The position numbers were made by a program, and so were the translations under genes. Below, one piece after another: positions 1 to 64,000 of a stretch of 64,000 bases of DNA (within the stretch, counting starts at the first letter, position 1; the number at the start of each line of letters is the position of its first letter). The stretch lies in assembly GCF_030389965.1 (NCBI RefSeq), contig NZ_CP128399.1, positions 2,888,799 to 2,952,798 on the forward strand, in the 5' to 3' direction. The DNA is from Candidatus Chlorohelix allophototropha (GTDB lineage Bacteria; Chloroflexota; Chloroflexia; Chloroheliales; Chloroheliaceae). Below the pieces are notes generated by a model. It saw only the letters and a list, made by a program, of their open reading frames with translations. It was not told where the DNA came from and did no database searches.

Positions 1-687
1 GGTTGGGGGCGTGACTATAAAATTCAAACCCCCTACCACCTTACCTTCGAGGTCTTGGTGTAGCGCAGCTACTCCGCTATCAACCACTGCAATGAGAATA
101 TCTTCCGAACCGGTGGTAATATCCCAAGCAGAAGCTGCATCTATTTTAGCTAATCCCCACTGGTCGCCCCGTAAATAATAAGGATCGTTCGGCTCTCGAA
201 AACCATAAACCGGATAATCGAGTTCTGCAAAACGCACTTGCGTACTTTGTTGCACCTCATACAGCATTGCCCATACATCAGCATTTAGATTAGCATTAAG
301 TCGGTAAGTACCGTTTTCCGGGTCAATAGCATCGGCTGCCCACACCCCATACTTGCTAAAAACCTCGCGTAATTTTGGAACTCCTTCTATCAAGCTTGAA
401 TAGGGCAAACGCTGACCGATATAACTTGAATCGCCTTTAGTTTGAATGACGTTATAGCGCAATTCATTATAGAGAATACGCGCGGAGTCGGGCTGGAAAG
501 AAGCAATAATTTCTCCCGGTATAGGTTGATGTTGGGTATTATCGAGTGACGTTTCTGAAACGCTTTGATTTGAAGGATAGGCTAGAAAATGAGGTAGGCA
601 ATTAAGGAGCAAACCCGCAAACAAAACAAAAATAAGCCAGTAACCGGCTACACGAAGAAAAGTGGAATATCCGTTACGGGTTTTCAT
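1..687 (-). CDS. Subtilisin-like (S8) serine protease, N-terminal part only
   Basis: This is an open frame from an ATG at 687 that runs off the left edge of the window, giving 229 residues without a stop. The N-terminus has a basic start and a hydrophobic segment (about residues 11-35), so it is a signal peptide or membrane anchor. A propeptide-like region follows. Near residue 170 the mature-domain opening appears (NDPYYLRGDQWGL), then the catalytic Asp motif AVVDSGV with Asp203, and the HQDL stretch at 210-213 that usually follows it. The catalytic His (HGT) and Ser (GTSMA) boxes would lie beyond the edge. By family it is an extracellular or cell-surface endopeptidase. It is divergent from the nuo operon. 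The family call is strong; substrate and full length are unknown. Confidence 0.85.
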   Translation of the reverse strand, partial: MKTRNGYSTFLRVAGYWLIFVLFAGLLLNCLPHFLAYPSNQSVSETSLDNTQHQPIPGEIIASFQPDSARILYNELRYNVIQTKGDSSYIGQRLPYSSLIEGVPKLREVFSKYGVWAADAIDPENGTYRLNANLNADVWAMLYEVQQSTQVRFAELDYPVYGFREPNDPYYLRGDQWGLAKIDAASAWDITTGSEDILIAVVDSGVAALHQDLEGKVVGGLNFIVTPPT

Positions 688-1142
688 CTAATATCTATAT
701 CTCCGCCAACGATTCGCTTGCACGGTTTTTGGAGGGTTCTTGCTTATAGTAAATATTATAGGCGGGAAATTCCGGGTTACTATCTCAAAAAGCCAGATTT
801 CATAATTAGACAATCGGGACTAGACTCAGTTATACACGCTTTAGTAAAAGTATGCAAGCATGTCACAATCTAGAAAAAAAGAGCCTTCCCCAAATAATCC
901 CTAATCGTACCCATTTTCTACCTATAGGAAAGCCATTAATTTCACTAGAAAACACTTGTACCTGAATTGCATGGTTTAAACCAGCATGCTATAATCCCAT
1001 CGCACATTGTTCAGCATATCACGAATTTAAGCTGACTTTGTATCCTCCAACAAGGATAATATGCTCAAGTCCACTTCTACACGTCCGTAGAAGTCTAAAA
1101 CCGATAAAATCGAATAATAGAAAAAAACAAGGCTAACCCGGT
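688..1142. other. Divergent intergenic region with nuo promoter and leader
   Basis: This 455-base stretch separates the protease gene (minus) from nuoA (plus). I find no gene in it. It holds the probable nuo promoter at 967-995 and a leader of about 140 bases with two hairpins. One is TATCC/GGATA at 1041-1058. The other is an 8-bp perfect stem ACTTCTAC/GTAGAAGT at 1073-1094 with a 6-base loop. Neither is followed by a U-tract, so they are not terminators. The protease promoter must lie in the left part, but I cannot pick it out. Confidence 0.6.
967..995 (+). promoter_or_regulatory. Putative sigma-70-type promoter of the nuo operon
   Basis: A perfect -10 hexamer TATAAT lies at 990-995, preceded by TGC at 987-989, which makes it an extended -10. 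A weak -35 (TTGCAT, 967-972) lies 17 bases upstream. Transcription would start near 1002 and give a leader of about 140 bases before nuoA. Confidence 0.6.
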
Positions 1143-1532
1143 ATGAGTTTAGAAGATTTCAACTTGGCGTATCTCTCCACTGCTATCTTTCTGGTAGTAA
1201 TAACAATCATGGGTATGACATTGTTATTGCTCGGTTTTCTTATCAGACCAAACAAACCAAATTCCCGCAAAACTATTCCTTACGAAAGTGGTGTGCCGCC
1301 TGTCGGTCACGCTCGCGAACGTTACTCAGTGCGCTTCTATATCATAGCAATGCTGTTCGTGTTGTTCGACATAGAAGCAGTGTTCCTTTATCCGTGGGCG
1401 ATTAACTTTGATGGCTTTGTACGCCGGGGTGATGGATTGTTCGTACTGATAGAAATGGGTATCTTCATCTTTGTAATCTTGCTGGGTTATGCCTATGCTT
1501 GGTTGAAAGGAGCCTTGGATTGGGTCTTCTAA
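1143..1532 (+). CDS. nuoA: NADH-quinone oxidoreductase subunit A
   Basis: This is a 129-residue membrane subunit of complex I with three transmembrane helices (about 12-35, 68-90, 100-122). The family signature is clear: IPYESG (45-50) in the loop after helix 1 and the conserved acidic stretch [11 protein letters not shown] in helix 2. NuoA sits next to NuoH and NuoD at the quinone chamber and stabilises the arm junction. It is the first gene of an eleven-gene operon. Its last codons overlap the likely nuoB start by 13 bases, which suggests translational coupling. The ATG at 1143 has only a weak Shine-Dalgarno sequence. Length is normal for the family. Confidence 0.96.
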
Positions 1533-2152
1533 ACGAAAAGTTAAACGATAACTTTGTAACCACCACTGTAGATGCTCTGCTCAACTGGGGTCACCAAAAC
1601 TCGCTCTGGCCGGTTTTGTTTGGTACAGCTTGCTGCGGTATCGAAATGATGGCGCACGCAAACAGCCGCTTTGATATCTTGGAACGCTGGGGAATGCTCT
1701 TCCGCTTCTCCCCGCGTCAATCAGACATGATGATGGTCGCCGGCACAGTAACCAAAAAAATGGCACCTGTGATCAAGACCGTTTACGACCAAATGGCAGA
1801 GCCAAAATGGGTAATGGCAGTTGGTAGTTGTGCAATTAGTGGCAACATCTATAACAGTTACAGCACATTACAGGGAGTGGATCGCATCATTCCGGTAGAT
1901 GTTTATGTACCGGGTTGCCCACCCATCCCTGAAGCCTTTGCTTATGGCATTGACGAGTTGCGCAAGAAAATAGCCAAAGAAAGACGTATTCGCAAACCGC
2001 TGCCGATTTTGAAGCAGGATGGCAACGAGTTTGAACGTACATGGGATACTTCTGAAGTCAACCGTCCCGGTCATATTGCTTTACCGAGTGCCGCCGATTA
2101 TATGCAGTTCATCGACGAAGAAATCAGTAGCCCTCCTACCCTGTTAAAGTAG
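1520..2152 (+). CDS. nuoB: NADH-quinone oxidoreductase subunit B
   Basis: NuoB carries the terminal [4Fe-4S] cluster N2 that reduces quinone. All four ligands are visible, counting from the proposed start: the adjacent pair Cys38-Cys39 ([10 protein letters not shown]), Cys104 (VGSCAISG) and Cys133 (VPGCPPIPE). I chose the TTG at 1520 because GAAAGGAG lies at 1505-1512, seven bases before it, and because the protein then opens MGLLNEKL, as is usual for the family. The frame is open further upstream to a TTG at 1499, but that start has no ribosome site. The gene overlaps the end of nuoA. It is 210 residues long, a normal size. Confidence 0.95.
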
Positions 2153-2177
2153 AGGCTACCCTGAATAAACTTGTGGC

Positions 2178-2269
2178 AAAAGTCAGATATCAAGGCTATA
2201 TGGTTGCTTGCAAGCTTGTAACAAGCAGTCACTTACAAAGCAATCTTGGATTCTTGAAATCTGACTTTT
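2178..2269. repeat. 92-base imperfect palindrome between nuoB and nuoC
   Basis: The outer arms AAAAGTCAGATATCAAG (2178-2194) and CTTGAAATCTGACTTTT (2253-2269) are complementary at 16 of 17 positions. Further pairing continues inward (GGTTGCTT region against AAGCAATC), with a small perfect hairpin GCTTG/CAAGC at 2214-2226 near the centre. It lies inside the operon. There is no U-tract, so it is probably not a terminator. It could be a processing or stability structure, or a relic of a small palindromic insertion element. Confidence 0.75.
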
Positions 2270-2308
2270 GATGATGTTTGAAAACAGGAAGAAAGAGTTA
2301 AAACGCAA

Positions 2309-2770
2309 ATGAAGGAAAGCCTTCAGGTAGTTGCACAGAAGTTACAGGAAAAATTTGGCGATAAGGTCTTGGCTATAACCGAATTTCGCGATGAGGTTAC
2401 TGTCCGCGTAAAGAAAACAGCCTGGTTCGAAGTTCACCAGTTCTTGCGGGATGACCCAGATTGCGCCTTCGATATGATGATTGACGAAACCGCTGCCGAT
2501 TACCCGTTAAGGGATGAGCGCTTCGATGTTATTAGCCATTTGCTTTCCATACCCAAACGTCACCGTTTCCGGGTAAAAGCCAGCACCAGCGAGAACATCC
2601 CTAGCCTTTGCGCTGTCTGGAAAACTGCCAACTGGTTGGAACGCGAAACCTACGATATGTTCGGAATTATTTATGACGGACACCCCGATTTGCGCCGTAT
2701 TTTGATGGCTGAAGATTGGGAAGGCTTCCCGTTGCGCAAGGATTACCCGACCGAGGGATACGATATTTAA
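2309..2770 (+). CDS. nuoC: NADH-quinone oxidoreductase subunit C
   Basis: NuoC is a 153-residue peripheral-arm subunit that packs on NuoD and NuoB near the quinone site. The family signature is present near the C-terminus: [10 protein letters not shown], then GHPDLRRIL, then FPLRKDYP. It stands alone and is not fused to NuoD as in enterobacteria. It follows the palindrome-containing gap after nuoB and has a purine-rich ribosome site (AGGAAGAAAGAG) before the ATG. It carries no cofactor itself. Size and signature are ordinary. Confidence 0.95.
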
Positions 2771-2819
2771 TCGAGGGCTTATTTAACCCTTGCTTTTCTA
2801 AATAAATGACGAGGTTCTT

Positions 2820-4037
2820 ATGCAGAATGTGGTGAACCCTGTAGGCGGGGATAATTTACAAGAAAAAGGCGATCGGCGAATGCGCCTCAGCATTGGTCCG
2901 CATCACCCCAGCACCCACGGTGTGCTTCAGGTGATTGTAGACCTTGAGGGCGAAACGATAGTACGCTGCGACCCTGTTCCCGGTTACCTGCATCGCGGCA
3001 CTGAAAAACTGGCGGAAAATAAATATTATTCCCAGATTCTTCCGCTCACCGACCGCCTTGATTACATGTCCCCTTTTAATAACAACCTAGCTTACACCAT
3101 GGCAGTGGAAAAACTGGTTGGGGTTGAAGTGCCTGAAAGAGCGCAATGGATTAGAGTGATTCTAAGCGAATTGCAGCGCATCGCCAGTCACTTAATTTGG
3201 TTCGGCACCCACGTAATGGACATTGGGGCAATTACCCCCTTCCTGTGGGCTACCCGTGACCGCGAAACCATAATGGATATTTTCGAGATGTGCAGCGGTG
3301 CGCGCCTGACCGTCAGCTATACCCGTATCGGTGGCTTGATGTCAGATGTGCCTCCCGGCTTCAATGAGAAAGTACATGAATTTACCGAGCTTTTCCATAA
3401 AGCCCTAAAAGACTATCACAAGGTAGTCACCAAAAACCCTATTTTTATGTCTCGTACTCAGGGCGTAGGGGTTGTTACGGCGGAAGAAGCCATTCAGTAT
3501 GGGTTTACCGGTCCAAGTTTGCGTGGTAGCGGAGTCGAGTGGGACTTGCGCAAGCACGAACCCTATATGTACTACGATCAATTGGATTTCGAAATTCCAC
3601 TCGGCGCTACCGGGGACAGCTACGACCGCTATCTGGTACGTATGGAAGAAATGGAACAGTCCAATCGCATAATCCAGCAGGCGTTGGCGAAATTACCTTC
3701 GAAAGGTTCTGTCAAAGCAGATGACCCTAAGATAGTATTGCCCGATAAAGAACTCTCAATGACTCGTGCCGAAGAAATGCAACGCCACTTCTATCAGGTC
3801 ATCCACGGGTTCCCTACCCCTGTAGGTGAATGCTATTTTGGTTTGGAAGGTCCTAAAGGAGAATTGGGTTTCTATATTATCAGCGATGGGTCTCCGCGCC
3901 CTTACCGACTGAAAATTCGCGCTCCCAGTTACGTTAATTTGCAGGCACTTCCGCTAATGACCGAAGGTCGTATGATAGCGGATCTTATTACCTGCATAGG
4001 AACGATAGACATCGTTCTAGGTGAAGTTGATCGGTAA
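2820..4037 (+). CDS. nuoD: NADH-quinone oxidoreductase subunit D
   Basis: NuoD is the 49-kDa-type subunit that forms the quinone cavity with NuoB and is distantly related to [NiFe]-hydrogenase large subunits. The sequence shows SIGPHHPSTHG (24-34), with the quinone-site His, and LDYMSPFNNN with Tyr82 at the position of the quinone-binding Tyr. The C-terminus has the conserved DIVLGEVDR ending. At 405 residues the length is normal. The hydrogenase-type cysteines are absent, as expected. The short N-terminal extension before MRLSIGPHH could be trimmed if the internal ATG at 2880 is used, but the ATG at 2820 fits the spacing better. Confidence 0.95.
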   Translation: MQNVVNPVGGDNLQEKGDRRMRLSIGPHHPSTHGVLQVIVDLEGETIVRCDPVPGYLHRGTEKLAENKYYSQILPLTDRLDYMSPFNNNLAYTMAVEKLVGVEVPERAQWIRVILSELQRIASHLIWFGTHVMDIGAITPFLWATRDRETIMDIFEMCSGARLTVSYTRIGGLMSDVPPGFNEKVHEFTELFHKALKDYHKVVTKNPIFMSRTQGVGVVTAEEAIQYGFTGPSLRGSGVEWDLRKHEPYMYYDQLDFEIPLGATGDSYDRYLVRMEEMEQSNRIIQQALAKLPSKGSVKADDPKIVLPDKELSMTRAEEMQRHFYQVIHGFPTPVGECYFGLEGPKGELGFYIISDGSPRPYRLKIRAPSYVNLQALPLMTEGRMIADLITCIGTIDIVLGEVDR

Positions 4038-4048
4038 TGCCATGATTC

Positions 4049-4070
4049 GGTTGCCGTTACAGTAGCAACC
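4049..4070 (+). other. Intercistronic hairpin, nuoD-nuoH
   Basis: A perfect 6-bp stem GGTTGC/GCAACC with a 10-base loop lies in the 78-base gap between nuoD and nuoH. No U-tract follows, so termination is unlikely. It belongs to the series of hairpins in the gaps of this operon. Confidence 0.5.
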
Positions 4071-4115
4071 ATTGACTTATAAGTATAATCTGCTCACTAC
4101 AGGAAAACAAAGCTC

Positions 4116-5207
4116 ATGTTTTCACTCGCATTATTTGATGTTGTAAATGCAACAGCGGCAAAGGTAAATGCCCCAGAGGAACCTGTAATCTGGTTTCTCC
4201 AAACCTTCGTGACCCTGTTCATTATTATGAACGTTGTATTGGTAATCATGGCATACCAGACTTGGGCAGAACGCAAAGTAATGGCGCTCTCCCAGCAACG
4301 TCTTGGTCCAATGCGCACAGGTCCTATCGGTTTGTTACAGCCTATTGCCGATGCCGTCAAACTGCTGAACAAAGAATACATCGTGCCGAGAGATGCCGAC
4401 AAAACGTTGTTTTTCTTTGCTCCGATAATCGGCTTTATTCCGGCAGTCGCTGCTTTTGCGGTAATACCGTGGGGCGATGCTACCAGCGAGGGGTTGTTGG
4501 GTGGTTGGTTACGCCCGATAATTGCCAACCTCAATATGGGCATCCTCTACCTGCTAGCGCTTAGTTCAATCGGCGTGTACGGTATCGTAATGTCCGGTTA
4601 CACCAGCGGTAACAAATACGCGACACTTGGGAGTATCCGCTCATCGGCGCAGGTGGTTAGCTATGAACTGACATTGGGTCTGGGCTTAATGGGTACGCTA
4701 ATAATGGCAGGCTCACTAAACCTGAACGATGTGGTGTTAGCACAGAAGAACACGATGTGGTATATCATTCCACAGTTCTTCGGCTTCGTTGTTTACGCCA
4801 TCAGCGGTATCGCCGAAACCAACCGCAACCCCTTTGACTTACCGGAAGCCGAATCGGAACTTGTAGCCGGTTATCACCTTGAATACGGCGCAATGCATTT
4901 CGGGATGGTCTACCTAGGTGAGTATATCAACATGAACGTGATAGCAGCTACGGTAGCAACCCTATACTTAGGTGGTTGGGCAGCGCCTGCTTCATTCCTT
5001 GAGTTCATTCCCGGTCCTATCTGGTTATTCCTGAAATTTGGTCTCTTCCTATTCCTGTACTACTGGATTCGGGTTACTTTGCCACGTTTCCGGTACGACC
5101 AGTTGATGGGTTTCTGCTGGAAAGTATTGTTCCCAATTGCGCTTGCTAACGTAGCAATTACCGCAATCTTTAAATATTTAGGTATAACCTTCGGTTGGTG
5201 GGGATAA
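4116..5207 (+). CDS. nuoH: NADH-quinone oxidoreductase subunit H
   Basis: NuoH is the membrane subunit that holds the quinone tunnel entrance and links the peripheral arm to the proton pumps. It has eight or nine transmembrane segments. The family signatures are AERKVMALSQQRLGP with GP repeats (about 51-70), the loop AETNRNPFDLPEAESELVAG (about 235-255), and a C-terminal RGTLPRFRYDQLM-like box, here RVTLPRFRYDQLM. At 363 residues the length is typical. It has a short periplasmic N-terminus. The gene lies between two intercistronic hairpins. Confidence 0.95.
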   Translation: MFSLALFDVVNATAAKVNAPEEPVIWFLQTFVTLFIIMNVVLVIMAYQTWAERKVMALSQQRLGPMRTGPIGLLQPIADAVKLLNKEYIVPRDADKTLFFFAPIIGFIPAVAAFAVIPWGDATSEGLLGGWLRPIIANLNMGILYLLALSSIGVYGIVMSGYTSGNKYATLGSIRSSAQVVSYELTLGLGLMGTLIMAGSLNLNDVVLAQKNTMWYIIPQFFGFVVYAISGIAETNRNPFDLPEAESELVAGYHLEYGAMHFGMVYLGEYINMNVIAATVATLYLGGWAAPASFLEFIPGPIWLFLKFGLFLFLYYWIRVTLPRFRYDQLMGFCWKVLFPIALANVAITAIFKYLGITFGWWG

Positions 5208-5212
5208 AGTAC

Positions 5213-5247
5213 AGTTTTGAGGTTCAAGTGTTAAATTTCTCAAAACT
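5213..5247 (+). other. Intercistronic hairpin, nuoH-nuoI
   Basis: A perfect 9-bp stem AGTTTTGAG (5213-5221) / CTCAAAACT (5239-5247) with a 17-base loop fills most of the 62-base gap. There is no U-tract after it. It ends about 10 bases before the strong ribosome site AGAGGAG of nuoI. Confidence 0.55.
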
Positions 5248-5269
5248 TTCTGATAGAGGAGTGGTCTAG

Positions 5270-6130
5270 ATGATAAAGGAAATAGCGCAAGGTCTGGGTT
5301 TGACGCTCCGGCACTTCTTTAAGAAGAACGTGACGTTGCAATACCCCAAGGAAATGAGAAATTTCCACCCGCGCTTCAGAGGCGCAGTCGGTATGGTGCG
5401 CGATCAAGATACAGGCAAAGAACGTTGCGTTGGTTGTGGTTTGTGTGCCGCCGCTTGTCCGGCAAACTGCCTCACGGTAGTACCCGGCACTGATGATGTG
5501 GGTCTCCGCAATGCAAAAATATATCTCTATGATATGAGTCGCTGCGTTTTCTGCGCAATGTGTGTGGAAGTTTGCCCAGAATTGGCGCTGGTTATGACGC
5601 ATGAATTTGAATTGTCGGTTTACGACCGCAGCCAACTTATCCTTGATGCAGAAGCGATGTTGCGGCTTTCCGATCGCGAAAAAGAACGCAGCGGAGAGGC
5701 TATTGAAGAACCCGGTTTCCCGGCTGTTACAAATGCGCCTTCTACCTTCCTCAAGCACAACCAGCTTGATCCGCGTATCCAACGTGGCAAGTTTCAGAGT
5801 CACCAACCAGCGCTTGGAACTTTACCGCACGGCTACCCGATGAAATACGAAGACTATCTTAAGAAAATACGTGAAGGTAAACCATTGGCGCAAGGCACCC
5901 TGCCTCCCAACCTTCAGGAAATCCAAAATAAGTATCTACCGGAAGACTCCAGAGTACCTATGCCCAAATTCGTGGAGAATCAGGCAGATACCGCCGCCGA
6001 AGTACGAACCAACCTGCTGACCGTAGGTGATGTCAATAAAGTGGAAAAACACAAGTATTATGACGAAGACGGTCAGGGCGACAAAAAACGCGTTGAGCTT
6101 GGCAAGGGCGAGTGGACTGACAAGAAATAA
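5270..6130 (+). CDS. nuoI: NADH-quinone oxidoreductase subunit I, with long C-terminal extension
   Basis: NuoI carries the two [4Fe-4S] clusters N6a and N6b that pass electrons to NuoB. Both ferredoxin motifs are complete: Cys53/56/59/63 and Cys92/95/98/102. At 286 residues it is much longer than the usual 150-180. After about residue 165 comes a hydrophilic tail of about 120 residues, rich in Lys, Pro, Asp and Glu, without cysteines. The tail might cover the site where NuoG and NuoF would dock, since those genes are absent here; that is inference. The start is supported by the ribosome site AGAGGAG. Eleven bases separate it from nuoJ. Confidence 0.94.
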   Translation: MIKEIAQGLGLTLRHFFKKNVTLQYPKEMRNFHPRFRGAVGMVRDQDTGKERCVGCGLCAAACPANCLTVVPGTDDVGLRNAKIYLYDMSRCVFCAMCVEVCPELALVMTHEFELSVYDRSQLILDAEAMLRLSDREKERSGEAIEEPGFPAVTNAPSTFLKHNQLDPRIQRGKFQSHQPALGTLPHGYPMKYEDYLKKIREGKPLAQGTLPPNLQEIQNKYLPEDSRVPMPKFVENQADTAAEVRTNLLTVGDVNKVEKHKYYDEDGQGDKKRVELGKGEWTDKK

Positions 6131-6141
6131 GGATTAGAACA

Positions 6142-6933
6142 ATGTTTGGATTGCCGCTTGAGCAAATTATATTTCTGGTATTATCGGGACTTTCGATTGT
6201 CTGCTCACTAGGTCTGGTAATTTTCAAAGACCCGGTGCATTCTGCCGTTTCCCTAGTACTTACCTTCTTCAACGTAGCGGGTATATACATCCTGATGGGC
6301 GCCGAGTTTATGGCGGCGCTGCAAGTTCTGGTGTATAGCGGCGCTATTCTGGTTTTGTTCGTCTTTGTGATGATGCTGTTACAACTCCGCCCCGGGCCGG
6401 TGCTGAATCCGTTTCGCTTTTTCCAGAGCCGCCTAGCTCCGGTAATCGCCTTAGCGTTTCTGGCTGAAGTTTTGCTCATAGTTTTTGCCAGCAACTACTA
6501 TAATAACGGCGGGAAAATTACAGACTCCGCCAATATCCAAGCAGCAAACATGGCGAAAAACATCAGCTACGTGGTTTCTAGCAAAGTGCCGATGACCGAT
6601 ACGCAAGGCAACAGCGTGGTCAAGAGCAATGAGGGCTGGTTTGCCGAACCTAACAGCGTCGGGCATACCGCGTTGCTAGGTAAAGAACTTTACAGCAAGT
6701 TTATTCTGCCTTTTGAAATTTGTTCCTTAATCTTGCTGGTAGCTGCCATTGGCTCAATCGTAATCGGCAGACGTGGACTTGAGCGCGATCGCAAAGAGTT
6801 TCGTTCAGTTGGTATCAGCCTTGGTGGTGTGGCAGGACCCGGTTCGGCACAAGAATTTGAATACGAAAAAGAGCTTAAAATGCTCGGTATGAACGAACTT
6901 GATAAAGAGCGCAAGCTTACTTTGAAAAAATAA
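6142..6933 (+). CDS. nuoJ: NADH-quinone oxidoreductase subunit J
   Basis: NuoJ is a membrane subunit with five transmembrane helices (near 8-26, 30-50, 57-80, 97-117 and 190-210). The conserved helix-3 segment is present: GAEFMAALQVLVYSGAILVLFVFVMML, split here as AEFMAALQVLVYSGA and the hydrophobic run after it. This helix undergoes the pi-bulge change in complex I turnover. At 263 residues it is longer than the roughly 170-200 of many homologues. The excess is a periplasmic loop between helices 4 and 5 and a charged C-terminal tail of about 50 residues. It lies directly after nuoI. Confidence 0.93.
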   Translation: MFGLPLEQIIFLVLSGLSIVCSLGLVIFKDPVHSAVSLVLTFFNVAGIYILMGAEFMAALQVLVYSGAILVLFVFVMMLLQLRPGPVLNPFRFFQSRLAPVIALAFLAEVLLIVFASNYYNNGGKITDSANIQAANMAKNISYVVSSKVPMTDTQGNSVVKSNEGWFAEPNSVGHTALLGKELYSKFILPFEICSLILLVAAIGSIVIGRRGLERDRKEFRSVGISLGGVAGPGSAQEFEYEKELKMLGMNELDKERKLTLKK

Positions 6934-6961
6934 TGTGAGAGGCTGAGTTGCCTTTCGCTTG

Positions 6962-6982
6962 TGGCGTATGCTCGCTACGCCA
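6962..6982 (+). other. Intercistronic hairpin, nuoJ-nuoK
   Basis: A perfect 7-bp stem TGGCGTA/TACGCCA with a 7-base loop lies in the 85-base gap between nuoJ and nuoK. No U-tract follows. Confidence 0.5.
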
Positions 6983-7018
6983 TAAAGTATCACTAGTACA
7001 AAACAAAGAGAAGATTAG

Positions 7019-7330
7019 ATGATACCGACAGCTTGGTTTTTGATTTTAAGTGGAGTTTTATTCTCGATAGGGCTTACGGGCGTACTTATGCGCCGGAATG
7101 TTCTGGTTATTTTTATGTGCGTTGAATTGATGATGAACGCCGTGAATATCACCTTCGTAGCATTTGCCCGTAGCTTTACTAAGGGAATTAATTTGGCCGG
7201 TGACAATTTTGTGGTTTTTGTAGTAACGGTTGCAGCTGCCGAAGCTGCCGTAGGGCTGGCTATCATAGTAAGCCTTGCTACTAAGCAAAGTTCGGTAGAT
7301 GCAGACTCAATAGGTATGCTCAAAGACTAA
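7019..7330 (+). CDS. nuoK: NADH-quinone oxidoreductase subunit K
   Basis: NuoK is a small antiporter-like membrane subunit of 103 residues with three transmembrane helices. The two buried glutamates needed for proton transfer are visible: one in helix 2 (CVELMMNAVN, Glu39) and one in helix 3 (AAAEAAVGLAI, Glu75). The length is normal. It lies between two hairpin-containing gaps. I see nothing unusual in the protein. Confidence 0.95.
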   Translation: MIPTAWFLILSGVLFSIGLTGVLMRRNVLVIFMCVELMMNAVNITFVAFARSFTKGINLAGDNFVVFVVTVAAAEAAVGLAIIVSLATKQSSVDADSIGMLKD

Positions 7331-7350
7331 TAATTTTACCCTTTTTGAGG

Positions 7351-7368
7351 GCGTGATTCGCAACACGC
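7351..7368 (+). other. Intercistronic hairpin, nuoK-nuoL
   Basis: A 5-bp stem GCGTG/CACGC with an 8-base loop, followed by TTTTCTG, lies in the 71-base gap. The short T-run makes a weak terminator or attenuator possible, but the operon continues downstream. Confidence 0.4.
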
Positions 7369-7401
7369 TTTTCTGAAACGTGTGGGGAGTAATTCTCAAG
7401 A

Positions 7402-9765
7402 ATGACTGCAAAAGACGTAGAGAGCATTCTCTGGCTCGTCCCTATCATACCGCTAGTCGCCAGCTTCATAAATGCCTTTATTAGCCTTGCATTTTTGGCT
7501 TCTCGGAAAAAATCCGATTTGACGGCAGGGCAGCGATTTGCGCGGGGCTTAACGGGAGTTATCGGGATTACAGCGATTATCTCTTCCCTGACCATCTCGA
7601 TAATCTTGCTCGTCTTCCTGCAAGGCTCGAGTGAACATCTGGTAAGCGTTAAAGAAATCTTCATTTGGATACCCAGTGGTGATGATTTCCAAATTAGATT
7701 TGGTCTGATGCTAGACCCGCTAACCTCGGTAATGACGGTGGTAGTTACCACTATCAGTCTGATGGTACATATCTTCAGCACAGGCTATATGAAGAACGAA
7801 GACGGCTTCCACCGCTTCTACACCTACCTGCCATTCTTTACCTTCAGTATGTTGTTGCTGGTAATGTGCAACAACTTCCTGTGGTTGTATGTAGGCTGGG
7901 AGTTAGTGGGCTTGAGCAGCTACCTGTTGATCGGTTTTTGGTTCGCCAAAAAATACGATTGGGGTCGCATGCTTCCTTCTTCCGCCAACGTCAAAGCCTT
8001 TGTGGTCAACCGCATCGGTGACTTTGGGTTCGGTCTGGGCGTAATGTGGTTGTTCGTAATTATGCTACCACACGGTGAAGGAATCCCGCTCTTTGACCGT
8101 CTGAACTACGAGAACGTCTTTAAAGTCTTTGAAGAAGGTCTAGTAGATGGCAAAGTAGTATTTCTCGTAAGCATTCTATTGTTTATGGGCGCTATGGGTA
8201 AATCGGCACAAATACCGTTGCATGTGTGGTTGCCAGACGCAATGGCTGGTCCTACTCCCGTTTCAGCCCTCATCCACGCCGCAACAATGGTGACCGCCGG
8301 TGTATATCTGGTAGGACGGATCAACCCCATCATCGTGCGCTCGGAAGAAGCCATCGCGGTAGTGGCAGTCATCGGTATCCTGACAGCCTTCTTCGGAAGC
8401 ACCGTAGGTACTACCCAGAAAGATATTAAAGCGGTTATGGCTTACTCAACTGTAAGCCAGTTGGGTTACATGTTCTTTGCTTTGGGCGTGTACGGTTGGG
8501 TAGCGGCTTTCTTCCATCTTATGACACACGCTTTCTTCAAAGGTTTGCTCTTCCTCGGCTGTGGCGCAGTCATACACAGCAACGAAGACACCATCAAGGA
8601 AATGTTTGAAGAAATTCATCATAATGCTGAAGAATGGGCGAAGAAGAAGTATCCTGATGATCCGGCAAAAGCAGCCGAATATGCCTTCGAGTTATTCGAA
8701 GCGGCTGAAAACGCCATCGAATACGGCGTTGACCCCAACAGCGATGATCGCCTAATGCGTGACGGTTTAGACCCGCAGGATATGGACTATATGGGCAACT
8801 ACTTCAAGCAAATGCCCGTTGTTGCCATCAGCATGACCTTTGGCGCTGCTGCTCTTGCCGGTGTACCGTTAACCGCCGGTTTCTGGAGCAAGGACGAAAT
8901 TCTAGGTACTGCCGCCCTGCAAGGGCAATGGTGGATTTACTTAATCGGTCTTTTCTCCGCTCTGTTAACCGCCTTCTATAGCTTCAGAATGATCTTCTCG
9001 GTTTTCTGGAGTGGTAGCTACCGCTTGCCGAATGCTCTTACCAGACTTGCGCACACCGGTATGCAGAAAAAAGCGACAGAGTTGGGTATCCAATACTTCA
9101 ACCCACGTGAAATCATTGAGTTCGTAGGTGGCAACGCCGATAAAGCTCGCAAGCAGGTTAAGGTACATGTCCACAAACCGGGCTGGAATATGCAAGCGCC
9201 GCTCGCCTTCCTAGCTTTTATGTCCATTGCAGCGGGCTATGTTGGTCTACCGAATGTAATCTTTGGCAATGGGGTAAACCAGATCGAGAAGTTCCTAGAA
9301 CCCACCTTTGAGCCTGCGCTTAAAGTAATGGAAAATAGTGACATTGCTAAACAGCCTGACTTCACCGGAACCTTGATTCTATTACTGGTTTCGGCAGTAG
9401 TATCACTTACTGGCGTAGGCATTGCCTACGTGATGTATCACAAAAACCGGGAAACGCTACCGGAACGGGCAATGCGCCTCTCCGGACCGCTTTACTATAT
9501 CTCGCGCAACAAGTGGTACTTTGATGAAGTGTATGACCTAATCTTTATAAAGGGTGGTCTGGCGTTCTTCCGCTTCCTGTGGCGAGGCATCGACGTATTC
9601 ATCATTGACGGTATCGTCAACGGTGTAGGCTACGTGACCCGTCTTATCTCGCAGGGCTTGCGTAAAGTACAGACCGGATTTGTAACCAACTATGCGCTCT
9701 ATATCGCGCTCGGTCTGGTAGTGGTGGTGGCAATCTTCTACTTGACGGTGGGGGTTAAATTTTAA
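7402..9765 (+). CDS. nuoL: NADH-quinone oxidoreductase subunit L, with charged insert
   Basis: NuoL is the distal proton-pumping, antiporter-like subunit with the long lateral helix. Signatures are MYVGWELVGLSSYLLIGFW-like (YVGWELVGLSSYLL, about 155-170) and HVWLPDAMAGPTPVSALIH (about 274-292), plus the C-terminal amphipathic helix and last membrane helix (about 700-787). At 787 residues it is longer than the usual 610-680. Much of the excess is a hydrophilic, strongly acidic insert of about 60 residues at about 393-465. It sits where other NuoL proteins have a short 'H...QD.R.MGGL' loop. The stop overlaps the nuoM start (TAATG). Confidence 0.95.
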   Translation: MTAKDVESILWLVPIIPLVASFINAFISLAFLASRKKSDLTAGQRFARGLTGVIGITAIISSLTISIILLVFLQGSSEHLVSVKEIFIWIPSGDDFQIRFGLMLDPLTSVMTVVVTTISLMVHIFSTGYMKNEDGFHRFYTYLPFFTFSMLLLVMCNNFLWLYVGWELVGLSSYLLIGFWFAKKYDWGRMLPSSANVKAFVVNRIGDFGFGLGVMWLFVIMLPHGEGIPLFDRLNYENVFKVFEEGLVDGKVVFLVSILLFMGAMGKSAQIPLHVWLPDAMAGPTPVSALIHAATMVTAGVYLVGRINPIIVRSEEAIAVVAVIGILTAFFGSTVGTTQKDIKAVMAYSTVSQLGYMFFALGVYGWVAAFFHLMTHAFFKGLLFLGCGAVIHSNEDTIKEMFEEIHHNAEEWAKKKYPDDPAKAAEYAFELFEAAENAIEYGVDPNSDDRLMRDGLDPQDMDYMGNYFKQMPVVAISMTFGAAALAGVPLTAGFWSKDEILGTAALQGQWWIYLIGLFSALLTAFYSFRMIFSVFWSGSYRLPNALTRLAHTGMQKKATELGIQYFNPREIIEFVGGNADKARKQVKVHVHKPGWNMQAPLAFLAFMSIAAGYVGLPNVIFGNGVNQIEKFLEPTFEPALKVMENSDIAKQPDFTGTLILLLVSAVVSLTGVGIAYVMYHKNRETLPERAMRLSGPLYYISRNKWYFDEVYDLIFIKGGLAFFRFLWRGIDVFIIDGIVNGVGYVTRLISQGLRKVQTGFVTNYALYIALGLVVVVAIFYLTVGVKF

Positions 9766-11540
9766 TGCTATCCTTAATGACTTATCTGCCGCTTGCTGGA
9801 GCGGTGCTGATACTACTAGCGCCAAAGAATAATGACATTATAAGAGGCATTGCGCTTGTAACTACCTTCGCCAACTTTATAGTATCGTTGATCATCACCA
9901 TCGGTTTTGATCGCTCTTTGACCGGATACCAGTTTACTGAAAAAGCAGATTGGATACCCGGCTTGGGTGCAACCTACCATATGGGTGTGGACGGCGTTTC
10001 AGTGCTAATGCTCCTACTCGACGGCATACTCTTCTTCTTGGCAATCATTGCCAGTTGGAAGCCCATCCAAACCCGCATCCGTGAATATTATTTCTCGATG
10101 CTGCTGTTGAATGTAGGTCTGGTTGGAGTCTTCTGTGCGCTTGACTTCTTCCTGTTCTACATCTTCTGGGAACTTGTGCTTATCCCGATGGCGGTACTTA
10201 TCGGGGTTTGGGGCGGCCCGCGACGTATCTACGCTGCCGTCAAGTTCTTCCTTTACACGTTAGTAGGTAGCCTTCTGATGCTGGTGGCGATTATCGCCCT
10301 GTATTTTGAGTATATAAAAGTAACCGGCAAAGCAGCTACACTGGATATTGTAGAAATAACCGACGGTTTGGCAAAAGCAGGTGGCTTAAACCACGACTTC
10401 CAATTCTGGGCATTTCTTGCCTTCGGCGTGGCATTCTGTATCAAAATCCCGATGTGGCCTCTGCACACTTGGTTGCCCGATGCACACACCGAAGCACCGA
10501 CCGCCGGTAGCGTTATTCTGGCTGGCGTAATGCTTAAAATGGGCGGTTACGGTCTTATACGCTTTAACCTGTCGCTGTTCCCGAATGCCAGCCACGACCT
10601 AGCACCGTTTATGATTGTTCTGGCACTTATCGCCATCATTTACGGAGCGCTGGTAGCGTTGGTACAACCGGATATGAAACGTCTGGTAGCCTATTCCAGC
10701 GTAAGCCATATGGGCTTCGTAGTATTGGGGTTGTTCAGTTTTGCGGCAGGCTTTGGTGAAAAGGCAATCAAGGGTGAAGTTAACCCGCTGATCAACAATC
10801 GGCAGGGTTTTGATGGCGCAGTTTTCACAATGTTCAGCCATGGACTTTTGACCAGCGGCTTGTTCCTTTGCGTAGGTGTTATCTACGACCGCCTACACAC
10901 TCGCGATATAAACACAATCTCGAATACACTCCGCATTGGAAATCGCATGCCTGTGTACGCCACCATTATGATGGTTTACACAATGGGTTCGCTAGGATTA
11001 CCGATGTTGAGTGGTTTCGTGGGTGAATTCCTGTCTATGCAAGGCGCTTTCCGAGTAACCGGATGGTATGCCTTTACGGCTTCCTTCGTTATTGTCTTTG
11101 CGGCAGTCTACATGTTGTGGTTGTACAAACGTGTCTTATTCGGGCGCGTAGATGATTACGACCTCGCTTTTGTAGAAGGTAAAATCAAAGAAGCGGAAGA
11201 ATATGAACGCAGCCATGGCGGTCACGCCAGTCATAATGCTGAGCATAGTCACGAAGAACACAGCCACGCCGAACATGCTCACGAAGAACACGGGCATGGA
11301 CATGGACACGCTGACAAAGACATGCTTCGCAACGGTGCGAAGTTAAAAGACCTAAACTTCGCGGAATGGTTCACGCTTTACCCGATGGCTGCTTTTTCAA
11401 TAGTTACGGGCGTTTTCCCAGTGCTTGTGCTTGATTTCCTAGGCAAGCCTGCCGAGGCAATTACCAATGTGGCTTCTAAATCTGTCGATATTGCCGGTTC
11501 CATAGACTTCGCGGCAATTGTACATCTATTCTCTAAATAA
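9765..11540 (+). CDS. nuoM: NADH-quinone oxidoreductase subunit M, with histidine-rich loop
   Basis: NuoM is a proton-pumping, antiporter-like subunit of 591 residues with about fourteen transmembrane helices. The family motifs HTWLPDAHTEAPTAGS and VLLKMGGYG-like (GVMLKMGGYG) are present, with Glu135-region FWELVLIPM. The gene starts at an ATG whose A is the last base of the nuoL stop. The oddity is a hydrophilic segment at about residues 465-525 that holds 13 histidines within residues 484-515, in SH, EEH and GHGHGH patterns. This looks like a metal-binding loop between the last helices. Whether it binds metal is not shown by the sequence alone. Confidence 0.95.
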   Translation: MLSLMTYLPLAGAVLILLAPKNNDIIRGIALVTTFANFIVSLIITIGFDRSLTGYQFTEKADWIPGLGATYHMGVDGVSVLMLLLDGILFFLAIIASWKPIQTRIREYYFSMLLLNVGLVGVFCALDFFLFYIFWELVLIPMAVLIGVWGGPRRIYAAVKFFLYTLVGSLLMLVAIIALYFEYIKVTGKAATLDIVEITDGLAKAGGLNHDFQFWAFLAFGVAFCIKIPMWPLHTWLPDAHTEAPTAGSVILAGVMLKMGGYGLIRFNLSLFPNASHDLAPFMIVLALIAIIYGALVALVQPDMKRLVAYSSVSHMGFVVLGLFSFAAGFGEKAIKGEVNPLINNRQGFDGAVFTMFSHGLLTSGLFLCVGVIYDRLHTRDINTISNTLRIGNRMPVYATIMMVYTMGSLGLPMLSGFVGEFLSMQGAFRVTGWYAFTASFVIVFAAVYMLWLYKRVLFGRVDDYDLAFVEGKIKEAEEYERSHGGHASHNAEHSHEEHSHAEHAHEEHGHGHGHADKDMLRNGAKLKDLNFAEWFTLYPMAAFSIVTGVFPVLVLDFLGKPAEAITNVASKSVDIAGSIDFAAIVHLFSK

Positions 11541-11554
11541 GACGGAGATATCAA

Positions 11555-13117
11555 GTGTCTCTAGAGTCGGTTGTATTACAAATTTCAAATGTTAAGCCGA
11601 GTTTCACTGGCGACGATTTTATCAAACTGTTGCCTGAACTCATTGTGTTGCTTAGCGGCACTCTGATTACCATCATTGATATGCTGATACCCAAAGACAA
11701 GCGCCCTAGCTTAGGCTGGTTGGCACTGATAGGGTACAGCGGTGCTTTGGTAGCAGCTGTAGCATTGTTCAATTATATGCCACCTACAGGAGTACCTAGT
11801 AGTTCTTTTGGTGGTATGTTCATCCGTGATAATTTCACCACTTTCCTAGAAATTGTCTTCCTGATTTCCGCCATTCTCAGCGTGCTAATTGCGCCTGATT
11901 ATGTGCTGAAACGGGATATGCCGATCGGCGACTTCTATAACATCCAGAGTTCCGCCGTATTAGGTATGATGGTGACTGCTGCCGCAGGAGATTTGACGGT
12001 AATATTTGTGGGTATTGAACTCATTTCTATCTCCGTTTACATCCTTACCGGCTTTGCCCGCAATGACAAAGGTTCGGCAGAAGGTGCGTTGAAATACTTC
12101 TTGCTCGGTATTATCGCTACTGCCATTCTGGTGTACGGTATGGCATGGTTGTTCGGTATGACGGGATCAACCAACCTAAACGAAATCCGGCAAGCTATTA
12201 CTGCAACCCCAGGTCTGAAAGACGATCCGGGCTTAACCTTCGCAATGCTGCTTTTGCTGGTTGGTTTCGGCTTCAAGATTGCGGCGGTACCGTTCCATAT
12301 CTGGACACCGGATGCCTATGAAGGCGCACCTACGCCAATAACCGCTTTCATGTCCACAGGACCAAAAGCAGCGGCTTTTGCTGCAATGGTTCGAGTTATG
12401 GTGCAGGGGATACCGCAACTTTCTGAGCAATGGACTATTGTTATTGCTGTGCTGGCAGTGCTGACAATGACTCTCGGCAACTTGGTAGCAATCGTGCAGA
12501 AGAGCGTCAAACGCATGCTGGCTTACTCCAGTATCGCCCACACCGGCTACATCATGATCGGTCTGGCAGCCTATGTTAATAGCCCTGAAAAGGGTCGGGA
12601 TGCTATTGGCTCGATTCTGTTGTACTCAGTGATCTACGTATTTATGAATATGGGTGCGTTTGGTATCGCCATCTGGTTGCAGAACACTGGAAACGGTATA
12701 GACGAAGAAGATTACAACGGGCTGGGTAGCTGGGCTCCAATTCCGGCGCTAGCAATGGCTGTTTGTCTTTTCTCGTTGACCGGATTGCCACCTACGGGCG
12801 GTTTCTTCGGCAAGTTCTTTGTGTTCCGAGCCGCTATTGATAGCGACCTTACATGGTTGGTGATTATAGGCGCGTTAAACAGCGCGGTATCGGCTTTCTT
12901 CTACTTGCGTATAATTGTGGCGATGTACTTCCGTCCTGCCCCGGAAGGTATCAAAGAAAGAGCACAACCCACCAGGGCGTTGTTTATCACAACTGCGTTG
13001 GTGCTAATTACCGCAGCAATTTTGATACTGGGCATTTATCCCGGTCCCGCGCTGGACTGGGCAAGAGACGGTGCAACTCCTTTCTTTGAGGGGATAAAAA
13101 CTGCGATAGGAAAATAG
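11555..13117 (+). CDS. nuoN: NADH-quinone oxidoreductase subunit N
   Basis: NuoN is the third antiporter-like pump subunit, 520 residues long with about fourteen transmembrane helices. Signatures are the VGIELISISVYILTGFAR stretch (about 150-168) and HIWTPDAYEGAPTPITAF (about 246-263), with the conserved Lys in the GFKIAAVPFH helix. It starts with GTG at 11555 after a ribosome site GGAGATA, fourteen bases from the nuoM stop. It is the last gene of the operon and is followed by a strong terminator. No nuoE, nuoF or nuoG gene is found before or after it in the window. Confidence 0.95.
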   Translation: MSLESVVLQISNVKPSFTGDDFIKLLPELIVLLSGTLITIIDMLIPKDKRPSLGWLALIGYSGALVAAVALFNYMPPTGVPSSSFGGMFIRDNFTTFLEIVFLISAILSVLIAPDYVLKRDMPIGDFYNIQSSAVLGMMVTAAAGDLTVIFVGIELISISVYILTGFARNDKGSAEGALKYFLLGIIATAILVYGMAWLFGMTGSTNLNEIRQAITATPGLKDDPGLTFAMLLLLVGFGFKIAAVPFHIWTPDAYEGAPTPITAFMSTGPKAAAFAAMVRVMVQGIPQLSEQWTIVIAVLAVLTMTLGNLVAIVQKSVKRMLAYSSIAHTGYIMIGLAAYVNSPEKGRDAIGSILLYSVIYVFMNMGAFGIAIWLQNTGNGIDEEDYNGLGSWAPIPALAMAVCLFSLTGLPPTGGFFGKFFVFRAAIDSDLTWLVIIGALNSAVSAFFYLRIIVAMYFRPAPEGIKERAQPTRALFITTALVLITAAILILGIYPGPALDWARDGATPFFEGIKTAIGK

Positions 13118-13134
13118 TTAAAAGCAGTTAATCG

Positions 13135-13174
13135 AAAAAGCCCTCTCCCTAAAAAACGGACGAGGGCTTTTTTT
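13135..13174 (+). terminator. Rho-independent terminator of the nuo operon
   Basis: Stem arms AAAAAGCCCTC and GAGGGCTTTTT pair around a loop of about 16 bases and run into a continuous T-run (to 13174). It lies 18 bases after the nuoN stop. Confidence 0.9.
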
Positions 13175-13180
13175 GACTTT

Positions 13181-13213
13181 TAAAAAGCAAAACCCCTCAA
13201 TTTTATGAGGGGT
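13181..13213 (-). terminator. Rho-independent terminator for the minus-strand zinc-ribbon gene
   Basis: A perfect 8-bp stem ACCCCTCA/TGAGGGGT (13192-13213) has a 6-base loop. Read on the minus strand it is followed by TTTTGCTTTTTA, so it serves the gene ending at 13249. Confidence 0.8.
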
Positions 13214-13248
13214 GCTATGAGTATACTGCTATTATGTGAGATTAATTT

Positions 13249-13485
13249 TTAGTGACTGTTAATGCGTTCCTCCAGTAAAGCTTGAAAAGCGGTATCGCCT
13301 TCAACCCAACCGCAATGTACGCAAACCAATGCTTCATGATTAGGCTGCGGCAGTTGTGCTCGCTTGTACATCAAAAATAAACGATTTCCTATAGGTTCAA
13401 GATTACTACCGCAATTATTGCAGCGCACCTTATCATAAGAAATACCAGCTTTGCTGCCGCGGATTGTTGCCTCGTTTCGAGCCAT
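13249..13485 (-). CDS. Small zinc-ribbon protein, function unknown
   Basis: This 78-residue protein has two CxxC pairs: VRCNNCGSN (Cys22, Cys25) and VCVHCGWVEGD (Cys55, Cys58). Together they would form one treble-clef or zinc-ribbon site. No other domain is recognisable. The start is well supported: GGGAGGGT lies just before the ATG at 13485. It is a single-gene unit with its own terminator and faces the nuo operon. A nucleic-acid or protein-binding role is possible for such ribbons, but nothing here specifies it. Confidence 0.75.
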   Translation of the reverse strand: MARNEATIRGSKAGISYDKVRCNNCGSNLEPIGNRLFLMYKRAQLPQPNHEALVCVHCGWVEGDTAFQALLEERINSH

Positions 13486-13741
13486 GCTGCTACCCTCCCG
13501 TAGAACGCAAAAAACTACGTCATACTTAATTATGTCGTTTCATCGCTAAATTGCGGCACCTGTACTAACCCCAATTCCGATTTTTATCGAGTGTATTGAC
13601 AGGCGGAGTTCTTATCTTTAAGAGCAGAGCAGGTTAGATAAGTTTTGTAGAAGTTTTTCCTGTATTTATTATTACAATATTTGTACAATTATACTTTTGT
13701 TAACAAACAGTGTCAAGTAGATAAATTTACATATATGAAGC

Positions 13742-14767
13742 TTAATTCTTTGGGAATTGTCTAGTTTTGCTCCAACCATATAACAACAAAGCGGCTGCCA
13801 GCAAAGCTACCATACCTACCAGACCACCCTCGGGACCGAATGACCCGCCTGTAACAGCGTCTGGGCCATCTACTAAAGGTTGTAACACGGGGGATGACAC
13901 GGTGAAACCACTTACCGGGAAGCCAAAAATCACACCCTGCGCGAAGTTCCACGAAAAATGGAAAGCCATGGGCAACCACAAGTGTCCGGTAATCATATAA
14001 GCATATGCAAAAACCAGACCAGCCACTGCAATATTAACCGCCGCAAGGATACTACCATGAGGATTCAAGAGGTGGGATAACCCCCAGAAGACTGAGGAAC
14101 CAACTACAGCGGCTACTCCGCCCCAAGTAAGATTTATAGTTTGAAGAATGTAGCCACGTACTACCAGTTCTTCAGCAATAGCCACACACAGAAAGATTGC
14201 TGCCCATTGTAATATCTGCCCAGCATCATAGTTTGGACCCGTATTACTAAGCATCAAACCGGTAGAACGCTCAAAAAAATAAACCAAGGCAAATAGTAAC
14301 GGACCAAGCAAAATACCGAGAATAATATCAACCGGTACCGCCGTATATAAGCGCAACCCAAGATCGAGGATAAAATGCCCTCTAGCCACGCGCTGACTAA
14401 CGAAAACGGCTGCTACTGCCCCAACCAGCAAAACCAGTGCGCCCCAAATACTACTGACGCTAAGCACGCCTCCGTCCTGTGAAACTGAATTGACAATTTG
14501 CCCGAACGAGTCTAGATAATTAAACTTGTTAGGGGGGTTTATTAAGGCATAGATAAAGGCAAAACTAAAGATTAGCAAAGTGGTTATGATAAAATAAAGG
14601 CTAAAGAAAAAAGCCAAATCCCTAAATGTTCGAATCCAGCCCAACCTTTGCTCGGCGCTGGCGGGATCTCGCTTTTGAATTTCGGATTTCAATCCCAGAA
14701 AACGCAGGCTAACAAACCAACCTGCACTTACCAGCAATGCGACTACAAGCACTACCAAGAAATTCAT
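13742..14767 (-). CDS. CPBP-family intramembrane metalloprotease
   Basis: This 341-residue membrane protein has about eight hydrophobic segments. The C-terminal half carries the CPBP (Rce1/Abi-type) motifs: EELVVRGYIL (motif 1, EExxxR), FWGLSHLL (motif 2, FxxxH) and HFSWNFAQG (motif 3, HxxxN-like). These residues form the glutamate/histidine intramembrane active site. Family members cleave prenylated or membrane proteins; bacterial substrates are mostly unknown. It lies alone between the zinc-ribbon gene and the divergent channel gene. Confidence in the family is high; the substrate cannot be told. Confidence 0.88.
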   Translation of the reverse strand: MNFLVVLVVALLVSAGWFVSLRFLGLKSEIQKRDPASAEQRLGWIRTFRDLAFFFSLYFIITTLLIFSFAFIYALINPPNKFNYLDSFGQIVNSVSQDGGVLSVSSIWGALVLLVGAVAAVFVSQRVARGHFILDLGLRLYTAVPVDIILGILLGPLLFALVYFFERSTGLMLSNTGPNYDAGQILQWAAIFLCVAIAEELVVRGYILQTINLTWGGVAAVVGSSVFWGLSHLLNPHGSILAAVNIAVAGLVFAYAYMITGHLWLPMAFHFSWNFAQGVIFGFPVSGFTVSSPVLQPLVDGPDAVTGGSFGPEGGLVGMVALLAAALLLYGWSKTRQFPKN

Positions 14768-14940
14768 TACTCAGCCTTCAGTTGAATGTGCCAAACAATC
14801 AAAAATAATATTGGCATTATACACTAAAAATTGACACAACTAAATTTGGTATATTCAATGCAAAAGTTATCTACATTTTGTGTATAGCGGTTGATAACTT
14901 TAAATAATTCCTCAAAATAATACTCGCAGGAAGTTATTTT

Positions 14941-16902
14941 GTGCAAGCAGAGGTGACAATGCAACAAATTACATCCGAATTCGACGAAAAACAGTTACAA
15001 CAGAAACCTGAGCGTGAAGATGACCCCTCTACATGGCGCGATCACATAATTATTTGTGGATTACACAACCTCGGCTTCAGAATAGTTGAACACCTGAGAG
15101 CAGTCGGTTTGCGTTTAATTGTCATAGACGATATACCAGATGAACGATTCGAGCGACGCTCCCGTCGTATGGGGATTAAATTTCTGCGTGAAGATAGCCG
15201 TAACCCTGAAGTGCTGGTTGAAGCAGGCATTTTGGGAGCCAAAGCAGTTATAGCCTGCGAAGATAACGATCTGGAGAACCTTGAAATTATTCTAGCATCG
15301 AATGAACTGGTACCGGGAATTCGTACCGTTGCCAGTTTTTTTAACCAGAAGATTGGAGACCAAATTGCACAGGCTGTCGCCAACGCCACTGTACTAAGCT
15401 TATCTAAAAAAGCCGGACCTTCTTTCATTGAAGCCTGCGTAAATTCCAGCGTATTACACCTGTTCAACTTGCACCATGATGATATAGCAGTGGTGGAAGC
15501 AAGCGTCAGTACAGAAGGTAACATACAGGATTTGTACTACCCTGCTACACCGATTAAAGTGCGAGGTACAACAAAACCACCTTCTAAATCAGTCTTAATG
15601 CCGCCACCGGACTATATTGTAAAACCGGGACAGACCGTTGTGTTAGCCGGGCAGATAGAGGTGTTGAAGAAGCTACCGGGGGTACGGTTACAGGAAAGCG
15701 ATCTGGTTAAGGCACTTAATATGCAAGAAACGCCCAAGGCTAGTTCCAATAAAAATAAAAAGCCGTTGGACAATAAAGCGCGCCGCTTTAACCGTTTGAA
15801 CCGTATGCGAAAAGCCGTTTTAGACCTTATCCGGGATATAGAAAAGCCCTTTCGTTTTGCCCTTCTGATTGTAGGCTTAATAATCATGTTCAGTACTGTA
15901 ACTTTATGGTTTTTCTATCATCCTAATATCGTTGATTCTAGAGGTAACTCAATCGAGTTTAACCTTTTAGATGCACTCTATTTTACGGTTACCATCATCG
16001 CTACGGTTGGATTTGGTGATTACAGCTTCGTTAATCAGGATTGGACTCTCAAAGTATTTGGGATAATGTTGATTCTGGTTGGAGCTTTATCAATGTCAAT
16101 AGTGTATGCCTTCGTAACCAATTTTGTAATCAGCCGACGTATTGAAGCCGTTGTAGGTCGCCAGAAAGTGCGCGATATGGAAGGACACGTTATATTGTGC
16201 GGTCTTGGCACAATAGGCTATCAGGTAATGCTAGGTTTGATTGCGCAAGGTAAACCGGTAGCGGTTATAGAAAAGAGCGAGAATGGACGTTTCAATAGTG
16301 AAGCAGCCGCGTTAGGGGTTCCGGTAATTGTCGGAGATGGGCGGCTTCCTCAAATGTTAAGCCAACTAAACGTGGAAAAGGCAAAAGCAATTGCCGTTCT
16401 TAGCAATGACGACCTAGCGAACCTAGAAATCGCTTTGAATGCCCGTGCGGAGTTTTATGCTAAGGAATCGAATAAGCAAAAAAAACTGCAAATAGTGTTG
16501 CGCGTTTTTGACAAAAGTTTGGGTGATAGAATAACCAAAAATTTTGACATACAGAAAATATATAGCGCGTCTGCGCTGGCAGCACCCTATTTCGTAGCAG
16601 CAGCGTTGGACTACGAAGTTATCACAACCTTTTATATAGACCTTCAACCCTATATTGTGGCAAAACTGGCGGTACAAGCGAACAGTGGGTTGGACAGGAT
16701 TACTATCGGTGATTTATATGAGCGTAAAAAAGTGGTGGTAATGTCTTATATTTACGAAAATGCAAGCTATAGCTCTATTAAAGAGCCTGTATTTCAGCCT
16801 CGTAAAAATGTGGTGCTAAAAAGTGGGGATACTATCTACATTGTGGGTATGTATGAGCGGGTTTTAGAAGCGTACCTGTTGAATAAAGTTGTGAAGCAAT
16901 AA
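14941..16902 (+). CDS. Potassium channel with RCK (TrkA) units on both sides of the pore
   Basis: The 653-residue protein has an N-terminal Rossmann/RCK unit (about 35-255) with the nucleotide-binding start IIICGLHNLGFRIVEHL. Then come TM1 (about 305-325), a pore loop with the selectivity filter TVGFGD (355-360), and TM2 (about 370-397). A second RCK unit follows (HVILCGLGTIGYQVMLGL, about 415-530) with a TrkA-C-like domain to the end. This points to a ligand- or NAD(H)-gated K+ channel. Two starts are possible: GTG 14941 after AGGAAG, or ATG 14959 after AGAGGTGA. A cytoplasmic RCK unit before the pore is unusual compared with MthK-type channels. The tRNA-Arg gene ends five bases downstream on the other strand. 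Confidence 0.88.
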   Translation: MQAEVTMQQITSEFDEKQLQQKPEREDDPSTWRDHIIICGLHNLGFRIVEHLRAVGLRLIVIDDIPDERFERRSRRMGIKFLREDSRNPEVLVEAGILGAKAVIACEDNDLENLEIILASNELVPGIRTVASFFNQKIGDQIAQAVANATVLSLSKKAGPSFIEACVNSSVLHLFNLHHDDIAVVEASVSTEGNIQDLYYPATPIKVRGTTKPPSKSVLMPPPDYIVKPGQTVVLAGQIEVLKKLPGVRLQESDLVKALNMQETPKASSNKNKKPLDNKARRFNRLNRMRKAVLDLIRDIEKPFRFALLIVGLIIMFSTVTLWFFYHPNIVDSRGNSIEFNLLDALYFTVTIIATVGFGDYSFVNQDWTLKVFGIMLILVGALSMSIVYAFVTNFVISRRIEAVVGRQKVRDMEGHVILCGLGTIGYQVMLGLIAQGKPVAVIEKSENGRFNSEAAALGVPVIVGDGRLPQMLSQLNVEKAKAIAVLSNDDLANLEIALNARAEFYAKESNKQKKLQIVLRVFDKSLGDRITKNFDIQKIYSASALAAPYFVAAALDYEVITTFYIDLQPYIVAKLAVQANSGLDRITIGDLYERKKVVVMSYIYENASYSSIKEPVFQPRKNVVLKSGDTIYIVGMYERVLEAYLLNKVVKQ

Positions 16903-16906
16903 AAAA

Positions 16907-16979
16907 TACGCCCGGTTGGGATCGAACCAACGACCATCCGCTTAGAAGGCGGATGCTCTATCCACTGAGCTACGGGCGC
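16907..16979 (-). tRNA. tRNA-Arg (anticodon TCT)
   Basis: Read on the minus strand this is a complete 73-base cloverleaf. The acceptor arm is GCGCCCG/CGGGCGT with discriminator A. The D-arm is GCTC...GAGC. The anticodon stem CCGCC/GGCGG-type frames loop CTTCTAA, with anticodon TCT. The T-arm contains GGTTCGATCC. The CCA end is not encoded. It reads codons AGA and AGG. Confidence 0.95.
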
Positions 16980-17024
16980 AAAACTTTTTTGCAATTTTGA
17001 GTATACTCAGCCTCTAAATTTTTG

Positions 17025-17783
17025 TCAATCGTTCTTTGGCGTAAAACGTCCTAGCACAGTTGTACCGGCACGAACTTTCATACCGATAACCGGTACAGGC
17101 TGTACAATACCATCTGCTGCGATATAAAGCTGAACGATAGTGCCTGTTCCAAAGCCACATGCCCCTATCTTTTGAGCTACCTTTAAAGGCGTACCGGCTT
17201 CAGTTCGTAGGGTAGAAACTCTCTTTGTACCTAGCGGAGTAGGCAAAAAGTTTTTACCGTAGCGCCATTGGTGGGTAACCAATACTTTGTGAGAATCAGC
17301 AGTGACAAAGCCTAGATTATTATTGCTAATTCCGGGTAAATTCTCGATAAAATGGTAGCGTAACTGCCCGGAAACGGGTGACCTGAGCAATTGCACATTA
17401 AATAAGCCCACCACAATGCTGATACGCAGCGCCTTACCGCCGATAAATTTGGGTTCCAGAACCTCTTCTACAGAAACAACACGACCTTCCGCAGGCGCAT
17501 AGATATAATTCGGGTCACTGCCCAATGGCTCACGGATAGGGTCGCGGTAGTAGAAAAGCATAAAAGAGAGGGTAGCCAACGATGCATTGAGTAAGGCTGT
17601 TGACAAGGGGCGCAAGGGAGTTTTTCTGAGCGTATTATGCAGGAAAACTGCCAGCACTAAAAGCAGAGTAGCCAACCCAATACGTAAATACCCTTCACGT
17701 ATTACGCGAGGGCGTGGGGATAAATCAACAAGAAGCTCAATAAAGTATTTCATGCCGAAATAGAATAGTGCGACATTACGCAA
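17025..17783 (-). CDS. Phosphatidylserine-decarboxylase-like protein with substituted catalytic residues
   Basis: The 252-residue protein has two membrane segments near the N-terminus (about 33-50 and 60-80), then a PSD-type beta domain: YAPAEGRVVSV (95-105), LFNVQLLRSPVSG (127-139) and IGACGFGTGTIVQLY (206-220). In active PSDs these read PADG, FNVHVNR.PVSG and RFGS, giving the Asp/His/Ser set that self-cleaves to form the pyruvoyl group. Here they are Glu99, Gln131 and Thr213. So the fold is kept, but normal pyruvoyl formation is doubtful. It could be an inactive paralogue or an unusual self-processing enzyme. An internal ATG (residue 11) is an alternative start. Confidence 0.75.
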   Translation of the reverse strand: MRNVALFYFGMKYFIELLVDLSPRPRVIREGYLRIGLATLLLVLAVFLHNTLRKTPLRPLSTALLNASLATLSFMLFYYRDPIREPLGSDPNYIYAPAEGRVVSVEEVLEPKFIGGKALRISIVVGLFNVQLLRSPVSGQLRYHFIENLPGISNNNLGFVTADSHKVLVTHQWRYGKNFLPTPLGTKRVSTLRTEAGTPLKVAQKIGACGFGTGTIVQLYIAADGIVQPVPVIGMKVRAGTTVLGRFTPKND

Positions 17784-17815
17784 TTGTCAACTAAGGGACT
17801 CAGCTACAATTCCTG

Positions 17816-17824
17816 TGCTATAAT
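17816..17824 (+). promoter_or_regulatory. Extended -10 promoter before the histidine kinase gene
   Basis: TGC followed by TATAAT (17819-17824) forms a perfect extended -10. No good -35 is visible. The start of transcription would be near 17831, about 58 bases before the kinase ATG. Confidence 0.55.
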
Positions 17825-17888
17825 CGAAGGGTATTTACCCGCAATGGAACGTTATAACCAACCTTAGCTGTTTCGGAATTCTGCCATT

Positions 17889-19649
17889 ATGAGCCAAAAC
17901 TCGGGATATAACCAGAGTAAAGATAATGCGTCCTCCCTTACAAACGTGGCGAAATTCCTAAAGAAGGATTCGCAGCGCATTCTCAATGAATGGTGGGAGG
18001 CAATAAAAAAAGAATCCCCTTCTTTCGCCGAGTTGGAAAAGTTGCGCAACCCGGAGCTTTACCACGAACAAAGCCTAGAATTAATCATCAAAGCCCTAAT
18101 GGCATATACCCGTAAAGAACAGGATACCCTGCTCGATCAGGTTAACCGGATGGCGCGAGAAATGGCAAGCGAACGATTGCGACAAGGTTTCCAGATGAAG
18201 GATTTACTCATGTCGCTGGCGGTTTTCCGCAGAGCCGTGCTAGACTCGGTACAGCGAATGTTACAAAGTCGCTTGTGGGTAGCCTTTCCTGCCAGTGTAA
18301 TGCAAATGGAGAAACGCATTAACGAAGCTATGGATATTCAAGTAGCCGCGGTAGCGGAGGCGTATATGACAGCACGTGACTCTATTATCCGTCACCGCGA
18401 AGAAACCATGCGGTTTCACAATTATCAGCTTGGTAAGCTAAACGATCTCAGCAATCGTATCGGGCAAACGCTCGATATGGTAAAGGTGATGAATTCAGCA
18501 GCGGCAGCGCTTTGCGAAATGGCGGAACTTAGCGCCGGAGCGGTGGCTTTGCATGACCAAAAGGCTGGACACCCGCTGGTTCACCCGGATTACGGGCATC
18601 ACGGTTGCACCAATGAAATCATAAACTGGCTCAATTCCTCACTATTTGTAGAAATTAGTGGCGAAATTGTGGAACGAGAGCGTCCGTTGGTGGTAATGAG
18701 CGTGGCAGATGATGCGCGCTTTAGTAATGCAGTAGCTTTCGGAGTTAGCTCGCTGTTGTGTATTCCGCTCAAGTCTGCCGATAAAATCGTAGGGGTGATG
18801 TACGGAGTGGATTATATCGTGCGTGATTTTAGCCCGCATGAAGTAAACCTGTTACTGACCTTTGCCAATCAAGCGGCGCTGGCAATCGAAAATGCGCGCC
18901 TCTATACAGAAGTCCAAATTGCTTATGTGGAGTTAAAAGAATTAGATCGGGTTAAAGACGAGTTTGTAAGCATCGCCAGCCATGAAATCAGAACCCCGCT
19001 TGCGCTCATAAAAGGCTATGCCAGCACCTTGTTACGGGCAGAACAATTAAAGTTGAGTCCAGAAAAAGAGCAACGCTTTATCAACGGTATTGATGAAGCT
19101 TCTAACCGCTTGATTACTCTAATTGATAATCTGCTAAGTGTATCGCGCATCGAATCGGGACGCTTCAGGATTAATCCTCAGCCGGTCAATGCACGCGAAG
19201 CCATTAATCACGCCGTATCAACTTTTCAGGGGCAATTGGGTAATCACGAACTTGAGCTTGATTTGGTACACGATGAAGCCCGCGCACGTTGCAACCGCGA
19301 TCAGTTCGAACAAGTAATTATCAACCTTGTTTCCAATGCCATTAAATATTCTCCAGAGGGCGCAAAAATCAGTATTAGCACGCGCCGAATTGACAATGGC
19401 GAGAAGGTCGAAATCAGGGTTAGCGATCAAGGTTCTGGTATTGCACAAGAACACCTCATGCGCATTTTTGAGAAGTTTTATCGGGTAGAAACAGGTTTAA
19501 CCCGCAAAACGCAGGGAACCGGGCTTGGCTTGTATATTTGCAAAAATATCATTACCAGTTATGGTGGCGAAATTTGGGCGGAAAGCGCTGTAGGACAAGG
19601 CACTACTTTTGTCATCACCCTACAGGTGTGGAAAGTGGATGCAGAGTGA
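17889..19649 (+). CDS. Sensor histidine kinase with GAF domain
   Basis: This 586-residue soluble kinase begins with a helical region (about 10-150) that resembles the RsbR/RsbT co-antagonist N-terminal sensor family. A GAF domain follows at about 185-335. Next are a HisKA box with His365 (IASHEIRTPLALIKGY) and a HATPase domain with N-box (NLVSNAIKYSPEGAK), G1 (DQGSGIA) and G2 (GTGLGLYI). No membrane segment or signal peptide is seen, so it senses a cytoplasmic signal. The receiver gene follows after 120 bases and is its likely partner. It is divergent from the PSD-like gene. Signal unknown. Confidence 0.92.
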   Translation: MSQNSGYNQSKDNASSLTNVAKFLKKDSQRILNEWWEAIKKESPSFAELEKLRNPELYHEQSLELIIKALMAYTRKEQDTLLDQVNRMAREMASERLRQGFQMKDLLMSLAVFRRAVLDSVQRMLQSRLWVAFPASVMQMEKRINEAMDIQVAAVAEAYMTARDSIIRHREETMRFHNYQLGKLNDLSNRIGQTLDMVKVMNSAAAALCEMAELSAGAVALHDQKAGHPLVHPDYGHHGCTNEIINWLNSSLFVEISGEIVERERPLVVMSVADDARFSNAVAFGVSSLLCIPLKSADKIVGVMYGVDYIVRDFSPHEVNLLLTFANQAALAIENARLYTEVQIAYVELKELDRVKDEFVSIASHEIRTPLALIKGYASTLLRAEQLKLSPEKEQRFINGIDEASNRLITLIDNLLSVSRIESGRFRINPQPVNAREAINHAVSTFQGQLGNHELELDLVHDEARARCNRDQFEQVIINLVSNAIKYSPEGAKISISTRRIDNGEKVEIRVSDQGSGIAQEHLMRIFEKFYRVETGLTRKTQGTGLGLYICKNIITSYGGEIWAESAVGQGTTFVITLQVWKVDAE

Positions 19650-19769
19650 CAGGTATTGCGGCTTATCTGATAAAAGGGTAGAATAAATCTTACCGAAGCC
19701 GTATCTTTACTATATTTAAAGTAAATTTCGGGGGTATTTCTCTAACTCTTATGTTTTCAGGAGTGGTTT

Positions 19770-20222
19770 ATGAATATCGAAACTGCGGGACGCAAGATTC
19801 TGGTTATTGACGACGAACCGGGCATTGTTGATATTGTCGAAACCAATTTGTTGGGTGAAGGATTCGATGTTATATCTGCCAAAGATGGTAAGGAAGGTCT
19901 TGATAAAATCCGCAGCGAGTTTCCTGATCTTGTGATTCTGGACGTGATGATGCCGGAAATGGATGGCTGGCAGGTACTTCGCGAGCTGGAAAAAGAACCG
20001 GATACTGCCGGTATCCCGGTTATTATGTTAACCGCCAAAGCCGCCGATGAAGATTACATTTATGGTTTAGAAGAAGGCGCAGTAGAATATCTGACTAAGC
20101 CCTTCTTCCCACAAGAACTTATCAATCGGATCAAAATCACGTTGATGATACTTAACCCACGTATGCGCGATGAACGAAGGCGCAACCTGATTGCCAAACG
20201 CAAAAAGTTAATGGAGCATTAG
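19770..20222 (+). CDS. Single-domain response regulator (CheY-like)
   Basis: The 150-residue protein is a receiver domain with a short basic tail. The acidic pair is in VIDDEPG, the phosphorylation site is Asp55 in LVILDVMMPEMDGW, the Thr is in IMLTAK and the Lys in YLTKPF. No output domain is present, so it acts by protein contact. It has a good ribosome site (AGGAGTGG) before the ATG. It lies between the histidine kinase and the cyclase/AAA/TPR gene (31-base gap), so all three probably form one signalling unit. The basic C-terminus (RRRNLIAKRKKLM) may mediate binding. Confidence 0.92.
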   Translation: MNIETAGRKILVIDDEPGIVDIVETNLLGEGFDVISAKDGKEGLDKIRSEFPDLVILDVMMPEMDGWQVLRELEKEPDTAGIPVIMLTAKAADEDYIYGLEEGAVEYLTKPFFPQELINRIKITLMILNPRMRDERRRNLIAKRKKLMEH

Positions 20223-20253
20223 ACTCTAAGGTATCTCTTTTTCATTTGCGAAA

Positions 20254-23200
20254 ATGTTAATTTGTAATTATTGCCGGAACGATAACCCCAATAATGCCAA
20301 CTACTGTGGGCGTTGCGGGAGACGCTTGCGCGACCAGCGCAGCCTTGCCAAGCTCGAAAAAGCCTCGTTTTGCATCGAGTGTGGTAATCGAAGAGAGCGT
20401 TATCCCAACGACCGCCGTATCTGTACCATCCTCTTTGCGGATGTTCACGGCTATACTGCTATGACCGAAAAAATGGACGTGGAAAAGGTTACGAACATCA
20501 TGAATGAGGTGTTCAGTCTCCTTACTGCGGAAATCGTGGGAGTGGATGGCAGTATTGATAAATATGCCGGTGATAACATCATGGCGCGATTTGGTGCGCC
20601 CGAAGCGTTGGAAGATCACCCTGAACGTGCTATTCATGCGGCGCTAGGGATGCAACGCCAACTTTCCCGCTTCAGCCTGAAATTGCAAAAGGAAGAGGGC
20701 GTGGGGCTGGAAATGCGCATCGGCATAAATACAGGTTGGGTTAGCGCTGCCGAAGTGGGCGGTGAAGTAGATGGGGTTAGCTACCGCACCTATACTGTAA
20801 TGGGTGACACGGTAAACCTCTCTTCGCGCCTCGAACATGAATCGCGCGTGGGCAAAATCCTAGTTGGCGAAGAAACATATAAATTGGCAAAACACGCCTT
20901 TGAATTTTTGGATACGGGCGAACGCCAAATTCGAGGCAAGCGTGAGCCAGTTCGTACTTATGAAGTAATCGGACCTAAACCGCAGCGAGCCAATCGGCGC
21001 GGATTAGCCGGAAAAGATTTGCAACTGGTCGGGCGTGAAGCAGAGTTGCAGCGTCTGGCAAGTCGCTTGCTGCAAGCAATAGAGGGCAAAGGTCAGGTTG
21101 TTTCGGTAATGGGCGAGGCAGGCGTAGGTAAGTCCAGCCTCCTACGCGAATTTAAACGGCGCGCCACCATCACCTACCAAGACGTGCGCTATATTTCTGG
21201 CGCAGCTTTCAGCTACTCGTACACCCAGTCGTTTAGTCTTGTGCGCAACGCCATCTTCAAAATGTGCGATATCAACGATAATGATGATGAAGAAACAGTG
21301 CAGGAAAAACTGCTGGCGCAAATTCATCTATTGATGGGCGAAGGCGAACAAAACGAAGACGGCGAGTATGGCGAAATACCCTCTTTACTGGGGCGGGCAG
21401 TTGGTATCAATTTCCCGAATTCCTTCGTAGATAACTTAGATCCCCTATTGCGTAGCCGACTATTGAACGACGCAATCAGCGACTTTCTGCTCAAAAAAGC
21501 CGAGAGCAATTCGCTCCTTATTGTGCTGGATGATTTGCATTGGGCTGATAACAGTAGCCTTGAAGTGCTGGATTTGATGGTACAGAAGGTTACCAGTTCA
21601 AGTAATAATATGTCGGTGCTGCTGTTGCTGGTACATCGTCCTGATTTTAGCAGGCAATGGAACGTGCCAAAAGAGCGCTATGAAGAAATCGCCCTTGAAA
21701 GCCTGAACCCTGAGCAGATAAAAGTTTTAACGCGCCAATTGCTCGATGCCAGCCTAGGCAATATGGATACTCCCATAAACCTTGAGCATGAAGAACCGCC
21801 TGAATTGCCAAGTCCGATGGTCAAAATATTGGAACGCGCCGGTGGTAACCCCTTCTTTGCCGAAGAAATTCTAAAAGCCTTGCTGGATGCACAGCAAATT
21901 GTGCAAGACCCCACCGAAACTGCTAGTTGGAAAATTGTTGGCGATCTTGAAAATTTCAAGTTGCCCGAAACCTTGCAAGAAATTTTGCTGGCGCGGGTAG
22001 ATAAACTGGGTGGACGCGATAAGCGCGTGCTACAGGTTGCCTCTGTTATCGGCTTGCGCTTTGAACAACGCTTGTTACTAGCAACCGAAGACCTATTCGA
22101 TCAGCAAATACAAGTAGAAGAAGCGCTTACCGATTTGCACCAAGAAGATTTTGTATATACCGAGCGGCAGGAACCAGAACCGGAGTATGGCTTCCGGCAC
22201 TCTCTTACCCGTGAGGTGGCTTACAACAATCTTCTAGGTACCGAGCGCCGTCGCTATCATGAGCAGATAGGACGCGCTATCGAGCATTTCAAATCTGACC
22301 GCCTCCATGACTATACCGTAATAGATGACTTAGCCTACCACTATGAAAATAGCGATAGCGATGAAAAAGCGGTGCATTATCTTATGCTAGCAGGACACAT
22401 GCGCAAGACCCTTTACCGCAATGATGAGGCGCTAAAAGCATTCTATGAAGCCCGTGAACGCCTTAAACGCAATCCAGAAGCAGGTGAAGAGCAGCAACTG
22501 GTCGAAATAAACAGCAATATCGGTGACATTCGCGCCTTGAAAGCGGATTACAGCGAGGCGCTTCAAGCATATGAGGCAGCGCTGGAAAAATCTGCTAACC
22601 CGTTTGAGCGCATAGACCTAAGGGTAAGAATAATTGAAGTCTTGGGCAAACGTGGCGAGTTTGAGGAAGCCGCGCGGAGTTTTGAAATTGCCCAGAGGGA
22701 AATCCAAGAAGCATCCGGCGCACCTGACCCAGAAAACCGCCTGACACACCTTCGCGCCAAGTTATTACTCCAGATAGGCTGGATTTATTATCTGCAAGGC
22801 AAGCATGAAGCAGCCCTTCGCGTAAACGAAGAAAGCTTGCAAGCTCTCAAATCCTTGCCCGATACTGACCGTGACGTACAGGTTGAAACCGGTAGAGCTT
22901 ACAATATGCTTGGTACAATCTTTAGCGATATTGGGCAACTGGATCAAGCCGAAGTTAATTTGCAACGCGCCATCGAAATGCACCAGCGCGCCTCTAATAT
23001 CCAACAGGTAGCGCGGGTTTACACAAACCTTGCGGTAGTAATGATTCTGATTGGAAACCTGACCCAAGCAACCAACTACTTGAAACAGGCACGGGCGAAT
23101 GCTGAAAAGGTCGGCGATGTGGAAACCCTCGGCGGCATTATCGGCAATCTGGGTTTTGTAGCTGAACGTCAGGGGCAATTGGTAGCCGCCTTTAAATATT

Positions 23201-23940
23201 TCCAAGATGCTTGGCGCATCTTTGAACGCGCCGCCAATCAGGTATTGGCAGCAATGGCGCTCCAGAACTGCGGGCGTGTAGTTTTACAGCAGGGAAATGT
23301 GAAAAACGCGCTGGAATATTTCCAGCAAAGCTTGAAAATGGCAGAGAGTATAGGCGCAACCTCGATACTGGCGGAGGGCAGCAACAACATCGGCTGGGCG
23401 CTCATCATTGACCAGCGTTTAGCAGAAGCCGAAGAGTGGCTCGAACGCGCCTATGTCAAGGGAATGGAAAGCGCCAACCCTGAAGTGTTGGCTAATAATT
23501 ACATGTATCGGGGTATGCTAGAGTTGGAAACCCACAACTACATCAAATGTAGCGAATACTTTGATGAGTGTCTCAAGATAATCGAGGGGCAATTGGGCGA
23601 CCCGGTTATGCTAGGACAGATTAAACGGCGCATGGGCAGATTGGCTTCCAACCAACACAAATTCAAGGAAGCCGAGCAATACTACAATGAAAGTCTTGAA
23701 ACGCTCGACCCGATGCGCGCCTATCTAGAAATGTGCTACACTAAATTCTATTGGGCAGAACTTATACTCCACGAATTATCGGAAGGGCTAATCGAACCTG
23801 AACGCCAGCAGGAAGAAATCGAAAAAGCGCAGCGTTTCTTGATGCAAGCCAGTTTTACATTCGATGCTTGCGAAGCCCGCCCGGCTTACAATGGGGCGAT
23901 ACTTCTATTGGAACAATTTGAGCAAACGGCACCCGTGTGA
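20254..23940 (+). CDS. Class III adenylate/guanylate cyclase fused to AAA ATPase and TPR repeats
   Basis: This 1228-residue protein starts with a zinc ribbon (Cys4, 7, 18, 21; second pair Cys40, 43). A class III cyclase catalytic domain follows (about 55-240) with both metal Asp residues, Asp63 in FADVHGYT and Asp107 in KYAGDNIMARFG, and the transition-state pair Asn188/Arg192 in GDTVNLSSRLE. The AAA domain (about 255-560) has P-loop GEAGVGKSS (287-295) and Walker B LLIVLDDLHWAD. The C-terminal half is a long run of TPR repeats. All catalytic residues look intact, so it should make cyclic nucleotide under control of ATPase/TPR sensing. It follows the kinase and receiver genes. Confidence 0.92.
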   Translation: MLICNYCRNDNPNNANYCGRCGRRLRDQRSLAKLEKASFCIECGNRRERYPNDRRICTILFADVHGYTAMTEKMDVEKVTNIMNEVFSLLTAEIVGVDGSIDKYAGDNIMARFGAPEALEDHPERAIHAALGMQRQLSRFSLKLQKEEGVGLEMRIGINTGWVSAAEVGGEVDGVSYRTYTVMGDTVNLSSRLEHESRVGKILVGEETYKLAKHAFEFLDTGERQIRGKREPVRTYEVIGPKPQRANRRGLAGKDLQLVGREAELQRLASRLLQAIEGKGQVVSVMGEAGVGKSSLLREFKRRATITYQDVRYISGAAFSYSYTQSFSLVRNAIFKMCDINDNDDEETVQEKLLAQIHLLMGEGEQNEDGEYGEIPSLLGRAVGINFPNSFVDNLDPLLRSRLLNDAISDFLLKKAESNSLLIVLDDLHWADNSSLEVLDLMVQKVTSSSNNMSVLLLLVHRPDFSRQWNVPKERYEEIALESLNPEQIKVLTRQLLDASLGNMDTPINLEHEEPPELPSPMVKILERAGGNPFFAEEILKALLDAQQIVQDPTETASWKIVGDLENFKLPETLQEILLARVDKLGGRDKRVLQVASVIGLRFEQRLLLATEDLFDQQIQVEEALTDLHQEDFVYTERQEPEPEYGFRHSLTREVAYNNLLGTERRRYHEQIGRAIEHFKSDRLHDYTVIDDLAYHYENSDSDEKAVHYLMLAGHMRKTLYRNDEALKAFYEARERLKRNPEAGEEQQLVEINSNIGDIRALKADYSEALQAYEAALEKSANPFERIDLRVRIIEVLGKRGEFEEAARSFEIAQREIQEASGAPDPENRLTHLRAKLLLQIGWIYYLQGKHEAALRVNEESLQALKSLPDTDRDVQVETGRAYNMLGTIFSDIGQLDQAEVNLQRAIEMHQRASNIQQVARVYTNLAVVMILIGNLTQATNYLKQARANAEKVGDVETLGGIIGNLGFVAERQGQLVAAFKYFQDAWRIFERAANQVLAAMALQNCGRVVLQQGNVKNALEYFQQSLKMAESIGATSILAEGSNNIGWALIIDQRLAEAEEWLERAYVKGMESANPEVLANNYMYRGMLELETHNYIKCSEYFDECLKIIEGQLGDPVMLGQIKRRMGRLASNQHKFKEAEQYYNESLETLDPMRAYLEMCYTKFYWAELILHELSEGLIEPERQQEEIEKAQRFLMQASFTFDACEARPAYNGAILLLEQFEQTAPV

Positions 23941-24052
23941 CGAAAATCATACCAACCTGCCACCAGTAGAATTACAATGTTCTTAAGGGGTAATAGAGTT
24001 GGTTTCGTCGGTGAATATAACCCCACCTGAAGGAAGGGAGGTAATAAACACT

Positions 24053-24274
24053 ATGTCGATGGAATCGATGAGAGCAGTAGTAGCAAGGGCAAATAACGAT
24101 AAAGAGTTCTTACGCCGCTTGCTGGTAAATCCTGAAGAAGCGGTAAAAGTGGCAGGCTATGATCTATCGCAAGAAGAAATAGATATGCTCAAAGCCAGTC
24201 GCGGAAATACCAAATTTAATGATGAAGAACTCGAAAAGCGGGTAAGCTACGGTTTCTTCAGGCTTGGACCATAA
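24053..24274 (+). CDS. NHLP-clan (RiPP leader-like) small protein, copy 1
   Basis: The protein has 73 residues. I chose the ATG at 24053 because a strong ribosome site (GGAAGGGAGG) precedes it and because it then aligns end to end with copy 2. The pattern ARANNDKEFLRRLL.NPEEAVK.AGYDLSQEE resembles the leader part of Os1348/Franean1_4349-type precursors (helix, DPxF-LLxDPxxAL, then a Glu-rich helix). The last part, ELEKRVSYGFFRLGP, would be the core or a conserved tail. No cysteine, and only a few Ser/Thr, are available for modification. No modifying enzyme is next to it. The family resemblance is from pattern only, so the RiPP role is uncertain. Confidence 0.6.
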   Translation: MSMESMRAVVARANNDKEFLRRLLVNPEEAVKVAGYDLSQEEIDMLKASRGNTKFNDEELEKRVSYGFFRLGP

Positions 24275-24447
24275 ATAGTATTTATAATAATATTTAATAT
24301 AAAACGGACAGGAAGTATTTAATTGCCCTTAGCTGTAATAAGAAGAATTTATATCCACAAAACGCATCAAAAGGTGTTAAAATAAATTTAGTGAGTATTG
24401 GGCGCAATATTCCACATAGTTTGGGGAGTAAATGAAAGGGGTCAATT

Positions 24448-24669
24448 ATGTCTATCGAAGCGATGAAAGCGGTGATAGCGCGCGCGAATAATGATAAAGA
24501 TTTCCTGCGCCTGTTACTGTCTAACCCGGATAGCGCTATCAAAGCCGGTGGCTATGATCTGACTGAGCAAGAAGTCGAAATGATTAAAGCCAGCCAAGGA
24601 CAAGCCCGACTTAACGATGAAGAATTGGAAAAGCGAGTCAGTCGTGGTTTCTTTCGCCTAGGTCCGTAG
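24448..24669 (+). CDS. NHLP-clan (RiPP leader-like) small protein, copy 2
   Basis: This 73-residue paralogue of the preceding gene is identical at 49 of 73 positions with no gaps. The strongest conservation is at ARANNDK, the GYDL segment, NDEELEKRVS and the last six residues, FFRLGP. The ribosome site AAAGGGG lies six bases before the ATG at 24448. A 173-base AT-rich gap separates the copies, so each may have its own promoter. A strong terminator follows. Conservation of the extreme C-terminus argues that it is functional in both copies. Whether the tail is cleaved and modified or is part of a regulatory protein is unknown. Confidence 0.62.
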   Translation: MSIEAMKAVIARANNDKDFLRLLLSNPDSAIKAGGYDLTEQEVEMIKASQGQARLNDEELEKRVSRGFFRLGP

Positions 24670-24694
24670 TCACAGACTTTAATATAAAAAATTC

Positions 24695-24723
24695 GGACGG
24701 GCGCATAACCCGTCCTTTTTTTA
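24695..24723 (+). terminator. Rho-independent terminator after the NHLP-like pair, possibly bidirectional
   Basis: A 7-bp stem GGACGGG/CCCGTCC with a 7-base loop is followed by eight T residues. On the minus strand the same stem is followed by GAATTTTTT, so it may also end the HerA transcript that stops at 24721. Confidence 0.9.
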
Positions 24724-26394
24724 CCCATATAAATCATTTGCCTCTGCAATAGCTTTTTGGCGTGCTTCTTCCTGCGAATCCGGGTCTAACTCTTCCCATG
24801 CTACGGTGCTACGCGCCAATTCCAGACCTGAAATAATCTGTTTGTAAAAAGCCTCGTCGTAGGGGCGGGTGCGAATTACCACCGGCATCGGTGCAGCATG
24901 TCCCAACACCAACGCTTGTTGCTTGCTATCTAGCGAAGCCAGCACCGTTTTTAGACCGCTTGAACCGCTTACTCCGGTAAAAACCGCATCAATATCGCGC
25001 TCATCGTTGATAAGCGCCACTACCCGTGTGCCGATTTGTGACATAATTTCGCTATCAATACTACTAGGGCGCTGATCTACCACTAACAGCGTCACATAAT
25101 ATTTACGCATTTCACGGGCGATAGTGCCAAAGATGGTTTGCCCTGCCACCGCCGGAGTCAGGAACTTGTGCGCTTCTTCGATGGTAATCATAACGCGGCG
25201 TGGTTCGTCCGAAGCTTTTTGAGATTGACGGTATTGATCTACTTTATCTTTGTATTTTTCATGGATTATGCGGGTAACGATATTTGCCACCAGAATGTAA
25301 CTCAGCATGTTATCGCTTTTACCAAACTGAATGACGATATGCTTGCCCCGCGCCAAATTATCCACGATTTGGTTAACCGAATCTATACTGGAATGGTCAA
25401 CTACGAAAGGCAAATTTTTCAAAGCATGCAGTTTGTTACGCAATGCCTTTACAGATTGGATATTGGCTCTACTATCGGTGGCTATTTGCTCCGGGTCGCC
25501 GTTTAGCAATTCTACAATCCACTTATCGCCATATTTTTCTTTGAGGATATAAGCGGACTCGGAAGCGGTAGCGTTCAGATTCAGTTCGTCCTGTAGCAGC
25601 AAAATATCCTCGACTTCAATTTGGTTCAAGCCGATAAAGATTTCGCCATCTATACTGCCGCTTCCACCCAAGCGCGTATTCTTTAATGACCAAACCTGCA
25701 CCTTCTGGCTGAATAGGGCGCGCAAACCTTTAACAAATTTCTTATTCTCGGCTTGCGCCTGCTCGCCATATTCATTGTGCATATCGAAAATAAGGTTCGA
25801 GCAAATATCGGCGCGAATAAGCCCTGCCAGCAAAAGACGAGTCAGGAAGCTCTTGCCCGTACCGCTCTTGCCGAAGATACCGTTGGAACGCTCTACAAAA
25901 CGCTCAAGGTCGATGCAAATATCAATTTCCATATCCAAGGGCTTGCCGATAGCGAAATTCTTGCCGCCCTGAAGCAGGTCTTCGCTGCCGAAAACCGCGT
26001 CAAAGTCGGTTTCTTCGGCAATGTAAACAGAGGTAAAATGGGCTGGTATGCTGCGAACAGGACGCGGATTAGCATCGCCTTGATACAGCGCAAGGCGATT
26101 GTCCACATGCGCGTCACCGTAAGTATAAACGCCCTGCAACACTTCACGCACCAGCGCGGAAGTATCCTCGCCGGGTGGATCGAGCAAGATACTATCGGTA
26201 GTGGCTTCCAACGCTACATCGGTCAACATCCCAAAGAACCGCACGCCATTGCTCTCAATCGCCACAAATTGCCCGGTCTGAATATGCTCAAGCGGGGCAG
26301 AACTGCGGATACGCACCTGCAAACCTTTAGAAAGCGAACCGCTCGTGACCAAGCCTAGGTATTTTTCAGGTTTACGCTTAAAATTACTTGACAT
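24721..26394 (-). CDS. HerA-type (DUF87) DNA-translocating ATPase
   Basis: The 557-residue ATPase of the HerA/FtsK superfamily has an N-terminal beta region (about 1-120) that fits a HAS-barrel. A RecA-like core has Walker A GKSGTGKS (175-182), the FDMHNEYG motif and Walker B VMITIEEAH. A C-terminal arginine-finger region completes it. HerA proteins form hexamers that move along duplex DNA and usually act with the NurA nuclease in end resection. Here the upstream partner, two bases away, is not an obvious nuclease. It is transcribed toward the terminator shared with the NHLP-like genes. Confidence 0.85.
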   Translation of the reverse strand: MSSNFKRKPEKYLGLVTSGSLSKGLQVRIRSSAPLEHIQTGQFVAIESNGVRFFGMLTDVALEATTDSILLDPPGEDTSALVREVLQGVYTYGDAHVDNRLALYQGDANPRPVRSIPAHFTSVYIAEETDFDAVFGSEDLLQGGKNFAIGKPLDMEIDICIDLERFVERSNGIFGKSGTGKSFLTRLLLAGLIRADICSNLIFDMHNEYGEQAQAENKKFVKGLRALFSQKVQVWSLKNTRLGGSGSIDGEIFIGLNQIEVEDILLLQDELNLNATASESAYILKEKYGDKWIVELLNGDPEQIATDSRANIQSVKALRNKLHALKNLPFVVDHSSIDSVNQIVDNLARGKHIVIQFGKSDNMLSYILVANIVTRIIHEKYKDKVDQYRQSQKASDEPRRVMITIEEAHKFLTPAVAGQTIFGTIAREMRKYYVTLLVVDQRPSSIDSEIMSQIGTRVVALINDERDIDAVFTGVSGSSGLKTVLASLDSKQQALVLGHAAPMPVVIRTRPYDEAFYKQIISGLELARSTVAWEELDPDSQEEARQKAIAEANDLYG

Positions 26395-26396
26395 AA

Positions 26397-27026
26397 CTAA
26401 TTCTCACATTTTTCCAGAATAGTACGCAGCCTGTCAAAATCTTCCTTGAGCAAACGCGCCAATTGCCGCCCTGTATCCACCAACCATTGCCGCCCACTCG
26501 AACCGCGTACTGCTGTGCCATGTCGCAGTAATGCTGCCGTCAATTCCTCTACCGGAGCTTGGCTGGCTTGCAGTATGGTACGCAGATAAAGCGCGCTGCT
26601 GGTAAAATCAATTAATTCGTCATCGCTACAAAGCGTCACGCTATAGTGCAAGGGAGGGGGATAGTCAGGGTAATTATAAGTGATTTTGCCAGATTCCAGT
26701 TTGCGGCAACCCAACACCACCACCGCAAATTCGGTACGCAGCAAGCGGGTTAGCTGAGGGTTAGCGTTGTAAACTTGCTCATCTATCTGGCGAGGCTCGC
26801 CCTCAACCGAACGAGCATAGGCGCGTCTGCCGGGGTCAATACCACCAGTCGCAATATGATACACCGCACCATAAATCAGGTTATTGCCGCCCTTATCTTT
26901 AACCTGTACCAGACCGCCAAAGGGTGGCGGGTTGTCCAACTCATAAGCTTGGGCGGTATATCCGGTGAGGCTGGTTTCCACCACTTCGCCGATACCAGAG
27001 GCATTATTCAGAAAAAGCTCGGTCAT
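26397..27026 (-). CDS. HAS-barrel-like protein, probable HerA partner
   Basis: The protein has 209 residues from the ATG at 27026, chosen because GGGGAGA lies just upstream on the minus strand. The frame is open far further upstream, but that would run through the promoter of the divergent gene. The N-terminal 130 residues (IGEVVETSLTGY, PPPFGGLVQVKD, YGAVYHIATGG) look like the beta-barrel found in front of HerA/ATP-synthase-type ATPases. The C-terminal part is helical and charged. No NurA-type acidic nuclease motif is seen. It is in an operon with the HerA gene, two bases apart. The function as a loader or regulator is inferred from context. Confidence 0.65.
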   Translation of the reverse strand: MTELFLNNASGIGEVVETSLTGYTAQAYELDNPPPFGGLVQVKDKGGNNLIYGAVYHIATGGIDPGRRAYARSVEGEPRQIDEQVYNANPQLTRLLRTEFAVVVLGCRKLESGKITYNYPDYPPPLHYSVTLCSDDELIDFTSSALYLRTILQASQAPVEELTAALLRHGTAVRGSSGRQWLVDTGRQLARLLKEDFDRLRTILEKCEN

Positions 27027-27141
27027 AGTTTCTCCCCAAATAAGAACAACGGTGCTAGGCAGATTATAACATATCGAGAGAGAGGAAAAAGCAAGGGACA
27101 GCCTCAACCCAACTTGCTCTGGGAACGCGCACAAGCGGCTG

Positions 27142-27150
27142 TGGTATAAT
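27142..27150 (+). promoter_or_regulatory. Extended -10 promoter before the large membrane protein gene
   Basis: TGG followed by TATAAT (27145-27150) forms an extended -10. The start of transcription would be near 27157. This places the TTG at 27151 outside the message and supports the later TTG at 27202 as the start codon. Confidence 0.55.
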
Positions 27151-27201
27151 TTGCAGCAGCGTATTCCTATAAAAGGAAATTCAGGAGGGCTATTTTCACC
27201 T

Positions 27202-30192
27202 TTGTCTGCTATCTCTTTACCCCTTTTTCTAGCTATACCAGCCGCGCTGTTTCTGATACTTGCGCCCGGTTTGGTTACTCTACAACTTATGCTGGCTTTC
27301 GGGAAAGCCCGTGCGGGAGTGCTAAAATCGAGTGAGCAAATCTTTCTCTCGATCACGCTGAGTGTAATGTTTAGCGGGTGGGTAGGGCTATTGCTGGCTT
27401 CATTAGGCATATTCTCGATATGGGCATTGCTGGCAATTGGCGCATTGTGGTCACTGGCAGGAGCATACTGGCTATCGAGGCGAGGCTATCTCTGGCAAAT
27501 CCCGCGCTTTGGGAAGAAAGCGGTGCTTGGAGAGTGGTTGCTGACGATTTTGTTAGTGGGTACAGCCATTCTATTTTTCCTCGCTCCGCATGAAACAGTG
27601 GCAGGAGCACAGGACAGCGGGGTGTATTACAACACCGGGGTTAATATTGCCCGCACCGGCGCATTGGTGATTCAAGACCCGTTGCTGCAAACCATCGGCA
27701 GCCAGAGTAGCAAGCTTTACCCGGTGCTGATGATGGGCTTGCCCGGAGGAGCAGGGCGTTTCCTATTTGTGGACTTCCAACGCATGAACGGCTATTTCGT
27801 AATGGACAACATGGAAGGATTAACTACGGGCAAAGTTATTCCACAATTCTTCCATTTTTATCCTACCCTTCTAGCAATCGGAGTCAGCCTGTTCGGTTTA
27901 TACGGTGGGGTGCTGGTCAATCCATTTTTAGCCCTAATGGCAGTTTTCGGCTTGTACCTGACGGCGCGGAGAATCCTGCCCGGTAAGCGAGGCGAATGGG
28001 TAGCATTGCTAGCCGCTCTGCTGCTGGCGTTAAACGGGATACAGGTTTGGTTTGCGCGTGAGACTCTGTGGGAAACGTTGGGTGAGTTTCTGGCATTTGC
28101 CGCAATTTACGCCTTCACCATACTGGTCAACCCGGTATCACTGGATCAAGCAGAAAAGGGTCAGGAAGATAACGGGTTAAGGGCGTTGGGTGGTTTTGTA
28201 GTGGGTAGCGCGTTGGGGATTCTATGTCTGGCACACGCCTCTCAGGCGCTATTCACCCTGCCCTTGGTAATTCCTTACCTGATCTGGATACGCTTGTCGC
28301 GCCGCTGGAATGCGGGGCATTGGTGGCTATTGGGCGCATACGGGCTACTGTTTATACACATGGTGCTGCATATCTGGCTTTTCGCGCTGGCTTATTGGGA
28401 AGGCATCTATCACCACGTAATTATAAACTTCACCAAAGCATTGCCCATAGTAATTCCAATAGCCATAATAGGTTTGTTGGTGGTCATTTTCCTGAATGCA
28501 ATTCCAAAACAAGTGCAACGGTTTGAAGGATGGCTGGCAAGGCACTGGCGCTGGGTTTCGCTTGGGTTGGCGCTCATAGTGGCAGCTTACCTGATTTTCA
28601 ATTACTTCATCCGAGTTTACCGAGTCGGTACAGATGGCAAGGGCAACCCCTTCGATTACATGGTGAATTGGCAGAGTTATATCGGTGCGCCTACCAGTCT
28701 CGGACCGGAACGCAACCTGCTACGGTTGGGTTGGTATTTCTCTCCGCTTGGTATTGTGCTGGTGATTATCGGGGTAACTGCGATGCTAGCGGGAAAACTA
28801 AACTGGCGGAGTGCGATGTTTTTTGCCTTTACGCTGGGCGTTACCTATTTCTTTCTGGACGAAAGCTACACCCAGGAAGGTTATATCTATAGCTTGCGCC
28901 GCTACGTAAACCTGACTATACCGGCTTTTTCGCTGTTCATTGCCTATGCTGCGCTGGAAACGCTGCCTAATCTTACAGATAAAGCAGGAAGACTGTTAAA
29001 CCGCTTATTCGGACGCAAGGTAGCATATATGCAAGCGGCAGGGGCAGAAAGTAGCGCCACCATCGCCTTTGCCGTCACGCAGCCACCCACCAATGAGGTA
29101 ACCGAATCTAAGCGCGGTGCAAGTACGAGCAACCCAACTGAAAAGCGCACAGGTTATAAAATTGGGCTGGCATTAGGGTTGCTCTCAGCGGTGGGGCTGG
29201 TAAGCTTCATGCTATATACCAACCGCACCATTTACACCCTCTCTGAATATGGGGCAGGACCTGATGCGCCCAGTTTGCTCAAGCAAATGGAAAATTTAGC
29301 TGATAAGTTTGGTCCTAAAGACATCATTATTTACAGCGGGGAACGAGATGCGGATGCCAAATCAGCTACCATCCTGACGTACGCCTTTAATCATCCTGCC
29401 TTCCTGCTCACTGCTGCCCCTCCTACCGGAGACGTTCTCAGCAAATTAATCGCAGAGTGGGAAAAGCAGGGCTATACCGTCAAGGCGATGCTAGGTCCTG
29501 ATGGCGGCAGACTCGCGCCACAGGGCTATAACCTTAAATGGGAAAGCGAAGTAGTGCTACATTTCCGGCAATTTGAAAGCCTTCAGACCCAAAAACCCTA
29601 CAATATTCAGGACAATACCCTGACCTACGGCATCTATAGGCTAACCAGTGATGCCAATGTCAATGATGTAGGCACGGGCGCACCCGATACAGCGCAAGGC
29701 TGGAAACTGGAAATCGGTAAGAAAGATTTCGCGGCACTGGTAATGGGCTTCTCCAGCCTTGAAACCAAAAAAGACGGTGCAATTTACCGCTGGACTACAC
29801 AGGATGGGGTATTGCGTGTACCATGCCTTGACCCCACGCGCCCTTACCGCCTTGAACTGACGCTTGACCCCGACATTACGCGCCCGGCGAGCCTCTCACC
29901 GCTTAATCTCTCGGTTTACCTCAGCAACGACCCCTATGATTGGGATCCGGGCAGATTGGAAAAGTTGTCAGCGTTGGGAGTTTTAAGCTTGCAACCGGGC
30001 GCTAAAACCTATACGCTTGATATACCGGGAAGCGTTCCGGCAAGCCAATTGACTTGCAAACCGGGTGCGAACTCACTAATCTTGCAACTCGTAGCCGACA
30101 AAACTTGGAAACCAAGTAGCTACGGTCTGGGCAACGATAGCCGCAGTTTGGGAGTTAAATTGTTAAAAGTAGCAGTACAAAGCAAGCAATAA
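27202..30192 (+). CDS. Large polytopic membrane protein, GT-C glycosyltransferase-like
   Basis: The protein has about 996 residues. I chose the TTG at 27202, which lies after AGGAGGG (12-base spacing). The first two thirds hold at least eleven hydrophobic helices. The first loop carries an acidic motif in AQDSGVYYNTG, like the loop-1 Asp of GT-C transferases that use lipid-linked sugars. The last 300 residues are soluble and beta-rich and probably lie outside the membrane. I do not recognise a named family. A sugar transferase or assembly role for surface glycans fits the topology but is inference. It lies 24 bases before the penicillin-acylase-family gene, so the two are likely co-transcribed. 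Confidence 0.6.
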   Translation: MSAISLPLFLAIPAALFLILAPGLVTLQLMLAFGKARAGVLKSSEQIFLSITLSVMFSGWVGLLLASLGIFSIWALLAIGALWSLAGAYWLSRRGYLWQIPRFGKKAVLGEWLLTILLVGTAILFFLAPHETVAGAQDSGVYYNTGVNIARTGALVIQDPLLQTIGSQSSKLYPVLMMGLPGGAGRFLFVDFQRMNGYFVMDNMEGLTTGKVIPQFFHFYPTLLAIGVSLFGLYGGVLVNPFLALMAVFGLYLTARRILPGKRGEWVALLAALLLALNGIQVWFARETLWETLGEFLAFAAIYAFTILVNPVSLDQAEKGQEDNGLRALGGFVVGSALGILCLAHASQALFTLPLVIPYLIWIRLSRRWNAGHWWLLGAYGLLFIHMVLHIWLFALAYWEGIYHHVIINFTKALPIVIPIAIIGLLVVIFLNAIPKQVQRFEGWLARHWRWVSLGLALIVAAYLIFNYFIRVYRVGTDGKGNPFDYMVNWQSYIGAPTSLGPERNLLRLGWYFSPLGIVLVIIGVTAMLAGKLNWRSAMFFAFTLGVTYFFLDESYTQEGYIYSLRRYVNLTIPAFSLFIAYAALETLPNLTDKAGRLLNRLFGRKVAYMQAAGAESSATIAFAVTQPPTNEVTESKRGASTSNPTEKRTGYKIGLALGLLSAVGLVSFMLYTNRTIYTLSEYGAGPDAPSLLKQMENLADKFGPKDIIIYSGERDADAKSATILTYAFNHPAFLLTAAPPTGDVLSKLIAEWEKQGYTVKAMLGPDGGRLAPQGYNLKWESEVVLHFRQFESLQTQKPYNIQDNTLTYGIYRLTSDANVNDVGTGAPDTAQGWKLEIGKKDFAALVMGFSSLETKKDGAIYRWTTQDGVLRVPCLDPTRPYRLELTLDPDITRPASLSPLNLSVYLSNDPYDWDPGRLEKLSALGVLSLQPGAKTYTLDIPGSVPASQLTCKPGANSLILQLVADKTWKPSSYGLGNDSRSLGVKLLKVAVQSKQ

Positions 30193-30216
30193 AGGTATGC
30201 AGAGGAGTAGAACTTT

Positions 30217-32763
30217 ATGAAGGGGCAGAAAAGCTCAAGCCGTAAAGATATACAAAAAGTAGCAGAAGTCATTTCAAATAATATAACCGATGTTATAGAA
30301 AACAGTGAGGGTAAGCCTCGCAAACGCGGACGCAAGCCTCGCAACCTGTTGTTGGCTACTAGTGCACTAGGTGCAGTCGGTTACAGCGCGTGGCAGGCAA
30401 GCAAAACGCGCTTCAGCAGCAAAATAAACGGCGAACTTAAACTGTCTGGCTTGAAATCCCCGGTTGAAGTGATACGAGATAAATGGGGCATCCCGCATTT
30501 ATACGCGCAAAGCTTGTCCGATCTGGCATTTGCGCAGGGCTTTGTACAGGCGCAAGACCGCATGTGGCAAATGGAATTTCAGCGGCGGGTGGCTTCCGGG
30601 CGATTATCCGAAATCTTTGGGGATGCCACCCTAGAAGCCGATAAAATGATGCGCCGCTTGCAATTACGGCGGGCTGCTCACAATGATTATGCCCATATGG
30701 ATAGCGATAGCGAAGAAAAAATGGTGCTGGAGCGTTTCGTGGAAGGGGTAAACGCTTATCTGAATACCAAGAAATTGCCGCTTGAATTTTCGCTGGTGCG
30801 CTACAAGCCCGAACCTTGGAGTCCGATTGACAGCCTGACATGGGCTAAGATTATCGGAGTGCAACAAAGCACCAACCTCGACTCGGAATTGGTCAGGGCG
30901 CAGATGGTGCAAAAGCTTGGCGCAGAACGTGCCGCCAAACTTGAACCTACCCAGATGGTTACGGGCGCACCCCTGATTATACCGCCGGATGCCGATTATA
31001 GCGGTCTAGATTTCGAGCTTATCCTAGAAGAGTACCGCAAGATGCAGTCCACGATAGGCGCATTTGCCGGGGGTAACAGCAACAACTGGGCAGTGAGTGG
31101 CAGCCGAACTGTTACCGGAAAACCGATGCTGTGCAATGACCCGCACATGGCAGTTACGATGCCTTCCACATGGTATGAAATGCACCTACACTCGCCTGAA
31201 ATAGATGTGACAGGGGCAAGCATTCCGGGTATTCCGCTGATTGGCATTGGTCATAACCGCCATATTGCGTGGGGTATCACCAACACTATGTCTGATTCCC
31301 AAGATGCCTTTATCGAGAAAATAGACCCCACCAACCCGCAACGCTATGAATACAAGGGCGAATGGCGTGAGTTTGAAGTGGTGCAGGAAGAGATCAAAAT
31401 CAAGGGTAAAGCCAGTTTTTTTATGGATTGCGCCCGTAGCGTACACGGTCCGTTGCTTAGTTCGCTCAAATTACACGGGACTCCTGCTGCCGATGCGGGC
31501 GGCAAAATCGAGGCTCCTCTCGCAGTTTCGTGGAACATCTACGAACCATCAAAAGGGATAAGAACTCTGCTCAAATTGAACCAAGCTACCAACTGGCAAG
31601 AGTTCCGGGAAGCTTTGAGTACTTGGGATGTGGGTTGCTTTAACTTCGCCTATGCCGATGTAGAAGGCAATATAGGCTACCAGTTCACCGGGCTTATTCC
31701 CATTCGGGGCAAAGGGTTGGGCTTAGCGCCAAGCCCCGGAAACACCGGGGAATATGATTGGCAGGGCTATATCCCCTTTGAGGAATTGCCGCATATCTAC
31801 AATCCTGAGCAGGGCTATATTATTACCACCAATCAGAAAGTGGTCGGCAACGAGTATCCCTATTGGCTGGGCAGCGATTATCTTGGAGAGAACCGCGCCA
31901 TCCGCTTGCGCCAGCTAATCAATAGCCGCGAAAAGCTCAGTCTGGATGATGTAGCGCGTTTCCAGAAAGACCAACTCTGCCTTCCTGGCTTGCGACTCAC
32001 CCGCCGCCTCTTGCAGGCAGATGCCACCAAAGGGAACGACTGGCAAAGACGCGCACTCGGCTATCTAGCCACATGGGACGGGGTATTGACAGCGCATAGC
32101 GTAGCCGGAAGCATTTACCATGCCACGCTGCAAAAACTGGGAAGGTTGGTTTTTGAGCCGATTATGGGCAGCAGCCTTACCGAAAGCTATTTGGGGAACA
32201 GCAAAGATGCGTTGGGAGCGCACCCCAATAGTTTGCAGAGCATTACTACTACCTTCCTAATAGGCAGAATTGAAGCTAATGACCACGATTTGCTGCCAAT
32301 GGGCAAAAGTTGGGACGACCTGCTATTGGAAGCCTTGAGCCGAGCGATTGAGCTTTTACGCAAAAAGCTAGGCGATGATATGAACGATTGGGAATGGGGT
32401 AAACTACATGCGCTCAACTATGTACACCCGCTAGGAATGGTAAAACCGCTAAACCGTATTTTCAATCGTGGGCCTTACCCGCTGGGGGGTGATTGGGATA
32501 CGGTGTGGCAAGCGGGTTACAACGGCAGTGACGATAATTTCAGCTTTAACGGAGCTACCAGTTCCATTCGTCTTGTCACAGACTTGAACGATTGGGAGAA
32601 TACCCGCTTTGGTTGTACCAGCGGTCAGAGCGGCGCACCGATGAGTCCGCATTACAGCGACTTGATAGAGGAATGGTTGGCTGGAGCATATCATCCGCAT
32701 CTGTTCAACCGCGCTGCGATTCTAGACAATGCCGAGGGCAAGTTGACGCTGAACCCGGCATAA
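30217..32763 (+). CDS. Penicillin-acylase-family Ntn hydrolase
   Basis: The 848-residue precursor begins with a basic stretch (RKRGRKPR) and a hydrophobic segment (about 44-65) that would anchor or export it. The alpha-chain part contains DKWGIPHLYA and AQDRMWQMEF. Autocleavage should expose Ser288 in GGNSNNWAVSG, the N-terminal nucleophile of the beta chain. NDPHM follows, and the conserved Asn of the oxyanion hole is expected further on. Family members hydrolyse amide bonds in beta-lactams, acyl-homoserine lactones or other N-acyl compounds. The substrate cannot be told here. Its ribosome site AGAGGAG is strong and the gene is followed by a terminator. Confidence 0.9.
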   Translation: MKGQKSSSRKDIQKVAEVISNNITDVIENSEGKPRKRGRKPRNLLLATSALGAVGYSAWQASKTRFSSKINGELKLSGLKSPVEVIRDKWGIPHLYAQSLSDLAFAQGFVQAQDRMWQMEFQRRVASGRLSEIFGDATLEADKMMRRLQLRRAAHNDYAHMDSDSEEKMVLERFVEGVNAYLNTKKLPLEFSLVRYKPEPWSPIDSLTWAKIIGVQQSTNLDSELVRAQMVQKLGAERAAKLEPTQMVTGAPLIIPPDADYSGLDFELILEEYRKMQSTIGAFAGGNSNNWAVSGSRTVTGKPMLCNDPHMAVTMPSTWYEMHLHSPEIDVTGASIPGIPLIGIGHNRHIAWGITNTMSDSQDAFIEKIDPTNPQRYEYKGEWREFEVVQEEIKIKGKASFFMDCARSVHGPLLSSLKLHGTPAADAGGKIEAPLAVSWNIYEPSKGIRTLLKLNQATNWQEFREALSTWDVGCFNFAYADVEGNIGYQFTGLIPIRGKGLGLAPSPGNTGEYDWQGYIPFEELPHIYNPEQGYIITTNQKVVGNEYPYWLGSDYLGENRAIRLRQLINSREKLSLDDVARFQKDQLCLPGLRLTRRLLQADATKGNDWQRRALGYLATWDGVLTAHSVAGSIYHATLQKLGRLVFEPIMGSSLTESYLGNSKDALGAHPNSLQSITTTFLIGRIEANDHDLLPMGKSWDDLLLEALSRAIELLRKKLGDDMNDWEWGKLHALNYVHPLGMVKPLNRIFNRGPYPLGGDWDTVWQAGYNGSDDNFSFNGATSSIRLVTDLNDWENTRFGCTSGQSGAPMSPHYSDLIEEWLAGAYHPHLFNRAAILDNAEGKLTLNPA

Positions 32764-32803
32764 ACACGAATATCAATTAAAAGCATCAAAAAGAAGTAGC
32801 CGG

Positions 32804-32823
32804 AAGAGGGTTGCCTCTTTTTT
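32804..32823 (+). terminator. Rho-independent terminator after the acylase gene
   Basis: The stem AAGAGG/CCTCTT with loop GTTG is followed by a T-run to 32823. It touches the end of the convergent J-domain gene. Confidence 0.75.
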
Positions 32824-34678
32824 AATTCAAGGGCAACACCACTGTGGAGGTATCATCCTGCATTACCAAGCGCAGGTTAGAGGAATTATCGGGAATATCA
32901 AAAACCAGCAAGATAGTAAAGCTCTTGCTAGGCTCGATTGAACCGTAGGGAGCAGCGTTGCTAGGCGGGGTGAGGTATTGCGCCAACGCCGCGATTACAT
33001 CGGTGCGATAGGAATAGCCCTGCCCATCCAGCAGGGTAAACAACTGCGACACATTGGGCCAATCACGCACCGTATTAATATTGGTTAGTTTCAGATTAAG
33101 CAGCATGAATTTGCCGCGCTCGCTGGTTAGGTTACCAATGCGAGCCTGTAGAAGATAGCGGCTGGGGTCTGAAATTTCCCAATTCTTGCCTTTCCCGCTA
33201 CCACCGGGTTTTACTTCCACCTGAATAGTCTGGGGCGGCTGAAAGCTGAGGGAAGGGTCGTTGGGAAGGCTGTCTATGAGGCTCTTGGGGTCGGCAATAC
33301 CTTTAGCGAAAAGGCGTTGCGCCCAACCTGCCTGTGTAACCCGGTTAAAGAGGCTACGCTCACTGACCCGTATTTCAGTACCCGAAGTACCTACAACCCC
33401 TTTGGTTATGCTGATTCGATCAAGATAGGGAAAACGAGTATAGAGCGCATAGAAAATCTTCGCCCAATCGCTTTTCATCTCTTGTTCGTTTTTGTTGATA
33501 AGATAGCCGATATTGATAGCGCCACTACCCTCTACCTTTACCTGAATACCATCGGAGGGAACCCATACACCTGCTTCTGCCAAAATATTCTCAGGAGTAG
33601 GGTTGCTAATAATCTTATGGGTTTGGTCATCCAAAGATGCGCCGTAATGGTATGCCATTCGATCTTCAGCGGCAAAACGCGCCATGTCCTGAACAACTTG
33701 TTGGCGAGGATTCACTTCGCCCCGCCAGTTGAAAAAGCTAAAAGCAGAGTTGCGGGTGGTATCAGCACGATAAACCTGCCGCTTTTCATCCTTCGGATCG
33801 GTCAGGGTCAGCACCAGACGGTTTAAATCTGGGTATTGGCGGTAAAGAGTATAGATTAGCACATAGGCGGTCTGTTCGGATTGGCGTAACAGGTCAAGCG
33901 AGTCGGGCTTGTTGGAAGTGGCAACGGTTTCGGCGTTGGTCGTACCGCCCTTCTCGCTCAAACGAATAGTAACCCGCATTGTATCAGGCTGAGTAATAGT
34001 CAGGTCGAGTACGCGACGGTCAAATGAATCGGGAGTTTGCAGGAAAGCTAAAGCACCTTCGCGACTAAGCACCCCCACCGGAGAAGGTGTAGCAGTGGAG
34101 GGAGGCGCGGTAATTACCAGATAACCGGATTGGGGGAGATTCGGGTTTTTTGTAGTTATAAAGCTGGTAGCAAGCGGATTGCCAAATGCTGTTTCAAGTA
34201 ACAACAGGCACCCTGTCAACAGGATTAAAAAAACCATCCCTGCGATAACCCAAGGCAAAGGGTTAAACCCGTGGGATGCCTCTCGCGCCTCTCGCTCTAC
34301 GAAATAATTAGGGCGTGGTTTAGTACGCGGCGGCGGTGGTTCTTCCTGAGTGCTGGGGCTAGTGGCACTCTCATTAGTAGTAACCGGTTTCTCAGTAGGG
34401 CGCGGGCGAGCAGTTTGCTCAGGCGGATTGCGATTGTAGCGGTCAAGGCTATCACGAATCTGGTTGTAATCGCGCCGCTTTTCAGGGTCGCGTAACACAT
34501 CAAAAGCCATGTTAATCTGCGCCATGCGCTGCTCGGCTTCGGGCGCACGATTGCGATCGGGGTGATATTTCTTGACCAGCGCTTTATAGGCAGCCTCAAC
34601 TACCTCGGTTTCTGCGGCAGGGTCAACCTGTAACACCCGATAATAATCTATTTGTTGTCTGCGTCGAACTTCCGCCAT
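32822..34678 (-). CDS. Membrane-anchored J-domain protein
   Basis: This 618-residue protein opens with a J domain (about 9-75) including the essential HPD triad (KKYHPDRN) and the helix YNQIRDS. A Pro/Thr/Arg-rich linker follows, then one transmembrane helix (about 143-165). The C-terminal 450 residues have no recognised domain and probably face outside. The J domain would therefore recruit DnaK to the inner face of the membrane. It is not DnaJ itself, as the Gly/Phe region and zinc fingers are absent. A terminator of the upstream cca gene lies just before it, so it has its own transcript. Confidence 0.85.
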   Translation of the reverse strand: MAEVRRRQQIDYYRVLQVDPAAETEVVEAAYKALVKKYHPDRNRAPEAEQRMAQINMAFDVLRDPEKRRDYNQIRDSLDRYNRNPPEQTARPRPTEKPVTTNESATSPSTQEEPPPPRTKPRPNYFVEREAREASHGFNPLPWVIAGMVFLILLTGCLLLLETAFGNPLATSFITTKNPNLPQSGYLVITAPPSTATPSPVGVLSREGALAFLQTPDSFDRRVLDLTITQPDTMRVTIRLSEKGGTTNAETVATSNKPDSLDLLRQSEQTAYVLIYTLYRQYPDLNRLVLTLTDPKDEKRQVYRADTTRNSAFSFFNWRGEVNPRQQVVQDMARFAAEDRMAYHYGASLDDQTHKIISNPTPENILAEAGVWVPSDGIQVKVEGSGAINIGYLINKNEQEMKSDWAKIFYALYTRFPYLDRISITKGVVGTSGTEIRVSERSLFNRVTQAGWAQRLFAKGIADPKSLIDSLPNDPSLSFQPPQTIQVEVKPGGSGKGKNWEISDPSRYLLQARIGNLTSERGKFMLLNLKLTNINTVRDWPNVSQLFTLLDGQGYSYRTDVIAALAQYLTPPSNAAPYGSIEPSKSFTILLVFDIPDNSSNLRLVMQDDTSTVVLPLN

Positions 34679-34693
34679 TAATCTCGTTTCGTA

Positions 34694-34725
34694 TAAAAAA
34701 ACCGTCCGCTTGCCGCAAAACGGTT
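34694..34725 (-). terminator. Rho-independent terminator after the cca gene
   Basis: On the minus strand the stem AACCGT/ACGGTT (34725-34700), with extra GC-rich pairing in the loop, runs into seven T residues. It lies about 50 bases after the cca stop codon. Confidence 0.7.
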
Positions 34726-34775
34726 ATACTAATCGCACTTATAGATTATACGTTCAGATTGAGTCACAAGTCAAT

Positions 34776-36104
34776 TCATGTGAAATTACTATCTAGAGCT
34801 TTTTGCCTTAAAAAGTGGGCTTCGTCTTCAAGGCTTTTTAACTCGCCATCCAGAACTGCATTGAGTAAATCTTCTAACAATGCCTTGAACTGCTTACCCG
34901 GTTTCAAACCCATATGGATAAGATAACCACCGCTCAGGTGCGGCTTGCGGCGACTAACCACTTCCAGATAATGGCGCAATAACGGTGCATGGAAAGGTTG
35001 CAGAATCGCAGCGGCTTCGATTGCGCCACGTTCGTAAGAATTTAGCAACGCATAGAGAAGGCTGTTTTTCAAATCCGGTTGCAGCATGGGAAAAACCGCT
35101 TGCCGCAAACGCGCTACTTGGGGGGGTATGTTAGCTTCTTGGTCAAAAAATGCCAACGCCGCCAGTGCATGTTCCACCTGCTCAGGCAAACTGCGCCAGC
35201 ACAGCGCGGAAAGATAAGCGGGAACGCGGTTCAGCAAATCGACAAAGCGATATTCCTTGATACGCCTGAATTCTTCTAGGGTATCGCAATCCCAGATTAA
35301 TGCCGGATCAAATTGATCTAGCAAGTCATACTTCTGCAATAAATTCAGCCCACGTTCAGGGGCATCCTCGCGCAATATTTTAACCAGTTCGTTGCGTTTG
35401 CGGACAGGTGTTAGCAATTCAAAGTGTCGCTCCCGCACCGATTCCCGAAACAGTTCTTCGGTTGCAGGGTCAAATTGGTAGCCAAAACGGGCAGCGTAGC
35501 GCAACCCGCGCGGCATGCGGGTAGGATCATCAATAAAGCTGCGAGGGTGCAATACTCGCAAAAAGCCATCGCGTAGGTCTTCTAATCCGTTGTAAGGGTC
35601 AACTAAACCACCGCTAAGAGAAAGTGACATAGCGTTGATAGTATAGTCGCGCCGCTTCAAATCCACCTCAACCGGAGCGGGTGGATCAATCCTAACGGTA
35701 GGAAGTGCGCCGGGATGTTCATAGGTTTCAAGACGGGCAGTAGCAAGGTCTATATGCAGGTAATCGCCGCTCTGAAAAAAAATCTCGATTTTGGCAGTAC
35801 CAAAAGCTTTATGCTTGTGCAAACGCACGCGGTCAACATGGGGAGCATGCTTGAAATGGGCAGTCAGGTGTTCAGCCAGAACGTGGCTATAATCGAGCGT
35901 CATAAAATCAAGGTCGAGGTTTTGCCGACCCAGCATCAAATCGCGCACGATACCACCCACCAAAAGCGCGGTTACCCCTTCACGCTCCGCTACTTCCGCC
36001 ACCTGATTTACCGCATAGAAATGAGCATCAGGCAGCAGTTTGCGAAGCTGTTCTATCAGCACATGCGGATCATTATGATTAAACGACGGAAAGTTTGGTT
36101 TCAT
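34776..36104 (-). CDS. CCA tRNA nucleotidyltransferase / poly(A) polymerase family
   Basis: This 442-residue class II nucleotidyltransferase has the motif LLVGGIVRDLMLGR, followed by the metal acidic pair LDLDFM (about 58-63). The motif RRDYTINAMSLSL with the ExxDxR-like DPTRMPRGLRYAARF stretch follows, then a helical C-terminal body. It adds or repairs the CCA end of tRNAs; the tRNA-Arg gene in this window does not encode its CCA. No HD domain is evident. It is downstream of metG and GT2 on the same strand. A CCA versus poly(A) activity cannot be separated from sequence alone, but the CCA role is more likely. Confidence 0.85.
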   Translation of the reverse strand: MKPNFPSFNHNDPHVLIEQLRKLLPDAHFYAVNQVAEVAEREGVTALLVGGIVRDLMLGRQNLDLDFMTLDYSHVLAEHLTAHFKHAPHVDRVRLHKHKAFGTAKIEIFFQSGDYLHIDLATARLETYEHPGALPTVRIDPPAPVEVDLKRRDYTINAMSLSLSGGLVDPYNGLEDLRDGFLRVLHPRSFIDDPTRMPRGLRYAARFGYQFDPATEELFRESVRERHFELLTPVRKRNELVKILREDAPERGLNLLQKYDLLDQFDPALIWDCDTLEEFRRIKEYRFVDLLNRVPAYLSALCWRSLPEQVEHALAALAFFDQEANIPPQVARLRQAVFPMLQPDLKNSLLYALLNSYERGAIEAAAILQPFHAPLLRHYLEVVSRRKPHLSGGYLIHMGLKPGKQFKALLEDLLNAVLDGELKSLEDEAHFLRQKALDSNFT

Positions 36105-36126
36105 AATTATGCGGAAGACGGGTACG

Positions 36127-36161
36127 TTTACCCCCTCTAATTCAGCAAAAGAGGGGGTAAA
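36127..36161 (-). other. Perfect 12-bp inverted repeat between metG and cca
   Basis: Arms TTTACCCCCTCT (36127-36138) and AGAGGGGGTAAA (36150-36161) frame an 11-base loop in the 63-base gap. There is no U-tract on either strand. It may be an intercistronic stability element or a leaky terminator between the two aminoacylation-related genes. Confidence 0.6.
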
Positions 36162-36167
36162 ACCGGG

Positions 36168-37955
36168 TTACTTCTCGATTTTGTTAGCGTTGAGCAACGC
36201 CAATTCTTCGTCCGCTACGGTCGGCTCAAGTTTGATAAACAGCGCACTTGGAGGCGGCAAGACTTGCCCGGCAGGCACTGGCTCAAGCGCCCAAGCTGCG
36301 AAAGCCGGAATCTTGATTACCCCATCTTCCGCTACACCGCTATAGCTGGAAACTTCAGGATTACCTGGTTCAAAGCCCAGTAATTCATGAAGTTTTTCAG
36401 CAGAGAAAGGCAAGAACGGATAACTCATTACTTTAAGGGCGTTTGCAATTTGCGCTGCCACATAATAAGTCGTTCCGGCACGCTGCACATCCTGCTTGAT
36501 AACCTTCCAAGGTGATTTCTCTTCCAAATAACCGTTGCCAAGCGATGCCAACGCCATTACTTCTTTCAAAGCATCGCGCAAGTGTACGCCTTCCAGCAAT
36601 TCGGTTACGCGGGCAAAGGTCTCCTGTGCATCCGTCAGCAACTTGCGGTCGCTCTCGTCCAGTTCGTCGGGTGTTGGCACTATGCCGCCGAAGTTCTTCT
36701 GGAGCGGGTTCAGCACTCGGTTGATGAAATTACCGTAAGTGCCAATAAGCTCATTGTTGATTTTGGCGACAAAATCCTTCCAACTCCAGCTACTATCGCG
36801 AGTTTCAGGCGCAATCGCAGTCATGTAATATCGAATAGCGTCAGGCTGGTAACGCTCTTCGATGTCTGGCAGCCAAATAGCCCAGTTGCGGCTGGTACTC
36901 ATCTGGTCACCTTCCAGATTCATAAATTCGCTGGCTGGCACATCAAAAGGCAGGTTCAATTCGCCGTAACCGATCAGCATAGCGGGCCAGATGATGGTGT
37001 GGAAGGGAATATTATCCTTGCCTAGAAAGTAATACTGGCGCGCAGGCAATTTGCCATCCTTGCCCGAATGCCACCAGTTTTCCCAAAGTTCCGGCTTGCC
37101 TTGCCGTTGCGACCATTCTTTGCTGGCGGAGAAATAGCCGATAACCGCATCGAACCAAACGTAAATGCGCTTGTCCTTGAAGGAAGGATCGTCCAAAGGA
37201 ATAGGTACACCCCATTCAAGGTCGCGGGTAATGGCGCGTCCACGCAAGCCCTGATTCAGCCAATTAAGGGTGAATTGGGTGGTATTGTTGCGCCAGTAAT
37301 CGCGATCGTAGCTATTAATCCAATCGCGCAGAGAGGGTTCAAGTTTGGCGAGATCGAGAAAGAAATGCTCGGTCTCGCGGAACTCGATAGTCTGGCGATC
37401 AACCACGCTATAAGGGTTGATCAGCTTCTGAGGATCAACCAGAATACCGCAGTTGTCGCACTGGTCACCACGCGCCCTGCCGAAATGGCAATTGTAGCAC
37501 TCGCCTTCCACGTAGCGGTCGGGAAGGAAGCGTGACAAGCTAGGACTATATGCGCCGATCATTTTTTCGCGGTAGATATAGCCATGCTCTAACAAACGTA
37601 GGAACATATCCTGCGTCACGGCATAGTGATTTTCGGTCAGGGTTTTGGTGAATAGGTCAAACTCGATACCAAGCCGATTGAAGGTTTTCAAAAAGCTGGT
37701 ATGAAATTCGTTTACTACTTCTTGTGGGGTGCGATTCTCGCGTTCGGCGCGCAAAGTTATAGGCGTACCGTGACAGTCGCTACCGCTGACCATCAGCACC
37801 TTGCGCCCACGGGTTCGCTGAAAGCGTGCGAAGGTATCGGCGGGGAGATATACCCCGCTCACATGCCCGGCATGGAAAGGGCCATTTGCATAGGGCCACG
37901 CTACGCTGACTAGAATTGTGTCGGGATCGTAGCTGGCAGGAAAATTATCGCTCAT
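36168..37955 (-). CDS. metG: Methionyl-tRNA synthetase
   Basis: This 595-residue class I synthetase charges tRNA-Met. The HIGH motif is HAGH (28-31) in AWPYANGPFHAGH. The zinc-binding insert has the cysteines of CYNCHFGRARGDQCDNCG. The KMSKS loop appears as QMSTSRNW. An anticodon-binding helical domain follows, and the C-terminus ends without a tRNA-binding EMAP-like domain. Its start overlaps the end of the GT2 gene by 11 bases, so they are co-transcribed. An inverted repeat separates it from cca downstream. The length fits the MetG1 type without the C-terminal dimerisation domain. Confidence 0.95.
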   Translation of the reverse strand: MSDNFPASYDPDTILVSVAWPYANGPFHAGHVSGVYLPADTFARFQRTRGRKVLMVSGSDCHGTPITLRAERENRTPQEVVNEFHTSFLKTFNRLGIEFDLFTKTLTENHYAVTQDMFLRLLEHGYIYREKMIGAYSPSLSRFLPDRYVEGECYNCHFGRARGDQCDNCGILVDPQKLINPYSVVDRQTIEFRETEHFFLDLAKLEPSLRDWINSYDRDYWRNNTTQFTLNWLNQGLRGRAITRDLEWGVPIPLDDPSFKDKRIYVWFDAVIGYFSASKEWSQRQGKPELWENWWHSGKDGKLPARQYYFLGKDNIPFHTIIWPAMLIGYGELNLPFDVPASEFMNLEGDQMSTSRNWAIWLPDIEERYQPDAIRYYMTAIAPETRDSSWSWKDFVAKINNELIGTYGNFINRVLNPLQKNFGGIVPTPDELDESDRKLLTDAQETFARVTELLEGVHLRDALKEVMALASLGNGYLEEKSPWKVIKQDVQRAGTTYYVAAQIANALKVMSYPFLPFSAEKLHELLGFEPGNPEVSSYSGVAEDGVIKIPAFAAWALEPVPAGQVLPPPSALFIKLEPTVADEELALLNANKIEK

Positions 37956-38835
37956 CTCTATAAAGTCCTCTCAAGTCGTTCAATTTCACCTGAATTATAT
38001 CACGCAACATGCGAATTGAATCTTTGAGGGGGTTGACTTTGCTTCCGCCAACATAGTACCAGCTAACCGGCACTTCCTTCAGCTTATAGCCACGCTTGCG
38101 AGCCAAAAAAAGCACTTCCACATCAAAGCCTGTGACCATTGCGCCTTTGACCGTTCTGGCATTATCCCCGTAAAGCTTGAGGCGGCGGAACAGGTCATGG
38201 CAGGCTTCACGCCGGAAAGCTTTGAAACCGCACTGGGTATCCTGCATGTTCGCGCCGGTTACAAAACGCACCAGGCTATTAAACACGCGCCCCATCAGAT
38301 GGCGGTAGAAAGGCTCACCGTAGCGGTGCGCTTCTTGTCCTTCGCGGCTACCTACTGCCACATCGTAGCCTTGCTCCAACCAGTGCAGCAGTTTTACTAC
38401 GTCTACAATGGGAGTAGAGAAATCCGCGTCAGAAAAAAGCACATACTCGCCCTTACTTGCCAGCATACCACGGCGCACCGTGTAGCCTTTGCCGCGATGT
38501 TCGCTGGCGATAAGCTTCAATTCGCAGTTGTTGGGCTGCTCCGAACGCTCCGCCATTGACCGCTGAACGATGCCAGCCGTAGCATCGGCGCTGCCATCGT
38601 CAACGATTATCACCTCCACCGAATAACTTTGCTTTTCGAGGTATTCCAGCACAGTTGCAAGAGTGCCGGGTAGGCGCTTCTCTTCATTATAAGCGGGGAT
38701 AACTACGGACAGGTAGGGCTTAGTAGCAGAAGCGGGGCGCACCGAATCCACCCTGCCGGGTTCTGCCTGATTATTGGGTGATTTAGAGTCGAGCGCTTGT
38801 GAAGTCACTTGCTCGTTCTCCTTAGAAAATCCCAT
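37945..38835 (-). CDS. GT2 glycosyltransferase, dolichyl-phosphate glucosyltransferase-like
   Basis: The 296-residue GT-A fold protein has SVVIPAYNEEKRLPGTL (about 43-59), VEVIIVDDGSADAT, the metal-binding FSDADFSTP and GSREGQEAHRYGEPFYR. This order matches the DPG/ALG5-type synthases that transfer glucose or a similar sugar to a polyprenyl phosphate at the inner membrane face. The N-terminal 40 residues are hydrophilic and not conserved. There is no C-terminal membrane domain. It is the first gene of a unit with metG. It could feed lipid-linked sugars to GT-C enzymes such as the large membrane protein at 27202; that link is inference. Confidence 0.85.
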   Translation of the reverse strand: MGFSKENEQVTSQALDSKSPNNQAEPGRVDSVRPASATKPYLSVVIPAYNEEKRLPGTLATVLEYLEKQSYSVEVIIVDDGSADATAGIVQRSMAERSEQPNNCELKLIASEHRGKGYTVRRGMLASKGEYVLFSDADFSTPIVDVVKLLHWLEQGYDVAVGSREGQEAHRYGEPFYRHLMGRVFNSLVRFVTGANMQDTQCGFKAFRREACHDLFRRLKLYGDNARTVKGAMVTGFDVEVLFLARKRGYKLKEVPVSWYYVGGSKVNPLKDSIRMLRDIIQVKLNDLRGLYRDER

Positions 38836-38932
38836 TCTAAAAACCTATCCTGTATAAATATTTACGCCACGTCATTTGCCGCAGCGTTTTTGAAGTCTAT
38901 AGCATTATAAACTCAGCGTCAAGCAATAAAAA

Positions 38933-39562
38933 TCAGGGTGTCGTTTGTGGTGCAGGGGTGCTAGTCCAGAGCGCAGCAGCGGTAGTCACCACTGGATTCC
39001 GAGGGATAACAGGTAGTGGCATGGATCTGCCATAGTAACATACAAGGGTAGTTCCAGCCTTCAGCAGTTTCCTTAACTCGTCCGGTATATTAAAGCTATC
39101 CATTTCTGAAGTCGAGGCATTTGCAGTAACCAGAACAAATTCGTACTGGTAAATTGCATAACAGTTTTTGATACCCCGCCCGTCTAACACACACTCATCT
39201 TTGTACGCGCTAAAGGGGTAAAGCTCTTGGCAATCGGTTTCGGTTCTACAGGAATAGCCCGGTTCAGTGCCAAGCCCGGCAGTGGCAAATTTCTCACGGT
39301 AGAACTGGGCAATTTTTTCAACACTATCGCCGGAAGAAAAGATTACAATATTATTCCCTTGCAAAGGTACTGATAATAAACCCTGTGGCAAGATTACTTT
39401 CGCATCAAAATAAGTTGCGCCGGGATAACGCAGATCAATTTTAGCGGGGTCAGGCGTAGTAGCGAGGGTAGCAGCCGGTAAAGTTTCGGGAGTGGCTGCG
39501 AGAGTACCGCACGCACCGAGTAAAAGTGTAAGCGCGAATAAAAAAACCAATAACCTGACCAT
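38933..39562 (-). CDS. Lipoprotein of unknown function
   Basis: The 209-residue protein has a typical lipoprotein signal: MVRLLVFLFALTLLLGACG, with lipobox LGAC and Cys18 as the lipidated residue. A Pro/Thr/Ala-rich linker follows. The folded part (about 45-175) contains four cysteines (SCRTETDCQE, ECVLD, NCYAIY) that could form disulfides, and a C-terminal Thr/Pro-rich tail. No family is recognised. It is divergent from the ABC-F gene. Secretion and anchoring are well supported; function is not. Confidence 0.7.
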   Translation of the reverse strand: MVRLLVFLFALTLLLGACGTLAATPETLPAATLATTPDPAKIDLRYPGATYFDAKVILPQGLLSVPLQGNNIVIFSSGDSVEKIAQFYREKFATAGLGTEPGYSCRTETDCQELYPFSAYKDECVLDGRGIKNCYAIYQYEFVLVTANASTSEMDSFNIPDELRKLLKAGTTLVCYYGRSMPLPVIPRNPVVTTAAALWTSTPAPQTTP

Positions 39563-39650
39563 CCGATTCCTCCTGTTAGAAACTCAAATACCATGAAAAA
39601 GCAGCACTACAATTAATACCAACGACCGATATGCCGGACAGGTTACGGCA

Positions 39651-39659
39651 TGCTATAAT
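39651..39659 (+). promoter_or_regulatory. Extended -10 promoter before the ABC-F gene
   Basis: TGC followed by TATAAT (39654-39659) forms an extended -10, about 150 bases before the ABC-F start codon. No clear -35 is visible. Confidence 0.5.
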
Positions 39660-39807
39660 CTTAAGTGAGGCGGTGTATAACCTTTTTCCGTCTCCGGCAT
39701 TGGCTTTTGTAGGAATTAAGGCAAGTATGAGAAGAACTCTTTCTATCTAAATATGGTTGCAGCGGCAGTTTTGACCTGCCCTTAATCAAGAAGAAAGAGT
39801 ATTAATC

Positions 39808-41466
39808 ATGCTTAAAGTTTCTGGAATAAATAAAAGCTTTGGCGATGCCGTTATCCTCGAAAAAGTTGGCTTTATCCTCAACCGGGGTGAGCGCACCGGG
39901 CTAATCGGACCAAACGGCTCAGGCAAATCCACCCTATTAAAAATAATCGTAGGCGAAGAACAAGCCGATTCGGGCAAAGTATGGCTCGACCCATCGGCGC
40001 GTTTTGGCTACCTCGAACAAGCGCTAGAATACGCGCCAGATGATACCGTTGGCAAAATAATCGGCAAAGCGATAGGTCAAGCATTAGAAATTCTGCTTGA
40101 AATAGAGCAGCTGGGCGTAGCAATTAGCGCGGCGCAAGGCGATGAATTTGAGGTGCTGATGGCAAGTTATTCCGAAGCGTTAGAAGAAGCCGAAAGGCTG
40201 GACGCTTACGGGGCACAAGCGCGACTCGCCGAAGCGCTGAACGGGTTAGGGCTGGAACATCTCGACCAGAAAACCCCAGTGACGACTCTGAGCGGTGGAC
40301 AAAAAACTCGGTTGGGATTGGCGCGTCTGTTGCTTTCTCGACCAGACCTACTACTTTTGGACGAACCAACCAACCATTTGGACATTACCGCACTGGAATG
40401 GTTACAGGAATTTGTGCGTCAGTACAAAGGGGCAGTGCTGATTGTGTCGCATGACCGCGCTTTTCTGGATGAAGTGGTTCAGAAATTGCTGGTGCTGGAC
40501 GAAAAAACGCACACCCTAAAAGAGTTTGTGGGCAATTACAGCGCTTATATGGAAGATGAGGAGAGGCAACGCCGAAAATACGAAGACGAATACCAGCGTC
40601 AGCAAGAGTATATCGGCAAGGTGGAAGCCGACCTGCACGCCACCGAGCAACACGCCCGCAATATCGAAGGCTCTACCATCGATTTCTATGTTCGCAAACG
40701 CGCCTTGAAAGTGGCGCGGCGGGCGGTGGTGCGCAAAGCTAGGTTGGAAAAGTATCTCGATAGCGAAGAGCGGTTGGAAAAGCCCAAGAAGGGCTGGCAC
40801 ATGAAGTTGGAGTTCGAGAATACGCCCACCAGCGGGCAAATTGTACTTACGCTGGACAATGTGGCGAAAGCCTTTGGCAACTTACGCCTGTTCGAGCGGG
40901 TTACGGGCGAACTAAAGAAAGGTGAGCGGGTAGTGTTGTTGGGCGCGAACGGTACGGGCAAAACCACCTTGCTAAAAATCATCGCGGGCGAACTTGCGCC
41001 GGACAGTGGCATTGCCCGATTGGGCGCGAATGTGCGAGTGGGATACTTCTCGCAGGAACAAGAGGGATTGAAACCGCAGCAAACCGCGTTGGAAGCGGTG
41101 CGCGAGGTAACCGCGCTCTCCGAAACCGAGGCGCGTAACTTCCTGCATTATTTCCTCTTTTCAGGTGATGAAGTGTTCACGCCCGTAGGCAACCTCAGCT
41201 ACGGCGAACGGGCGCGACTAGCGTTGGCGCGTTTAGTGCTGAGCGGGGTTAATTTCCTGCTGCTGGATGAACCACTCAACCATCTGGACATTAAATCGCG
41301 AGAGCAATTCGAGGAAGCATTGGAACAGTTCGAGGGCACTATCCTAGCCGTAGCGCACGACCGCTATTTCGTGGCGCATTTCGCCGAACGCATCTGGGCA
41401 ATTCAGGATAAAGCACTCAAAAGCTATTATGCTTTGGAGGATTACGAACGGGCTGTGGCAGTGTAA
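39808..41466 (+). CDS. ABC-F family ATPase
   Basis: This 552-residue protein has two ABC ATPase domains in one chain and no membrane segments. Domain 1 has Walker A GPNGSGKS (34-41), signature LSGGQKTRL and Walker B LLLDEPTNHLD. Domain 2 has GANGTGKT, LSYGERARL and LLLDEPLNHLD. The charged linker between them (about 240-300) is the ribosome-contact region of the family. ABC-F proteins bind the ribosomal E site and either help translation or protect from antibiotics; subfamily cannot be assigned. The last 25 bases overlap the convergent glycosyltransferase gene. Confidence 0.92.
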   Translation: MLKVSGINKSFGDAVILEKVGFILNRGERTGLIGPNGSGKSTLLKIIVGEEQADSGKVWLDPSARFGYLEQALEYAPDDTVGKIIGKAIGQALEILLEIEQLGVAISAAQGDEFEVLMASYSEALEEAERLDAYGAQARLAEALNGLGLEHLDQKTPVTTLSGGQKTRLGLARLLLSRPDLLLLDEPTNHLDITALEWLQEFVRQYKGAVLIVSHDRAFLDEVVQKLLVLDEKTHTLKEFVGNYSAYMEDEERQRRKYEDEYQRQQEYIGKVEADLHATEQHARNIEGSTIDFYVRKRALKVARRAVVRKARLEKYLDSEERLEKPKKGWHMKLEFENTPTSGQIVLTLDNVAKAFGNLRLFERVTGELKKGERVVLLGANGTGKTTLLKIIAGELAPDSGIARLGANVRVGYFSQEQEGLKPQQTALEAVREVTALSETEARNFLHYFLFSGDEVFTPVGNLSYGERARLALARLVLSGVNFLLLDEPLNHLDIKSREQFEEALEQFEGTILAVAHDRYFVAHFAERIWAIQDKALKSYYALEDYERAVAV

Positions 41467-42656
41467 GCCGCTTCTGCCTGTTCCACCAGTTTTGACCAGC
41501 TAAATTCAGAATAAAGGCGGCGGGCGGCAATTGCCCCCAACTCATGGCGCGATTCTGGGCTTAGCTGCAAAAGTTGAGCGGCGGCAGCAGCAAAAGCGGC
41601 AGTGTCACCCGGCGCGACTAGATGCCCACCCTCGCCTTCGCGTAAATACTCGCTCTGTTGCCCTACCGCTTCGGTCACAACCGGGCGTTCTGCCAGCAAC
41701 AATTCGAGGAATTTCACCGAACAACGCGCCCGATTTATCAGGGTATCATCGAAGGGATAGAGCGCAACATCTCCGCAGCGCAACAGACCGGGCAAATCCT
41801 CCCAAGCAGCTTGCCCGGTAACAATTACTTTTCCGCTTAACCCATAGTGTTGTGCCAATTCGTGAAGCCCTTTTTCTTCTCCAAAAAAGCCACCACCTAC
41901 TACCAGCAAGCGCGTATTTTCGGCTTGTGCTGGAGGCAACAAATCCAAAGTACGGCGCACGATTTCCAGCAAACGCGGCGCTTTAAACTCGGCAAAACGG
42001 GTGTAAGCCAGCAGTACCGTTTTACCTTCTAGACCGAGTTTTGCCTGCCAACGTTGGGTTGCTTCTTCTGCTTTAGCACCCTGCCACCCCGCATATTTGG
42101 TGGGTGAAACACCGTTTGGCAGATAAAAAACCTTGTCGCGCGCTACCCCAAAGCCCCATACCTGAGTTTGCAAGGTGCGGCTGGCAACGGTAACGGCAGC
42201 GGCGCGGCGTGGCAAGTCTCGTTCTTGCCATGCAAAGAGCCTTTTTTGCAAGAGAGAATATGGGTTAATATCATTCCAGCCGCCCGCACCTTCCCAATCG
42301 TCAGTATCCAGTACGAAAGGTTTGCCTCGCAAGGAAAACAGCAAAGCAGTAAGCCCGCTATAGGCTTTGGGCTTGAACACATGGATTACATCGGGCTTGA
42401 AAGCCAGCGCAGTCTGCCCCAACCTGCGGGGCAATTGCAAAGCAAGCGGTGCCGGTCTTAACGAAACGGTCACTAGCTCCACCCCGTTGCAGCGTGCGAA
42501 ACTGGGCAGAGACGGTTCGGGGTCATCCCATGGGGGCACACACACCCGCACTAGATGCCCACGCTCTGCCAGCGCTTCCGCCAAAGGTAGAATCCGGGCG
42601 CTGGCAGTACCTTTGTGTTTCAAACCGAAAGGGGCAATGAGGCTGATTCTAAGCAA
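41442..42656 (-). CDS. GT-B glycosyltransferase (GT4/GT1-like)
   Basis: The 404-residue protein has the GT-B fold. The N-terminal domain opens LRISLIAPFGLKHKGTASAR and contains PDVIHVFKPKAYSG. The C-terminal nucleotide-sugar domain has LLAYTRFAEFKAPRLLEIV, LLVVGGG and a late FLELLLAERPVVTEAVG segment in place of the usual EGFG...EAMA box. It starts with TTG at 42656 after GGAAGAGA. It is soluble or peripheral and probably builds a surface or storage glycan. It is divergent from glycogen synthase and overlaps the ABC-F gene tail to tail. Donor and acceptor are unknown. Confidence 0.82.
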   Translation of the reverse strand: MLRISLIAPFGLKHKGTASARILPLAEALAERGHLVRVCVPPWDDPEPSLPSFARCNGVELVTVSLRPAPLALQLPRRLGQTALAFKPDVIHVFKPKAYSGLTALLFSLRGKPFVLDTDDWEGAGGWNDINPYSLLQKRLFAWQERDLPRRAAAVTVASRTLQTQVWGFGVARDKVFYLPNGVSPTKYAGWQGAKAEEATQRWQAKLGLEGKTVLLAYTRFAEFKAPRLLEIVRRTLDLLPPAQAENTRLLVVGGGFFGEEKGLHELAQHYGLSGKVIVTGQAAWEDLPGLLRCGDVALYPFDDTLINRARCSVKFLELLLAERPVVTEAVGQQSEYLREGEGGHLVAPGDTAAFAAAAAQLLQLSPESRHELGAIAARRLYSEFSWSKLVEQAEAAYTATARS

Positions 42657-42904
42657 ATTCTAATCTCTTCCAAGTAATATAAGGCTACCGAATAACGTAT
42701 AAGTAGTACCACAGGAACGATATTTACACAAATTTAAGGCTATAGATTTTTATTTTCCACATTCCATATCTTTACTTAGAACGGCACTATGCTAAAATTG
42801 GTAAAATTATTGGTAGTATCAGCAAAGAAATCGTTGGGAGTTGAGGAGCGGAAAGAGTTTTCAACAAATTTCCGCTATTCCAACAGAAAGATCTCAAAAT
42901 ACAA

Positions 42905-44365
42905 TTGAAAATACTGATAGTCGCTGCAGAAGCAACGCCGTTTGCCAAAGTTGGACATGTAGCGGAGGTCATAGGTTCTTTACCTAGCGCGCTGGCAAAG
43001 CTGGGGCATGATGTTAGGCTGGTAATTCCGCGTTACGGCAGGATAAGCCCGAATAAATTTGACCTTAAGCCCGTTATCAATCAATTAAATATACCGCTAA
43101 AAAACGAACGAACCGAGCCTGTATCAGTGCTAGCAAGTAGCCTCAAAGAAGAAGTGCCGGTTTACCTGATTGATAGTGACCGCTATTTTAATCGCGAGGG
43201 TATTTACGGTTATCCAGACGATGATGAGCGTTTTATTTTATTCTGTCGCGCCGTGTTAGAAATGTTGCCACAACTCAACTGGCAACCGGATGTTATCCAT
43301 TGCCACGAATGGCACACTGCTCTTATCCCCTATTGGCTGAAAACCCAACACGCCACTACGCCTTTCTATCGCAATATAGCCAGCGTATATACCATCCACA
43401 ACCTAGCGTATCAGGGTATTTTCGGTTACAGGGTGCTTGAAATTGCCGGAATAGCCGATTACAATTTTATCTATAACAATGCGCAGGAACACTCCGAACT
43501 GGTTAGCTTGATGAGTCTGGGTATTCGCCACGCCGATATAATCAGCACCGTCAGCCCTTCTTATGCTAAGGAGATATTGTCACCTCAGTTTGGGGAAAAC
43601 ATGAACGGTTTGCTGAACGAGCGCAGCGACAGACTTTGCGGTATTCTGAACGGGATTGACACCAACCATTTTAACCCTGCCACCGACCGCTATCTGGCGG
43701 CTACCTTTGATGTCAAAACCTTGAAAAAACGTGGTGCGAACAAACTCGATTTGCAACGTGAGATAGGGCTACCCCAGAATCCGGACATTCCGCTGATTGG
43801 AATGATTACCCGCCTTGCCAGCCAGAAGGGGCTTGATTTGCTGGAACAAATTATTAACCCGCTGATGCAACTCAATATACAATTCGTGTTGATGGGTACC
43901 GGCGACCAAATGTATCATGAATTTTTCAGCCAGATTGCCCAGCGTTATCCTGATAAAATGGCTTTACGCTTAACCTTTAACGCGATTTTGGCGCAGAAAA
44001 TCTACGGAGGCAGCGATATTTTTTTGATGCCTTCCCGCTTTGAACCATGTGGTCTGGGGCAGTTGATCGCCATGCGTTACGGCTCAATTCCGGTGGTCAG
44101 AAAAACAGGTGGGCTTGCCGACACCGTGCAGGATTTCGACCCTGCTACCGGAGAGGGAAACGGCTTTTCCTTCGTAGAGTACGACCAATGGATGCTTTTT
44201 GCTACAATAGTGCGCGCGCTTGAAACTTACAAAAACCGGGAAGTGTGGCATAAACTGATGGAACGAGATATGCAACGGGATTATTCTTGGGATAGCAGCG
44301 CAGTTGAATATGTCAAAACTTTCCAACGTGCCATCAAATTGCGGCAAAAGGTAGAAACAGTTTGA
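42905..44365 (+). CDS. glgA: Glycogen synthase (GT5)
   Basis: The 486-residue GT-B enzyme would transfer glucose from ADP- or UDP-glucose to alpha-1,4-glucan. The protein opens KILIVAAEATPFAKVGH and has the GT5 stretches VIHCHEWHTALIPYWLK, YTIHNLAYQG and NGIDTNHFNPATD, plus LASQKGLDLLEQI. The donor site is PSRFEPCGLGQL followed by KTGGLADTV. The first KxGGL loop reads KVGHV here, with His18 in place of the second Gly. The start is TTG. The next gene starts at a TTG overlapping the stop (TTGA), so they are coupled. No branching enzyme or ADP-glucose synthase lies nearby. Confidence 0.9.
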   Translation: MKILIVAAEATPFAKVGHVAEVIGSLPSALAKLGHDVRLVIPRYGRISPNKFDLKPVINQLNIPLKNERTEPVSVLASSLKEEVPVYLIDSDRYFNREGIYGYPDDDERFILFCRAVLEMLPQLNWQPDVIHCHEWHTALIPYWLKTQHATTPFYRNIASVYTIHNLAYQGIFGYRVLEIAGIADYNFIYNNAQEHSELVSLMSLGIRHADIISTVSPSYAKEILSPQFGENMNGLLNERSDRLCGILNGIDTNHFNPATDRYLAATFDVKTLKKRGANKLDLQREIGLPQNPDIPLIGMITRLASQKGLDLLEQIINPLMQLNIQFVLMGTGDQMYHEFFSQIAQRYPDKMALRLTFNAILAQKIYGGSDIFLMPSRFEPCGLGQLIAMRYGSIPVVRKTGGLADTVQDFDPATGEGNGFSFVEYDQWMLFATIVRALETYKNREVWHKLMERDMQRDYSWDSSAVEYVKTFQRAIKLRQKVETV

Positions 44366-45447
44366 GCAATATCGCGCATTTGCCCGATCTCGTAGCGGCG
44401 CTTTCCCCAGCCGACCGTGCAACAGTAGAGCGGATATTCCACATTAGTGCTTCTATAGGAGTAATGAACCCTGAGCCTTCCTTTTACCCAAAGTTGGAAA
44501 GGTTGTTTGGTTCTGCTCAAGATGGTTTGCGCCAGCCTGTAGTAAAGGTGACCAACCGTGTAACGCTGGACTCCTCCCTATTCAATCCCTTGCGGGCTGC
44601 CCGCCCACACCAGACTCTCGAAAATGTGGAACTGGAAAGCCTGATTGAAGAGGGGCGTACAACCGACCAATTCACCCACCCTTTGCGGGATACAGCGCCA
44701 GATGTTTTCGGACGGCTGGAAACCGATTACGCTATTACCGCCAGTAATATTGCCAAAGTGGACGGTTGGAGCGGGGTGATTATTTTCAAGGAATTTCACC
44801 CGCACCGCTTCTCACGTGAGCAGATAATAGATTACCTTATGACCGGGCGCGCTTGGGCGGAAAAAGCGGTAGAGCATGACCCGCTCTCTCCCTATTTTTT
44901 ACTGTTGTGGAATTGTCTGTGGAAAGCGGGCGCGAGCCAAATTCACGGGCATGCCCAAGCACTACTGACACGCGGGATGCATTATGGGCATGTTGAACGC
45001 TTACGGCGGGATGCTCTTAGTTTTGAAGCCACCTACCGCCGCAACTATTTTACCGAGTTGGTTAATGCCAGTCGGGCGCTAGGGCTTACCGCCGACCCGG
45101 CAGACCGGGTTAAAGCGCTGGTATCCATTACACCGGTGCGTGACCGAGAAATATGGCTGATCACCGACAACTATTCAGCCGAATTGGGGGAAGCAATTTA
45201 CAAAACACTTTCTTTCTATCTGCATAGTGGAGTCACTTCTTTCAATCTAGGAGTGCAAATGCCGCCTATTCGCCCTGTCTCCGAAAATTGGTCGGGCTTC
45301 CCGGTCATTGCCCGGTTAATAGCGCGAGGTAATCCGTTGAACCGCCAGAATGATACCGGAGGAACCGAGCTTTTCGCAGCTAGCGTTATCTCCAGTGACC
45401 CTCTAAAGGTAGCGGAAAGTTACCGCACATGGTTGCTCAAGAAATGA
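44362..45447 (+). CDS. GalT/HIT-superfamily nucleotidylyltransferase-like protein
   Basis: The 361-residue protein carries a histidine-triad-type catalytic motif, QIHGHAQALL, with His195, His197 and Gln199. This is close to the HPHGQ box of galactose-1-phosphate uridylyltransferase and the HxHxQ of Ap4A phosphorylase. The surrounding fold looks like a GalT-type domain, with PFNPLR-like SLFNPLRAARP near residue 75 and an N-terminal helical cap. It would transfer a nucleotidyl group to a sugar or nucleoside phosphate. The TTG start overlaps the glgA stop, which ties it to glycogen or sugar-phosphate metabolism. The exact reaction is unknown. Confidence 0.72.
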   Translation: MSNIAHLPDLVAALSPADRATVERIFHISASIGVMNPEPSFYPKLERLFGSAQDGLRQPVVKVTNRVTLDSSLFNPLRAARPHQTLENVELESLIEEGRTTDQFTHPLRDTAPDVFGRLETDYAITASNIAKVDGWSGVIIFKEFHPHRFSREQIIDYLMTGRAWAEKAVEHDPLSPYFLLLWNCLWKAGASQIHGHAQALLTRGMHYGHVERLRRDALSFEATYRRNYFTELVNASRALGLTADPADRVKALVSITPVRDREIWLITDNYSAELGEAIYKTLSFYLHSGVTSFNLGVQMPPIRPVSENWSGFPVIARLIARGNPLNRQNDTGGTELFAASVISSDPLKVAESYRTWLLKK

Positions 45448-46622
45448 ACCCCGAAATTGCTCACTTTCTGGTTAGCGAAAAGGGTAGAGCGGCGCTTTCC
45501 AGCCTTGAACTCGAAGAACTGAACGAAAATAACCGACTGGCGGTTTTGATGCGCTTGCGTAAAAGCTACGCCCCAGAACTGGCGGGCGCACTGATAGAAC
45601 AGGCTTTACTACGCCGCAAAGCTACCAGAGCAGGCAAGTTCGGAAAAGCAGCGGAAATGTTTTTCACCCCGGAGGGATTGGAGCAGGCTTCCGGTGAAAC
45701 TGTAGCGTGTTACCGGGTAGAGCGCATAAGGCAGGTTTGCAGTGAGCATGCGCCTGTAGCCGACTTGTGCTGCGGGATTGGCGGAGATGCGCTAGTACTG
45801 GCACAATATTTCAAGGTAACCGGAGTAGATTTGGAAGAAACGCGCCTGACGTTGGCAGAAGCTAATTGTGCTGCCAACGGGGTTAGTGCCACATTCAAAA
45901 TAGCAAATGTAAAGAGCTTTGAGGTTGCTGGCTTTGAAGCGCTTTTCTTCGACCCGGGGCGGAGAGTGAATGGCAAGCGGCTTTTCTCGGTGGAGCAGTA
46001 TTTACCGCCGCTTTCGACCATCCGAGAATGGCTTAAAAAAGTGCCGGAAATTGCAGTGAAAATTTCGCCGGGAGTGGATTACAGCGAATTGTCGGGATAC
46101 GATTGCGAAATCGAGATTATCTCCGAAAACAGCGATGTAAAAGAAGCGGTGTTATGGTTTGGGAAATTTCGCCAAACTACTCGCCGCGCTACCCTGTTAC
46201 CTAGCAGGCATACCCTCACTTTCCAACCGGATAAGCCAGAAATAGCTTGTGGTGAACCACTCGCTTATTTATACGAACCCGATGGCGCAGTGATACGCGC
46301 AGGGTTGGTAGAAGAACTTGCTTTGCTTTTAGGCGGCTCTACCCGCAAAATTGACCAAGATATTGCCTATTTAACCTCGAACGAAGCAATCGAAACCCCT
46401 TTCGCACGCCGCTTCCCGGTGCTGGAATACCTGCCCTGGAACTTGAAGAAACTGAATCGACGCTTACAAGAGCTTGACACCGGAAAGGTGGTAGTGAAAA
46501 AGCGCGGTTCGCCGATTGATCCTCAATTCCTCGAACATGCCTTGAGCTTGAAAGGCACGCGAGAGCTAACAATTGTGCTTACCAAAGTTATGGGAAAACC
46601 TTGTGCATTAATCTGCAATTAG
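45429..46622 (+). CDS. Class I SAM-dependent methyltransferase with THUMP-like C-terminus
   Basis: The 397-residue protein has a helical N-terminus, then a Rossmann methyltransferase domain with motif I VADLCCGIGGDAL (about 112-124), the acidic loop GVDLEETRL, and the post-II motif FFDPGRR. After about residue 300 comes a region that ends SLKGTRELTIVLTKVMG, matching the THUMP-like tail of this methyltransferase group. RNA is therefore the likelier substrate, although the gene lies in a sugar operon. It overlaps the upstream gene. The ATG at 45444 (ATGA overlap) is an alternative start. The family call is firm; the substrate is open. Confidence 0.78.
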   Translation: MVAQEMNPEIAHFLVSEKGRAALSSLELEELNENNRLAVLMRLRKSYAPELAGALIEQALLRRKATRAGKFGKAAEMFFTPEGLEQASGETVACYRVERIRQVCSEHAPVADLCCGIGGDALVLAQYFKVTGVDLEETRLTLAEANCAANGVSATFKIANVKSFEVAGFEALFFDPGRRVNGKRLFSVEQYLPPLSTIREWLKKVPEIAVKISPGVDYSELSGYDCEIEIISENSDVKEAVLWFGKFRQTTRRATLLPSRHTLTFQPDKPEIACGEPLAYLYEPDGAVIRAGLVEELALLLGGSTRKIDQDIAYLTSNEAIETPFARRFPVLEYLPWNLKKLNRRLQELDTGKVVVKKRGSPIDPQFLEHALSLKGTRELTIVLTKVMGKPCALICN

Positions 46623-46666
46623 TACTTTCTGGTGGTATGATTTAAAAAACCAACCATTAAGTACTA
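46620..46666 (+). other. Stem-loop at the end of the methyltransferase gene
   Basis: A perfect 8-bp outer stem TAGTACTT/AAGTACTA begins in the stop codon, and an inner TGGTGG/CC-ACCA stem adds to it. No T-run follows. It may protect the 3' end of the message. Confidence 0.45.
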
Positions 46667-46907
46667 GGACTCCCGGTACATTCTCCCTTGTAAATTTTAT
46701 ATACTAATTGTTACAATAGAAGTGTAATGATTTTACATAGTGACAATATAAATTTCTACTGGGGTTGTATTTTATTCATCCGGTTTGCCTGAACAAATTT
46801 TATGGCGTTCTTCTTACATGTTAAACGCTCAGTTTAGTTTTGGTTACTAGCCGGATATATTGGAAATAATGTCTGCACTTTGACCCTTAACATACCCAAC
46901 ACAGAAG

Positions 46908-46939
46908 TGAGTCCGGCCACACCGGACTCATTTTCTTTC
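46908..46939 (+). terminator. Rho-independent terminator-like hairpin
   Basis: A perfect 9-bp stem TGAGTCCGG/CCGGACTCA with a 5-base loop is followed by TTTTCTTTC. It lies 290 bases from the nearest upstream gene. Confidence 0.75.
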
Positions 46940-47007
46940 ATAAAGAAATATCCTAAAACGCCGAGTATTTCGTTGGGATTTTCGGTGCATAATACAACTT
47001 ATATAGC

Positions 47008-47013
47008 TATAAT
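47008..47013 (+). promoter_or_regulatory. -10 box before the glycosyltransferase gene
   Basis: A perfect TATAAT lies 72 bases before the proposed GTG start. A -35 is not clear. Confidence 0.45.
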
Positions 47014-47085
47014 TGGAAGGGATTTAATCTTTTAATATAGATTAGTATTCCCGGTTGAACGGGTTTGCGGAAGGAAAAGCAAATA

Positions 47086-48348
47086 GTGCAAGCTAAAGTA
47101 GCGATGCTTCATTACACTTGCCCTCCGGTGGTAGGTGGGGTAGAGGCAGTAATGGCAGCGCATGCAAGGTTGTTTGCAGCACGCGGCTATCCCGTCACTA
47201 TGCTGGCAGGGCGCGGGTCTGACAATCAATTCTCCTCTCCGGGTGTACAAACCAGCATCGAATCACTCTTTGACAGCAAAAATGAGAGACTTCTCCAGAT
47301 AAACCGCGCATTGGACAAAGGCGAAGTTCCCCCCGATTTTGAAGTGTATGCCCGTGAAGTGTATCTTCGTTTGGCAGAATTATTGGAAGGCTTCGATTTC
47401 TGTATTGTCCACAACGCCTTCACCATGCACAAAAACCTGCCGCTTAGTGTAGCCTTGGTCAAGGCAGCCGAAAACCTCAAGGTGAGTTTTATCGGCTGGA
47501 CTCATGATCTCGCATGGGCAGACCCGCTATATAAAAATGTTCTTTATGATAGATACCCTTGGAATCTGTTAAAACAGCCCGTAGCGCAGGTCAAATATGT
47601 AACAGTCTCGCCACAGCGACAGCAAAGCTTGTGCGAAATTTTTATGCCAGCATTAACGCCTGACCAAGTATCGGTAGTGCCTAACGGGATTGGGTTGGAA
47701 GATTTTCTGGCGATTGGAAAAGAAACCCGCGAACTGCTTGAGCAGACCGGAATAAGCGCAGCAAGGCGTGAAGGGGCGCTTTTATTATTGTTACCTTCGC
47801 GCATAACCCGCCGCAAAAACATTGAAACGGCTATAATGGTTACGGTGAGGCTAAAAGAACTCGGTCAAAACCCGCGCCTGATTGTTACCGGACCACCGGG
47901 ACCGCATAACATACGCAATGATGAGTATGTGCGCGAATTATTTGAGCTGCGAGATAAGGAAGGTATCAGGGATGAAACAATTTTTCTGGTAGAAAGTTGG
48001 CAGGATGAGGAGAAGAAACCCCGACCTGTAAGCGACAGCGTAGTGACGGATCTTTATCGGTATTGCGATGCACTATTGTTTCCAAGTGCGCAGGAGGGTT
48101 TTGGCATTCCTATTCTGGAAGCGGCACTGGCAAGACTCCCGATTTTTTGTAGCGATATTCCGCCGCTTCGCCAATTGGTGGGCAATTATGCTACCTGTTT
48201 CGCCCCGGATGAAGAGCCGGAAATAATCGCCGGAAAGCTAATCGAAGCGTTGGATCAAAACCCAGCTTATCGGCTTAGACGTGAAACAATATTGAATTTT
48301 AGTTGGGATGGTATTTTCGAGCGGCAAATTGCGCCGCTTTTACGGTGA
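47086..48348 (+). CDS. GT-B glycosyltransferase (GT4-like)
   Basis: The protein has 420 residues from the GTG at 47086, chosen because GGAAGGA lies upstream at good spacing; a TTG at 47065 is possible but has no ribosome site. The N-terminal domain opens AKVAMLHYTCPPVVGGVEAV. The C-terminal domain has LPSRITRRKNIETAI, LIVTGPPGPH and the donor-site box FPSAQEGFGIPILEAALAR. It looks complete. The stop is overlapped by the next start (GTGA), so it is coupled to the UspA-GpgS gene. That pairing suggests it could add a second sugar to glucosyl-3-phosphoglycerate, as in mannosylglucosylglycerate synthesis; this is inference. Confidence 0.85.
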   Translation: MQAKVAMLHYTCPPVVGGVEAVMAAHARLFAARGYPVTMLAGRGSDNQFSSPGVQTSIESLFDSKNERLLQINRALDKGEVPPDFEVYAREVYLRLAELLEGFDFCIVHNAFTMHKNLPLSVALVKAAENLKVSFIGWTHDLAWADPLYKNVLYDRYPWNLLKQPVAQVKYVTVSPQRQQSLCEIFMPALTPDQVSVVPNGIGLEDFLAIGKETRELLEQTGISAARREGALLLLLPSRITRRKNIETAIMVTVRLKELGQNPRLIVTGPPGPHNIRNDEYVRELFELRDKEGIRDETIFLVESWQDEEKKPRPVSDSVVTDLYRYCDALLFPSAQEGFGIPILEAALARLPIFCSDIPPLRQLVGNYATCFAPDEEPEIIAGKLIEALDQNPAYRLRRETILNFSWDGIFERQIAPLLR

Positions 48349-50375
48349 TAAAAATGATTTCAAATTTACAGATAAATACAAACAAGAGTGATATAAATAA
48401 CGAAAAATATCATGTGCTGTTGGGGCTGGAGGAACGGGTAGAAGCCAGCGAAGCTGACCGTACTGAGATGAGAAAGCTTTTCTGGGCAAGTTTGGAAATG
48501 GCGGTTGGTCTGAAGGCAAGCACTATCACTTTGTTGGGGTTAGTACCAATCCCGGAGGGGCAAAGCCTTAGCGAAGGGGCGCTACCCGCCCAGCATCAAC
48601 GCACTTTGCTGGATGAAATAGTAGGTGAAGTTACTGCCGGATATAACCCTACTGATTTGCCTGAATTACGAACGGTAGTGCGGGTGTGCGCTGCTAACAC
48701 ACTGGCGCAAGAATTAAATGATGTGATTCTGGAAGGACAAGTAAACCTGCTATTGCTTGGCTCAAGCTGGTTTGAAAGCGATATAACAGGTGCTTCCGGT
48801 CGCTCACCGCTTGAAGATATTCTGCGTCGCCCCTTGTGTGATTTAGCTGTAATCGGCCCGGGGGTAGATATAAGCAATAGCCGCAATATGTTGTTGGCTG
48901 CCCGCGGTGGGCCTTTTGCGGAATTGGCGTTAAGACTGGCATCTGGTATTGCCGAGCGCAATGACGGGAACATAACCTTGCTGCATGTTTCAAGATACAC
49001 GCAGGAAGGGGATGAAGGCTACTTGGATGAGGAATTGGAAGAGTCGGCATATGCGGTATTAGGACGAGGCAACCGCAATTACAACCGTATCAGACGTAAG
49101 CAAGTTGCCAGCCAAAATGTGCAGGAAGCGATCGTACAGGAAGCAAAAAATCACGACCTGATTTTGCTAGGTGCAACTGCTACCCTAACACCTGCCCGTA
49201 CTGAAGCAATGCTTCAAAATCCTTTTGGTCCCGTTGCGCGTGCGGTACTGTCTCAAAACGAACAAGAATCACACAAACCCGGCGTAATAGTGGTCAGAGC
49301 GGGTGCGCCGCGAGATTTCTACTTTGCGCGGCTTCAGCGTCGGAAACAGCAATTCGAGGCACGCAGCTCTAGCGACGAATTTGTGTCGGAACTGGTAGAT
49401 AAATGGTTCGCCGAAAATACCTTTGATGCTGAAGAATTCGAAGATGTAGAGCGATTGGTAGCCGCAAAGAAAGCGCAAGGCTTAACCATCAGTCTCGGCT
49501 TACCCGCTTTAAACGAAGAAGCTACAATCGGGGATGTGATTAATGCTATCAAGGATGAACTACTGGTACGCCACAAACTGCTGGACGAAATTGTAGTGAT
49601 AGATAGCGATAGCACCGATCGCACCCGTGAAATTGCCGCCGAACTAGGTATCCCGGTTTACATCCATCAGCAAATTCTGCCAACGCAGGGTTTAAGACGC
49701 GGCAAGGGAGAAGCCCTCTGGAAAAGCCTTTATCAGTTGAAAGGCGATATTATCGCGTGGGTTGATACCGACGTTACCAATATGCATCCGCGCTTTATCT
49801 ATGGGTTGGTTGGACCACTGCTGAAAGAAGCGCGTTTGCAATATGTCAAAGGCTATTACCGCCGCCCAATTCAGGTAGGCGACATAATGCACGAGACGGG
49901 CGGTGGGCGTGTAACCGAACTAACGGTGCGACCTCTCTTTAACCTGTTCTTCCCCGAACTGAGTGGTATTATCCAACCGCTTTCGGGAGAATACGCAGGC
50001 AGACGCACATGCCTTGAGCAATTACCATTCTTCACCGGATACGGAGTAGAAACCGGACATCTGGTTGATATTTTAGATCGATTCGGGCTGGCTACCATTG
50101 GACAGGTCAATCTGAAAGAGCGTCGCCACCGCAACCAAGATTTGGGCGCACTCAGCCAAATGGCTTTTGCTATAACGCAAGTGATTGTGAATCGTTTGGA
50201 AGAGCGCGACAAATTGCAATTGACCAATGATGTGAATCGCACCATGAAGCTGATTAACCTTAGTCCGCAAGGTTTACGGCTAGATTTGCGCCACATCGAA
50301 GATCGCGAGCGACCGCCTATGCTGGAAGTACCCGAATATCGTCTCAAGCACCGGGAACGTCTTAGCCATACCTAA
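48345..50375 (+). CDS. Fusion of UspA-like domains with glucosyl-3-phosphoglycerate synthase
   Basis: The protein has 676 residues from the GTG at 48345, which overlaps the previous stop; the ATG at 48354 is an alternative. The first 320 residues form two UspA-like domains, recognised by the hydrophobic strands NLLLLGSSW and LILLGATATL and by the layout rather than by a strict ATP motif. From about residue 378 a GT2/GT81 domain follows: SLGLPALNEEATIGDVI, IVVIDSDSTDRT, metal-binding VDTDVTN (Asp474, Asp476) and the GpgS-typical PLSGEYAGRR and GYGVETGHLVDI. It would make glucosyl-3-phosphoglycerate from NDP-glucose. The stress-domain fusion suggests stress control of the solute pathway. Confidence 0.85.
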   Translation: MIKMISNLQINTNKSDINNEKYHVLLGLEERVEASEADRTEMRKLFWASLEMAVGLKASTITLLGLVPIPEGQSLSEGALPAQHQRTLLDEIVGEVTAGYNPTDLPELRTVVRVCAANTLAQELNDVILEGQVNLLLLGSSWFESDITGASGRSPLEDILRRPLCDLAVIGPGVDISNSRNMLLAARGGPFAELALRLASGIAERNDGNITLLHVSRYTQEGDEGYLDEELEESAYAVLGRGNRNYNRIRRKQVASQNVQEAIVQEAKNHDLILLGATATLTPARTEAMLQNPFGPVARAVLSQNEQESHKPGVIVVRAGAPRDFYFARLQRRKQQFEARSSSDEFVSELVDKWFAENTFDAEEFEDVERLVAAKKAQGLTISLGLPALNEEATIGDVINAIKDELLVRHKLLDEIVVIDSDSTDRTREIAAELGIPVYIHQQILPTQGLRRGKGEALWKSLYQLKGDIIAWVDTDVTNMHPRFIYGLVGPLLKEARLQYVKGYYRRPIQVGDIMHETGGGRVTELTVRPLFNLFFPELSGIIQPLSGEYAGRRTCLEQLPFFTGYGVETGHLVDILDRFGLATIGQVNLKERRHRNQDLGALSQMAFAITQVIVNRLEERDKLQLTNDVNRTMKLINLSPQGLRLDLRHIEDRERPPMLEVPEYRLKHRERLSHT

Positions 50376-50511
50376 AGGGCAGAGGCAAGTTCGGAAAGGG
50401 GATGTAGCTGGAAAGCCCTGCCGAGGTCGAAGGGTTATCCCCTGAACTCACGCTCTCTCCTCTGGTCAGTGCAACAGGTTATTGCCTTAAATGGGTTCTT
50501 GCAACTGCCCT
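50376..50511 (+). ncRNA. Structured RNA candidate of unknown class
   Basis: This 136-base segment begins at the base after the UspA-GpgS stop codon. Its ends AGGGCAGAGGCAAG (50376-50389) and CTTGCAACTGCCCT (50498-50511) pair as 7 bp, a 2x2 internal loop, then 5 bp. Inside, GGGGAT/ATCCCC (50398-50403, 50437-50442) encloses a 6-bp stem AGCCCT/AGGGTT (with one G-T pair), and a third small stem GCAA/TTGC lies at 50471-50485. This makes a multibranch fold. It could be a 3' element, a free small RNA or a leader for the GH18 gene. It matches no riboswitch class I know. Confidence 0.5.
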
Positions 50512-50619
50512 GCTAAAAGGAACCGTCAGCTTCACAAGACGTTATAACTATATGGTACTATGTTGTATGTAAGTAATACAGTTTTATCTTTTCCAGAGAG
50601 ACATACTACAGGAAGATTG

Positions 50620-52281
50620 ATGACTTTCAAATTCAAGGTGATACTACTAGCATTAATTTCATTATTGCTGGCAGTCGGCTTTTTTAACTTGATCCAGCAT
50701 ACCACCACTGCTCAGGCACAGACTACAACCCCTTTAACCGCGATGTTACGTTGGGGCTATTACGTAAAAACTCCTGTATCGCTTGAGTCGGTTCGCAGCA
50801 ATATCGGTTCGCTCAATATCATTTCGCCGGTTTATTTTAACTTGCGCCCAGACGGTTCTCTAATAGGTACAGATCAAGCGGAAGTAACCAATTTGGCAAA
50901 AAGTAAGGGCGTGCGGGTGATACCGACCATCCAAAACAGCGCCACTGTACTGGATGATTTTACCAAAGTGATCAATGACCCGACGCAAGTCAAACGTATT
51001 ATCGACCAAATCGAAGGGTTGGTAAATACCAATGGCTATGATGGTATCCATATAGATTTTGAAAATCTCAATGCCACCGACCGACCGCAGTTCACCAATT
51101 TTATGGGACAACTTTATGCGCGTCTCAAGGCAAAGAACAAACTCACAACCGCGGCACTGGTTTCCAAAACACGCGATACTACTACCGGCTTCGGCGGGGT
51201 ATATGATTATGCGGCGCTTGCACCCTATCTGGATTTAGCCGTTATCATGGTTTACGACTATCATTACCGAGGTGGTTCAGATGGGCCGGTTGCGCCAATA
51301 AACTGGTCAAGTTCGGTAGTGGCGTTTGCTTCCAGCCAACTAGGTCCGGGTAAGGTTATGTTGGGCGTGCCATTTTATGGCTACGATTGGAATGTCAGCA
51401 AGGGTGGTTTTGCCACCGCACGGAGCTTTGACGACACTCAAGATACCATACGCAAATTTAAGGGCACAACCGGATATGACGAAACGGTGCAAGAAGCCTT
51501 CGCAGATTATAGCGACAACGGAGAGGCGCACCGCATCTGGTTCCAGAACCCACGCTCATTACAAGCCAAGCTCGATTTGATGAAGAAAAATAATTTAGCC
51601 GGTTTTGCAGCATGGCGACTCGGTCAGGAAGGAGCAAGCTTCTGGCCTGTAGTTCGCAATTTCACCTTACCTACAAACCCCATTGCGGCTTTCGCTAGCA
51701 AACCCGACAGAACTTATTTCGCACAGACCGGACATAGCCTAAGTGGGCAGTTCAAAATTTACTGGGACAAAAACGGCGGGCTGGCGCAGTTTGGATATCC
51801 TTGGACTGAGGAATTTCTCGAACGCAATCCTTCGGATGGAAAAGATTACGTGGTACAATATTTTGAGCGCGCGCGTTTCGAATATCACCCAGATTTGAAA
51901 GGTACCCCCTTCGAGGTACAGCTAGGCTTATTAGGAAGACAAGTAACCACAGGGCGCTCGGAAGAAGCGCCCTTTAAGGCTTTAGCACCTTTCCAGAGCA
52001 GAGCAGATGTGTGGTATATACCAGAAACAGGGCACAGCCTGAGCTACGGCTTTCTACAATACTGGCTGAAAAACGGGGGGCTGGCAATTTATGGCTACCC
52101 AATCAGCGAGGAATTTCAGGAAATTAGCCCTACCGATGGGAAAACCTACACGGTGCAATATTTCGAGCGCAACCGCTTCGAGTACCATCCTGAAAATAAA
52201 GGGACTCGCTACGAAGTATTGCTGGGCTTGCTCGGCAATCAAATTATGAAAGATTACGGCTGGTTACGCGCTGAAACTTAG
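50620..52281 (+). CDS. Secreted GH18 glycoside hydrolase with two Chloroflexota-type C-terminal repeats
   Basis: The protein has 553 residues from the ATG at 50620, chosen for the ribosome site AGGAAG and because the protein then opens with a clean signal peptide (about 1-35, ending AQAQ). The GH18 barrel (about 40-360) has the catalytic DxxDxDxE-type box DGIHIDFEN and the VIMVYDYHY strand. Two copies of a 75-residue repeat follow, each with TGHSLS..F..YW..NGGL..(F/Y)GYP and VQYFER.RFEYHP. GH18 enzymes cleave beta-1,4 GlcNAc links, so a peptidoglycan or envelope role is likely. A terminator follows. Confidence 0.88.
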   Translation: MTFKFKVILLALISLLLAVGFFNLIQHTTTAQAQTTTPLTAMLRWGYYVKTPVSLESVRSNIGSLNIISPVYFNLRPDGSLIGTDQAEVTNLAKSKGVRVIPTIQNSATVLDDFTKVINDPTQVKRIIDQIEGLVNTNGYDGIHIDFENLNATDRPQFTNFMGQLYARLKAKNKLTTAALVSKTRDTTTGFGGVYDYAALAPYLDLAVIMVYDYHYRGGSDGPVAPINWSSSVVAFASSQLGPGKVMLGVPFYGYDWNVSKGGFATARSFDDTQDTIRKFKGTTGYDETVQEAFADYSDNGEAHRIWFQNPRSLQAKLDLMKKNNLAGFAAWRLGQEGASFWPVVRNFTLPTNPIAAFASKPDRTYFAQTGHSLSGQFKIYWDKNGGLAQFGYPWTEEFLERNPSDGKDYVVQYFERARFEYHPDLKGTPFEVQLGLLGRQVTTGRSEEAPFKALAPFQSRADVWYIPETGHSLSYGFLQYWLKNGGLAIYGYPISEEFQEISPTDGKTYTVQYFERNRFEYHPENKGTRYEVLLGLLGNQIMKDYGWLRAET

Positions 52282-52314
52282 AAGATTTCAGCAAGCGTTA
52301 CAGCTTTAAGCAGG

Positions 52315-52356
52315 GCGTAGCTTCTAAAAAGAAACTGCTACGCTTTTAAATTTTTT
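52315..52356 (+). terminator. Rho-independent terminator after the GH18 gene
   Basis: A 7-bp stem GCGTAGC/GCTACGC with a 15-base loop is followed by TTTTAAATTTTTT. It ends two bases before the start codon of the next gene. Confidence 0.8.
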
Positions 52357-52358
52357 AT

Positions 52359-53438
52359 ATGGCTGAAAAAAAAGCAACCAAACAAAACCGAGAAGAGAAT
52401 GAAAGCACAGAAAGTCGGCTTGTACTTAACGCGACTCTGGAAGAACTTGATTTCGAAAAAATAGATGCTTACCTGCACACGCTAGATGAACAAGGCGGAG
52501 TGCCCTCCCGACTGAGCCGCAGCGAAAGGCTTCTAGAGTTGGGAATGATCAGCGAGGAAAACGGAACGCTACGCCCCATTATCGCTGCCGTGCTAATCTT
52601 CGGTAAAAATGTGGCGCGCTATCTGCCACAGGCGAGCATGAAATTAGCCCGCTTCAAGGGGCAGGATGTAACGGGCATAATTATTGACAGGGTGGAAGTG
52701 TCCGGGACACTGGATAAAATAATAGAAGAAGCCGCACGTTTTGTGCTACGTAACATGAGAGTAACCAGCCCAATTCAAGGGCTTTATCGCGAGGATATAC
52801 CCGAATACCCGCCCGTAGCCGTGCGCGAAGCAATCACCAATGCGGTGGCGCATCGTGATTATGGGATTAGCGGGCAAAAAATTTCGATACGCATGTTCGA
52901 TGACAGGCTGGAAGTGGAAAGCCCCGGTGGTTTGGCAGGACCGGTAACTTTAGAGAATTTGGGCAAAAAACGCTATAGCCGAAATCCATTGCTGGCACGC
53001 CTTATGTATGAATTAAAATTAGTGGAAGAAATGGGAACCGGCATCTTGCGAATGCGGCGCGAGCTGGCAGAACTGGGTAGCGCGCCCCCAACCTTCAGCA
53101 GCGACTCCGATTCATTTACTGCCTACCTACCCGCGCACATCTTTGTTGAGACTGAACACCGCATTACCGAGCCAAAGCCGGAAGCTGCCCCATTTTTTGA
53201 GATAAGCGATTCCTTGAGACCTGAATTTTTTGCCCTCATGCGCGCAGGCTTGAACGAAAGACAAGCGCGAGGCTTGCTCTATGCCCGTGAACGAGGTAGG
53301 CTGACCAACCGGGATTATCGCGCTATAAACCCCGATATTACCGAAGAAACCGCCCGTACCGACTTGCTAGGTTTAGTAGATAAAAATTATCTTATGAAGT
53401 TCGGGGACAAACGTGGTGCAGCATATTTGCCACGTTAA
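52359..53438 (+). CDS. GHKL ATP-binding transcriptional-regulator-like protein
   Basis: The 359-residue protein has a short N-terminal piece related to the AlbA_2/Schlafen-associated region (about 30-130). A HATPase_c_4-type ATP-binding domain follows at about 150-265, with VREAITNAVAHRDYG (N-box), ESPGGL and the EMGTGILRMRREL helix. A winged-helix-like C-terminus (about 285-359) is rich in Arg. Full-length members usually have a complete AlbA_2 domain, so this one looks N-terminally shortened. The ATG at 52359 has no ribosome site and lies directly after a terminator. It may be leaderless or start further in. Role unknown, probably regulatory. Confidence 0.75.
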   Translation: MAEKKATKQNREENESTESRLVLNATLEELDFEKIDAYLHTLDEQGGVPSRLSRSERLLELGMISEENGTLRPIIAAVLIFGKNVARYLPQASMKLARFKGQDVTGIIIDRVEVSGTLDKIIEEAARFVLRNMRVTSPIQGLYREDIPEYPPVAVREAITNAVAHRDYGISGQKISIRMFDDRLEVESPGGLAGPVTLENLGKKRYSRNPLLARLMYELKLVEEMGTGILRMRRELAELGSAPPTFSSDSDSFTAYLPAHIFVETEHRITEPKPEAAPFFEISDSLRPEFFALMRAGLNERQARGLLYARERGRLTNRDYRAINPDITEETARTDLLGLVDKNYLMKFGDKRGAAYLPR

Positions 53439-53726
53439 CTAAAAAAAAATTTGCACCTAATAAAATTATGTGGTATATATAATCTAATGAGATGTAAAAT
53501 CGTAAAAGGGTTTCTCAAGTACTGCTCTGAGTATCCTTTGTTTTTCTTCAGCCGAATAAGATAAGCTAGTTGCTTATTATTGTGTGGGGTCGGTAGTATT
53601 ATCTCACCGTTACTGTGTGGCTGAATGAAATGGGCCGATTTGCAGGAGTTAGCGAGAACTTGAGTACTTCAAAAGATAATAGTGGTTCTGGCACAGATAT
53701 CCTGCCGTCGAGCGGTGGAGGTATGT
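53439..53726. other. 288-base intergenic region before the RodZ-like gene
   Basis: No gene is seen. A -10-like TATAAT lies at 53478-53483, with TTGCAC at 53451-53456 but too wide a spacing. The right end holds the ribosome site GGTGGAGGT of the next gene. Confidence 0.4.
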
Positions 53727-55148
53727 ATGCCAGCTAGTTATGTGGGAATTATAGGTCGGACGTTACGCCAAATGCGTGAGCAAAAAGGTGTAACTCTATT
53801 GGAAGCCCAAATGGCTACCAAAATCCGACAATCTTTTCTACAGGCTCTAGAAGAAGAGAACTACGCAGTTTTACCGCCCCCGGTTTATATTCGGGGCTTT
53901 CTAAAAAATTATGCGACTTTCTTAGGTCTCGAAGGCGCTGAGATAGTCCAAAGCTTTGATGAGCTTTTAGAAGCAGTGGCAATGGGTCTTGATCCATACC
54001 ATGCGGCTGACTCAGGAAGTGTCGATTCTGGCAGTGCCGATTCAGGTGGTCTTAGCCTGTTAACCGACACTATCATCCCCATTACGCCCCAAACACCTGT
54101 CGAAACCAAATTTAATAAAATAGAAGATACGGTTGAGATTCTTGTCGTCACCGCAGAAGAACCAGAGCTTGAAACTGAAGCTGAAGTCAGTCATGGTGAA
54201 GGTTCAAGAAGAAAGCGTCGACGCAAAAAGCAAGAGGCTGTTCAAACGGCACTCAATGAAGTAGTTGAAGAAAAGGTTGAAAATGCCGCCGTTACTGCCG
54301 AAAGCCCTAGCGCAGCAGTTGAAGCGGTAATAATCGAACCTGTTGAAACGAAAGTTGAAAAGGTAGAGATAGCAGAGGTAACCGTAGCCGAGCTACAGCC
54401 AAGTGCGGTTCTTGAAGCTACTTTCTCGAAACCCATCGCTTCACAAGCACTTTTGCCGGTGAAAAGAACGCGCAGCATCAATATGCTGAGGCAGCCGGAT
54501 CGGTATGTGCTTAAACCCGCAATGGCGCCGCTAAATAAGCCGGCATTCTATATACCAAATTTTATGCCACTGCTGGCGGTATTGATCATTTTTGCAGCCG
54601 CAGCCTTGTTACTTTTACGAGGAGTAGCTGTACCACCTACTAATGATCGATTGGCTGCAACTGCTACGCCGAATGTGTACTCAGCCCCAACGGTTACCCC
54701 AATCGTGGGAACTCCAGTTGCGGTCAGTAACCTTCAAACGGCAAAACCTACCGCTATTGTAGTGACAACGACGATAGCGCCTGACCCAACGGTAGTTGCC
54801 CGAATCGTGTTAGGCTCAGCAGCGCCTAGCACAACCGAAGCCACTACTGTTCCGGTTACCACCACTCCGCCTCCTATCGTCTATCCACCGGTAAAACTAG
54901 AACTGACGGTAAATAGTGATGGCAGCTGGGTTCAGGTATGGGTGGACGACAAATCTATGCTCAATGAGTTAGTAAAGGGCAAGTCTCTTTCTTTTGAAGG
55001 TAAAGACAAAATAGAGGTCGCTCTCGGTAAACCCGGTGCAGTCAAACTACTGGTCAATGGTCAGGAGAAACAATATGCTCCACCCAATTCTGGTACGGTA
55101 GTTAAAGCCTTCAAATCTGATGGCTCAGAGGGAATCGTCAACCGCTAA
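53727..55148 (+). CDS. RodZ-like helix-turn-helix membrane protein
   Basis: The protein has 473 residues from the ATG at 53727, which follows GGTGGAGGT; the frame opens earlier without a ribosome site. The N-terminal HTH (about 5-75: IGRTLRQMREQKGVTLLEAQ, then PVYIRGFLKNYA) is the RodZ domain that binds MreB. A long Glu/Val/Ala-rich cytoplasmic linker follows, then one transmembrane helix (about 272-292), an outer Thr/Pro-rich linker, and a C-terminal DUF4115-like beta domain (LELTVNSDGSWVQVWVD). It would help set cell shape and wall growth. A terminator follows. Confidence 0.85.
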   Translation: MPASYVGIIGRTLRQMREQKGVTLLEAQMATKIRQSFLQALEEENYAVLPPPVYIRGFLKNYATFLGLEGAEIVQSFDELLEAVAMGLDPYHAADSGSVDSGSADSGGLSLLTDTIIPITPQTPVETKFNKIEDTVEILVVTAEEPELETEAEVSHGEGSRRKRRRKKQEAVQTALNEVVEEKVENAAVTAESPSAAVEAVIIEPVETKVEKVEIAEVTVAELQPSAVLEATFSKPIASQALLPVKRTRSINMLRQPDRYVLKPAMAPLNKPAFYIPNFMPLLAVLIIFAAAALLLLRGVAVPPTNDRLAATATPNVYSAPTVTPIVGTPVAVSNLQTAKPTAIVVTTTIAPDPTVVARIVLGSAAPSTTEATTVPVTTTPPPIVYPPVKLELTVNSDGSWVQVWVDDKSMLNELVKGKSLSFEGKDKIEVALGKPGAVKLLVNGQEKQYAPPNSGTVVKAFKSDGSEGIVNR

Positions 55149-55177
55149 GAACTTCCAAAGAGCTATAATAAATTTGA

Positions 55178-55213
55178 GTAGGGATGCGGACACCGTATCC
55201 CTACAGTTATTTT
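55178..55213 (+). terminator. Rho-independent terminator after the RodZ-like gene
   Basis: A stem GTAGGGAT...ATCCCTAC with inner GCGG/CCGT pairing and loop ACA (55178-55204) is followed by AGTTATTTT. The tail is short, so efficiency is uncertain. Confidence 0.65.
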
Positions 55214-55284
55214 CATAGATATGGTATATTATCCCTTGCTTTTAAAGGGGGATTTTTAACTGCGAAGATCGGGGAGATATAATT

Positions 55285-55776
55285 ATGGCTTCGAGCTTTT
55301 CGTTTGATGTAGTGTCAGATTTCGACTATCAGGAAATGGTTAACGTAATTGATCAGACTAAACGTGATGTATCAACCCGTTACGATCTGAAAGATACCAA
55401 AACCGAAATTGAGCTTGAAAAAGAGCAAATTGAGATAACTACCGCCAGCGAAATGTCTTGGGATGCAATTAAAGACATTCTGGAAACCAAAGCGGTGCGG
55501 CGTAATCTTTCGCTAAAAATATTCGAGTACGGCAAACTGGAAGACGCTTCCGGTATGCGCAAACGCATCGTTATCAAGCTTAAAAAGGGCTTGAATCAGG
55601 AATTGGCTAAAGAAATCAGCAAACTGATTCGTGATAACTCCAAAGCGATACCCCAAATTCAGGGTGACACGGTGCGAGTTACCAGCAAAAGCAAGGACGA
55701 GTTGCAAGGTATTATGCAATTGCTAAAAGGCAAGGATTTTCCGGCAGCATTGCAGTTTACCAATTACAGGCAGTAA
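55285..55776 (+). CDS. YajQ-family nucleotide-binding protein
   Basis: This is a 163-residue member of the YajQ/UPF0234 family: [20 protein letters not shown] at the start, [13 protein letters not shown], then [17 protein letters not shown] and GLNQELAK-type helix, ending in FTNYR. Some members bind cyclic di-GMP, others GTP or tRNA; which applies here is not visible. The start follows the strong ribosome site CGGGGAG. It lies 36 bases before rimO and probably leads the next operon. Length is typical. Confidence 0.93.
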
Positions 55777-55811
55777 GCGGCAAGTAACACCTGTTTGCCG
55801 AAGGAATAGAA

Positions 55812-57203
55812 ATGAAGCGCAATTTAAGGCTAAATGTACCGATTCAACGGACAAATATTGAGAGTAAATCCTTTTACATTCTGACGCTTGGCTGCGATAA
55901 AAATACCGTAGATAGCGAAGCAATGGGGCAGCTTTTAAATGGCTACGGGATGCGAGAAACCCTGAAGCCGGAAAAAGCCCAATTGCTGATTGTAAATACC
56001 TGCGGTTTCATCGATTCTGCTACCAAACAATCACTCGACTCTTTGCGCCAACTTGCAGCAGGCAAACAAGCAGAGCAAAAACTGCTGGCAGCAGGTTGTC
56101 TGGTCAACCGCGCCGCCGAACTGATAAAAGCAGAAGTACCGGGAGTCGATGGCGTGGTAGGGGCGCTGAAGTGGGATGAATTCGCGCCGATGCTCTCTAA
56201 TCTGGGAATTGAACTGGATACAGGCAACACCCTTAGCTATGGCTTGCTCAGGCGCAAGAAAAAGCAAGGTACAAGCGCTTATCTCAAAATTTCGGACGGG
56301 TGCGATGCCGGGTGCGCTTTTTGCATCATTCCTCAAATGAAGGGTAAACACCTAAGCCGACCTAGCGATACCCTTCTGCGCGAAGTGCGCGAACTGGCAA
56401 CCGCTGGTGTAAAAGAGGTTGTGCTAGTAGGGCAAGATACCACCTTTTACGGACGTGATTTGGACGAGAAGGAAGGCACAGCGGCTTTATTGGAACAACT
56501 TTGCGAGGCTGCGCCCGAAATCATGTGGTTCAGGTTGATGTATGCTTATCCACGTTTCGTAAGCCAGAAGTTGGTGGAAACTATGGCGCGCTTGCCACAG
56601 GTAGCGCATTATATTGATATGCCACTTCAACACGCCCATAAAGCTACCTTGCGCCGGATGCGCCGCCCTAGCGACCAAAGCGAAACCATCGGCACAATTG
56701 CGCGACTACGCGAGGCAATGCCTGATATTGCGATTCGCACCACCTTTATTGTGGGTTATCCGGGCGAGACTGAAGAAGAGTTTGAATACCTCTTGAACTT
56801 TCTAGAAGAAATGAAGTTTGATAATGTGGGCGCTTTCAAATATTCACCGCAAGCTAACAGCCCTGCCGCATTGTTGCCAGATCAAATCGCGGAAGAGGTT
56901 AAACAAGAACGTTACGAACGCCTGATGACTTTGCAACAAAAAGTATCTCTACATAAAAATAAATCATTGATTGGTAGTGAACTTGATGTTATAGTAGAAG
57001 GTAGCGGAACGGTAGATTATGGCGCGCGAAACAGCCGCCCTATCTGGGTGGGCAGAAGTTATCGCAGCGCGCCGGAGGTAGATGGGATGGTGTTTATTGA
57101 GCCTTCCAGAGGTCGCTTATTTCCAGAGGGTGTGCGCCCGGTTATCGCTCGTATCCGCATTACTGATGCCACTGAATACGATTTATGGGGTAAACTGGTG
57201 TAA
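55812..57203 (+). CDS. rimO: Ribosomal protein S12 methylthiotransferase
   Basis: RimO is a radical-SAM enzyme of 463 residues that puts a methylthio group on Asp88/89 of ribosomal protein S12. The N-terminal domain has the first-cluster cysteines in LTLGCDKNTVDSE, NTCGFIDSA and AAGCLV. The radical-SAM box is SDGCDAGCAFCIIP (CxxxCxxC). A TRAM-like domain closes the C-terminus. The phrase GCDKN rather than GCQMN points to RimO rather than MiaB. The start follows GAAGGAA. It precedes pgsA by two bases. Confidence 0.95.
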   Translation: MKRNLRLNVPIQRTNIESKSFYILTLGCDKNTVDSEAMGQLLNGYGMRETLKPEKAQLLIVNTCGFIDSATKQSLDSLRQLAAGKQAEQKLLAAGCLVNRAAELIKAEVPGVDGVVGALKWDEFAPMLSNLGIELDTGNTLSYGLLRRKKKQGTSAYLKISDGCDAGCAFCIIPQMKGKHLSRPSDTLLREVRELATAGVKEVVLVGQDTTFYGRDLDEKEGTAALLEQLCEAAPEIMWFRLMYAYPRFVSQKLVETMARLPQVAHYIDMPLQHAHKATLRRMRRPSDQSETIGTIARLREAMPDIAIRTTFIVGYPGETEEEFEYLLNFLEEMKFDNVGAFKYSPQANSPAALLPDQIAEEVKQERYERLMTLQQKVSLHKNKSLIGSELDVIVEGSGTVDYGARNSRPIWVGRSYRSAPEVDGMVFIEPSRGRLFPEGVRPVIARIRITDATEYDLWGKLV

Positions 57204-57205
57204 CT

Positions 57206-57853
57206 ATGCCTTTGGCTAATCTCCTAAGCGGATCACGTATTGCCGCTACTCCGGTTGTTTTGGTACTACTGGCATTGCGAGATTGGCCTCCTTCCTATCT
57301 TATTGCTGCCGTACTGTTCGTACTGGCACAGATTACCGATATTTTGGATGGCTATTTTGCGCGACGACACAAGACGGTTTCAAATCTGGGAATCTTCCTT
57401 GATCTGACCGCCGATAAGTTAATGATCTCCAGCGTTTTGATAATGCTAGTACAGCAGAATATACTCTCCGGCTGGATTGCGATTATCATTATCGGGCGCG
57501 AATTCCTGATAACTGGATTGCGAAGTTACGCCGCTTCCAACGGTATCGTAATTCCGGCAGGAAAAGCTGGTAAGCTGAAAACCGTCTTTACTGCCATCGC
57601 TGTGACTTGGCTGATAGTGTGGGCAGACGGTGTAAATCCTAGCGGGATTCTTCACAGCTTTTACGAATGGAAAATATCAGATATACAGCCGGCAAGGTTG
57701 TTCCTCGAAATTGCTTGGCTCTGGGTATATTGGGTTACATGGTTAACCCTCTATAGCGGTTACATCTATATTCGCGACTTTCTCAAGTTACAAAAGCGAA
57801 GAACAGAACCACCAGCGGGAGCTTCCGGAAAAAAAACTGAAGGAATTTTATGA
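57206..57853 (+). CDS. pgsA: CDP-diacylglycerol--glycerol-3-phosphate 3-phosphatidyltransferase
   Basis: This 215-residue integral membrane enzyme has about five helices. The CDP-alcohol phosphotransferase signature is complete: DILDGYFARR, then G and LDLTADK (D-G-x2-A-R-x8-G-x3-D-x3-D). It makes phosphatidylglycerophosphate, the first committed step to phosphatidylglycerol and cardiolipin. It is two bases after rimO and its stop overlaps the next start (ATGA), so it is in the middle of an operon. The soluble C-terminal tail is slightly longer than usual. A different head-group acceptor cannot be fully excluded, but PgsA is by far the best match. Confidence 0.92.
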   Translation: MPLANLLSGSRIAATPVVLVLLALRDWPPSYLIAAVLFVLAQITDILDGYFARRHKTVSNLGIFLDLTADKLMISSVLIMLVQQNILSGWIAIIIIGREFLITGLRSYAASNGIVIPAGKAGKLKTVFTAIAVTWLIVWADGVNPSGILHSFYEWKISDIQPARLFLEIAWLWVYWVTWLTLYSGYIYIRDFLKLQKRRTEPPAGASGKKTEGIL

Positions 57854-59382
57854 ATCCTTTTGAATATTCTCGCCATCAGGCGCAACATTCGGATTCGTAT
57901 AACAAGAGAAAACCGCGAAACCACTGGGGCACGCCCCATTCTAAAGGTGTGTCTCAAAAAGGTGTGTCTGAGCAGGAAGCAAACCTTGAAGAATATACTG
58001 AAGAACCGATTGCTGTTGACTTAAAGCCCCCAAAAACCAAACGAAGTTGGAGAAGCAAAGAAAAAAACCCTGTTCGGCGTAACAACGTTTTTGATCCGCT
58101 TGAAGTCACCGAATATCTAGGCGGTCTGATGAATAATGAGGAAATCAGAACCGTTTATTATCGCCATTGGACACATTTTCTGCATCTGGCATGGTTGCCA
58201 TTGCTAGGGGTACCCCTGTTGATTTTCCTCGGATTTGCTTTCCTGTTGGCGCTCAAAAGCTTCATCTTCATTATCCTTTTTATATTGCTGGTAATGCTGG
58301 ATATTTTGGGATTGGTGTGGTACTGGGTAGATTACCGCAATGATCGCCTAGTGGTCACCAGTATTCGAGTAATACAGGTAGAAAAAGTTCTGTTCTTTAA
58401 AAGGGATACTACCGAAATCCGGTTGGATAAAGCCCAAGAAGTGAGGCTGGAAACGGCGCGCAACCCGCTTGAGTGGATTTACAAAACCGGGAACATCACC
58501 ATAACCAGCATGGGCAGAAGCAAAATAGTATTTAACCATGTCCAATATCCTGAATTGCTCAGGCAAGAAATAGATTCGTTAATAATGCGGTGGCGTATTT
58601 ATAACAACGAGGCGCGCAAAAAACGTGCAGCCGAGCGGATTGAAAAAAGATTGCGCGAGATATACTACGGCAAAGAAGAAAAGCCTAGAGGCGAACCGGT
58701 AGAAGATAAGCTCACCTTCTGGGAAATTTTCCTGCCCACCCGCAAAATCATTACACATGACGAGCGCGGGCGTGAAATTTACACTTGGCACACCCATCCT
58801 TGGTTCCTTATTACCACTACTATAGGTTGGGTGCTGGCTATGGTTATGCTGTTCCTGATTTACCTACTTCCGATGCAGTGGTTTATTTTCCCCAAAACTA
58901 ACGGTCTGGTAAGTATAATATTGTGGGTAGTTTTGCTAGTAGCGTTGGGCGGTCTCGGCTTCAAAGTCTATCTTCAGTATGAAAACTGGCGAAATGACCG
59001 CTATATAATACGCCACGATGAATTTTTGAGCATGACAAAATTACCGTTCGGTTTTGACCAATCGGTGGGTGTAGTCAAAGCGATGAACGCGCAGGATGTC
59101 CAATCCGATAAACCCGGTTTCATGTCCAACCTATTGGGCTTTGGTACGGTTATTATTTCGACAGCAGGGCAGGGCGAACCACTTAAGTTCGAAAATATTC
59201 CGGGTCCAGAAGATGTAGAAGACCTTGTAAACGAACGTATAGAAGATGCCAAGATTCTACGAGAGGATGTTGAAGACAATCGCAATACGGAGATGATTTA
59301 CAACTTTTTTGCCAAGAATGATGAGCTTAAAAGGCGAAGAGCTAGCGAAGGTCGTCCCTTGTTCGGAGACTGGAAGACATGA
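57850..59382 (+). CDS. PH-domain (bPH2-like) membrane protein
   Basis: The 510-residue protein begins with a charged cytoplasmic region (about 1-110). Two membrane helices follow (about 112-165) and then a bacterial PH-like domain (about 165-245: NDRLVVTSIRVIQVE, EIRLDKAQEVRLE, GNITITSMG). Another charged region precedes a second helix pair (about 318-375) and a second, divergent PH-like domain (NDRYIIRHDEFLSMTK...). The two halves therefore look like an internal duplication. Members of this group are membrane proteins of unknown function. Both its start and its stop overlap neighbours by four bases. Confidence 0.78.
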   Translation: MNPFEYSRHQAQHSDSYNKRKPRNHWGTPHSKGVSQKGVSEQEANLEEYTEEPIAVDLKPPKTKRSWRSKEKNPVRRNNVFDPLEVTEYLGGLMNNEEIRTVYYRHWTHFLHLAWLPLLGVPLLIFLGFAFLLALKSFIFIILFILLVMLDILGLVWYWVDYRNDRLVVTSIRVIQVEKVLFFKRDTTEIRLDKAQEVRLETARNPLEWIYKTGNITITSMGRSKIVFNHVQYPELLRQEIDSLIMRWRIYNNEARKKRAAERIEKRLREIYYGKEEKPRGEPVEDKLTFWEIFLPTRKIITHDERGREIYTWHTHPWFLITTTIGWVLAMVMLFLIYLLPMQWFIFPKTNGLVSIILWVVLLVALGGLGFKVYLQYENWRNDRYIIRHDEFLSMTKLPFGFDQSVGVVKAMNAQDVQSDKPGFMSNLLGFGTVIISTAGQGEPLKFENIPGPEDVEDLVNERIEDAKILREDVEDNRNTEMIYNFFAKNDELKRRRASEGRPLFGDWKT

Positions 59383-61580
59383 GATTTTCTCACTTCCGCG
59401 CATTTCTGGTAATCCTTTTCCTCTTCTCGTTTTTCCAAATATATAGTGGTTCTCCTGCCTATGCTCAAACTCCCACACCTACAAATAATTCATCTGTAAA
59501 AATGACTATTAAAGCCGGATTTGATGGGTATTTTAAGGAAGGTACATGGTTACCGATTCAGGTGACGTTGGAGAATGCCGCTAATTCCAACGAACCAATA
59601 AATGGAAGGATAGAAGCTTCGTTAGACGGTTTTACCCCTGACGGTATTCTGTACTATCGAGAGGTGAACCTGTCACCACCTTACCGCAAAACCTATTGGC
59701 TTTATATACTGGGTGCGCATAGCGCCCGCAATTTGCAAGTGCGTTTGGTGGATGATAGCGGCGCAAAATTGGCAGAAGCCACCAAAGACCTTAGCCCTTT
59801 GAACGATAGCGGTTTCCTGATAGGGGTGGTAAGCGACGATAGTACCGCGCTTAATTATATTAATAGCCTCGATATGGCGCAACCGCCCCGCAATTATTCG
59901 GCTTTCCTGTACGTCTATTACAATACCATCAATACTCCACTGGCAAACCGCACTCGCGCATGGATTGCGCACCTGTCACCTAATGACCTACCGTCTAATC
60001 CCGCCGGACTTAATGGACTAGATGCGTTGGTGGTGGGAGATTTAAGCACTACCCAATTAGGTTCTGGGGGAAGCGATAGCACCGCTTTGCGAAATTCGAT
60101 TGGTGGTTGGCTGGCTAACGGTAAAGCGTTGTTAGTGGCGGGAGATAGCGGGTTGCGCAAAGCAGCATTTTTACAACCTTTGTTGCCCGTAACCTTGAAT
60201 GGTGGTCCTAAAACTGTCTCCGGCTCACAGAGTTTGCTGGATTTTGTGGCTAGAGGTAAGCAAACTACGCTACCTCCCGGTAGTACAGCACCCGATCTTT
60301 TAGTATCGGATGTGAAGCTGGATGACAAAGCAGCAGGGGCAAGCGCGTTGATACCACCCGCTACCACCAACGAACCTTTGCTGTTGGCAGCACGCGGCTA
60401 TGGGTTAGGTACAAGCTGGTACTTTGCAGGGGAATTACAAAACCTGAGGGGCTGGAATCAAGCAGAGGCATTCTGGCAAACGATATTCAAGGATTACCTA
60501 CCACGCCTTGATTATGCCACTACCGCACGCCTCACTCAAATTGGCAATGACTGGAGTTATCGTATCACACCCAACAATGGTATTAAGGAGCGTTTTGATA
60601 CCCTGTCGCTGATTATCTTCCTGAGCATCTATCTGGTTATTATTGGGGTAGTGGTTTATTTCGTGCTTAAACGCTACGACAAGCGCGAATGGGGTTGGTG
60701 GGTTGTGCCGGTGCTCGGTGTCCTGTTTACGATTATCGCTTACGTTATTAATAGCGGTGGTTTGGAACAAGATATGGTAATAAGCCGCACCGCCGTAATT
60801 ATGCTAGGACAGGGCAATGATGGCGTAATGCAGGGCAGTTTTACCGGACTGACTACGCTATACAGCAACAAACGAAACGAATTTGACTTAAAGGTTGCAG
60901 ACGAAACCCTTTTCAGTACGAGTTTTGGCGATAGCGATACCAATTTATCAGGTGCGAATAGCTCTTCTGGCTCGACAGGCATAAAACAGGGCAGTAGCGC
61001 GGGCTATAACAGCATGTTTCTAGGTTTGCAGCAGCGTCGCAGTTTTGGATTCGAGAGCGAAGCAGAGCGCTATTTTAATGGGGGAATAGTCGCAGAGGCA
61101 AAGCTAAATAACAGCAAACTCGAAGGCACGCTGGAAAATACTACCAACCGGGATTGGGAAGATGTGATGGTTTTCGTACCCGGTGGAACGGTGCAGAAGG
61201 TAGGCACAATAAAAGCGAAAGAGAAAAAAGCTATTCCAGCCCTGCCGGGAGTACCCGGCGCAAATCTGGTCGAGACCTTAGTTAATGCCAGCAGCGCACA
61301 ATTGATGAACGCGACAATTACCAATGGTATCAACTATCCGATAGGGCTGACCAAATTACGCAAGGTGGACGGCAAGTTGGTACAAGACCCCGATTACCAC
61401 CGAGCAGTAGTGCTGGAATCACTTTTTGGAATGAACGGAGAAGGTTTAGCAGCAGATAACAACCGCTTTTATCTGATCGGTTGGAGTAAAAATGCCCCGT
61501 TGCCTTTCCAAATAGAATCAAAAACGATGAGCAATTTTGAACTAGCATTGCTGTTTGAAGGTCTTGCAGTCAAGGTATGA
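59379..61580 (+). CDS. Secreted/membrane protein linked to an ABC exporter
   Basis: This 733-residue protein has a signal peptide (about 1-30, ending AYAQ) and a large outer domain (about 31-400) of beta-sandwich and Rossmann-like character with repeated 'LxxGxAxLxxxG'-type stretches such as GGWLANGKALLVAGDSG. Two transmembrane helices follow (about 410-430 and 438-458), then a second outer domain to the end. The layout recalls the GATase-like auxiliary proteins found with ABC-2 exporters, but I cannot name a family. It sits between the PH-domain gene and the ABC ATPase, with a 4-base overlap and a 4-base gap, so a joint function is likely. Confidence 0.7.
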   Translation: MRFSHFRAFLVILFLFSFFQIYSGSPAYAQTPTPTNNSSVKMTIKAGFDGYFKEGTWLPIQVTLENAANSNEPINGRIEASLDGFTPDGILYYREVNLSPPYRKTYWLYILGAHSARNLQVRLVDDSGAKLAEATKDLSPLNDSGFLIGVVSDDSTALNYINSLDMAQPPRNYSAFLYVYYNTINTPLANRTRAWIAHLSPNDLPSNPAGLNGLDALVVGDLSTTQLGSGGSDSTALRNSIGGWLANGKALLVAGDSGLRKAAFLQPLLPVTLNGGPKTVSGSQSLLDFVARGKQTTLPPGSTAPDLLVSDVKLDDKAAGASALIPPATTNEPLLLAARGYGLGTSWYFAGELQNLRGWNQAEAFWQTIFKDYLPRLDYATTARLTQIGNDWSYRITPNNGIKERFDTLSLIIFLSIYLVIIGVVVYFVLKRYDKREWGWWVVPVLGVLFTIIAYVINSGGLEQDMVISRTAVIMLGQGNDGVMQGSFTGLTTLYSNKRNEFDLKVADETLFSTSFGDSDTNLSGANSSSGSTGIKQGSSAGYNSMFLGLQQRRSFGFESEAERYFNGGIVAEAKLNNSKLEGTLENTTNRDWEDVMVFVPGGTVQKVGTIKAKEKKAIPALPGVPGANLVETLVNASSAQLMNATITNGINYPIGLTKLRKVDGKLVQDPDYHRAVVLESLFGMNGEGLAADNNRFYLIGWSKNAPLPFQIESKTMSNFELALLFEGLAVKV

Positions 61581-61584
61581 GGAT

Positions 61585-62613
61585 ATGAGTAACGCGCCAG
61601 ACATAGCTATACCAGAACAGAAAAAAGAATTGGTGGTAGAGACACGTCAGCTTGTGAGAAAGTTTGGCGCGTTCGTAGCAGTAAACAGCATGGATATGCA
61701 AATTGAGCGCGGCGCGATTTATGGCTTTATCGGACCAAACGGCGCAGGGAAAACCACTACCATGCGCATCCTCGCTTCATTGCTGCAACCGAACAGCGGC
61801 GAGGCATACGTTTGCGGTTACAGTGTGACCGACCAAAGTCGTAAAAATTTGAAAGCAATTAGGGCTTCTATCGGCTTTATGCCCGATTATTTCGGGATTT
61901 ACGACCGGATGAAAGCATGGGAATACCTCGATTTTTTTGCCAGCGCTTATTATGTGGAGGCGCGTAAACGCGCGGCACTGATTGAGGAATTGTTGGAATT
62001 GGTTGACCTTTCCGAAAAGCGCAATACCTTTATTGAAGATTTGTCGCGCGGTATGAAGCAAAGGCTTGGGCTAGCACGTACATTGGTGCATGACCCCCAA
62101 TTGCTAATTCTGGACGAGCCTGCCAGCGGTTTAGACCCACGCGCCAGAGTAGAATTGCGCGAACTGTTGCGCGAATTGAGTCGTATGGGCAAAACCGTGC
62201 TAATTTCCAGCCATATCCTGACCGAGTTGGCGGAAATGTGTACCCATATCGGGATTATAGAGCGTGGTACTTTGCTAGCGCAAGGGAAAGTTAGCGATAT
62301 AATCCGCCAGTTGCGCCACATCAATAGATTAGTGCGTATCAAAGTGCGGTTAGGCGCAGAAGAACTACCCCTAGCAGCAGAGGCAGCGATAAAAGCCGCA
62401 CCCGGCGTAACCGAGCTTAAATTGATGGAAGAAACCAACGATGTGGCGGGGCATATCGCCAACTTTGAAGCTACGGTGCAAGGCGACGAAGCGGAGATGC
62501 ACACACTGCTAAGATATTTGATCGCCTGTAACCTGTTTATCTTTGATTTTTCAGAACGACAAGACAACCTCGAAGACATTTTCTTCAAAATAACTAAAGG
62601 ATTGGTAGCATAA
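61585..62613 (+). CDS. ABC transporter ATP-binding protein
   Basis: The protein has 342 residues from the ATG at 61585, the first ATG after the upstream stop. It is a single ABC ATPase: Walker A GPNGAGKT, signature LSRGMKQRLGLA, Walker B LLILDEPASGLDPRAR and switch His in ISSHILTEL. The C-terminal 90 residues form the extra domain seen in ABC-2 (DrrA/GldA-type) exporters, ending LEDIFFKITKG. It should pair with the permease that follows after 83 bases. The substrate is unknown; lipid, polysaccharide or protein are all possible for this group. Confidence 0.93.
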   Translation: MSNAPDIAIPEQKKELVVETRQLVRKFGAFVAVNSMDMQIERGAIYGFIGPNGAGKTTTMRILASLLQPNSGEAYVCGYSVTDQSRKNLKAIRASIGFMPDYFGIYDRMKAWEYLDFFASAYYVEARKRAALIEELLELVDLSEKRNTFIEDLSRGMKQRLGLARTLVHDPQLLILDEPASGLDPRARVELRELLRELSRMGKTVLISSHILTELAEMCTHIGIIERGTLLAQGKVSDIIRQLRHINRLVRIKVRLGAEELPLAAEAAIKAAPGVTELKLMEETNDVAGHIANFEATVQGDEAEMHTLLRYLIACNLFIFDFSERQDNLEDIFFKITKGLVA

Positions 62614-62696
62614 TAAATCGTACAGGGGTTGCGCTTGGGGTAAATAGCGGGTTAAAATAGGCTACCATTGCTGACTAGTATTTCAAGGCTGCTTTT

Positions 62697-63797
62697 ATGG
62701 CAAATAGAGCTTCAAAACTTACCAATCCCTTTACCGGCTTCTGGTTCAGACTCCGTTCAAACCCGATTGTCCTCAAGGAATTGCGCGGGCGCATGCGAAA
62801 TTGGCGAGGTACTTTTAACCTAGCTTTATTTACCGCTGCCTTGAGTTTTGCGGGCATTATGATATATGTACTCGACAACAGAAACTACGCTTATTATTAC
62901 AATTATAATTATAACCAGAATACTGTGCCGAATCTCGGTACAGATGTAATAGTTGCGCCGATACCCGATTTGTATGCCTCTTATAATAACTCTGAGAAAG
63001 GGATGTGGCTACTCTTTGCGCTTCTGGTCACGCAATTAGTTCTGATAACTTTTCTGTCGCCTACTTTTACCGCCGGGGCGATTGCCGGGGAAAAGGAACG
63101 TCAAACTTACGATATATTGCTCACCACCTTACTGAGACCGCGTGATATTATATGGGGCAAGCTTGTCAGCACCCAAGCGTACCTATGTCTGATGATCGTA
63201 GCAGCACTTCCGGTACTGAGCGTGGTATTTTTGGTGGGAGGGGTATCACTCAGCCAGTTATTCATTGGCTTTGGGGTTTGCCTATTGAGCACCCTATTGA
63301 TGGGTTCAATCGCATTATATCGCTCTGCCGCCAGTCGCACCACCGCACGAGCTTTTCGTAGCGCCTTTTTCTTTGTAATAGTGCTTTTTTTAGTAATACC
63401 CGGAATCGGCTTTCTAGTAGAATCAGAAGTGCGCAATCAATATCAGGGTGGCACTATCTACATGCAGTACGGAACTTCCGGCTATTTGCCCTATGTCCCA
63501 CCTAAGTGGCTTCAGATATTTACCAATATAACCTATTCTTTTAATCCGGGGTTGGCGTTAGGACAAAGTTTTAATCAGCTAAACCAGAATAGTACCAATT
63601 TATTTTTTTATACCGACAACACGTTTAATTTACCCAATCGAAGCTTGAGCCTACCAATGCCATGGCTCACTTTCACCATACTGGCGTTGATTCTGATCGC
63701 GCTTTTTCTGTGGTTGGCAACCACCCGGGTAAAACCCCTTAATCTGGGACTAAAAATCTCGAAGCGGAAAAACAAGCAGAAAAAACCGGGTTCTTAA
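62697..63797 (+). CDS. ABC-2 type transporter permease
   Basis: This 366-residue permease has six or more membrane helices (near 35-55, 100-125, 150-175, 185-207, 215-240, 325-347). The diagnostic ABC-2 stretch is AGEKERQTYDILLTTLL (about 130-146), the coupling-helix region that contacts the ATPase. The loop between helices 1 and 2 is rich in Tyr and Asn (YAYYYNYNYNQ). It begins with ATG at 62697 and ends in a very basic tail. It belongs with the ATPase just upstream. Substrate unknown. Confidence 0.9.
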   Translation: MANRASKLTNPFTGFWFRLRSNPIVLKELRGRMRNWRGTFNLALFTAALSFAGIMIYVLDNRNYAYYYNYNYNQNTVPNLGTDVIVAPIPDLYASYNNSEKGMWLLFALLVTQLVLITFLSPTFTAGAIAGEKERQTYDILLTTLLRPRDIIWGKLVSTQAYLCLMIVAALPVLSVVFLVGGVSLSQLFIGFGVCLLSTLLMGSIALYRSAASRTTARAFRSAFFFVIVLFLVIPGIGFLVESEVRNQYQGGTIYMQYGTSGYLPYVPPKWLQIFTNITYSFNPGLALGQSFNQLNQNSTNLFFYTDNTFNLPNRSLSLPMPWLTFTILALILIALFLWLATTRVKPLNLGLKISKRKNKQKKPGS

Positions 63798-63839
63798 TTA
63801 CCTTCTTGCTTCCGGTAGTACACAACTGGAGTATATCCA

Positions 63840-64000
63840 ATGGCAGTAATTGAAAAAGAGCAGGACGTTAACGAGCGTCAACTTATAGAACAGCAAATTG
63901 CCGAGAAAGATTACAAAGCGCTGGTGCAGCGTCTCAAACGCTTTGAGTTCCGCATGCGCATACAGGAAATGGTGCGGATTCTGCCATTTGCGTTCTTAGC
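63840..64000 (+). CDS. Unidentified protein, N-terminal part only
   Basis: An open frame begins at the ATG at 63840 and runs off the right edge (53 residues seen). The first 40 residues are charged and helical (EKEQDVNERQLIEQQIAEKD...), followed by a start of a hydrophobic segment (ILPFAFL). A membrane protein is likely. It lies 42 bases after the permease and so probably belongs to the same operon. The ribosome site is weak. No family can be assigned from this piece. Confidence 0.6.
   Translation, partial: MAVIEKEQDVNERQLIEQQIAEKDYKALVQRLKRFEFRMRIQEMVRILPFAFL

Follow-up and report, generated by a model that had tools for sequence, protein, structure and literature searches.

Os1348-family small proteins are recurrently encoded beside STAND-type cyclase-AAA-TPR proteins in Chloroflexia and may act as their regulatory partners

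Background

The closest described counterpart of the proteins studied here is PosA of the Os1348 cluster of Pseudomonas sp. Os17 (NF038399, PDB 6lk7), which shares with them a leader-type domain of the same family and a short C-terminal tail that follows the helical domain. The Os1348 protein is encoded together with GNAT, HExxH and nitroreductase/MNIO enzymes, and its conserved end (QQQQ-ARMD) is hydroxylated and cleaved by the HExxH enzyme (PMC12636437). A related N-terminal domain occurs in the NHLP/proteusin and Nif11 leaders, and automatic annotation and genome mining place the proteins described below in this clan of RiPP precursors. Small genes that adjoin the gene of a TPR protein and encode a conserved C-terminal end are also a feature of the RRNPP systems (Rap-Phr, PlcR-PapR), which are recognised by a TPR receptor of 250–500 aa, a secreted propeptide and a Firmicute host (PMC10075063). 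The STAND ATPases, among them MalT and cyclase-AAA-TPR proteins, resemble the larger protein of the locus described here in having an AAA_16 domain and a TPR sensor, with some matches to TPR_MalT. MalT is tuned by sugar and by unrelated proteins. In the open-licence papers that we searched, we found neither a leader-fold partner reported for a STAND ATPase such as MalT nor a description of an Os1348-family protein paired with a cyclase-AAA-TPR protein.

Here, we analysed a window of 64,000 nucleotides from Candidatus Chlorohelix allophototropha (contig NZ_CP128399.1, positions 2,888,799 to 2,952,798) that contains two tandem genes for such small proteins. The closed genome of Candidatus Chlorohelix allophototropha L227-S17 has been published (PMC10972752), and the source assembly comprises five contigs of 6.09 Mb in total, including contigs of 2.96 and 2.45 Mb. 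Neither the protein family nor the cyclase architecture is new in itself; the new element is their pairing. Should the small proteins prove to regulate cyclases as their partners, some of the RiPP precursors predicted in Chloroflexota would be mis-filed, the leader fold would have a role beyond peptide maturation, and the signal controlling STAND-type cyclase-TPR proteins could be tested with a 73-residue protein and a six-residue tail.

Results and discussion

The two small genes lie on the forward strand at 24053..24274 (copy 1, C-terminus SYGFFRLGP) and 24448..24669 (copy 2, C-terminus SRGFFRLGP). An earlier note made from the sequence alone had described them as 73-residue proteins with 49 identical positions and a common end, and our ORF check and alignment confirm two same-strand frames of 73 aa that are identical at 49 of 73 positions (67%) without gaps and share the final six residues FFRLGP (24254..24271 and 24649..24666, both +), a putative docking motif proposed from sequence and lineage conservation. 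They are the only two proteins above the family cut-off genome-wide. Synonymous sites are near saturation between the copies (pS 0.75), and the final 11 codons carry nine synonymous and three non-synonymous changes. Since the copies differ at essentially every synonymous site in this stretch, selection, rather than a recent duplication, accounts for the shared end.

The resemblance to Os1348-type leaders that the note had recognised is borne out by NF038399 (Os1348 family NHLP clan protein), against which the copies score 49.8 and 43.6 bits (curated cut-off 40) and the cyclase-paired homologues 44–89 bits. A profile of 13 homologues searched against the PDB matched nitrile hydratase alpha chains and, with an E of 8e-9, the crystal structure of Os1348 (6lk7); further PDB profile matches to engineered TPR and SAKe proteins were rejected as repeat artefacts, the TPR one amounting to about 3–5 bits per stretch. 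The proposed Franean1_4349-type likeness holds as a relationship but not as membership, with 38.6 and 36.5 bits (E 1e-9 and 6e-9) against PF14407 (Frankia_peptide; gathering cut-off 48). Among the other leader models, both copies fall below the curated cut-offs of the NHLP leader TIGR03793 (22–24 bits, cut-off 50.9) and the Nif11 leader TIGR03798 (about 30 bits, cut-off 32.3), and they further differ from NHLP/proteusin and Nif11 leaders in having no double-glycine just before the tail and a tail that is constant within lineages. An AlphaFold2 model of moderate confidence (pLDDT 67.5, tail below 50) is all-helical with a disordered tail; a fold search with this model gave no significant match, the best being the NMR structure of an NHLP precursor (8tb1, E 2.7). 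Membership in the Os1348 domain family is a separate question from that of RiPP-precursor status.

The small genes stand at the end of a same-strand run (+) that is opened by a sensor histidine kinase with RsbRD_N-GAF-HisKA-HATPase domains (17889..19649), followed by a single-domain response regulator (Pfam Response_reg, 19770..20222) and the proposed partner, a 1228-aa protein in which a zinc ribbon, a class III nucleotide cyclase, a STAND-type AAA_16 domain and TPRs follow one another (20254..23940). Pfam searches bear out the neighbours named in the note, i.e., the cyclase/AAA/TPR gene upstream and a convergent HerA (DUF87) ATPase gene downstream, and add the kinase and the response regulator, which were absent from it. 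A terminator-like hairpin with a T-run at 24695..24715 could serve the small-protein gene as well as the HerA gene that converges on it; it comes from a consensus scan only, which found two such elements where 1.1 were expected. The order kinase, regulator, cyclase and small gene recurs in the window's family in G001 and G003, both of which have the histidine kinase gene upstream of the cyclase, and partly in G002 and G004; the response-regulator cluster is present in G001, G002 and G003. The partner protein has the metal-binding Asp motifs FADV and AGDN, the MGDTVN..R motif and the Walker A motif GEAGVGKS, and with its cyclase domain, AAA_16 domain with Walker A and TPR sensor it classifies as a class III cyclase linked to a STAND ATPase.

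A profile search of 400 Chloroflexota genomes gave matches in 100, and we examined the surroundings of 74 loci. A homologue of the small gene lies beside a same-strand gene for a Guanylate_cyc-AAA_16-TPR protein in 30 Chloroflexia genomes other than that of the window. Four of these 30 loci belong to the window's family (f1), 18 to a Chloroflexaceae-type family (f6, with named records from Chloroflexus, Oscillochloris, Viridilinea and Chloroploca), seven to a Roseiflexus-type family (f10, with named records from Roseiflexus) and one to f5, and the small gene is downstream of the cyclase in all but one (G008). A scan with an f6/f10 alignment profile recovered 29 named loci, nearly all from Chloroflexia, and a scan of genome contigs with the window protein gave no match. 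In the Chloroflexaceae and Roseiflexaceae, the ATG of the small gene lies 0–5 nt past the cyclase stop codon in 13 of 25 f6/f10 loci, and several have a GGAG Shine-Dalgarno sequence inside the cyclase gene.

Not every cyclase of this architecture has a small gene beside it. The window genome has three cyclase-AAA-TPR genes, of which only the one in the window has a small partner, and no small homologue was found at the sites of other cyclase-AAA-TPR paralogues in G039, G047 and G015, a control that rests on genome-wide match positions (its locus-flank version is incomplete where the flank stops short of the end of the gene, and misses even the known pair of G039). By a rough estimate, chance would place a small gene directly downstream of one of three such genes in a 6 Mb genome about once in a thousand cases or less. 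The pairing of the small proteins with the cyclase-AAA-TPR protein is well supported. The other genes that recur near the paired loci are unremarkable, such as those for an isopropylmalate-type dehydrogenase, a ribonucleotide reductase small chain and a HEAT-repeat protein. AAA-TPR-BTAD regulators (L094, L121) were considered as a third pairing and set aside as loose, with an intervening gene in L094 and a gap of 466 nt in L121.

The note had left two readings side by side, a RiPP precursor modified in trans and a regulatory family built on the leader fold, and the second is now the better supported because the cyclase/AAA/TPR partner recurs. We propose, with the scales about level, that the small proteins are unmodified intracellular regulatory partners of the STAND-type cyclase that dock via their C-terminal tail. 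The helical leader-type domain of about 60 residues would fold and expose a short free tail, tail and domain would together bind the STAND ATPase at its TPR sensor, and the bound small protein would set whether the N-terminal cyclase is active, acting inside the cell and without being modified. Physical binding, the tail as docking site, the direction of regulation and the absence of modification are the parts of this proposal that we infer. Several points speak against it: operon partners need not touch; the gap between cyclase and small gene is about 95–230 nt in the window's family, and two other genes lie between them in G002; an intact small gene occurs without the cyclase in one genome (G055, see below); and among characterised proteins the nearest relative, Os1348/PosA, is a RiPP precursor that undergoes modification and has a conserved tail (PMC12636437).

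The partner cyclases fall into two lineages. In f1 and G008 they combine a zinc ribbon with a single cyclase domain; in f6 and f10 the cyclase domain is doubled, and typically the metal-binding motif is found in the first and the MGDAVN..R motif in the second. Two cyclase domains also occur in the window genome's unpaired paralogues, one of which (L129) is more similar to the f10 partner than is the partner encoded in the window (458 vs 307 bits); in the tree, the unpaired double-cyclase paralogues group nearer the f6/f10 partner lineage. A tree in which all paired cyclases are constrained to one clade is worse by 25 log units (p-AU 0.021); two separate pairings are favoured accordingly, although this comes from long-branched trees and a single p of 0.02. 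The likely reading of the sequence comparisons is that the pairing arose twice independently or that the partner was exchanged, and a single origin is disfavoured; the small-protein tree is poorly resolved and cannot settle the number of origins.

These lineages bear on the simplest alternative, namely that the two genes have only been inherited together, co-transcribed for expression control, while the small protein acts on something else. Vertical descent explains much of the repetition within f6 and f10, but the involvement of two cyclase lineages and the near-overlap of cyclase and small genes are not what this alternative would lead one to expect, and the genus Chloroploca (g33) provides evidence on both sides. 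In G298 the small gene is intact and the partner cyclase, 59% identical to the f6 query, is still present. In G055 and G291, which are closer to each other than to G298 at a flanking gene, the partner cyclase has been lost and only paralogues of 33–38% identity remain; probably one deletion event led to different outcomes in the two genomes. In G291, two TAG codons and a 24-nt deletion have turned the small gene into a pseudogene, a decay that, judged from these sequences, is in keeping with dependence on the cyclase. G055 retains an intact small gene despite the loss, as shared inheritance alone would allow, with a pN/pS of 0.17 that rests on only five changes. Weighing both, we regard co-inheritance without a functional partnership as unlikely. 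As a separate observation in this genus, only 14 nt separate the small gene from the start of a nitroreductase-family gene (L077:7699-8367, L080:7782-8450), an arrangement not seen in other genera.

The tail is nearly constant within lineages and differs between them: (F/W)FR(L/I/V)GP in f1, (R/K)GF(I/F/V/L) in most f6 (e.g., KGFI or RGFF in Chloroflexaceae) and GTGLM in most f10 (Roseiflexus). With pN/pS values of 0.19–0.29 for the last 11 codons and 0.11–0.23 for the whole protein, it is under purifying selection and slightly less constrained than the domain. The note had contrasted the constant end with the variable cores of RiPPs; the constancy is real, but it does not suffice as an argument against a RiPP and does not exclude modification, because the modified tail of PosA is conserved as well.

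A competing reading is a RiPP precursor whose leader domain would call in a maturase encoded elsewhere; the tail would become the product, and the cyclase would only regulate the pathway. This reading can draw on the founder of the Os1348 family, a modified precursor, on one clear C39 peptidase and three radical-SAM SPASM matches above cut-off elsewhere in the window genome, and on relatives within the phylum that adjoin real RiPP enzymes. The last are likely genuine RiPP loci, with a B12-binding radical-SAM protein (L118) or an MNIO of the MbnB/TglH/ChrH type (L105) beside Os1348-family proteins. The window pair differs from Os1348 in its cyclase-AAA-TPR neighbour and in having no GNAT, HExxH, nitroreductase or MNIO enzyme adjacent, and the absence of a modifying enzyme next to the genes, as first noted, extends to 31 cyclase-paired homologues, beside which none was identified in gene maps and clustered neighbours, with Pfam applied to the recurrent neighbours and not to every ORF. 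No YcaO, LanC-like or HExxH maturase was detected in the window genome, where a check that covered these three classes, C39 peptidases and SPASM proteins returned the last two, and the tails FFRLGP, RGFI and TGLM are without Cys. Modification in trans is accordingly unsupported, and we think a RiPP precursor improbable here.

Beyond the cyclase-paired set, 44 further loci of the wider family were read, of which 16 have a cNMP-binding protein within 3 kb; these 16 come mostly from one family (f42) and hence are not independent. In 13 of the 16 this is a long protein with an HExxH motif and two or three cNMP-binding domains (L088, L091, L093, L095-L097, L099, L101, L104, L107, L108, L115 and L126; mostly f42), and the four long proteins scanned with Pfam have two cNMP_binding domains and a Peptidase_M50 domain. 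By domain content, they are possibly cyclic-nucleotide-gated site-2-type proteases that act on leader-type proteins. Together with the cyclase pairing, the cNMP loci suggest a recurring tie of Os1348-family proteins to cyclic nucleotides. That leader-fold small proteins in the Chloroflexota are protein or peptide ligands of STAND-type cyclases with a cyclic-nucleotide output, for which the cNMP-M50 proteases form a read-out or release arm, is a generalisation that we put forward as a distinctly speculative one.

A further reading of the pair is a peptide-signalling circuit: once set free, the tail would be recognised by the TPRs of the cyclase protein, as in RRNPP systems but with a cyclase as output, and a cNMP-gated M50 protease may carry out the release in other Chloroflexota. 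A TPR protein that adjoins the small gene, the conserved C-terminal end and the cNMP-binding proteins of the wider family would all suit such a circuit. The 1228-aa partner, with its cyclase and AAA domains, is far from the receptor size of RRNPP systems, the host is not a Firmicute, no Sec-type signal or hydrophobic N-terminus is evident by inspection, and neither an exporter nor a protease lies beside the pair; the cNMP-M50 context was seen in other families, again mostly f42. We give a released peptide signal little credence, and the intracellular regulatory partner remains the reading that we prefer.

The wider family has several further arrangements. In L110 (6504-6689, -; genome G417), an Os1348-like domain appears to form the C-terminal end of a formate-dehydrogenase-like molybdopterin oxidoreductase through an in-frame fusion, with a second, stand-alone copy 5 kb away and a frame of similar length in G287; here the leader fold may serve as an enzyme appendage. 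Of the other long open frames around homologues that resembled fusions, at least one (L090) is a high-GC open frame. A second paralogue subfamily from Chloroflexaceae and Herpetosiphon-type genomes (L032, L039, L122, L124, L127) starts with FERLIGRAV or DLERLIGRAV, has mostly Trp-containing ends and lies directly upstream of a c11-cluster gene, which encodes a SpoIIE-type phosphatase in the one case scanned; L039 has three tandem copies. Near-constant Trp-rich ends (AWIPWQW, AWVPWR, AWIPWLR) characterise another subfamily (f51 and f52; L100, L106, L114, L120, L123), and in G101 (L117:1461-17472, +) six mostly tandem genes combine an Os1348-like N-terminal domain with very long low-complexity tails rich in Gly, Ala and Asp.
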